Made by a program: the position numbers and the translations under genes
NCBI GenBank assembly: GCA_003645455.1
Contig: QNFE01000015.1
Coordinates: 1-38,335 of the forward strand
Direction of reading: 5' to 3'
DNA from: Gammaproteobacteria bacterium
GTDB lineage: Bacteria > Pseudomonadota > Gammaproteobacteria > QNFE01
Length of the DNA stretch: 38,335 nt
Notes under the pieces: model-generated
Seen by the model: only the letters and a program-made list of their open reading frames with translations
Told to the model about the DNA's origin: nothing
Databases searched by the model: none
Part shown: piece by piece, positions 1-38,335 of the stretch
Layout: every line of letters starts with the position of its first letter
How positions within the stretch are numbered: the stretch's first letter is position 1

Positions 1-31
1 CCTCACAGGTTAACTGGATATATTGTTTCAT
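1..31 (-). CDS. Start of an IS30-like transposase, runs off the window
   Basis: Only the first ten codons are in the window, reading MKQYIQLTCE. They follow a good Shine-Dalgarno sequence (AAGGAG) 6-7 bases before the ATG. The stretch resembles the N-terminus of IS30-family transposases, which often begin with a short M-x-x-Y-x-x-L-T motif before the helix-turn-helix. The upstream sequence, with AGTGCAACACT near position 100, looks like an IS30-type terminal repeat. Ten residues cannot prove a family, so the call rests mainly on context: the neighbouring regulator gene breaks off exactly here. Confidence 0.45.
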   Translation of the reverse strand, partial: MKQYIQLTCE

Positions 32-120
32 ATAATCACTCCTTAATTTTGATAGGTTAAAAAGTGATTTATTATATCCTTTTAACCTATTGGAGTGTTG
101 CACTTATGATGGGGATCCGC
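1..120 (-). mobile_element. End of an insertion sequence, probably IS30 family
   Basis: On the minus strand the AraC-like reading frame is colinear with its family up to about position 121. It then enters unrelated sequence beginning GCGGATCCCC and including AAGTGCAACACTCC. Ends containing AAGTGCAACACT are typical, as I recall them, of several IS30-family elements. A short leader with a ribosome-binding site and the start of a transposase-like gene follow at 31. The outer boundary near 120 is an estimate; the other end lies outside the window, so the target duplication cannot be checked. Confidence 0.5.
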
Positions 121-909
121 CTTGTATTTTTGTTGTTGCCCTGATATGTTATTATTTTTTGCAAAATCCTCATCATTAAAATAATTATCCCAACGATTGT
201 CAAATATTTCAGGCTGACGCAAAGCATAGATAGCTATTAAAAAAATAATTAAACACATTAAAATAGGGACGGCTAATTTGTTTTCATAACCTACCTTGCC
301 ATAAGCGGTTAAAAAACGAACCAAAGCTAACATCCAAATTGTAAAAAATAATATTAATAAATTTCGCAACCAATTTAATTTTACATGTTCAATGGTAGAA
401 AAAATATCTTTGATTTTTTGTTTGTGGTTTTTTAATACTCTAAATGAGACAGCAGAATAAAAAACAAAAATAACTAACCAAAAACCACGTTCAATAAACC
501 AGACAAAAGTAAAAGGTTGTTGTGATAGGCTTGCTATTTTTGTTGCCTCATCTGATACAAAAAAAGGAATCATCACCAACGCATACACCAAAAATGGCAC
601 AAGATGCCAAGTATCTTTAATTACGAATTTGAAATTATGTGTAGTCAATGCTTTGCAATATAAATAAATAATGCTACAAGCGAGTATAAACAATGGTCGG
701 TAAGTGCGAATTAAATCAGGATAATCAAGAATTTCAGAGGTATTGCTTAAAATTTTAATTAGTGCATAATAACAAAATAAAACAACCAAACCTGATAGCA
801 AATAATTTGCTACTTGATTATTTTTTCTGCTGGCAAGTAAAGATAAAATCAATAGCGAGCCTACACTCACCATTGCAATCAATAAAGCGAAAAAAAAAGA
901 TGGACTCAA
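82..909 (-). pseudogene. Seven-TM AraC-type regulator truncated before its DNA-binding domain
   Basis: The protein has seven hydrophobic segments spread over residues 1-235. The motif YALRQPEIF follows near residue 228, then a polar linker ending QQQKYK. This is the layout of membrane-sensor regulators that carry a C-terminal AraC helix-turn-helix after a KY-x-x-S linker. Here the linker breaks off after QQQKYK, and the last residues (ADPHHKCNTPIG) are encoded by insertion-sequence DNA. The roughly 100-residue DNA-binding part is missing. The start is a TTG at 909, chosen because AGGAG lies 6 bases upstream. What remains could still be made as a membrane protein but should not bind DNA. The missing half may lie beyond the insertion element. 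Confidence 0.65.
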
Positions 910-980
910 TTTATTCTCCTAAAAAACCACCATCACAGGATGTGAAATAACTAAATCTTACATATTTGCCGAATAAAAAA

Positions 981-1150
981 TAATCCGTCATAACGACCTG
1001 ACCACTTGCTGTTTAAAGTGGTCAGGGTGGTTATCTCTTTTGGCATCCGTTTACCCTCATAAGATTGCTTCGTTCGCAAGCTCACTCGCAATGACGGGAT
1101 TCTCTTTTTTGGGCTTGTTTCTGCTCTGTAAAACTGCAAGATTAGTTATC
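981..1150. repeat. Dispersed GTCATNACGAG-type repeat cluster
   Basis: This non-coding stretch holds TCCGTCATAACGA near 983 and the inverted form CTCGCAATGACGG near 1085. It ends with CTGCAAGATTAGTTAT near 1132. The same blocks recur around 17334, 27287-27600 and 28850-29180, and the CTGCAAGATTAGTTAT tail recurs at about 29167. The motif resembles the GTCATTGCGAG palindromic repeats found scattered in many low-GC proteobacterial genomes. A short reading frame across this area is not credible as a gene. Confidence 0.75.
997..1026. repeat. Perfect 11-bp hairpin inside the repeat
   Basis: CCTGACCACTT at 997-1007 is matched exactly by AAGTGGTCAGG at 1016-1026, leaving an 8-base loop. It sits just after TCCGTCATAACGA and replaces the GGCGGACGAG arm seen in other copies of this repeat family. 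No T-run follows on either strand, so I do not call it a terminator. Confidence 0.7.
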
Positions 1151-1157
1151 TCACAGT

Positions 1158-2156
1158 CTATTTAATTTTCTCATTAAAGAATGCAGTCATTCTATTTACT
1201 GCTTGGTCTACATATTTATCAACATCATATAAATCAACATGCGATGCACCTTTTACCTCAAAAATCTCTTTATCTCCTGCTGCTCTATTAAAGGCTGTTT
1301 TGCTGTATCCCAAAGTCAAGGCATTGCTGCCTGCAATAGCAAGATATGGAGCTGTCATATATTTTAATTGATCTGTGATATTAAAACTTCTTCTTTTTTC
1401 CATACTCATAGTTGCCATTTTATTTTCACCCCAATTTGGCACTCTGCCTCTTTTTGTTAAATAATAATCAGCAGCCTCTTTTCTCAGCTTGTTTGCTTTT
1501 TTATCAGCCTCGGTCATTTGTTTAACATAATCTACTTCGCCTGTTTTCAAATATTTTTGTCTCGCATCGCCTGATTTTTTCATAATAGCATCAAGTTTTT
1601 TTATGCCATCTTTTTGGCTTACTATTTGATCTCTCATATCAAAGATACCCGCAACAGACGCATAGGCTTTAACATTTTTGTCATATATTGATGCCGCAGC
1701 CCCAAAACCGCCACCGTTGCAAACTCCGACAACCCCAATTTTATCCTTATCCACGCCTTGTAAAGTGCCAATATGATTTATAGCTGTTTTTACATCATCA
1801 ACTTTCATCTCTGGGTTTTCAAAATGGCGAGGTGTGCCTTCGCTTTGACCGTATGTTCTGTGATCAATAACAAGTGTTACAAAACCCTTATCTGATAGTT
1901 TTTTTGCATAATTGCCTTGAACTTGCTCTTTTACTGCACCTTTGGGACCTACCACAACAAGTGCTTTTAATTTGTCGCCTTTTTTATAGTTATTAGGATA
2001 ATAAATATTACCTACTACCTTTTTACCATCAACCATAAAACTTGTGGGTTTGCCACCTGCTGATTTTTCTAATGCAGTAAAACCCTCATTAGCAGATGCA
2101 ACACCAACAAAACAAAAAAACGATAATGCAACCAAAACCTTATTAAATTTATTCAT
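1158..2156 (-). CDS. Exported alpha/beta hydrolase with a cysteine nucleophile (YcjY/dienelactone hydrolase-like)
   Basis: This 332-residue protein has a clear Sec signal peptide (MNKFNKVLVALSFFCFVGVASA). A longer reading from 2195 would add 13 residues in front of the signal peptide; the ATG at 2156 is preferred and has GGAG upstream. The nucleophile elbow reads GVCNGGG with Cys146 in place of the usual serine, as in dienelactone hydrolase and E. coli YcjY-type proteins. GSNAL near residue 285 and His306 in GASHVDLYD fit the acid and base positions. A substrate cannot be inferred. The gene stands alone, about 200 bp past lpxB. Function as a periplasmic hydrolase is inferred from the fold and the signal peptide. 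Confidence 0.85.
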   Translation of the reverse strand: MNKFNKVLVALSFFCFVGVASANEGFTALEKSAGGKPTSFMVDGKKVVGNIYYPNNYKKGDKLKALVVVGPKGAVKEQVQGNYAKKLSDKGFVTLVIDHRTYGQSEGTPRHFENPEMKVDDVKTAINHIGTLQGVDKDKIGVVGVCNGGGFGAAASIYDKNVKAYASVAGIFDMRDQIVSQKDGIKKLDAIMKKSGDARQKYLKTGEVDYVKQMTEADKKANKLRKEAADYYLTKRGRVPNWGENKMATMSMEKRRSFNITDQLKYMTAPYLAIAGSNALTLGYSKTAFNRAAGDKEIFEVKGASHVDLYDVDKYVDQAVNRMTAFFNEKIK

Positions 2157-2182
2157 AATTTTAAACTCCAAATAATAGTTAT

Positions 2183-2240
2183 ATAAATAGCCCAAATTAT
2201 TTGTGCCATAAAAAACATACGAACAATTTGGGTTATTTAT
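2183..2240. repeat. 16-bp inverted repeat between lpxB and the hydrolase gene
   Basis: ATAAATAGCCCAAATT at 2183-2198 pairs with AATTTGGGTTATTTAT at 2225-2240 with one mismatch, around a 26-base loop. It lies downstream of lpxB and 27 bases ahead of the hydrolase start. There is no U-run after the stem on the minus strand, so it is either a weak terminator for the lpxB operon or an operator for the hydrolase gene. Confidence 0.5.
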
Positions 2241-2353
2241 GTTGACTATTTTATGGTTTAAGAATCACAAAGCGACCAAATTAATAAATCAGGACTATTT
2301 TTTGTGTTTTATTTTGTTGTCTTATTGGTTTTTGAATTATGCTGGAGTCGTAA

Positions 2354-3493
2354 TCATGTTTTATGCTCATCATTTTTTAGGATTTTTGTTGTTAATTGAG
2401 ATATGTCAATGGTCTGGTTTTTATCGATCATTTTTTGATGCGTCTTTTTTAAATCAGTTATCATTTTGTCTCTATACTTTTTGTTATTTAAAATTTTTTG
2501 GATTGCAGGGGTTATATTCTCTGCTGTGGCTTCATTTTGAATAAATTCTGGAATTATTTTATGCCCTGCGACCAGATTTATCAAACCTATGAATGGAATT
2601 TTTAATAAGGATTTGATGATAAGGTATGATACTTTATTTATTTTGTAGATAATCACAAAAGGTTTATGGAGCAATCCTACCTCTAAGGTTGCCGTGCCAG
2701 AGGCACAAAGCACAATATCAGATTGAATTATCGCATCATAGGTTTTGGTGGTTTTTATAATATTGTTTGGTAAATTTTCAAAATATTTTTTGTCAATCGT
2801 GGAGGCAATAGCTATAATTACTTGTAAATTATTATATTTTTTTTGGAGTATTTTGGTTGTTGTTATCATCGTTGGTAGGTTTTTATTAAACTCACTATTG
2901 CGACTACCGGGTAACAAAGTTATAATTTTGCTGTTTTTTGCAGAATTTTTTATGATGGATTTTTTGCTTGGCTGAAAATTTTTTATTTTTTCTATCAATG
3001 GATGTCCTACATAGGATACGGGGATATTATGTTTTTTATAAAATTCTACCTCAAAGGGGAAGATGACTGCCATATGGTCTGCCAACTTAGCGATTTTTTT
3101 AACTCGTCCTTGTCGCCATGCCCAGATTTGCGGACTTATGTAGTATAGGACTTTTATATTGTGTCTCTTGGCAGTTTTAGCAAGACGCAGGTTAAAATCA
3201 GGATAATCAATTAAAATCAATAAATCTGGTTTTTTCTCTATTAAGGTTTGTTGAAGTTTTTTGAGCTGTTTTTTTAAAAATGGATAGTGTTTTAAAACCT
3301 CCACTATTCCCATTACTGCCATTTTTTTATTATCAACGATTATTTTCATTCCAACTTTTTTTAAATTTACCCCTCCCATCCCAAACGCTTGATAGGGTAG
3401 TTTTAAATTTTTTAATAAAAATGTGCCATGAGAGTCTCCTGATGCCTCGCCTGCTGATACCATTATTTTATATATTTTTTTATTTTTTGGCAT
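2354..3493 (-). CDS. lpxB: Lipid-A-disaccharide synthase
   Basis: LpxB joins UDP-2,3-diacylglucosamine to lipid X to form the lipid A disaccharide on the inner face of the cytoplasmic membrane. The 379-residue sequence carries the family landmarks in order: SAGEASGDSHG near residue 13, GMGG near 38, LIDYPDFNLRLA near 95, SPQIWAWR near 120, YVGHPL near 162, LLPGSRNSE near 195, and ASGTATLEVGLL near 265. Its length matches the usual 380 or so. The start overlaps the end of the O-antigen-ligase-like gene by 14 bases, which implies translational coupling. It is the last gene of the leftward LPS block. Confidence 0.95.
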   Translation of the reverse strand: MPKNKKIYKIMVSAGEASGDSHGTFLLKNLKLPYQAFGMGGVNLKKVGMKIIVDNKKMAVMGIVEVLKHYPFLKKQLKKLQQTLIEKKPDLLILIDYPDFNLRLAKTAKRHNIKVLYYISPQIWAWRQGRVKKIAKLADHMAVIFPFEVEFYKKHNIPVSYVGHPLIEKIKNFQPSKKSIIKNSAKNSKIITLLPGSRNSEFNKNLPTMITTTKILQKKYNNLQVIIAIASTIDKKYFENLPNNIIKTTKTYDAIIQSDIVLCASGTATLEVGLLHKPFVIIYKINKVSYLIIKSLLKIPFIGLINLVAGHKIIPEFIQNEATAENITPAIQKILNNKKYRDKMITDLKKTHQKMIDKNQTIDISQLTTKILKNDEHKT

Positions 3494-4727
3494 TAGTTTT
3501 TATTGCTCTTTGATGCCAAATTAAAATGATTGATAGGACAAAAAAATAACTTATAACATATGCTCCACGATAGATAACAGACTCGGTTAAAGATTGCACT
3601 ATGACACTTGTTTGTAATAATATTCCCATCATTGCTGTTTGTTTTGCAAGCTTATAGTCACGAATAAAAATCCACAACGGATAAAAAACCACGAGCAGAA
3701 TACTAATTAAACCCAAAATTCCTTTAAACATTAGATTTTCAATAAATAAATTATGCGGACGAGAGTGATGAGATACTTCTTTATTTATTATTTTTTTATC
3801 AACTAATTGACGACTTATTCTCTCATAACTACTCAGGCCCGAACCGATTATTATTGAATCTGTTAAAAAATACGGAGTTGTTCGCCACATTTCAAAACGG
3901 ATACCCGCACTTGTTAAGCGCACCTCGTCATTTATATTTTTACTTTGAAAGTATTCAATTGTATTGTTTATCGCCTCACCTGCACTTGTTTTTATTGTAG
4001 TTACATTATTATAGGCTATGATGGATGACAACATTAAAAATGCAATTGTTAAAAAACTTATTATTGGTTTAAATTTGAGAATAAAAAATAAAGAGAATCC
4101 TACCAAAACTACTAAAAATCCAGAGCGATTATCGGCAGCATAAACAACCCACAAAGACAATATAACAATCAAAATGATTATTGGGTATTGAATTTTTTTG
4201 TTTTTTATAATTTGTGGAATTGCCACGAGCAAAACCAACATAAACATAGCTGTTTCATTACCGACAATAATTTCAAAATATTGTCCCACAGCATTTGGCA
4301 GCCCTAAAATATATAAATCATAAACTGAATACAAGAATGCAGTTACAATTGACAAAATCATCCCATATACTAATAATTTTTCAATTTTGGAGATTTTTTT
4401 GAATAATAAATAAATTGGTATAATTAAAATAAATCGTAAACCTGCTTCAATATTCCTGCCAATATCTGGGTTTTCAAGGTGCACTAAAATTGCCACTATT
4501 AAAATTAAAAAATAAAAAATGAAAAATGAAAACATATATTTTTCAGTTTTGTTGACCTCTCCTATAAATTCTTTTTTTTGTTTTGCCCAGATATAAATTG
4601 AGATAAATAACAAAATAAACATAAATAAATTTACCCAGCCACGGATAACTATCGCCCCGATGGGAGTTAAAAAAATCAAGGCTTGAATAAAAAAATTCAA
4701 ATTTTTATTTAATGTAATATTTTGCAT
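3480..4727 (-). CDS. O-antigen ligase/polymerase-like membrane protein (Wzy_C/WaaL type)
   Basis: The 415-residue protein is almost entirely hydrophobic, with about ten to twelve membrane segments and one large periplasmic loop in the second half (about residues 245-330). That loop ends in SRPHNLFIENLMFKGILG, the H-N-x-F-x-E-x-x-x-x-x-G pattern of the Wzy_C family, which includes WaaL O-antigen ligases. Such enzymes transfer undecaprenyl-linked glycan to lipid A-core in the periplasm. It lies 6 bases after the sulfatase gene and overlaps lpxB by 14 bases, supporting a role in LPS assembly. Polymerase and ligase cannot be told apart from sequence alone. Confidence 0.8.
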   Translation of the reverse strand: MQNITLNKNLNFFIQALIFLTPIGAIVIRGWVNLFMFILLFISIYIWAKQKKEFIGEVNKTEKYMFSFFIFYFLILIVAILVHLENPDIGRNIEAGLRFILIIPIYLLFKKISKIEKLLVYGMILSIVTAFLYSVYDLYILGLPNAVGQYFEIIVGNETAMFMLVLLVAIPQIIKNKKIQYPIIILIVILSLWVVYAADNRSGFLVVLVGFSLFFILKFKPIISFLTIAFLMLSSIIAYNNVTTIKTSAGEAINNTIEYFQSKNINDEVRLTSAGIRFEMWRTTPYFLTDSIIIGSGLSSYERISRQLVDKKIINKEVSHHSRPHNLFIENLMFKGILGLISILLVVFYPLWIFIRDYKLAKQTAMMGILLQTSVIVQSLTESVIYRGAYVISYFFVLSIILIWHQRAIKTNAKK

Positions 4728-4733
4728 AATTCT

Positions 4734-6755
4734 TTATTGTCCTGTTTTGGGTGAATTTTTAGAATTGTGATAAGGAATATATTTGCTGCTTTCATAAATT
4801 CCAAAAGTTAAATTTTTCATTTTTTTGGTTATTGCAATATTTTGTTCGCTGATATTATTTAATGGTGTTTTGCTATAAATACCATACAAACCTGCGTTTG
4901 TGCCATCGGCTTGGGTTTTGTAATAATATTTTTGTCCGATTAAACCTATGGTAGGGTTGGATGAGTGATGAATGCTAAATGCATATCTATTATCATCATA
5001 TTTTTCATCAAACATATCTCGCCCTATGGTGGTGGCGGTATAAGAGATATTGACAAGTGAGGCAAGAGTTGGCAGAACATCCACCTCTGATACTATTTTT
5101 GTAAAAGTTTGGGGGTTTTGTATAAGAGGTGAGTAGATTATAAAAGGCACATTTAATGAACCTAATTCTAATTCTGTTTGAGCTTGTTGGTTTTTAATGT
5201 GTGTGCCGACATTACCTGTTATGCCGTGGTCGCCGAAAAAAACAAAAATCGTATTTTTATAATAGTCACTTTTTTTGGCAAGGCTCATAAAATGCCCCAC
5301 CGAATAATCCATAAACCGAAAAGAATTATATTCTTTGACAGATTCAAAACCATATTTTTTAACTTGCTTGTCGCTTAGGTCATCTCTATTGTTAAAACCA
5401 TAATTATTGGCAGGAATTGTATAGGGACGGTGATTGCCAGAGGTTTGGATAATACTAAAAAATGGTTGCTGTTGTGTTGTTATTTTATTGTGTGCCTCGG
5501 TTAATAGGTCAATATCAGATACTCCCCATACATCCGTGCGAGGAGCTTTATAAAAACCCTCTTCATATAATTTTAAGTCATCTAAGCTGCTATTTAACAT
5601 TCCACGGATATTGCCCCAGGAGGCCGAACCGCCGATAAAATACGATTTATGGTAATTTTTAAAATCAGAGGCGATACTATGTTGCCCGACAATCAGTGGA
5701 TTACGTGATGAGGTGCCATTTAATTCAACATCAGGCAAACCAGTTAAAAGAGCATAAATTGAACGAGCCGTGCCGGTTGCAGGGGTGTAAAAATTTTCAA
5801 AATAAAATCCATCTTTGGCAAGTTTGCCTATATCAGGGGACGGATCTAATGGGTTGTCTGAAACGGAAGATTTATAGGAGGCAAAAGATTCCAAGACAAT
5901 AATTATAATATTTGGTTTTTTGCCGATAAGATGATTGGGTTTTATGACTCTTTTAAAATTCAAATTTTTAATATCTTTATTTTTTACTCCCAGATAATCT
6001 GTCATAATCGGATAATATTTCTCCACTTTTTTTTTGTCAAATTTAGCACCACCATTTTTCCAAGTATCAAAAAAATAATGGACAGGATTATAGGTAAGCT
6101 CTGTTAAAAAAGTGCTTTTTGAAAAAACAGCATCACTCCACCGCAAGGGGTATTGGGAAAAACGTGAATGTATAAGAAACAACACGACAGAAAAAGATAT
6201 AAAGGCAATTATCAAATTTTTTAAAAATCCTATTTTATGGTTTGATTGATGATAGATTATAATAAAAAGTTTATGGGTTAAAAATATAAATAAAGCAGAA
6301 ACAGATATAAAGCCTAAACTAATAAAAACTACCGGATAACTTTGCCACAACATTTGTGCCGAGATAATAGGGTCGGCTAAAAATCTTATAACTGAAAAAT
6401 TTAATCTGTTATGTAGATAGGCATAATGACCGAAATCTGTGACATAAAAAAGCAAAATAACAACAAAAAATATACTTAGATAAGAGAGCCAAAAATAATG
6501 CAATATTTTATAATTAAATGGATTTAAAAATTTAATTCCACCGAGCAAAAAAAGAGGTAAAATCATCAAGGTTATAATTCTTATATCAAATCTTGCTCCT
6601 AAAAATATTGCCTGCATTGTGTCATAGAATGAAACTGACGACAAATCATCAACAAAAAAAAGAAGGAAAACGAAACGCAAAAAAGTATAAAAAATTACCA
6701 GTGATGGGATAAAAATAATTAACAGTCTTAAAATTTTAGGAAGCTTTAACAACAT
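4734..6755 (-). CDS. LTA-synthase-type sulfatase (probable phosphoglycerol or phosphoethanolamine transferase)
   Basis: This 673-residue protein begins with about five membrane segments (residues 10-200). A large extracytoplasmic alkaline-phosphatase-fold domain follows from about residue 280. NIIIIVLESF holds the first metal ligand, Glu289. PATGTARSIY contains the likely nucleophile Thr329, and FVFFGDHGI supplies the later Asp-His metal ligands. In this family the domain moves phosphoglycerol or phosphoethanolamine groups onto envelope glycans or lipids. Placement directly ahead of the O-antigen-ligase-like gene and lpxB suggests an LPS or periplasmic glycan acceptor. No strong Shine-Dalgarno sequence is visible before the ATG. 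Confidence 0.85.
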   Translation of the reverse strand: MLLKLPKILRLLIIFIPSLVIFYTFLRFVFLLFFVDDLSSVSFYDTMQAIFLGARFDIRIITLMILPLFLLGGIKFLNPFNYKILHYFWLSYLSIFFVVILLFYVTDFGHYAYLHNRLNFSVIRFLADPIISAQMLWQSYPVVFISLGFISVSALFIFLTHKLFIIIYHQSNHKIGFLKNLIIAFISFSVVLFLIHSRFSQYPLRWSDAVFSKSTFLTELTYNPVHYFFDTWKNGGAKFDKKKVEKYYPIMTDYLGVKNKDIKNLNFKRVIKPNHLIGKKPNIIIIVLESFASYKSSVSDNPLDPSPDIGKLAKDGFYFENFYTPATGTARSIYALLTGLPDVELNGTSSRNPLIVGQHSIASDFKNYHKSYFIGGSASWGNIRGMLNSSLDDLKLYEEGFYKAPRTDVWGVSDIDLLTEAHNKITTQQQPFFSIIQTSGNHRPYTIPANNYGFNNRDDLSDKQVKKYGFESVKEYNSFRFMDYSVGHFMSLAKKSDYYKNTIFVFFGDHGITGNVGTHIKNQQAQTELELGSLNVPFIIYSPLIQNPQTFTKIVSEVDVLPTLASLVNISYTATTIGRDMFDEKYDDNRYAFSIHHSSNPTIGLIGQKYYYKTQADGTNAGLYGIYSKTPLNNISEQNIAITKKMKNLTFGIYESSKYIPYHNSKNSPKTGQ

Positions 6756-6768
6756 TTTTTGGCACTAT

Positions 6769-6794
6769 AATAAATTTTGCCATTATAGCAAAAT

Positions 6795-6799
<5 letters not shown>
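6769..6799. repeat. Perfect 12-bp inverted repeat at the pepP-sulfatase junction
   Basis: AATAAATTTTGC at 6769-6780 is exactly complementary to GCAAAATTTATT at 6788-6799, with a 7-base loop. It overlaps the pepP stop codon. No U-run follows the stem on the minus strand, so it is not a standard terminator. The loop contains a -10 sequence, so an operator role is possible. Confidence 0.6.
6782..6790 (-). promoter_or_regulatory. Extended -10 promoter for the sulfatase-ligase-lpxB genes
   Basis: On the minus strand the hairpin loop reads TGCTATAAT, a consensus extended -10 element, 27-32 bases ahead of the sulfatase ATG at 6755. No convincing -35 is present, which extended -10 promoters tolerate. 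It would let the three envelope genes be transcribed apart from the upstream kdsA-ligA-pepP genes. Confidence 0.45.
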
Positions 6800-11497
<4,698 letters not shown>

Positions 11498-11501
<4 letters not shown>

Positions 11502-11917
11502 CGTCTTTTTTCTTGTTCGTCTTTGAGTTTTATTTGCTCGCCATTTAACATCATAATCCATTGTTTATCCCGAGCCACTGATTGCGGATTTGGTAGATTA
11601 TTATTGTTGTTAATAGTTGATGGAGTTACCACAGGGGCTACAACATTTTGACTTTGAGTTTTATTTTTATTTTTTTGCTCTAACCAAATTGTGCTAAGGT
11701 TTTTATCCTCTCGTCTGACATAACCTTTTATTTTAGGTTTTCTTTTTTTAACAACTTTGGGGGCAGAGTTTATAACAGCAGATGGCACTTCAATTCGTTT
11801 TTTTTCCAAATCGACTCTTTGTTCAAAAGTCGTAAATAGTCGTAAATTTTCAGAATCAAAAGCAAAACATAATTTAGTTGAAAAACTAAAAACAATTAGA
11901 ACAAAAATATTTTTCAT
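11498..11917 (-). CDS. Small periplasmic protein, MshK-like
   Basis: The 139-residue protein has a signal peptide ([20 protein letters not shown]), followed by [15 protein letters not shown] and later [18 protein letters not shown]. The two motifs, T-x-x-Q-R-x-x-L and a G-Y-V-R-R-x-D...T-x-W segment, recall small accessory proteins coded beside MSHA or type IV pilin-like genes. The rest is Lys/Asn/Gln-rich and low in complexity. It overlaps both neighbours by ATGA junctions, kdsA upstream and the pseudopilin-like gene downstream, so the pair is probably made together. Its function is unknown; a chaperone or assembly role for the pseudopilin is inference. Confidence 0.5.
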
Positions 11918-12726
11918 AAGTTTTTTACCCTGTTATCAATATCAACTAACATTTTTAATAAATTTTTCATATCAGATAATCTGGCAGAATTAGGCCCATC
12001 ACTTAAAGCCGCCGCAGGATTGGGGTGAGTTTCCATAAAAATCCCGCTAATACCCACCGCTACCGCTGCCCGCGATAATGGTGGGATAAACTCTGCTGCT
12101 CCACCTGAGCTTTTACCCAAACCGCCTGGCAATTGCACCGAATGAGTGGCATCATAGATAACAGGGGCATCTGTTGCACGCATAATCACCAAAGAGCGCA
12201 TATCAGAGACCAAATTATTATAACCAAAACTATAGCCTCGTTCACAAACACAGATATTTTTATTACCTGTGGTTTGTGCTTTTTCTACGACCAAAGCCAT
12301 ATCCTGCGGTGCCAGAAATTGCCCTTTTTTGATATTGATAGGTAAATTAGTTTTGGCAACATTTTGAATAAAATTAGTCTGGCGACACAAAAAAGCCGGA
12401 GTCTGTAACATATCCACCACATCAGAGACTTCATCCAATGGTGTGTCTTCGTGTACATCGGTTAAAATCGGCAAATCAAATTCATCTTTGATTTTTTGCA
12501 ACATTTTCAAACCCACATCAATCCCAGGACCACGATAAGAATCCACCGATGAGCGATTAGCCTTGTCAAAACTGGCTTTGAAAATATACAAAATCCCCAG
12601 ATCAGAGCAGATTTTTTTCAAAGTCGCAGCCACTTCAAACATTATTTTTTCACTTTCAATAACACAAGGACCTGCAATCAAAAACAGTGGTTTATCAATC
12701 CCAATTTTAGTATTAAATATTTTCAT
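11914..12726 (-). CDS. kdsA: 3-deoxy-8-phosphooctulonate (KDO-8-P) synthase
   Basis: KdsA condenses arabinose-5-phosphate with phosphoenolpyruvate to make KDO-8-phosphate for the LPS inner core. The 270-residue sequence has all the signature blocks: [75 protein letters not shown], and [17 protein letters not shown]. Cys21 in GPCVIES is the metal ligand of the metal-dependent class (Aquifex type). E. coli has Asn there and needs no metal. The start codon lies only 7 bases after an antitoxin gene, and its AAAGG ribosome-binding site lies inside that gene's last codons. Confidence 0.96.
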
Positions 12727-12733
12727 TTTTTTA

Positions 12734-12937
12734 TTAAACCTTTAATCCCCATTCTTTTTCTGCATCAGATAAACTCATTCCCTCAACATTTTTCTCTGCA
12801 AGTTTTGCTTGTCTTAAATCTTTTAAATCCTCAAAATCTTGCAACTGCTCTTTTACTTTTAAAAACTCACTATAAGGTAAAACGGCAAACTCTTGAATTC
12901 CGTTTTTTTCTAATATATTTGGGTGTAGTGCTAACAT
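12734..12937 (-). CDS. Type II antitoxin, Phd/YefM-like
   Basis: The 67-residue protein reads [20 protein letters not shown] and continues [25 protein letters not shown]. This is the usual Phd-like layout of a short beta-alpha DNA-binding part followed by an acidic, helical toxin-binding tail with the D-L-x-D-L-R-x-A-K pattern. It lies 9 bases after the RelE-like toxin gene, so the toxin is coded first, as in higBA-style modules. The last codons carry the ribosome-binding site of kdsA. It should neutralise the toxin and repress the shared promoter. Confidence 0.8.
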
Positions 12938-12946
12938 AACAATCTC

Positions 12947-13201
12947 CTATTTATAAGCATTTTTTCTGTGCTTGATTCTATAAACAATAATATCAGATTC
13001 TTTAATTTCAAAAAGAACACGATAACTTCCAGCTCTAAGACGATATTCAGGTGAAAAATTTGTCAAATGCTTAACGTCACCTTTCAAATCATTTTTCATC
13101 ATTTTAATTTTCTTAACAATGTTGTCTAAAATTTTTTTTGGTATTTTCTTGCCATCCTTAATTGCTCTTGGTTTTATTGTGATGTTGTAATTCATATTCA
13201 C
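12947..13201 (-). CDS. RelE/ParE-family toxin
   Basis: The 84-residue basic protein contains YRLRAGSYRVLFEIKESDII and ends VYRIKHRKNAYK. This is the beta-sheet core and the C-terminal H-R-x-x-x-Y motif of RelE-type ribosome-dependent mRNA interferases. The longest reading starts with GTG at 13201, whose bases overlap the stop of the preceding HicB-like gene. An ATG two codons in, at 13195, is the alternative. Neither has a strong ribosome-binding site, which fits translation by coupling from upstream. Its partner is the Phd-like gene just downstream. Confidence 0.82.
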   Translation of the reverse strand: MNMNYNITIKPRAIKDGKKIPKKILDNIVKKIKMMKNDLKGDVKHLTNFSPEYRLRAGSYRVLFEIKESDIIVYRIKHRKNAYK

Positions 13202-13362
13202 ATATTTCTAACTTCTAAAGACAACTCAATAACCTCTTTGGTGCGAGTTAATAATTCGTCCAAAGATTTTGCCTGAGTATGACAACCATGCAATGATGGA
13301 ACTGACAATACATAAAAACCTCCCCTATTTTTTTTAACTATAACATTGAATGTTTTGTTCAT
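13198..13362 (-). CDS. Small HicB-like protein leading the toxin-antitoxin operon
   Basis: A 54-codon gene reads MNKTFNVIVKKNRGGFYVLS, then VPSLHGCHTQAKSLDELL and a helical end TRTKEVIELSLEVRNM. This is the partial RNase-H-like fold of HicB antitoxins, with the V-P-x-L-x-G-C-x-T-Q-(A/G) motif, but without a C-terminal DNA-binding domain. AGAGG lies 8 bases before the ATG. The stop codon overlaps the GTG start of the RelE-like gene. No hicA lies beside it, so it may be a relic of a hicBA pair or an extra component of the RelE-Phd module. Confidence 0.65.
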   Translation of the reverse strand: MNKTFNVIVKKNRGGFYVLSVPSLHGCHTQAKSLDELLTRTKEVIELSLEVRNM

Positions 13363-13391
13363 AATTTATACCTCTATTGCATGTTTCAGCC

Positions 13392-13421
13392 AATATAACA
13401 AATCAATCAAAATATTGTCAT
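13392..13421 (-). promoter_or_regulatory. Promoter of the toxin-antitoxin/kdsA operon
   Basis: On the minus strand ATGACA (13416-13421) and TATATT (13392-13397) are 18 bases apart. They lie 30 bases ahead of the HicB-like start at 13362. No other good promoter is visible between here and kdsA, so this may also drive the LPS and ligA genes. Confidence 0.45.
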
Positions 13422-13685
13422 ATTATTTTATGTTTGTTTTAATTGTCACCTATAACCAAATCTTTCTTTTGTTTTGCGGTTCTTGCTTGATATGCTCTGA
13501 TAGAACTTACCCCCCTTTTGCACTAATCTTAAATTTGCTTTGTTTTTATGGTAGGTTGTAAATTTTTGGGATAATTTTTTATCCACAAAACTATATACCC
13601 CATCTATTATTCTTTGGAGACCTTTGATATTTTACCTTTTTTAAATCAATTTTGTTTAATTCAATAAATCTGTCAATTATATCTG
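13422..13685. other. Non-coding gap
   Basis: This AT-rich stretch lies between the toxin-antitoxin promoter and the end of the endonuclease gene. A plus-strand reading frame crossing it (from 13346) overlaps the promoter and has no recognisable protein features. I see no RNA gene and no dispersed repeat here. Confidence 0.5.
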
Positions 13686-14327
13686 TCACAAATCGTCACA
13701 GTTGATTTTAAATTTTGCTAATTCTGCCTTGTCTTGGGTCTGGTTTAAAAAATAATAACATTCGGCAAAATTATTTTGCTCGTTTGATATTTTTTTATAA
13801 AAAGCAATTGGGATTGAAATTTTATTGCCTCCTATGGTTTGATTATTGTTATCATAAAGCACTCCGATAAGCACCTTCACTGTTTTAAATTTAACTGCCA
13901 TTTTTCTTTCATATCTTTCTGTTTTTATCCATAGTTGACGATTAACCTGTGGCAGTTGTGGCACTACATTCGCCAGAGAATAGGTTTTTTCTAAGACTTT
14001 TTGGTTATAATCAAAGCTTGCATCTGATGCTAAATGTCCCCTATCGTATCCGCTGAATTTATAGTCTGATTTGCGACTTTGGTGTAGTTTTGGGATAAGT
14101 TTTTCGGCATAAAACCCGGGGCGTTTTTTGATGTTGTTTGTATTTACTAAATCGCCATATAGGGTATAACGGACATATTCTGCACCCTTGTATTCATATT
14201 GATAACAAATTTCATATTCTTGTTTGTTTATTGTTTGGGAGCAGTCTGAAAATGGGACAACAGAACAAGCACTAATAAAAAGCAAATATAACAATGTTAA
14301 AAAAATCGTTTTAAATTTAAAATTCAT
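13686..14327 (-). CDS. DNA/RNA non-specific endonuclease (NUC family), probable lipoprotein
   Basis: From the ATG at 14327 the protein is 213 residues and begins with a lipoprotein-type signal ending LLFISAC (Cys21). An upstream start at 14360 would only add residues before this signal. The core has YDRGHLASDASF with the catalytic His98 of the D-R-G-H motif. NVVPQLPQVNRQLW follows, carrying the Mg-binding Asn and the N-x-x-x-W pattern. Family members are secreted nucleases that cut single- and double-stranded nucleic acid, for nutrient uptake or defence. It stands alone, divergent from grpE. Confidence 0.85.
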   Translation of the reverse strand: MNFKFKTIFLTLLYLLFISACSVVPFSDCSQTINKQEYEICYQYEYKGAEYVRYTLYGDLVNTNNIKKRPGFYAEKLIPKLHQSRKSDYKFSGYDRGHLASDASFDYNQKVLEKTYSLANVVPQLPQVNRQLWIKTERYERKMAVKFKTVKVLIGVLYDNNNQTIGGNKISIPIAFYKKISNEQNNFAECYYFLNQTQDKAELAKFKINCDDL

Positions 14328-14366
14328 CGTATATAGAAAATAAAACCCACAATATAACATTTATTC

Positions 14367-14394
14367 TTGAATTTTTTTAAATAATCTTTATAAT
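14367..14394 (+). promoter_or_regulatory. Promoter of grpE-priA
   Basis: TTGAAT (14367-14372) and TATAAT (14389-14394) are separated by 16 bases, 47 bases ahead of the grpE start. CTTGAA at 14366 also resembles the heat-shock sigma -35 box, but a GC-rich -10 is missing. Control by the housekeeping sigma factor is therefore better supported than heat-shock control. Confidence 0.5.
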
Positions 14395-14440
14395 GTAGTG
14401 ATTATTTTTATTTTTATTTTTTAACTACTTTTTAACTATT

Positions 14441-15061
14441 ATGAACAATGATGTAAAGCACAATGAGAACGAGGATTTAGCTGATAATATTTTACCGGAG
14501 GATGAAAACCATATACCAGTTGATGAGGACAACTATGATGATAGCGATACCTGTGACACAGATGAATACTCTGATGATAAAAGCGAAGAAGATGAGCAAG
14601 AGTCACCAATAGATTCATTAGTCGCAGCAAACGAAGAAATTGATAGATTAAAAGACGGCATAGTTCGTAAACAAGCAGAGATGGATAACTTGCGAAAGCG
14701 TCAACAAAAAGAAATATCTAATGCTTATAGATATTCAATTGAAAATTTTGCCAAAGAAATGTTGGTTGTGTTAGATAGCATTGATATGGGTGTTGAGGCA
14801 TGCCAAGATGAGAGTGCTGACATTAAAAAAATTAGCGAAGGTGTGGAGCTTAGCCGGCAGGCTTTTATCAAATCTTTGGAAAAATTTGACATTAAAATTA
14901 TTAAAGCCCAAGGTGAGTTGTTTAATGCCGAATTGCACCAAGCCATCACCATGACCGAAAATAAGGATTTTAAGAGTAATACCGTCCTTGAAGTGATGCA
15001 AAAAGGTTATCAAATCTCTGATAGATTATTGCGCCCTGCGATGGTTATAGTGGCAAAATAA
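14441..15061 (+). CDS. grpE: Nucleotide exchange factor GrpE
   Basis: GrpE releases ADP from DnaK in the Hsp70 cycle. The first 65 of 206 residues are a very acidic, disordered tail (Asp/Glu runs). A long coiled coil with EEIDRLKDGIVRKQAEMDNL and RKRQQKEI follows. The C-terminal beta domain carries LFNAELHQAITMTE, VLEVMQKGYQISDRLLRPAM and VIVAK. These are the usual GrpE signatures. There is no obvious Shine-Dalgarno before the ATG. priA begins 11 bases after the stop, an unusual partner, since dnaK is the common neighbour. Confidence 0.95.
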   Translation: MNNDVKHNENEDLADNILPEDENHIPVDEDNYDDSDTCDTDEYSDDKSEEDEQESPIDSLVAANEEIDRLKDGIVRKQAEMDNLRKRQQKEISNAYRYSIENFAKEMLVVLDSIDMGVEACQDESADIKKISEGVELSRQAFIKSLEKFDIKIIKAQGELFNAELHQAITMTENKDFKSNTVLEVMQKGYQISDRLLRPAMVIVAK

Positions 15062-15072
15062 CAAACTTAAAT

Positions 15073-17271
15073 TTGTCAAATAAAAATAATAATAATCGTA
15101 TTTTAAAAGTTGCAATCCCAGTTGCTCTAATAGACTGTTTTGATTATAGTGCCGTTGATAATTTACCTAAAAATCCTATCGGTTGCCGGGTTTTAGTACC
15201 TTTTAATAATCGTCAACTAATCGCCGTTGTTATTGCCACATCATCTACCAGCAAATATAAGGACACATTAAAACCAATAATAAAATTCTTAGATGATAGC
15301 CCTTTTTTTTCCTCAGATCTTTTAAAATTATCAAAATGGGCTAATGATTATTATGCCTATTTTTATGGGATGACTCTTAACCAAATTATGCCGGGGTTTT
15401 ATCGCCAAGGCAAAGATGAATCTCAACTTTGGCAAACTATCTATTATGTAAATAAAACCACCAAAACCTTACCTGCCAAGGCCCATAAAATGCAACAGGT
15501 TTTAAACCTAATCTCACAGAACCCAACAACAGGAATAAGCCATAACAACCTAATTCAAAATATAAAAAGCTGCACTGCCATTTTAAAAAAATTAAAAGAG
15601 CAAAATTTTATTAAATCTGATGCATGTTTGCCTGTTATCCAAAAATCAAAAATTACCGATTTTGCCAAAAAATTGAATCCAGAACAACAGGTAATTTATG
15701 ATAACATACAACAAGATTTAAATAATTTTACTGTGCATTTAATTGATGGCATTACAGGCTCTGGCAAAACAGAAATTTATCTACAATTGATTGATAAAAT
15801 TTTACAACAACAAAAACAGGTTTTAATTTTAGTGCCGGAGATTGGGCTTACTCCGCAATTAGTGCAAAGATTTTCTTCACGTTTTGCCACAGAAATTATT
15901 ACGATGCATTCAGGATTAAACCAAACTATCAGAGCGACAGGTTATCTGCAAACCAAACAAAATAAAGCAAAAATAATCATCGGCACCCGTTCGGCTATCT
16001 GGTGTCAATTTAAAAACTTAGGCATGATCATAGTTGATGAGGAGCACGATTCATCTTTTAAACAACAAAGTAAATTTTTATACCATGCTCGTGATTTATC
16101 GGTAGTTATTGCCAAAAACAATAATATTCCTATAATTCTCGGTAGCGCCACCTCATCAATGGAATCCTATCTAAATTGTCAGTCCAAAAAATATAATTAT
16201 CATCTTCTAAAAACTCGTGCCACCAAAACTTTGCCACCTCGTGTCACCATCTCTGCTCTTAATAATTTAAAATTATATGAGGGTTTTGCAAGTAGCACTC
16301 TCACCAAAATATGCGAGCATTTAAGGCAAAATAATCAGGTTTTAATCTATATCAACCGCCGTGGTTTTGCCCCTAAATATATGTGTTTTGAATGTGGTGA
16401 GATTAAAACCTGTCGTCACTGCTCGGCGACCATGACCTATCACAAAGCTATCAACCGCCTGCGATGTCATTTTTGTAATGCTTTGGCAGATATAAAAGAT
16501 ATCTGTGAAAAATGTGGCTCGCATAATATTGGTGTTGTAGGATTGGGTTCTGAGAAAATTGACAATGTTATAAATGATTCATATCCTGCTTATAAATCTG
16601 TGCGAGTGGATCGTGACACCACAGCGAACAAAGGGCAATTAGAGCAAAAATTAAACCAAATAACAACCGGAGATTGCAAGATTTTAATCGGCACTCAAAT
16701 GTTAGCCAAAGGACACCACTTCCCTAAATTATCTCTGGTGGTAATTATGGATGCTGATCGTGGATTATTCGGCACAGATTTTCGCTCAATCGAACATATG
16801 AGCCAAGAGATAATTCAAGTGGCAGGACGATCAGGACGCGAGGGCAAGCAAGGTGAGGTTTTGATTCAAACTATGCAACCGAAAAATCAGATCTGGGATC
16901 AGTTATTTGGTAGCTCATATTTTGATTTAATTTACAGTTATATCAAAATCCGCACCCAACATTCACTGCCGCCGATAACCTCACAAATTCTAATTAGAGC
17001 AAAAAGTAAAAATGCGAAATTTGCCGATAATTTTTTAGAAATTTTTAAAAACAATATCCCTCATGATCTTAAACAACAAATTAGAATCTTAGGTCCTGCC
17101 CCTGCCCCCATGGAGAAAATAGCCAATCTTTATCGTTTTAATCTGGTTATACTGTGTCATAAAAATATCTCCCTTGCCTCTTTTAAAAAATGGGTTTTAC
17201 ATTATATGGCAAACAATAAATATGCCAAAAAATTAAGTTGGAGCATTGATGTTGATGCGGTTAATAGTTGA
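15073..17271 (+). CDS. priA: Primosomal replication restart helicase PriA
   Basis: PriA recognises stalled forks and reloads the replicative helicase. The 732-residue length equals E. coli PriA. In order it has an N-terminal DNA-binding domain (VAIPVALIDCFDYS), Walker A DGITGSGKTE with Lys232, Walker B VDEEHDSSFKQ, and GSATSS. A zinc-binding region with eight cysteines follows (starting CFECGEIKTCRHC and ending CEKCGSH). Helicase motifs include IGTQMLAKGHHFP and QVAGRSGREGKQGEV. The start is a TTG at 15073 without a clear ribosome-binding site. Upstream grpE is 11 bases away, so it may be read by coupling. Confidence 0.96.
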   Translation: MSNKNNNNRILKVAIPVALIDCFDYSAVDNLPKNPIGCRVLVPFNNRQLIAVVIATSSTSKYKDTLKPIIKFLDDSPFFSSDLLKLSKWANDYYAYFYGMTLNQIMPGFYRQGKDESQLWQTIYYVNKTTKTLPAKAHKMQQVLNLISQNPTTGISHNNLIQNIKSCTAILKKLKEQNFIKSDACLPVIQKSKITDFAKKLNPEQQVIYDNIQQDLNNFTVHLIDGITGSGKTEIYLQLIDKILQQQKQVLILVPEIGLTPQLVQRFSSRFATEIITMHSGLNQTIRATGYLQTKQNKAKIIIGTRSAIWCQFKNLGMIIVDEEHDSSFKQQSKFLYHARDLSVVIAKNNNIPIILGSATSSMESYLNCQSKKYNYHLLKTRATKTLPPRVTISALNNLKLYEGFASSTLTKICEHLRQNNQVLIYINRRGFAPKYMCFECGEIKTCRHCSATMTYHKAINRLRCHFCNALADIKDICEKCGSHNIGVVGLGSEKIDNVINDSYPAYKSVRVDRDTTANKGQLEQKLNQITTGDCKILIGTQMLAKGHHFPKLSLVVIMDADRGLFGTDFRSIEHMSQEIIQVAGRSGREGKQGEVLIQTMQPKNQIWDQLFGSSYFDLIYSYIKIRTQHSLPPITSQILIRAKSKNAKFADNFLEIFKNNIPHDLKQQIRILGPAPAPMEKIANLYRFNLVILCHKNISLASFKKWVLHYMANNKYAKKLSWSIDVDAVNS

Positions 17272-17686
17272 TAGTTATTAGTTAATAATTGACAAATAGA
17301 AAGACTTCCATTACAATAGGCGAACAAAAAAATCCGTCATAACGAGGCGGACGAGAATAATTGAGAGTTGAAAATTGAGAGTTGAAAATTAAAAACTTAC
17401 AACTTTCAACCATAATAAACCGCCGTGGTTATCTCGTATTATTATCCGCATACTCCGCTTTTAGTCTTGTTTTGTCACAGGTTTAGTGCATACACAGAGA
17501 GATTAGAGTTCCTCACTTCGTTCGTGATGCCGCGGCGGTTTAAATGCTTGATATTACATCATTTTTCCGTCCGCCTGTGCCATGACAGGGTTTCTTTTTT
17601 GTAATGTTTTTAGTCTTTTAACCAAACCCCCAAAATCATAGATTTTGACCCCTTAAAAGGGGTAATTCATGGACTCATTGCATACC
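17272..17686. repeat. Repeat-rich non-coding gap after priA
   Basis: CCGTCATAACGAGGCGGACG at 17334 begins a block of 26 bases shared exactly with 27287 and 28850. It is followed by a 14-bp tandem duplication (TTGAGAGTTGAAAA, twice, about 17361-17388) and a GTTGAAA/TTTCAAC inverted pair. AGTTATTAGTTAATAATTG near 17273 is related to the AT-rich filler in the other copies. Around 17505-17600 are further fragments such as CCTCACTTCGTTCGTGATG. CCCCTTAAAAGGGG near 17650 is a short palindrome. No gene is credible here. Confidence 0.65.
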
Positions 17687-17905
17687 TTATTTTGCATCAA
17701 TCCCATCCCATAATTGAGATATGGGTTTTACATCGCAAGCTTTTGCCTCATGCCAACTTTGTGATAGACTATCAAGTATAGTTTTTTTAGTTAAGGACTA
17801 TCTGTAAATATGGACAATTTGAAAAAGTTGCGATAGATATTGTTTTGGAACTTGTTTTATTTCATTCACAAATTCATCTGTTGTATATTGTTGGGTGATA
17901 GCCAT
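17687..17905 (-). pseudogene. Antitoxin-like gene broken by one in-frame amber codon
   Basis: Read from the ATG at 17905, the frame gives MAITQQYTTDEFVNEIKQVP, KQYLSQLFQIVHIYR, an amber TAG at codon 36, then SLTKKTILDSLSQSWHEAKA and CDVKPISQLWDGIDAK with a TAA stop. The two halves stay in one frame. The ending S-W-H-x-x-x-x-x...P-I-S-x-L-W-D-G-I-D is a familiar tail of small antitoxin-like proteins in RelE/ParE or PIN-type modules. A GAG-to-TAG change would explain the break. No toxin gene lies beside it, so it is an orphan relic. Suppression or read-through is conceivable but unsupported. Confidence 0.65.
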
Positions 17906-17953
17906 AATTTATTCAAAAACAAATATAAAAATCCGCCATAGTAACACAAAAAG

Positions 17954-17982
17954 TTGAAAACAAAAACAACATAATGTAAAAT
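17954..17982 (+). promoter_or_regulatory. Promoter of the first hicBA pair
   Basis: TTGAAA (17954-17959) and TAAAAT (17977-17982) are separated by 17 bases and end 21 bases before the hicB start. Spacing and sequence fit a housekeeping-sigma promoter. Confidence 0.5.
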
Positions 17983-18003
17983 GGATATTTTTTTGAAAAT
18001 CTT

Positions 18004-18213
18004 ATGATGAATAATTTCACTTTGGAATATTGGATAGATGAAGACTGGTATATAGGCAGATTAAAAGAAGTTCCAAGTGTATTTAGTCAAGCTGAGACAT
18101 TGGAGGGCTTGCAGTTAAATATTCAAGATGCTTATGAGATGATGCAAGAAGAGGCGATATTTAATCCTGTCAATGAATTGAAAACCAAAAAAATACCGAT
18201 ACAAATCCATTGA
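18004..18213 (+). CDS. hicB: HicB-family antitoxin
   Basis: The 69-residue protein reads MMNNFTLEYWIDEDWYIGRL, then KEVPSVFSQAETLEGLQLNI and QDAYEMMQEE. This is the HicB partial RNase-H fold, with W-x-x-G...V-P-x-x-x-S-Q-(A/G)-x-T-x-x-E-L-x-x-N-I-x-D-A-Y, and no separate C-terminal DNA-binding domain. Either of two consecutive ATG codons (18004, 18007) could be the start. Its stop overlaps the hicA start. As an antitoxin it should bind HicA and repress the promoter just upstream. Confidence 0.85.
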   Translation: MMNNFTLEYWIDEDWYIGRLKEVPSVFSQAETLEGLQLNIQDAYEMMQEEAIFNPVNELKTKKIPIQIH

Positions 18214-18389
18214 AACGAAATATTTTTTTAAAAGAGTTGCACTCAAAAGGCTGTGTCCTAAAAAGACACGGTGGCAGGCATGATATTTATATAAACACAA
18301 AAAGCTTTAAACAAAGCCCAATCCCAAGACACCCTGAAATTAAAAATTTGCTCTGTAAATTGATCCGAAAACAACTTGGAATAATATGA
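18210..18389 (+). CDS. hicA: HicA-family mRNA interferase toxin, TTG start
   Basis: A 59-residue protein begins at a TTG that overlaps the hicB stop (TTGA). It reads MKRNIFLKELHSKGCVLKRH, with GGRHDIYI carrying the catalytic histidine. IPRHPEIKNLLCKLIRKQLG follows, the P-R-H-x-E-I-K-x-x-L-C-K...K-Q-L-G tail typical of HicA proteins that pair with short HicB antitoxins. The TTG start gives weak, coupled translation of the toxin. The last two bases of its TGA stop coincide with the first two bases of the foldback element that follows, so the C-terminus may have been reset by that insertion. Confidence 0.85.
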   Translation: MKRNIFLKELHSKGCVLKRHGGRHDIYINTKSFKQSPIPRHPEIKNLLCKLIRKQLGII

Positions 18390-18570
18390 GGCCTTTGCAT
18401 AATTCAAGCACAATTTATAAAACAAATAGATTGCATATGCTTATAGCAAAAATTCGTCATCACGAGCATAGCGAGGAACTCCAAAGGACTTGCCATTTTC
18501 CTCATTTTTGCTATAAAAATGCACTATTTTCTATATTCTCTAAACAACACTTGAATTATGCAAAGGTCTC
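18388..18570. mobile_element. MITE-like foldback element, copy 1 (183 bp)
   Basis: The element runs from GAGGCCTTTGCATAATTCAA to the mirrored CTTGAATTATGCAAAGGTC followed by TC. Its terminal repeats are about 21 bp. It codes for nothing. A shortened, inverted copy lies at 36381-36540 with nearly identical interior. The interior here also holds CGTCATCACGAGCATAGCGA, a member of the dispersed palindromic repeat family. That segment is missing from the other copy. The ends resemble some IS5-type termini, but the parent transposon is not in the window. No clear target duplication is visible at this copy. Confidence 0.8.
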
Positions 18571-18582
18571 ACATAAAACATT

Positions 18583-19317
18583 GTGAATATATTTTTAAAA
18601 CAATTTGGCAAAAATATTATTGGTAGTTTCAAAGACTTATTACCGATAATAGTTGTCATAGCTTTTTTTCAATTGCTCGTGATTCAAGAACCGATTCCAA
18701 ATTTGGATTCGGTGTTAGTCGGTTTATTATTTGTCGCTTTTGGTTTGGCATTTTTTATTATGGGTTTACAGATGGCATTGTTCCCCTTAGGCGAGAGTCT
18801 GGCTTATTCTTTTGCCTCTCGTGGTAGTTTGAGCCTGTTATTTATATTTAGTTTTTTGTTAGGTTTTGGCACCACCATCGCAGAACCCGCTTTAATTGCT
18901 ATCACAACCGAGGCTGCTAAGGTAGCACAAGATGCAGGCTCAATCGGCAAGCAACCCCAGGATTTAATCAGTTATGCCACAGGTTTGCGATATACCGTAG
19001 CGGTTGCCGTAGGCTTTGCGATAGTTTTGGGAGTATGGCGAATTATCAAAGGCACGCCCATTGCATATTGGATTATCAGCGGATATATTGTAGTTGTTAT
19101 TATTACAATGTTTGCCCCTGCCGAAATTATCAGCATCGCTTATGATTCAGGTGGCGTTACAACCTCCACTATCACAGTGCCATTAGTGACCGCTTTGGGA
19201 GTCGGGCTTGCCACCTCAATCAAAGGACGCAACCCTATCGTTGATGGTTTTGGTTTAATCGCTTTTGCCTCGCTCACTCCCATAATTTTTGTGCTTTTGT
19301 ATGGAATTTTGGTTTAA
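18583..19317 (+). CDS. DUF1538-family integral membrane protein
   Basis: The 244-residue protein starts with GTG and has about six to seven membrane spans. Recognisable family segments are [66 protein letters not shown] and [21 protein letters not shown]1538 proteins come as one or two units and are thought to be transporters, but no substrate is established. A foldback element ends only 12 bases before the start codon, and no ribosome-binding site is visible. Any promoter and leader would have to lie in that element or at the hicBA genes upstream. Confidence 0.85.
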
Positions 19318-19447
19318 AAAGCAAAATAAAATTTTTATAGTATAATGTGCGAATAGCATAAATTAACTATCTAAAATTGGGGGTCAGTGTATAAGTTTCC
19401 GTTTTTTTGCTTGATACAAAAAATAAAAATTAATTGGTGAGTTGGTC

Positions 19448-19678
19448 TTATTTTAATAAAATTGATAATTTTAACAAGGGTAATTTTGCTTGTTTGAGTA
19501 CATGTGATAAAGTGGAACGTTTAATCGGTTTATGAGCTGGAACTGTAATTTTTAACATTTGGCTTGGTGTTCGTTTGTGTAGCCTAATATGCGATCCTCT
19601 TTGCCGAACAACAACCCAACCATCTTTTTTTAAAACCTTAATTATTTTATCATAATTCAGGCTTGGCACTTTATTCAT
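19448..19678 (-). CDS. hicA: HicA-family toxin, second copy
   Basis: This 76-residue basic protein contains NYDKIIKVLKKDGWVVVRQR, GSHIRLHK with the catalytic histidine of the G-S-H motif, then ITVPAHKPIKRSTLSHVLKQ. This is a standard HicA with a double-stranded-RNA-binding-like fold. The ATG overlaps the hicB stop by four bases. It belongs to a different HicA subgroup from the protein at 18210, so the two pairs are not a recent duplication. Confidence 0.92.
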   Translation of the reverse strand: MNKVPSLNYDKIIKVLKKDGWVVVRQRGSHIRLHKRTPSQMLKITVPAHKPIKRSTLSHVLKQAKLPLLKLSILLK

Positions 19679-19884
19679 ATTGCAACACTAAGATACTCTA
19701 CATCAGTTGAATTATCAAATACAACATCATCATCCACCTCTTCTAAGTATAAACTAATTGCCTCTTTTATATTTGAAGTGGCACTTTGCCTCGTATCTCC
19801 TTCACTAATACAGCCTGGCAAAGCAGGAACAGTAACGGTCCATCCACCCTCATCGGATGCTTCATATAATATTTGTATTTTCAT
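19675..19884 (-). CDS. hicB: HicB-family antitoxin, second copy
   Basis: The preferred ATG at 19884 gives 69 residues starting MKIQILYEASDEGGWTVTVP. ALPGCISEGDTRQSATSNIK and EAISLYLEE follow, which are the canonical HicB core with P-x-L-P-G-C-x-S-x-G-D-T. An in-frame start 15 codons upstream would add a hydrophobic stretch unlike the family. It precedes and overlaps its hicA. A promoter is visible just upstream. Confidence 0.92.
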   Translation of the reverse strand: MKIQILYEASDEGGWTVTVPALPGCISEGDTRQSATSNIKEAISLYLEEVDDDVVFDNSTDVEYLSVAI

Positions 19885-19905
19885 AAAAATCAGTAAATTT
19901 AAAAA

Positions 19906-19933
19906 ATTATAAATATAACATAACAACAAACAA
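19906..19933 (-). promoter_or_regulatory. Promoter of the second hicBA pair
   Basis: On the minus strand TTGTTT (19928-19933) and TATAAT (19906-19911) are 16 bases apart, ending 22 bases before the hicB ATG. The -35 is weak but the -10 is consensus. Confidence 0.45.
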
Positions 19934-19942
19934 GAAGTTTTA

Positions 19943-20305
19943 TTATTTGATAATTATAAAATGATCTAAATCAAATTCGTGGGTGCCACCAGTGGAGCCA
20001 AATTTGTCGCTATAATCAGCCTCGCCAAACATTCTTATTTTATTTTTTGGTGATACCGAGCGACCCTCAAAATAAGAGTGTTTGATTTTAACTCGCATTT
20101 GTCCGGTTTTATCTTTAAAGATATAAACTTGATTATCAACCTGCCGAATAAGATGCCCTTCCATAAATCCATCAGTATCTTTTTTGATGGATTTCATTGA
20201 TTTGACTGTGATAAGTTTGGCACTACTAATGGGTCCTGAAAACCCTGCCATAACTAAATTACTGCCAAAAACCAATAACCCAAAAATTAAACTATTTTTT
20301 ATCAT
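19943..20305 (-). CDS. Periplasmic OB-fold protein of the YgiW/YdeI family
   Basis: The 120-residue protein has a signal peptide ending NLVMA. It then shows GFSGP, TVKSMKSIKKDTDGFMEGHL, YIFKDKTGQMRVKI and a C-terminal EFDLDHFIII. These match the bacterial OB-fold (BOF) family that includes E. coli YgiW, a stress-tolerance protein whose ligand is uncertain. The start lies 14 bases inside the previous gene with AAAGGT before it, so the two are translationally linked. Confidence 0.85.
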   Translation of the reverse strand: MIKNSLIFGLLVFGSNLVMAGFSGPISSAKLITVKSMKSIKKDTDGFMEGHLIRQVDNQVYIFKDKTGQMRVKIKHSYFEGRSVSPKNKIRMFGEADYSDKFGSTGGTHEFDLDHFIIIK

Positions 20306-20603
20306 CAGCGATTACCTTTTTTGGTTTTGATTTCATGCTATTAAAAACTATCAATAATACCAACGCAACAACTTGCACGACAATTAAAGCAACACCTATC
20401 AAAGGCATAGCCCATACCATAGGCGATATAATGGCAATATTCACTATGCTGATAATAATTGCTGTTATGCCAAGAGAATAACCCTTGCCAAAAGAAAAAA
20501 TTGCCAATAATGCCACTAATACTGTTATATAACCACCAGCCCCTGGGATAACCAAAGCTATTATTGCTATCAACAAAGCCAATACTCCGAGCGTTTTACT
20601 CAT
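20292..20603 (-). CDS. Small membrane protein of unknown function
   Basis: This is a 103-residue protein with three to four hydrophobic helices between residues 5 and 92, and a basic tail (KSKPKKVIADDKK) that should be cytoplasmic. AGGA lies about 9 bases before the ATG. It overlaps the OB-fold gene by 14 bases. The glycine-rich LVIPGAGGYI turn recalls small DUF4190-like proteins, but I cannot assign a family. Confidence 0.6.
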   Translation of the reverse strand: MSKTLGVLALLIAIIALVIPGAGGYITVLVALLAIFSFGKGYSLGITAIIISIVNIAIISPMVWAMPLIGVALIVVQVVALVLLIVFNSMKSKPKKVIADDKK

Positions 20604-20625
20604 AATAAATTCCTATAAAAAAACC

Positions 20626-20672
20626 GCAAAAAATAAAAAAACAAATCACTTGGCGGTTTGTAACAAGTGATT
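20626..20672 (-). terminator. Rho-independent terminator after the TPR lipoprotein gene
   Basis: On the minus strand the 9-bp stem AATCACTTG/CAAGTGATT (20644-20672, 11-base loop) is followed by a U-rich tract (TGTTTTTTTATTTTTT). It lies 24 bases after the stop of the gene at 20696. Confidence 0.75.
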
Positions 20673-20695
20673 CAAAATATATCCTGTGTTTTTAA

Positions 20696-21847
20696 TTATT
20701 TTTCAGTATAGGCTTGATTTTGCTCATATTGTTTTATCCTTTTGTCGCACATTCTTTTAAAAGAACGATTACTCCACATACCGCTACCAGATTTTTCTTT
20801 GGCTGTTTTTTGAGTTGTTATGGCTTTTTTAAATTGTCCATCTCGAGCATAAGCCGCCGCCAATGTATCGTAATAATTATATATCTTATAGGGTTTGAGT
20901 TCTATTGCTTTTAATGATAATTCGATAGCTTTTTTGCCATTATGATAACTGGTGTTTTTATATGTAGAATAAAACCATGCTAACTCATTCATAGCATCCA
21001 CACCACCCAAGACAATCGCCTCTTTTAATTCTTTAATGCCTGCATCAAGTTGCCCTTTTTTAATAGCCTTGCTTCCTGTTCTATATAATTTTTTTGCTTT
21101 TTTTAAGTTGGCTCTTTTTATTTTATCTTCTTTTCTTTTTTTCTCTCGGGCTTCTTTTTGCTCTTGTTGTTTTTTTTCTCTTGCTTCTTTTTTTTCTTTC
21201 CTAACCTGTTCTGCTAATATTTTTTCCATGCCCTTTAATTCATCTGCTCTTTTGTTTAATTCCGCTGTTTTTAATTTTACTTCGGTATATTTTTTTGAAT
21301 CTTTTTTGACATAGTTATAAAAACCATTATTTGTGGTTTCAAACATAAAACAGTAGTTTAAAACAATACAATCTTTTAATGATATGGAATTTTTATCACA
21401 GAATGATTTGAATTTATTATTTTTATTTTCTTTAAATTTTTTAATTGTTAGTTTGTTTTCAGAGCATTCACCTCCTTTGAGTTTAGATTTTTTAAGTTCA
21501 TCAAATATTTTTTTAAATTTTTGATTTTCTTCATCATTAAGCATCAAAATGGAATCAGCAACCGTAGCAAATGCCGTTTTAGTTGTTTTTGAGTTTTCAA
21601 CTTTAATTCTACCATCATCAAGTTTTAACCATTTGCAACTTTGTTTTTCGCTGGTATCTCGCTTTGTTGGGCTTGAATATGCTTCAATATAACAACTGCC
21701 ATCTGCAAAAAATTCAAGTTTTTGATCTGTGAATTCAGATATGCTGTATTTATGCCAAACACCAATAATATCATCGTTATTTTTACCACAACTTGATAAC
21801 AGGACTATGCTTACAACTACTATAATAATTTGTTTTATTTTGTTCAT
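20696..21847 (-). CDS. Lipoprotein with a charged coiled coil and TPR repeats
   Basis: The 383-residue protein begins with a lipoprotein signal ending LLSSCGK (Cys20). Residues 25-100 look like a lipocalin-type beta domain (GVWHKYSISEF, FFADGSCYIEAYSS, SCKWLKLDDGRIKV). A cysteine-containing region follows. Next is a strongly charged Lys/Glu/Arg/Gln coiled coil around residues 200-250, then about 100 residues of TPR/Sel1-like helices (AIKKGQLDAGIKELKEAI, DTLAAAYARDGQFKKAITTQ). GGAG lies before the ATG. The combination suggests a membrane-anchored scaffold. I know no named family with this order of parts. A terminator follows it. Confidence 0.7.
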   Translation of the reverse strand: MNKIKQIIIVVVSIVLLSSCGKNNDDIIGVWHKYSISEFTDQKLEFFADGSCYIEAYSSPTKRDTSEKQSCKWLKLDDGRIKVENSKTTKTAFATVADSILMLNDEENQKFKKIFDELKKSKLKGGECSENKLTIKKFKENKNNKFKSFCDKNSISLKDCIVLNYCFMFETTNNGFYNYVKKDSKKYTEVKLKTAELNKRADELKGMEKILAEQVRKEKKEAREKKQQEQKEAREKKRKEDKIKRANLKKAKKLYRTGSKAIKKGQLDAGIKELKEAIVLGGVDAMNELAWFYSTYKNTSYHNGKKAIELSLKAIELKPYKIYNYYDTLAAAYARDGQFKKAITTQKTAKEKSGSGMWSNRSFKRMCDKRIKQYEQNQAYTEK

Positions 21848-21859
21848 AATTTCTCCGAT

Positions 21860-22726
21860 TTAATTTGGTTCAACTTTGAAAACAAAAGTTGAGTTAGGGT
21901 AGCCAGCTCTTAAAACATCATTAAATTTAAAAATATATGGTTTGTTGTTATCAAACTTTGGCATATTTTTATATAACATTCTTACCGCATGGCGGGTAAT
22001 ATTTCTACAATATCCATCATATTTTGGTAATTTAATTGTTTTGTTGTTTTGAGTGATAGTCCAGCCTGAAAAACAATAATCTTGTGGTTTGTTTTTAAAA
22101 TTAGAAAAACTTATCTGAATGCCATTTTGATATGGACTGAGTTCTATCTTATGTTCTTCTACATATATTCGTCTGTATGTTCCTATGTCATATTCTAAAA
22201 CATGATGGTAGCTTTTTATTGCGCCTAATGCGGAGAATGGTATTTCTTTGAGGGTTAGATTTTTTTTGCTGTCATCTCTTATTTTGGCAATGATTCCATT
22301 TAACTCAATAATCTGCCAAGTCTTAGATGATACATTATCTTTTAAAACTCTACATTGATTAAGAGCGGTTTCTCTTTTGAATTTTTTACAAGCCGTAACT
22401 TCTTCTTTTGATGTCATATGTTTGCAGGTATACTTATATAAACGTTCAGGTTTTTCGGCATCTCTTATTTGTTGAGGGTTAAGAGTTTTACATTTATAAT
22501 CTTGTTGTGATTTTTTAAAGTCTTTTAATTGTCCTGTGTAAATATCTCTTATAGACACAACACCTCTGGCGGCATCTATGGTAGATTTAGGTTTTACAAC
22601 AGGTTTAGGTTCAGGCTTTTTTGCAACAGAATTTTGTTTGGGTGTCACAACAGGTTCGGTGGTTTTTTGTGCCACGATACAACCAGATAAAAAAACTGCT
22701 AAAACTATTAAAATTATTTTTTTCAT
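21860..22726 (-). CDS. Lipoprotein with a C-terminal Cys-pair module
   Basis: The 288-residue protein has a lipoprotein signal ending FLSGC (Cys16) and a Pro/Lys-rich linker (PKPVVKPKS). A middle region contains six cysteines between residues 79 and 125. The C-terminal module has SPYQNGIQISF (197-207), Cys218 in CFSGWTI and Cys240 in DGYCRNI. The same module, with the same 20-residue gap from Pro-Tyr to the first cysteine, occurs in the lipoproteins at 25260 and 26467. It lies 12 bases upstream of the TPR lipoprotein gene, so the two are probably co-transcribed. Function is unknown. Confidence 0.65.
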   Translation of the reverse strand: MKKIILIVLAVFLSGCIVAQKTTEPVVTPKQNSVAKKPEPKPVVKPKSTIDAARGVVSIRDIYTGQLKDFKKSQQDYKCKTLNPQQIRDAEKPERLYKYTCKHMTSKEEVTACKKFKRETALNQCRVLKDNVSSKTWQIIELNGIIAKIRDDSKKNLTLKEIPFSALGAIKSYHHVLEYDIGTYRRIYVEEHKIELSPYQNGIQISFSNFKNKPQDYCFSGWTITQNNKTIKLPKYDGYCRNITRHAVRMLYKNMPKFDNNKPYIFKFNDVLRAGYPNSTFVFKVEPN

Positions 22727-22879
22727 AACATAAACTCCATAAAAATTAAATACGAACTACACCTATTATTAAATTTTGTATTACAGGGCATAGACAAAAA
22801 TTTACCATATTAGCCACACTTCCAAAAATACAGATTCTTTAAAAAGTACACAACAAAGATAAAACTCCAACTCTGGTAG

Positions 22880-23167
22880 TTATTTTGTTTTATAAATTCT
22901 TAAAAAATCTATCTCATCAGCATATTTTACTCTCAAAAGAGCTCTGCCGGCAAAATAACCTCCGACTGCAACAATAACACCCATATACCATATATCTGAT
23001 GAAAAATTTATGGCTAACACAATAGCCAGAACTACGGATACAATTCGCAACAACAACATTAAGATACGCGGTGGTTCGCCATAATGAATTTCAGCTTGAC
23101 AACCTTGACACACTTTTGCTCCATGTGGTGCTTCTTTCGTGCAGTGCGGACAAATTAAATCACTCAT
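22880..23167 (-). CDS. Small zinc-ribbon membrane protein
   Basis: The 95-residue protein opens with a zinc ribbon (CPHCTKEAPHGAKVCQGCQA; two CxxC pairs). Two hydrophobic helices follow (about residues 33-52 and 56-76) and then a short basic tail. AGGAG lies before the ATG. Zinc-ribbon plus two-TM proteins of this sort are common and mostly uncharacterised. The ribbon should face the cytoplasm. Confidence 0.75.
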   Translation of the reverse strand: MSDLICPHCTKEAPHGAKVCQGCQAEIHYGEPPRILMLLLRIVSVVLAIVLAINFSSDIWYMGVIVAVGGYFAGRALLRVKYADEIDFLRIYKTK

Positions 23168-23224
23168 TTTATACTCCTAAAAAATTAAAAACTTTTCAAA
23201 AACTACATACTAAACACTAATACA

Positions 23225-23923
23225 TTATATTTTCAAGTCACTATTCCATAAAAAATATGATCCATGTTCATTGGTTTTGGCAACACCACCTGCTTGTTTG
23301 CCTTTTTCAGTTAATTCTTCTTTGTTGTCTATTATTTTAATAAAACCATTTTTTACCAACCTACCATTTAATTCTTTTGTTGTAATTTGCAATTCTTTGG
23401 CTAATTTTGAGGTGGTAAGTTTAGATAATTTATTATTTGTTGGTTTAAATGGCTTGTCTTCAATTTTTTTAACTATTATTTCTAACCTCTCACTCTTTTT
23501 TATTATCCGTTCGGCTTCTGAATACACATCTTCATATAGTTTTTTGTCGTCTTCCGATGCATTGTTGCCATTAGAAACAAAAACTCCCATTTCATCATTG
23601 TTTATTTGGCTAAATAAATACAAATTAAGACTGGTGATAATACAAGAATTTTCATTTAAATAACACTTTGCATGTAGGTTTTTAATGTAGCGAGTTTGAA
23701 TATTTTCCATCTTATTGAGCCATTCCGCTTCTTCTTGTTGAAGTTCTTGCTTGCCAAAAACAATAATAACATTTTTTTGATCTCGGTCTTTTTCTTCTAA
23801 CAGTTCTTTTATTTTGTCACTAAATTTTAAGTATGGACTTATTAAAATAAGCCTATCTTTTGCTTCTTTTATCATTTTTTCTAAATGATAATTAGTTGGT
23901 GTCGTTCCTATAAATTTTGCCAT
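23225..23923 (-). CDS. Phospholipase-D-like protein with a C-terminal winged-helix-like domain
   Basis: The 232-residue protein starts with ISPYLKFSDKIKELL and has LHAKCYLNENSCIITSLNL near residue 83, a variant of the H-x-K(x4)D/E...S-x-N catalytic motif of the PLD superfamily. One motif implies a dimer is needed for catalysis. The C-terminal 65 residues (TTSKLAKELQITTKELNGRL, then LTEKGKQAGG and SYFLWNSDL) look like a helix-turn-helix domain found on phage and accessory proteins. No signal peptide is present, so it acts in the cytoplasm. It could cut nucleic acid or phosphodiesters. AGGAG precedes the ATG. Confidence 0.75.
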   Translation of the reverse strand: MAKFIGTTPTNYHLEKMIKEAKDRLILISPYLKFSDKIKELLEEKDRDQKNVIIVFGKQELQQEEAEWLNKMENIQTRYIKNLHAKCYLNENSCIITSLNLYLFSQINNDEMGVFVSNGNNASEDDKKLYEDVYSEAERIIKKSERLEIIVKKIEDKPFKPTNNKLSKLTTSKLAKELQITTKELNGRLVKNGFIKIIDNKEELTEKGKQAGGVAKTNEHGSYFLWNSDLKI

Positions 23924-24043
23924 GTTATTGCTCCTTTAAAAAATGGTTAAGTGAATTTTTGCTACAAGTTTTCATGATAATCTCCTTAAAATTAAAAAAA
24001 ATAAAACATTACATTATAATAATGCAGACTACAAATCATCAGA

Positions 24044-24505
24044 CTAATCAAATATTGTTGTGTTAAAAAACCAAATATATGGTAACTCGTTAAGTGGTGT
24101 CTTTTTGAATATACTGATACCGCCGGTTACATTATATTTATAACTTTGTATTTTTTCTGCACAAGTTTTGATTTGTTCACAACGAGTATAACCAGTTTTA
24201 CCAAACAACCTGCTACTTACCCAAAAAACTATTTTTGTATTTTGAATATTATTATCTTTACAATATTTATCTGTTACTTGTTTAATCGAACCTTTTAGTT
24301 TCCACTCTTTAGATTTTCTCATAAGATTACTATGGTTTTTATAAATAAAACAACCATGTTGTGTAAGTTCATAATTAATTCTATCAACAGTTTTTTTGGT
24401 TGTTTTAAATTGATGATATTGAAATAGTAAAAAAGGTAAAACTATAACTGCTGACAAAATCAGTATTATTGCTATCATTACCTTGAATGTCCTTGTTTTT
24501 TTCAT
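24044..24505 (-). CDS. Membrane-anchored protein of unknown function
   Basis: The 153-residue protein has one N-terminal membrane helix after a basic start (MKKTRTFKVMIAIILILSAV). About 120 residues outside the membrane follow, with four cysteines (CFIY, KYCKD, RCEQIKTC) that could form disulfides. AGGAA precedes the ATG. I do not recognise the family. It lies 32 bases after the HicB-like gene and 120 bases before the PLD-like gene. Confidence 0.55.
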   Translation of the reverse strand: MKKTRTFKVMIAIILILSAVIVLPFLLFQYHQFKTTKKTVDRINYELTQHGCFIYKNHSNLMRKSKEWKLKGSIKQVTDKYCKDNNIQNTKIVFWVSSRLFGKTGYTRCEQIKTCAEKIQSYKYNVTGGISIFKKTPLNELPYIWFFNTTIFD

Positions 24506-24537
24506 AATAAATTTCCTAAAAATTAAAAAATAAAATA

Positions 24538-24966
24538 CTAACTGCTACTTAATCTGGTTTTTTTGCGAGTCTGTTGAGAAAAAGCATTAACCATCGGTAA
24601 AAGCAAATCACCTGAATTAAAATCATAATTATTCATATATTTTTTATCTCTTTTTATAATTAGTTTTGCCTTTGTTGCATGTTTTTCTTGATATTTAAAA
24701 GCATAATCAGAATCCCCAGATAATGTTGCTTTTATTCCATCTCCGTGAATAAAATTTTTATGTTTATGGTGAGGGTATTCTTCTCTTAATCCGTTTGTTT
24801 CTATCTCATTCCATTCTTGCTCTATCTCACATAATTCTTTAAATACTTTAACTTCATTGTGTCCATGACAACACTCTGGGGTTGCTAAATCTGATTTATG
24901 CAAAGAGCCAATAAAGACATTATCTTCATCCGACCATTGAACTGATTTTTTGTATTTTTTATTCAT
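24538..24966 (-). CDS. Orphan HicB-like protein with a long unknown C-terminus
   Basis: Residues 8-55 (VQWSDEDNVFIGSLHKSDLA, then HGHNEVKVFKELCEIEQEW) follow the HicB pattern, with an acidic W-S-x-E-D-x-x-F-(I/V)-G opening, H-G-x-x-x-x-V-(F/Y)-x-E-L-C and a helical end. The next 85 residues are not a DNA-binding domain that I recognise and end in a basic KKTRLSSS tail. No hicA-like gene is next to it. The start overlaps the stop of a 31-codon reading frame upstream, which suggests coupling. It may be a regulator or an antitoxin acting on a distant partner. Confidence 0.55.
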   Translation of the reverse strand: MNKKYKKSVQWSDEDNVFIGSLHKSDLATPECCHGHNEVKVFKELCEIEQEWNEIETNGLREEYPHHKHKNFIHGDGIKATLSGDSDYAFKYQEKHATKAKLIIKRDKKYMNNYDFNSGDLLLPMVNAFSQQTRKKTRLSSS

Positions 24967-25054
24967 TGTTTTTAATGATTGCCGGCATAATTGACAAAAG
25001 AGATATTAAGGATAATATGCTTATTGATAAGATTATTATTAGTTCTGTTTGCAT
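24959..25054 (-). CDS. Possible 31-residue single-TM peptide
   Basis: A short reading frame gives MQTELIIILSISILSLISLL and SIMPAIIKNNE, one hydrophobic helix with a charged end. It begins 6 bases after the previous stop and its stop overlaps the start of the HicB-like gene (ATGAATAA). There is no strong ribosome-binding site. The tight fit between neighbours is the main argument for it. A type I toxin-like peptide or a coupling leader are both possible. Confidence 0.35.
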   Translation of the reverse strand: MQTELIIILSISILSLISLLSIMPAIIKNNE

Positions 25055-25060
25055 GTTATT

Positions 25061-25246
25061 TTACCACAACCACAAGATAATTATAAGTGAGATAGATACT
25101 ATTATAAGAGTTGTAAGACTTAATAATAGCAAAAAAGACAATTTCTTGATTGCTCTCTGATCTCTATAATATCCAATAGACACTTTATCAAATGCTTTGA
25201 ATAATGCTTTTTCTTGCTCTTCTTGCTCTATTGTTTGTTTTTTCAT
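25061..25246 (-). CDS. Small single-TM protein
   Basis: A 61-residue frame reads MKKQTIEQEEQEKALFKAFD, then a polar helix (KVSIGYYRDQRAIKKL) and one strongly hydrophobic C-terminal helix ending in LWLW. It starts 13 bases after the lipoprotein gene at 25260 and is colinear with it. The amphipathic charged N-terminus followed by a membrane anchor looks like a real protein. No ribosome-binding site is clear and I recognise no family. A plus-strand frame over the same bases is less credible. Confidence 0.5.
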   Translation of the reverse strand: MKKQTIEQEEQEKALFKAFDKVSIGYYRDQRAIKKLSFLLLLSLTTLIIVSISLIIILWLW

Positions 25247-25259
25247 GTTGTTTTTTTAA

Positions 25260-26447
25260 TTATTGATATGTTGCTGTGGTTAATAACTTATATTTTGTAT
25301 GATAAATGCTATTGATTGAGCCTGTTTGAATATTAGCATCTTCAAATGTATGAGACAGTATTGCTATTTTCCTAGAAAATCTATCTGCATCTAATGCAAC
25401 TGGATATTCTTCAAATATAAAGCCGTGATAATATTCTTGGTTTTGCAAGAACTCTGTTAAATTGTCTGCTATGTTTATAAGATGTCTTGTGTCATCAATA
25501 TTAAAACCCTCTGTTAAAAACAACTTGCAATGAGTGTCATCGGTTTCATTCAATAAATCTATTGCTTGTGTAATATCACAATTATTGTCGTTTTCAATAT
25601 CCCATTTACCAAGTCTATCCGTCCGAAAAGAATCTTTGGTGTATTCTAATATCCAGCCACTTTCATAAGTTGTTATGATTGTTGCAACAGGAGAGAGAGT
25701 GCCATCTTTTAATGCTGTTTTTGGTGCATTGCTTGATTTTTGACCTAAACTTAATAAAGCGGTTGCCATACCTGTTTGCCCTATTAGTGTAGAAATATAG
25801 TCATCATCAAATTTCAGATAATCTATCAATTTAGGGTCTTGCTCGTCTTGGGTTTTTCTGGTAAAATAATCAGTTGCCTCTGTTATGTTGAAATTAACAA
25901 CTCTTGTCGTGTTTTGTTTTGGTGGGATTTTTAAAGTATAATCTGTCATATCAAGGTTGGTGAATCTATCTTTTATAACTGTTATTGTGGCATTGTTATA
26001 TTTTCTATCACAAAGCAGAGTATTGCCGTCTGATATATAAGCATTATAGTTTTCATCATTATCATAGGTTGTTTTGTCGGTGGCAACATTCAAACTTGCA
26101 ACAAAATCATTTTGATTGTTTTGATATATTTGCCATTGACTATAACAATTTTCAATGCCTTGATCTGTTTGTGGTTCTATTTTAATCGTGAAGCCGTTTT
26201 GATAGGGTTGATAGGTATAATGAAAATCTTTATCAATAAATATTTGATTGTGTTCTATTTTGGTCGTTAATTCCAATGGGGAAGTTGTATCGTCTCCGCC
26301 ATTGCCTGTGCCACCTGCTGATGGTGTTGATGAACTGCCACCTCCACCTCCACCGCCCCCACCGCAAGCGGTGAGGGCGAGAGTTGTTGTCAAAGCTATT
26401 GTTGATAACAATAGATGAGTTTTAAATTGTTGTGTTTGTTGTTTCAT
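25260..26447 (-). CDS. Lipoprotein with polyglycine linker and Cys-pair module
   Basis: The 395-residue protein has a lipoprotein signal ending ALTAC (Cys28), a run of nine glycines, then a Ser/Gly linker. The Cys-pair module spans about residues 74-190: TYQPYQNGFTIKIEPQ, Cys101 in NCYSQWQIYQN and Cys146 in SDGNTLLCDRKY. About 200 further residues have no assignment. They include TRVVNFNITE and a C-terminal half with DNNCDITQAIDLLN. The signal and linker match those of the lipoprotein at 26467 almost residue for residue, and both genes have GGAGT ribosome-binding sites. The two genes are 19 bases apart. It should be membrane-anchored and exposed to the periplasm or surface. Confidence 0.7.
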   Translation of the reverse strand: MKQQTQQFKTHLLLSTIALTTTLALTACGGGGGGGGGSSSTPSAGGTGNGGDDTTSPLELTTKIEHNQIFIDKDFHYTYQPYQNGFTIKIEPQTDQGIENCYSQWQIYQNNQNDFVASLNVATDKTTYDNDENYNAYISDGNTLLCDRKYNNATITVIKDRFTNLDMTDYTLKIPPKQNTTRVVNFNITEATDYFTRKTQDEQDPKLIDYLKFDDDYISTLIGQTGMATALLSLGQKSSNAPKTALKDGTLSPVATIITTYESGWILEYTKDSFRTDRLGKWDIENDNNCDITQAIDLLNETDDTHCKLFLTEGFNIDDTRHLINIADNLTEFLQNQEYYHGFIFEEYPVALDADRFSRKIAILSHTFEDANIQTGSINSIYHTKYKLLTTATYQ

Positions 26448-26466
26448 TATTTTACTCCGTTAGTTG

Positions 26467-27033
26467 TTAATAAGGTTGAACATCAAATGATTGAACGTTA
26501 TCCCCGGTATCTTTAATGTCGTCTATAACAATTCTATAATCCGAATTTGCATTAAAATTATCTAACAAATTAGCAAAATAGACCCAAGTAGTATCCACAC
26601 CATAATTTGCACAATGTTGTGTTGCTCCGCTTTCTACATATCCTTCATAATATTCAGTCGTATCACTAAAAAGACTTTTTTCTATTATTTGTATTTGTTG
26701 TTGTGAACCACCTTGATATAGATAATTTGGCACTGATAGACCACAAATCCAAGGGGTATAACCACTCTGCGGTTCAAATAGGATTTTAAAACCATTTGAA
26801 TATGGAGATATCGTTGCTGTCACTATATGGTTGCCAGAGCTATCATAACCATTTTTGCTAACTGGTGAGCCTTGTTGATAACCCACATCAAATGATGATG
26901 AGCTTCCACCACTATCGCTACCTCCTCCACCTCCACCTCCTCCACTATCACAAGCGGTCAAAGCGATAGTTGCTGTCAAAGCTATTGCTGATAACAATAG
27001 ATGGGTTTTAAGTTGTTGTGTTTTTGTTTTCAT
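26467..27033 (-). CDS. Short lipoprotein paralogue with Cys-pair module
   Basis: The 188-residue protein shares its signal peptide and polyglycine linker with its neighbour (ALTACDSGGGGGGGG; Cys28). After the linker it consists of little more than the Cys-pair module: SPYSNGFKILFEPQSG (76-91), Cys97 in WICGLSV and Cys141 in ESGATQHCANYG. The ending SDYRIVIDDI parallels TDYTLKIPP in the longer protein. It is first in a leftward run that continues through the 395-residue lipoprotein. GGAGT lies before the ATG. It gives the minimal boundaries of the shared module. Confidence 0.7.
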   Translation of the reverse strand: MKTKTQQLKTHLLLSAIALTATIALTACDSGGGGGGGGSDSGGSSSSFDVGYQQGSPVSKNGYDSSGNHIVTATISPYSNGFKILFEPQSGYTPWICGLSVPNYLYQGGSQQQIQIIEKSLFSDTTEYYEGYVESGATQHCANYGVDTTWVYFANLLDNFNANSDYRIVIDDIKDTGDNVQSFDVQPY

Positions 27034-27078
27034 AAAAAGGACTCCGTAAAGTTAAAAAAAATAAAAAAATGTTATATG

Positions 27079-27098
27079 ATGAAACCTTTGCATAAATT
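27079..27098 (+). repeat. Solo end of the first MITE family
   Basis: GAAACCTTTGCATAAATTAA closely matches the terminal repeat of the elements at 18388 and 36381. No matching opposite end is found within the next few hundred bases, so this is a decayed or partial copy, or chance. Confidence 0.4.
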
Positions 27099-27286
27099 AA
27101 GTAAAAAATAAAAATTCCTATTATGCATTATTAAAATTTATTAAAAAAGTCGGTTTTGCTCTATCAATCCTAACTTAGCATAACCTATTGTAATTATTAA
27201 GAAATATCTAAATAATTCACAAAAATCATGCAAATATGTCAATATCAAGAGAACATATCCTTTATTGCATGACTCCTAAAAGAACC

Positions 27287-27620
27287 CCGTCATAACGAGG
27301 CGGACGAGAATAGTTGATAATTAATAGTTAACATTTATTAGTTTAAGCAATACTATTAATTTTTAACTATTAACTAATAACTATATAGACTGCCATATCT
27401 CTTGCAAATTATCCGTTTTCTTTTAAGAGATTGCCACACTCGCGGGCTCGCTCGCAATGACGGATAACCTAAAGAATCGTCATTGCGAGGCGTAGCCGTG
27501 GCAATCTCCTGGGGTTTGCCTATCCCTTATGAGACTGCCACACTCGCAAGCTCGCTCGCAGTGACGGATTCTTTTTTTTGTTAGCTCGCTCGCAATGACG
27601 AAAGGTCATAGAGACTGCCA
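27287..27620. repeat. Composite cluster of dispersed palindromic repeats
   Basis: The block opens with CCGTCATAACGAGGCGGACG, shared with 17334 and 28850. Then comes AT-rich filler containing AACTATTAACTAATAACTAT and TAGACTGCCATATCTCT, both shared with 28921-28958. Three to four copies of CTCGCAATGACG or its complement follow in both orientations (about 27451, 27478, 27557, 27590), linked to (A)GACTGCCA or GATTGCCA. The arrangement is irregular and the units are not separated by unique spacers. No gene is present between 27034 and 27686. Confidence 0.75.
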
Positions 27621-27689
27621 GCGAATTACCTAACTTATACAGCAATGGCGAGATTCTTGTTTTGTAGGTTTTATTCATAACTATCTTAA

Positions 27690-27851
27690 GGAAGCTCTGA
27701 ATAACTCCAATAATTATTAAATCAGTAATTTTGCACCATCTTGCAAATTTTTAAAAAGCCACTATAACCCTGCTATTACTGGCTTCTTAAAAATTTGCAA
27801 GATGGCACAAACTCACTAATTTTCTAATCACCGCAGCTAATCAGAGCTTCC
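27690..27851. mobile_element. Second MITE-like element with TTAA target duplication
   Basis: This 162-bp element runs from GGAAGCTCTGA to TCAGAGCTTCC. The two halves are imperfect reverse complements over nearly their whole length, including a shared CCATCTTGCAAATTTTTAA arm near the centre. It is flanked by TTAA on both sides (27686-27689 and 27852-27855). A four-base TTAA-like duplication and GGAAG...AATAA ends recall IS5-group insertion sequences. It carries no gene. Its right end supplies the last codons and the stop of the gene at 27841. Confidence 0.8.
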
Positions 27852-28578
27852 TTAAAATATCTGGGATATGACACATGCTATCTGTAAAGTTTATATTGGT
27901 TGTTAATGTTTTTTCCTCTTGCATATGGATCGCTTTCATTATCTGTTCTTTTACTGTGCCTTTGCCTATTCTTATCCCCATTTTTTCTTTGATAACTAAC
28001 CAACATAATTTTTGAAATTGAGAAATTTTATCTGGATCGTCTGTGCCGGTATATTTTTTTATTTTTGTATTTATAAGAGATTTTGTGTTTTGTGGGTTTG
28101 GATCTTTTTGGAATATTTTTAAACGAGTGCAGAATTTGGTAAGATTAAATATAACATATAAGTCTAAAATCAAAGCCGGCAAAACTCGGTTTTTTATATC
28201 GCTTTTGGTGGTTGTGCTGAGGGTTGATAACATGTTGTTTTTGTCTAAATTGTTTTTAATGAAAATATCTATGGCTTTTATATCTTTGAAATAAGACAGG
28301 CATTCGTATTTTTTAAATTGCCTTTGTAGTCTGCCTATTTTTAATGTTTTGTTATATTTATTAATGTCTCTTGCTAATTTTAAAAAATGTTTGTCTGTAT
28401 GGATGATTGTCAACATATTATAAAAATCTACATGTTTTTTTAGAACAATATTTATAGTGTCGGCAAACTTTTGAATATCGGCTGTATTCGTATTTATTGC
28501 AAAATACCCTATTAGATCTTCTAATAGAACTAATTTTAATTCAATTGGCATAAAATGTTTATTGATAAAAGTTGCCAT
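27841..28578 (-). CDS. Cytoplasmic protein of unknown function, relative of the 405-residue protein at 29224
   Basis: The ATG at 28578 gives 245 residues; a TTG at 28587 would add three. The protein is basic, mostly helical, and has no signal or membrane segment. VDFYNMLTI (50-58), CLSYFKDI (93-100), RVLPALILDLY (131-141) and KLCWLVIKEKMGI (190-202) have counterparts in the same order in the protein at 29224. The final residues, RKL and the stop, come from the foldback element. Removing the element and one TTAA would leave a stop right after the arginine, so the protein is essentially intact. The family is unknown to me. Confidence 0.6.
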   Translation of the reverse strand: MATFINKHFMPIELKLVLLEDLIGYFAINTNTADIQKFADTINIVLKKHVDFYNMLTIIHTDKHFLKLARDINKYNKTLKIGRLQRQFKKYECLSYFKDIKAIDIFIKNNLDKNNMLSTLSTTTKSDIKNRVLPALILDLYVIFNLTKFCTRLKIFQKDPNPQNTKSLINTKIKKYTGTDDPDKISQFQKLCWLVIKEKMGIRIGKGTVKEQIMKAIHMQEEKTLTTNINFTDSMCHIPDILRKL

Positions 28579-28587
28579 TATGAACAA

Positions 28588-28849
28588 TTTACACCGTTTA
28601 TAAAAGTCGGTCTTGGTTTTTGCATAGCAACCTTGATTAAAATTATTTTAAAGTGCATAATTTATTGTGCTGTTTAATAATAAAAACTGCTATTATAATA
28701 ATGAAGGGTGGTTTTAAAAAGGGAAATATGTTTTTTTAAAATTACCATTTTTGATGAATTGAGGATTTTTATTAAACTGACAATAATAAACTAAACTAAT
28801 TGTTTGCAAAAAAGAGAACAAGAGGGGCAGTCCCCTCCACAAAAAAAAT
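28588..28849. other. Non-coding gap
   Basis: This AT-rich stretch lies between the start of the 245-residue protein gene and the next repeat cluster. GAGGGGCAGTCCCCTC near 28822 is a short palindrome (GAGGGG/CCCCTC). I see no gene or RNA. Confidence 0.4.
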
Positions 28850-29180
28850 CCGTCATAACGAGGCGGACGAGAATAATTAATAATTAACAGTTATTAGTTT
28901 AAGTTCCGCTATTAATTTTTAACTATTAACTAATAACTATGTAGACTGCCATATCTCTTTTTGATGTCGTCATAACGAGCGTAGCGAAGTGATCTCTTTG
29001 GGTGTCCGTCTGTTGCAATGAGATTGCTTCGTCTCTTCGTTCCTCGCAATGACGGGATTCTTTTTTTTATTCGGTAATTGTGTAAAATTTAATTATTTTA
29101 TAGTCTCTACTTAAAGTAGCAGGCTCGCTCGCAATGACGGAGGATTTTTTTGAGTTTGTTTTCGCCCTGCAAGATTAGTT
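28850..29180. repeat. Composite repeat cluster, second copy
   Basis: It begins with the same CCGTCATAACGAGGCGGACG block as 17334 and 27287. The AT-rich filler and AACTATTAACTAATAACTAT-TAGACTGCCATATCTCT segments shared with 27367-27412 follow. Next come GTCGTCATAACGAGCGTAGC (28967), ATGAGATTGCTTCGTCTCTT (29019), CTCGCAATGACGG twice (29043, 29128), and CTGCAAGATTAGTTAT (29167), also seen near 1132. These are parts of one modular repeat family. No coding capacity is evident. Confidence 0.75.
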
Positions 29181-29223
29181 ATTTTGTTTTTATTTTTTAA
29201 ATAATTAGAGTTATAACATAAAT

Positions 29224-30441
29224 TTATTTTTGAATTGTTTGTTGTTTTTGGTGTAAGTTTTTGACAAGTTGTGGCAGTGTTTTTTCTTTGTGTAACATTT
29301 CTTTTTCAAGATTTTCTGCATCTTCTTGAATTAACCTATTCCACTCTTCTTGCTCTGCTGGGCTTTGCTTATCCCACTCTTTTTGTTGAGCCTCGTATTG
29401 CAACATATTATTATAGTGTTCTTGATAAATATGAGGGTAGTATTGTTGCAAATAACTCTCATCAATTTTATATATATCCATTCTTTGAAAAAAATTATCA
29501 AATAGAATTTTATCCTCAACAAAGTTATTATATTCTTGAAGTTTGGCAAGATTTTCTATTTTTATAATTTCTTTTAAATCCCCATCTAATGAACTTGTCG
29601 TGTAATTTATTGCCATTTTATCTTGGATTATCATCTTAGCAAATTTTTTAAATTTGATGCCTCTGGCAACATGATGAGTGGCGATAGACACTAAATCTTT
29701 ATCTTTTTTATTTTTGCTTTTATTTTTTTTATTGTCAGAGTCATCATCGGAGTTATTCTCAAATAAGAAAAATTTAAGACGCAAACCAACTTTATTAGCA
29801 ACAATAGGCAGTGAATTTTTCTTTTTTTTATTACCGTCTTTTTTGTCGGTATTTGAAAAAAATCTGCTGTAATGGTTTTGATGTAATAAAAAATATTCCC
29901 AATTAGGTGAGTGATCTGCCCCTTTGTTTTTTAGTTTTTGATAATAATAAACTCTATTGATATGATGGTGATAGTCGGTATAAAGTTTTAACAAAAACGG
30001 ACGGACTATGAATGGTCTGGGGCTATTGCTTTGAATGGTTTCAAACATCACAGAGAAATCCAACCGATCTGTTGGTTCTATTTTAATAATATCTTGCAGT
30101 CCTTTTAACAAAGGATAATATTTAAAAATTGAAAACTTATTATAATATTCCAAACCGTCTATTTGTTTTAATTTATTTTTAAAATCAATTATTTGGCTTT
30201 CATCTGGAGTATTAGTGATTTGTTGTAATGTGATGGATAATTTATCAATCAGCTCTTGTTGTTCTTCAAAAATAGTTAAAACATTATAAAGCTTAACCCT
30301 TTTTTTAATTTGTTCGTTTAAATCGTTGGCAATCGTTTCTAATTCTTGCATCTGTTTATCTGTGGGGGTTTCTCTATCATCTGTTGGTAGATAATATTCA
30401 ATTAACTCATCTGCTGTTACTGCGGTGGCTTTGGCATTCAT
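29224..30441 (-). CDS. Large cytoplasmic protein of unknown function, paralogous to the gene at 27841
   Basis: The 405-residue protein is rich in charged and aromatic residues, with no signal or membrane segment. VKLYNVLTI (49-57), GLEYYNKF (96-103), RPFLLKLYTDYH (147-158) and KMIIQDKMAI (269-278) line up in order with the 245-residue protein at 27841. A disordered Asp/Asn/Lys insertion lies at about 231-249. The C-terminal 100 residues, with QYEAQQKEWDKQSPAEQEEW, are Gln/Glu-rich and probably coiled coil. It begins 18 bases after pyrF and is probably co-transcribed with it. No known family is recognised. Confidence 0.6.
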   Translation of the reverse strand: MNAKATAVTADELIEYYLPTDDRETPTDKQMQELETIANDLNEQIKKRVKLYNVLTIFEEQQELIDKLSITLQQITNTPDESQIIDFKNKLKQIDGLEYYNKFSIFKYYPLLKGLQDIIKIEPTDRLDFSVMFETIQSNSPRPFIVRPFLLKLYTDYHHHINRVYYYQKLKNKGADHSPNWEYFLLHQNHYSRFFSNTDKKDGNKKKKNSLPIVANKVGLRLKFFLFENNSDDDSDNKKNKSKNKKDKDLVSIATHHVARGIKFKKFAKMIIQDKMAINYTTSSLDGDLKEIIKIENLAKLQEYNNFVEDKILFDNFFQRMDIYKIDESYLQQYYPHIYQEHYNNMLQYEAQQKEWDKQSPAEQEEWNRLIQEDAENLEKEMLHKEKTLPQLVKNLHQKQQTIQK

Positions 30442-30459
30442 GCTTTATCCTGTTAAAAA

Positions 30460-31191
30460 TTATAGTTTTTTATCAAGTCCTGTTTGTATTTCTTGTTGAA
30501 TATTTTTGATTAGTTTGATAGGATCTTCACTGTTACGGATGGGGCGACCTATTACTACATAATCGGCACCATTGATTATAGCTTGTTGTGCAGTGGCGAT
30601 TCTTTTTTGATCGTCATCATTATTTTGTATGTTATGACCTGGACGAATACCGGGATTTATTATTAAAAACTTTTGTCCCTCTTGTATTGGTAAATCATCT
30701 CTGATGGGTTTGGTCTCTAAGGCGGAACAAACAACGCCATCTGCCCCTATTTTTAAAGCCTTACGAGCACGCATTAAAACCAAATCTTCTACTGTACCGC
30801 TCATCCCCATTTGCTCCAAATCACTTTTATCAAAGCTGGTGAGGACTGTGACGGCGAGGATTTTCATAGCAGATTTATCGGCTGTGGCAGCTTTTATAAT
30901 TGCATCGTTGCCGTGAATTGTAGCAAACGAGACACCTCTATTTTTGAGTTGATTGACAGCAAGTTTAACCGTCTCTGGAATATCAAAAAATTTCAAATCC
31001 ACCATTACTTTATTGCCTCTTTTGATTATCTCATCAATGGTTTTAAAGTGATTACTCATAAAAAGTTGCAAACCTACTTTAAAAAATTTTATATGGGATT
31101 CTAATTTTTGGACTAATTCCATCGCCTCATCGTGCGTTGAGACATCCAAAGCAAAAATTATTCGCTCATTTAATGGGATATTTTTTTTCAT
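30460..31191 (-). CDS. pyrF: Orotidine 5'-phosphate decarboxylase
   Basis: PyrF decarboxylates OMP to UMP, the last step of pyrimidine synthesis. The ATG at 31191 gives 243 residues beginning MKKNIPLNERIIFALDV; an upstream in-frame start would add 15 residues with no family support. The active-site D-x-K-x-x-D is VDLKFFDIPETV (Asp65, Lys67, Asp70). FATIHGND, LAVTVLTSFD, GVVCSALE, IINPGIRPG and DYVVIGRPI are the expected later motifs. The unknown 405-residue gene follows after 18 bases. Confidence 0.95.
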   Translation of the reverse strand: MKKNIPLNERIIFALDVSTHDEAMELVQKLESHIKFFKVGLQLFMSNHFKTIDEIIKRGNKVMVDLKFFDIPETVKLAVNQLKNRGVSFATIHGNDAIIKAATADKSAMKILAVTVLTSFDKSDLEQMGMSGTVEDLVLMRARKALKIGADGVVCSALETKPIRDDLPIQEGQKFLIINPGIRPGHNIQNNDDDQKRIATAQQAIINGADYVVIGRPIRNSEDPIKLIKNIQQEIQTGLDKKL

Positions 31192-31255
31192 ATTTTCTAT
31201 AAAGCCTTTTAAAAAATTGTGGCGAGACAAAAGCACTAATAAAATTTATAATAAC

Positions 31256-31270
31256 TTCCAAACTTTGGAA
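31256..31270. repeat. Short palindrome upstream of pyrF
   Basis: TTCCAAA-C-TTTGGAA is a perfect 7-bp palindrome about 65 bases ahead of the pyrF start and 39 bases past folD. It could be a weak terminator stem for folD or an operator. Nothing else in the sequence decides between these. Confidence 0.35.
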
Positions 31271-31326
31271 TTATGGTTATAATTTAATTTTGTAACCTAT
31301 TGTTTTTAAGAGAATTATGGGCGGAG

Positions 31327-32217
31327 CTAAAGCACCACTTCCGAAAAACTTAGGTTAGCCATATTCTCATAACATTTTAGGGTATTTAACATCAACATTG
31401 CTACCGTCATAAGCCCGACCCCCCCTGGCACCGGGGTTATATAACCTGCTTTTGACAAGCAAGATTCAAAATCTACATCACCGCATATTTTATTATTTTT
31501 ATCACGATTGATACCAACATCAATAACTATCGCATCTTTTTTGATCCAATCACCTGTGACAAAATTTGGGTGTCCGACTGCAACTATTACTATATCTGCT
31601 TGTCTGGTTATTTGTTTTGAATTGGGAGTGAAGCGATGACAAACACTTATCGTGCAACCTGCAAGCAATAATTCCAAAGCCATCGGACGACCTACGATAT
31701 TTGAGGCACCGACAACTACGGCATGTGATTTTTTAAGATTTACACCAGTGGAGCAGATAAGGTGCATTATGCCATATGGTGTGCAGGGGCGAACCTCTGG
31801 GACTCTAAGAGCTAATTTACCGACATTGCAAGGGTGAAAACCATCCACATCTTTGTGGGGATTTATTTTTTCAATTATTGCATCGCTACTTATTTTGTCT
31901 GGTAGTGGCAGTTGCACCAAAATACCGTGCACTTTTTGATCATTATTGAGTTTTTCAATTAGAATTATTAAATCTTGTTGAGTTGTATTTTCATCAAGAT
32001 GATATGCTTTTGATTCAATTCCTACCTGCTTGCAGGAGATTTTTTTATTTTCTACATAAATTTTTGAGGCGGGGTCGTCTCCTACAATAATAACAGCGAG
32101 AGTTGGTGTTATATATGAGGTTGAAGATAATTTTTTTTTAATCTCATCTATCCGTAATTTAACTTTGTTTTTAACCTCGGCACTTATTTGTTTGCCTGAT
32201 AGGATTTTGGCACTCAT
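31327..32217 (-). CDS. folD: Methylenetetrahydrofolate dehydrogenase / cyclohydrolase
   Basis: FolD interconverts 5,10-methylene- and 10-formyl-tetrahydrofolate using NADP. The 296-residue protein has the Y-x-x-x-K catalytic motif as YVENK (Tyr54, Lys58). Also visible are [33 protein letters not shown], the nucleotide-binding [17 protein letters not shown], and the closing [19 protein letters not shown]. Its ATG overlaps the stop of the PH-like gene upstream by four bases. Confidence 0.96.
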
Positions 32218-32618
32218 TTATTTAAAAGTTCCTCTAATTGTTGATGATTTTTAATTCTACCAATTTTTACTTTTTTCTTGCCGTCCGTTATCGTGGCAGT
32301 TTTGTATGAAAAAATTTGTCCTATTAGATTTGCTTTTAGTTTTATTGTGCTTTTTTTTTCAATTGGCAATTCTATTTTATCGGAGAATAAAAAACCAACA
32401 TTTGCAAAAATTCTTTTGTTCGTTATTTGGAGTTTGGTGGTAGTATTTAACATTAGAGCATTCAATAATGCCAATAAAACTAATAAAAATACTGGCGGAA
32501 ACAACATAATTATGCTTAAAATAATAGCAAGTAAAGTCGGCAGATAAATTATATAATGTTGTTGCGAGATAAAAATTGATTTTTCGTTTTTTGCTAATTT
32601 GTTCTCTAAATAATCCAT
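32214..32618 (-). CDS. Small membrane protein with a PH-like domain
   Basis: The 134-residue protein has a hydrophobic hairpin of two helices (about residues 22-62). A bacterial PH-like domain follows: [20 protein letters not shown] and [20 protein letters not shown], then [17 protein letters not shown]. The pattern of L-x-I-T-N-K-R-I followed by a kinked E-x-x-x-x-K-x-x-x-I strand is typical of the bPH_2 (YdbS/YdbT-like) group. It is first in a two-gene unit with folD (ATGA overlap). Function is unknown. The start codon is only 39 bases from that of the divergent menA. Confidence 0.75.
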
Positions 32619-32657
32619 AAAATGTTAAAATCCTCGTTTTTTATTAAAAGTGTTAAA

Positions 32658-33548
32658 ATGAAACATTGGATAAAATCCTTGCGGATACCCACCTTGATAA
32701 TTGCTATCTCGTCAGTTCTAATTGGCAATAGTTATGCGGGTTTAAAGATTGACAATATATCTATAACGATATTTATTCTATCTTTTTTGATAGCAATTAT
32801 TTTGCAAATTATAGCAAACTTTGCGAATGATTATGGTGATTTTATAAATAAAACAGATAATAAAGATCGCACAGGTGATATTCGTGCCTTGCAAACAGGA
32901 GATATTTCACTGCAACAGATGAAAAATGCTATTATTTTTATGAGTGTTCTGGCAGTTTTTGTGGGTTTGATTTTAATCTATGTAGCTTTTGATAAAGATT
33001 TTATTAAGATTCTATTGTTTGTTTTGTTAGGGTTTATAAGTATTTTGGCAGCTTTGCGATACACTCTTTTTAATAAACCCTATGGGTATCGTGGTCTGGG
33101 TGATCTGGCAGTTTTTATATTTTTTGGTAATCTGGCGATTATCGGTAGTTTTTATTTACAAACATTGATTGTTGATTGGTTAATTTTTTTGCCCGCTTGG
33201 GGTTTTGGAGCAATTGCTGTAAGCATTTTAAACATCAATAATATTCGTGATTATAATCAAGACAAAAAAGCAAATAAAAAAACTTTGGTTGTCATTTATG
33301 GCATAGATTTTGCTAAAAAATATCAGTTATTTTTAAATATTATTGCAGTTTTATTGTTTGCTTTATCTGTTGTTTTTATCAAAGATTTATTAAATATGTT
33401 TATTATTATTGCCATAGGTTATATATTTTTTATCAAACCTGCGATAAAATTATACAAATCTCAATGGATATTTTTATACAACGACTATTTAAAAAAACAG
33501 CTTTTTTATCTCGCTATTTTTTCTATCTTTTACAGTTTCATTATTTAA
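32658..33548 (+). CDS. menA: 1,4-dihydroxy-2-naphthoate polyprenyltransferase
   Basis: MenA attaches the polyprenyl tail in menaquinone synthesis at the membrane. From the ATG at 32658 the protein is 296 residues, beginning [20 protein letters not shown]. The ATG at 32622 is only 3 bases from the divergent gene and leaves no room for a leader. [20 protein letters not shown] is the prenyl-diphosphate Asp-rich motif of this family, and [19 protein letters not shown] is the second. About eight to nine membrane helices are present. uvrA follows after 3 bases. UbiA-family relatives look similar, but the N-D-Y-x-D...K-x-D-R pattern favours MenA. Confidence 0.85.
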
Positions 33549-33551
33549 AAC

Positions 33552-36377
33552 ATGAAAAACATAAAATTAACCGGGGTTCGCACCCATAACTTAAAAAATA
33601 TTGACATTACGATTCCTCGTGATAAAATGATAGTGATTACTGGGCTTTCAGGCTCTGGTAAGTCATCACTGGCTTTTGATACAATTTTTGCCGAAGGACA
33701 ACGGCGATTTGTCGAGTCTTTGTCCGCTTATGCTCGTCAGTTTTTATCTGTGATGGAAAAACCTGATATTGATTCTGTTGAAGGTTTGTCTCCTGCTATA
33801 TCTATCGAACAAAAAACCCAATCTCACAACCCTCGCTCGACGGTCGGAACTATTACCGAGATTTATGATTATATGCGTCTGTTATATGCCCGTGCAGGTG
33901 ATGCGCTCTGCCCTACCCACAAAACTCTCTTAGATGCTATGAGTGTAAGCCAGATGGTGGATAGAGTATTAGAATTTGATAAAAATGATAAACTTATGCT
34001 GCTTGCCCCTATCGTGCAGGATCGAAAAGGAGAGTATATAGGGTTGCTTGATGATTTAAAAAAACAAGGATTTATCCGAGCTAGAATTGATGGTTTTGTG
34101 TATGAATTAGATAACCCCCCTCAACTAAAATCAACCTTAAAACATACTATTGAGGTTGTGATTGATCGTTTTAAACCAAGAGATGATATAAAACAACGAC
34201 TCGCTGAATCTTTTGAAACAGCTTTGAATCTTGCCGATTCAATGGCAGCTATAACTTGGATTGATGATAAAGAAAAAGGCACAATATATTTTAGCGGTAA
34301 ATATGCCTGTCCTACCTGTGGTTATTCTATCGCAAAATTAGAGCCTAAGATGTTTTCATTCAATAATCCTGCCGGAGCATGTGCGATCTGTGATGGTTTA
34401 GGGATTAAACAATTTTTTGATGAGAAAAAAATTATTGTGGATGAAAATTTATCTTTAAACGAAGGAGCGGTCAAAGGATGGAGCAGTCAAAATGCTTATT
34501 ATTATCAGATGATGAAATCCTTGGCAAATTATTATGGGTTTTCAACAGAAACAGCTTTTAAAAAAATAAAAGACGAATATAAAAAAATTATCCTGTATGG
34601 CAGTGGCAACCAAAAAATAAATTTTGAATATATATCCGATAAAGGTTTTTATAAAAGATCGCATGTTTTTGAGGGTATAATTCCTAATTTATCTCGCCGT
34701 TATAAAGAAACTCAATCAAATGCTATCCGTGAGGATATGACAAAATATATGTCGCAACAACTATGCCAAGATTGCAACGGTGGCAGGCTTAATTTGTCAT
34801 CATCAAATGTTTTTATTGATGACACAAATTTACCAAAAATTACTTCAATGGCAATTGAAAAAAGTTATCAGTTTTTTAAAAACTTAGAACTTGCCGGCAA
34901 AAAAGGCGAGATTGCCCGACCGATTAAACAGGAGATTTTACAAAGATTAAACTTTCTTATCAATGTTGGCTTAGATTATTTAACTCTTGATCGTGGCTCA
35001 TCCAGCCTATCAGGGGGCGAGAGCCAAAGAATCAGATTAGCAAGCCAAATCGGGGCAGGTTTGGTGGGAGTTATGTATGTATTAGACGAGCCATCAATAG
35101 GGCTTCATCAACGCGATAACCAAAGATTACTTGCTACCTTAAACAATTTAAAAAATCTTGGCAATACGATTATCATTGTAGAACATGATGAAGAAGCGAT
35201 TTTAAATGCCGATAGAGTAATAGATATAGGTCCAGGGGCTGGCATCCACGGCGGCGAAATTATATTTGAAGGAACTCCTAAAAAATTACTACAGGATAAA
35301 AAATCTCTGACCGGAGCATATCTATCAAACCGCCGAAGAATTGAGGTTCCCACCAAAAGAAAAAAACCATTGAAACAAAAAATAATAATTAAAAAAGCCT
35401 GTGGCAATAACTTAAAAAATATTGATGTTGAGATTCCTTTGGGGGTAATTTGTTGTATCACAGGGGTGTCAGGCTCTGGAAAATCAACTCTTATCAACGA
35501 TACTTTATATAAATATTTATGTAATGTTTTGCATCGTAGCATAGTTTCTTATGCACCTGTTAAACAAATTGACGGATTATCAAACATTGATAAAGTGATA
35601 GATATAAGCCAAAGCCCCATCGGCAGAACATCTCGCTCTAACCCTGCTACCTATACTGGTGTTTTTACCCACATCAGGGATTTATTTAGCAATACGGAAC
35701 AGGCAAGAATCCGTGGCTTTAAACCAGGACGTTTTAGCTTTAATGTCAAAGGTGGTAGATGTGAGGCTTGTCAAGGAGATGGGTTAATTAAAGTTGCGAT
35801 GCACTTTTTACCAGATATTTCTGTTGTCTGCGATAAGTGTCAAGCCAAAAGATATAATCGAGAAACTCTTGATATAAAATTCAAAGATAAAAATATTTAC
35901 GAAGTTTTACAAATGAGTGTTGAAGAGGCTACGGATTTTTTTGTTAATATTCCCACTATTTACCAAAAACTCAACACACTTATGGAAGTAGGTTTGTCTT
36001 ATATAACTTTGGGACAAAATGCGACAACCCTATCAGGGGGCGAGGCACAAAGAATAAAGTTAGCCAAAGAATTATCAAAAAGAGATACTGGCAGGACATT
36101 GTATATCTTAGATGAGCCCACGACAGGATTGCACTTTCACGATATAAAACAACTCTTAAAAGTTATTACAACTCTGCGAGATAAGGGCAATAGTATTGTT
36201 ATCATCGAGCACAATATGGATGTCATAAAAACCTGTGATTGGATTATTGATCTGGGTCCTGAAGGCGGCGACAAAGGTGGTGAGGTGATAGCCACAGGCA
36301 CCCCAGAACAGGTGACAAAAAATAAAAAATCCTATACAGGACAGTTTTTAAAAGAAATTCTTGGCACAAAAAATTAA
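33552..36377 (+). CDS. uvrA: Excinuclease ABC subunit A
   Basis: UvrA is the damage-sensing ATPase of nucleotide excision repair. The 941-residue length matches the family. The two ABC modules have Walker [10 protein letters not shown] (Lys37) and GVSGSGKST (Lys644), signature motifs [14 protein letters not shown] and [14 protein letters not shown], and Walker [12 protein letters not shown] and [16 protein letters not shown]...CAICDGLG and CEACQGDG...CDKCQ are the zinc-binding regions. It starts 3 bases after menA. Three bases after its stop a foldback element begins. Confidence 0.97.
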
Positions 36378-36380
36378 ATT

Positions 36381-36540
36381 GGGACCTTTGCATAATTCAA
36401 GTGCTGTTTAGAGAATGTGCGAGCATAGTGCATTTTTATAACAAAAATGAGGAAAATGGCAAGTCCTTTGACGAATTTTTGCTATGAGCATATGCAATCT
36501 ATTTGTTTTATAAATTGTGCTTGAATTATGCAAAGGTCTC
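36381..36540. mobile_element. MITE-like foldback element, copy 2 (160 bp), inverted relative to copy 1
   Basis: The element runs from GGGACCTTTGCATAATTCAA to the matching CTTGAATTATGCAAAGGTC plus TC. Read on the minus strand it matches 18388-18570 almost throughout. It lacks the roughly 24-bp segment with CACGAGCATAGCGAGG; the gap falls between two CA dinucleotides in copy 1. AAATT occurs directly on both sides (36376-36380, 36541-36545) and may be a target duplication. It fills the whole gap between convergent uvrA and the roadblock-like gene. Confidence 0.8.
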
Positions 36541-36543
36541 AAA

Positions 36544-36891
36544 TTATTTATTTTTACAAAAATTTTGAATTTTTAAAGATAGGTTTTTAATATCGGAGTC
36601 TTTATCAAGGCAGACAGAAATATGTCCACAACTTATAGGTTGGACATATTGAAAAAAATTACCGTAACGGATTAAAACATAATCCAAACCGCCACAGTCA
36701 ATCTCGCCCCTTTGTTTGGTTGCCAACAAAACAAGCGGATTTATCAATAATTCTTCATATTTATCAGACTCATTATCGCTACTATTTTTGGTATGAGATT
36801 TGCTTTTCATCTGTAATTTGCCATTTTGATAAATAGCAACATATCTTATATCATCCGATAATTTAAAAATTTGTTTAATCACTGGATGCAT
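36544..36891 (-). CDS. Roadblock/LC7-like conserved protein
   Basis: The ATG at 36891 gives 115 residues beginning MHPVIKQIFKLSDDIRYVAI. A TTG one codon earlier is less likely. DKYEELLINPLVLLATKQRG, EIDCGGLDYVLIRYGNFFQY and GHISVCLDK match a conserved proteobacterial family of this length with a profilin-like roadblock/LC7 fold. No function is established that I know of. The start codon lies right behind a terminator hairpin, so the transcript must begin inside it or read through. Its stop is 4 bases from the foldback element. Confidence 0.7.
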   Translation of the reverse strand: MHPVIKQIFKLSDDIRYVAIYQNGKLQMKSKSHTKNSSDNESDKYEELLINPLVLLATKQRGEIDCGGLDYVLIRYGNFFQYVQPISCGHISVCLDKDSDIKNLSLKIQNFCKNK

Positions 36892-36892
36892 C

Positions 36893-36924
36893 AAAAAACA
36901 CCACTTTTAAAGTTAAAAGCGGTG
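36893..36924 (-). terminator. Strong rho-independent terminator after the Lys-rich exported protein gene
   Basis: On the minus strand CACCGCTTTTAA pairs with TTAAAAGTGGTG (one G-U pair, 2-base loop), followed directly by six T. It lies 16 bases after the stop of the gene at 36940. The T-tract ends one base short of the ATG of the roadblock-like gene. Confidence 0.85.
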
Positions 36925-36939
36925 TAGGGAGTTAACAAA

Positions 36940-37566
36940 TTACTTCTTCTTCTGTTCTTTTTTGTCTGCTTTGGATTTTTGTTTTGCTGTTTTTTTATCT
37001 GCTTTTTCTTTTTGTTTTGCTTCTTTATTAGCTTTTCTCTGCTCCTTGCGAGCTTTTTTTAACTCATCTCTTTTTTGTTTGGCAGTAGCTGTGCAACTTT
37101 GTTTTTGAGCTTTTGCCTCATCTGCAATCTTTGCATTGCAAGATTTGCTTGCCGCTTTTAATTCATCTCTTTTTGCTTTGATGGCTTCTTTTTGCTCTTG
37201 ACGAGTTTTTTTCATCATATTTTTTATGTATTCGCGACACTGTTTTTTTGCTGTTTTATCTTTGGCTGCTTGTTGACATTCTGTGAATTTTTTGTCTGCT
37301 TCTGCTTTGGCATCTTCAACAATTTTCTTTTTACTGTTTTTTAACTCTTGAGCCTGAGATTTTTTCTCATCACGACATTTTTGCCTATCTATCTTTGCTT
37401 TTTCCGTTATGTTTTTTCTGCACTCTTTGGCTTCTGCTGTAATTGCTTTGCCATCAGTAGCAGTCGCAGTATTAGATTCATCTGTTGCTACTGCACCGAC
37501 AATACCTGTATATGCCAACATAAAAAAAGCGAACACCGCAACAAATTTTTTGTAAATGTTTTTCAT
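36940..37566 (-). CDS. Exported Lys/Ala/Gln-rich helical protein
   Basis: The 208-residue protein has a signal peptide (MKNIYKKFVAVFAFFMLAYT...GAVA). The rest is almost uninterrupted charged helix: Lys, Ala, Glu and Gln dominate, and the C-terminal 50 residues are nearly all Lys/Ala/Glu/Gln. Seven single cysteines recur in contexts such as KECRKN, QKCRDE, FTECQQ, KQCREY, KSCNAK and QSCTAT, spaced about 10-35 residues apart. KRDELKKA-like units occur more than once. A long coiled coil cross-linked by disulfides is plausible. Basic charge could let it bind the envelope or nucleic acid. A strong terminator follows, so it is a single-gene unit. Confidence 0.6.
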   Translation of the reverse strand: MKNIYKKFVAVFAFFMLAYTGIVGAVATDESNTATATDGKAITAEAKECRKNITEKAKIDRQKCRDEKKSQAQELKNSKKKIVEDAKAEADKKFTECQQAAKDKTAKKQCREYIKNMMKKTRQEQKEAIKAKRDELKAASKSCNAKIADEAKAQKQSCTATAKQKRDELKKARKEQRKANKEAKQKEKADKKTAKQKSKADKKEQKKK

Positions 37567-37759
37567 AATAAAATTCCATAAGTAATGTAAATCGTCCGAT
37601 AAAATACCAACCTGTGATACTATATTAGAAAATCCTTAAAATTAATCAGACATATAAAACTTATATATCAGCCAACCATAATACACTTTTTTATTTTTTA
37701 TTTTTTATTTTTTGCAAAAAACTCGTAGGATTAAAAAATTTATCTCACTATGTCAAAAA
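37567..37759. other. Non-coding gap
   Basis: This AT-rich gap of about 190 bases holds the presumed promoter of the Lys-rich protein gene and the tail of the sugar-dehydrogenase transcript. No repeat of the families seen elsewhere in the window occurs here. Confidence 0.4.
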
Positions 37760-38335
37760 TTACAAGGGCGTTAAGGGGCTTATTTTATAAATATCACCAC
37801 TATCTGTTGAAAAACATATAAAGCCTTGCGGGCTTTCTGTTACATCTCTAATTCTTTGATTAAGATTTTTTAACAATCTTATCTCTTGGCTTTTTGTAAA
37901 GTTTTTGTTTAAAAATGTTATTTTGTTGATATGGGTTAAAACTAATGAGCCAATCAACAAATCATCTTGCCATTTTTTAATCAGTTTGCCTGAATAAACC
38001 ATTAAACTTGATGGGGCAATCGATGGAATATAAACTTTTATGGCATCTCTCATTCCTTTTTTACTACGATAATCGCCGACATAACTAAAACTTGTATATT
38101 CTTTGCCTTTTGAGACTGTCGCCCAGCCATAATTCTCACCCTTTTTGATTATATTTATCTCGTCTCCACCCCGTGGACCGTGTTCGACACTAAACAAAAT
38201 ATCACGTTTTTTATCATAAAATAATCCTTGTGGGTTGCGATGCCCAAAGCTGAAAATCTCATCTAATTTATTTTTATCACCGACAAATGGATTATCCGCA
38301 GGCACCGTGCCATCTAGATTTAATCTTATGATAGA
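37760..38335 (-). CDS. PQQ-dependent aldose sugar dehydrogenase (YliI-like), 3' part only
   Basis: The gene runs off the window. The visible 191 codons start inside RLNLDGTVPADNPF, so the GTG at 38305 is not the true start. FSFGHRNPQGL, VEHGPRGGDEINIIKKGENY with GWATV, PSIAPSSLMVYSGK, LLIGSLVLTHI and RIRDVTESPQGFI are the conserved C-terminal blocks of the soluble, periplasmic GDH/YliI beta-propeller family, which uses PQQ and calcium to oxidise aldoses. Upstream parts with further PQQ-binding residues and the signal peptide lie beyond the edge. Confidence 0.88.
   Translation of the reverse strand, partial: SIIRLNLDGTVPADNPFVGDKNKLDEIFSFGHRNPQGLFYDKKRDILFSVEHGPRGGDEINIIKKGENYGWATVSKGKEYTSFSYVGDYRSKKGMRDAIKVYIPSIAPSSLMVYSGKLIKKWQDDLLIGSLVLTHINKITFLNKNFTKSQEIRLLKNLNQRIRDVTESPQGFICFSTDSGDIYKISPLTPL

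Follow-up and report, generated by a model that had tools for sequence, protein, structure and literature searches.

Two Diverged and Probably Tandemly Duplicated Genes for Predicted Cytoplasmic Proteins beside pyrF in a Gammaproteobacterial Genome

Similarity of orf245 and orf405

We analyzed a contig of 38,335 nucleotides (QNFE01000015.1, positions 1 to 38,335, referred to as a whole as the window) from the assembly GCA_003645455.1 of a Gammaproteobacteria bacterium of the QNFE01 lineage. Two neighboring genes in this window, orf245 and orf405, are diverged homologues, and their shared ancestry is well supported by the sequence comparisons described below. At the border of an accessory stretch of the chromosome, a lineage-restricted gene encoding a cytoplasmic protein, predicted to be mostly helical, was probably duplicated in tandem long ago, giving rise to the pair. 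The genes and the distinctive segments of the larger protein are as follows:

27841-28578, minus strand: orf245, 245 aa, ATG start (open reading frame call and translation)
29224-30441, minus strand: orf405, 405 aa (open reading frame call and translation)
orf405, residues about 198-250: Lys/Asp-rich linker, an insertion relative to orf245
orf405, residues about 335-405: Gln/Glu-rich, coiled-coil-like tail

The two genes lie on the same strand, separated by a gap of 645 nt, and both are genuine coding genes. Using codon statistics trained on the core genes of the window, the in-frame per-codon log-likelihood was +0.077 for orf245 and +0.161 for orf405, and all other frames gave negative values. 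The possibility that orf245 is a decayed copy is not supported, as its frame is intact and the coding signal is present. A plausible ribosome-binding sequence, AGGA, was found for orf405, and no clear one was seen upstream of orf245. The Lys/Asp insertion and the Gln/Glu-rich tail, which had been noted in a preliminary description of this DNA, are both real features of the larger protein; orf245 has neither the long linker nor the tail. The same description called the two proteins cytoplasmic, in agreement with our inspection by eye, which revealed no signal peptide or membrane stretch in either of them. We also noticed that the linker-coding region (29800-29850, minus strand) contains eight consecutive A, a G and then five more A, representing a possible slippage site.

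The identity between the two proteins is about 24%, and BLASTP gave an E value of 0.006 in a single comparison. The Smith-Waterman score of the pair was 89, as compared with a mean of 42.1 (sd 7.0) for 2000 shuffled sequences (z 6.7, p 0.0005). Shuffling that kept the local composition (20-residue) gave a z of 6.3, global alignment gave a z of about 6.0, and reversal of one sequence, used as a control, lowered the Smith-Waterman score to 50. The similarity is significant and co-linear over most of the shorter protein, as in a pair of paralogues. When the aligned blocks, whose borders were drawn post hoc after inspection of the alignment, were scored apart, the p values were 0.0002 for the N-terminal, 0.027 for the middle and 0.001 for the C-terminal block, and the order of the blocks was identical in both proteins. 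By protein similarity, orf245 and orf405 ranked third of the 528 pairs formed by 33 window genes, preceded only by a lipoprotein pair that is an obvious duplication (25260-26447 with 26467-27033) and by two Lys/Glu-rich proteins of low complexity. An hhalign comparison of the single sequences gave E values of 0.0025 (global) and 0.0064 (local), and local alignment of five shuffled controls gave 0.065-0.81; the accompanying probability figure was low, as expected because the proteins have no family members. The homology of the two proteins thus draws its support from the shuffles, the reversal, the block tests, the ranking of gene pairs and the hhalign E values relative to the shuffled controls, and the earlier characterization of the genes as a diverged pair is borne out by BLASTP, the shuffles and the N- and C-terminal blocks.

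Four ordered motifs had been described as common to both proteins, and we found that two of them are literal and co-linear. Motif 1, V-x-[FL]-YN-[MV]-LTI, is present as VDFYNMLTI (residues 50-58) in orf245 and VKLYNVLTI (49-57) in orf405, and motif 4, [VI]-I-x-[ED]-KM-[GA]-I, as VIKEKMGI (195-202) and IIQDKMAI (271-278), respectively. The other two did not hold as stated. The motif 2 sequences LSYFKD and LEYYNK do occur, one in each protein, but they are not paired by the alignment, which instead sets LSYFKD against FKYYPL. Motif 3, R-x4-L-x-L-Y, is inexact, having no literal fit in both proteins (RVLPALILDLY and RPFLLKLY), and its segment aligns as I-x4-L-x2-L-x2-D-x5-N. AlphaFold2 models built from two-row alignments were all-helical, with pLDDT values of 35.0 for orf245 and 39.2 for orf405, which carry no usable confidence.

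Searches for Related Families and Genes

Neither protein had a match above the curated cut-off in Pfam or NCBIfam, nor any match in PHROGs. PADLOC returned no family up to an E value of 5, giving no indication that either protein is a member of an anti-phage defence system, and nothing convincing was found among PDB sequences. These searches are in accordance with the earlier statement that the proteins have no recognizable family. Matches to DUF5045, DhaR, SRE, GatC and an acetyltransferase were rejected as low-scoring, short and under the curated cut-offs where these exist.

Two partial likenesses were considered further. HI1480 of Haemophilus influenzae (PDB 1MW5, PF22186) resembles orf405 over 34 residues around motif 1 (VKLYNVLTIFEE / VKLYSVATLFHE), the two proteins having a similar VKLY-[NS]-V-x-T stretch. 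The score of orf405 against PF22186 was 14 bits (E 0.056), below the curated cut-off of 24.5, and orf245 was not listed. In the PDB search, orf405 matched HI1480 with E values of 0.45-1; a two-sequence profile of the N-terminal part gave an E value of 1.1, and the full profile of orf245 and orf405 gave no HI1480 match at E ≤ 5. Kinship with HI1480 was rejected, as the likeness is at chance level and nothing was gained by adding orf245. Similarly, 54 residues of orf245 scored 19.1 bits (E 0.0011) against the C-terminal domain of Alp7A (PF22128). However, this falls short of the 22 bits set as the curated cut-off, orf405 showed no match, and orf245 has neither a matched N-terminal actin-like ATPase domain nor a PDB match. 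Membership in Alp7A_like_C was rejected on the grounds that the score is under the cut-off, involves orf245 alone and is accompanied by no actin-like domain.

When the genome itself was searched with a profile of the pair at E ≤ 10, only orf245 and orf405 were recovered. The suggestion that they may be two of several accessory copies is therefore not supported, as no third copy was detected in this genome. No relative of either protein was found among plasmids and phage records, in pattern-based scans of viral contigs, or in short-pattern scans of genome contigs. A single-sequence search of 369 genomes of the same class, carried out for each protein, gave weak matches only. The match in genome G208 was rejected as lying inside an open reading frame whose product looks like a radical-SAM enzyme of the PqqE type; that in G085, which belongs to the same genus and involves the same query residues, was taken as equivalent, and that in G027 was dismissed as running across a stop codon. 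A profile search of 398 genomes of the same phylum added one further weak match, which was confined to the Gln/Glu-rich tail and was also rejected.

Genes of isolated orders often appear orphan. Because the genomes searched include no other member of the family or order of this bacterium, the orphan status of the pair is weak evidence of novelty; the term lineage-specific, offered as one possibility in the preliminary description, is compatible with all of our searches of this set. According to one report (PMC10003748), taxonomically restricted (ORFan) genes in Bacillus form small clusters of homologues. The pair resembles the clusters outlined there in being a small paralogous group of one lineage, as far as searchable, and differs from them in the organism; what the two have in common is the kind of gene and not homology.

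Neighborhood of pyrF and Transcription

Two further features bear on the expression of the pair:

30460-31191, minus strand: pyrF, encoding orotidine-5'-phosphate decarboxylase; it precedes orf405 on the same strand at a distance of 18 nt
28821-28838, minus strand: terminator-like hairpin with a T-rich tract after it, in the gap separating orf245 and orf405 (consensus match only)

In the window, folD is located upstream of pyrF. A tie of the pair to pyrF had been proposed, and adjacency, with a gap of 18 nt, is indeed seen in this genome, but it did not extend to the other genomes examined. For this comparison we took 20 pyrF loci from among the closest in other genomes, which show about 48-56% identity to the PyrF found here and include none from the same order; an unfiltered profile search of the fetched flanks detected no such gene, only short open reading frames at chance level. 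Likewise, folD was absent from the fetched stretch at all 20 loci. Conservation beside pyrF in sister genomes, if true, would indicate a tie to pyrimidine synthesis.

The terminator-like hairpin between the two genes suggests that orf245 is transcribed separately from orf405. In the arrangement that we propose, orf405 would be read together with pyrF, and orf245 would be on its own transcript. Rfam gave no match in the window.

Dispersed Repeats and a MITE-Like Element

Repetitive sequences are found on both sides of orf245:

28841-28959, no strand assigned: copy of a dispersed repeat, between orf245 and orf405
27278-27403, no strand assigned: second copy of the dispersed repeat, downstream of orf245
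27690-27851, no strand assigned: MITE-like palindromic element of 162 bp, with flanking TTAA (target duplication) at 27686-27689 and 27852-27855

The first of these copies corresponds to the repeat cluster that had been described as separating the two genes. Its position was given correctly. However, the repeat has 65 matches genome-wide, of which about 15 are long and the others partial or self-inverted, and since the family is spread over the genome, a copy between these genes is not special. The seeming association of the pair with a repeat cluster is a by-product of how abundant dispersed repeats are in this genome.

A strong inverted repeat at 27682-27859 resolves into the 162-bp element, which has GGAAGCTCTGA/TCAGAGCTTCC ends. 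At least seven further near-full-length copies were found, of which three are likewise flanked by TTAA on either side, and the element occurs in about a dozen or more genomic places. We take its ends and four-base target to resemble those of IS5-type elements; no transposase was identified. The 3' end of orf245, comprising its final codons and its stop, is contained in the element. When the flanks were joined without the element, the reading frame ended in ...PDILR-stop, as compared with ...PDILRKL-stop in its presence. Since this reconstructed empty site has a stop codon immediately behind the point of insertion, the gene received a new end from the element and was not shortened, and truncation of orf245 by the element was rejected.

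Origin and Possible Function of the Pair

The co-linear similarity, the location on one strand, the adjacency, the lack of a third copy and the genome-wide distribution of the repeats argue for tandem duplication as the probable origin. One lineage-restricted ancestral gene would have been duplicated in tandem, in place, and the repeats and the MITE would have arrived after the duplication. Joint acquisition of two related genes that had already diverged would look identical to duplication in place. An alternative and rather unlikely reading is that the genes are mobile-element or phage remnants that were acquired jointly, for example as an accessory pair, and not a vertically kept family of this lineage. 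The pair adjoins an accessory stretch with unknown lipoproteins and a PLD-domain protein that strongly matches PHROGs phrog_9329, and is surrounded by the repeats and the MITE; however, neither protein itself matches PHROGs, phage records, plasmids or viral contigs, as a phage protein might, and we recognized neither an integrase nor any further phage gene beside the pair.

We consider it decidedly improbable that the resemblance stems from the shared composition of Lys/Asn/Ile-rich helical proteins, at about 28% GC, and not from homology. Although the identity is only 24%, the compositions are alike and the hhalign probability is low, the observed score was reached by only about 0.05% of the shuffles that preserved the whole or local composition (z over 6), it was lost on reversal, and the other window pairs were far lower, except for the known duplicate and the low-complexity pair. 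We see hardly any chance that the bacterium is host-associated and the proteins are secreted and directed at the host, the Glu/Gln-rich C-terminus of orf405 serving as the secretion signal. Some secreted proteins do have charged C-terminal tails and are orphans; however, orf245 has no such tail and orf405 comes immediately after a housekeeping gene.

The function of the pair can be suggested only tentatively, and the following proposal is more likely wrong than right. The proteins may be helical binding or scaffold proteins, in which the shared core would make the contacts, and the linker and tail of orf405, absent in orf245, would form an arm for oligomerisation or partner binding. Very little credence can be given to the further-reaching idea of a new family with a new helical fold, whose copy with linker and coiled coil, co-transcribed with pyrF, would perhaps regulate nucleotide supply, or act as a scaffold for it, in a lineage-specific manner. 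The finding is an ordinary one for a bacterium of a thinly sampled order. Bacterial orders with poor sampling have many genes restricted to one lineage, and this small unnamed paralogous family is an addition to them.

Other Genes of the Accessory Stretch

A gene for a DUF1538 protein (18583-19317, plus strand) stands at the start of the accessory stretch, which lies between priA and folD. The PLD-domain protein (23225-23923, minus strand) showed a full-length match to phrog_9329, with an E value of 1.4e-69, and weak matches to several DISARM DrmC and PADLOC candidate models. We recognized no further defence gene near it. Two adjacent lipoprotein-like genes (25260-26447 and 26467-27033, minus strand) encode poly-Gly stretches after the lipobox. 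Their 110-nt 5' ends are 81% identical and their products show the best protein similarity in the window; judged by these likenesses, the two genes are a clear local duplication.
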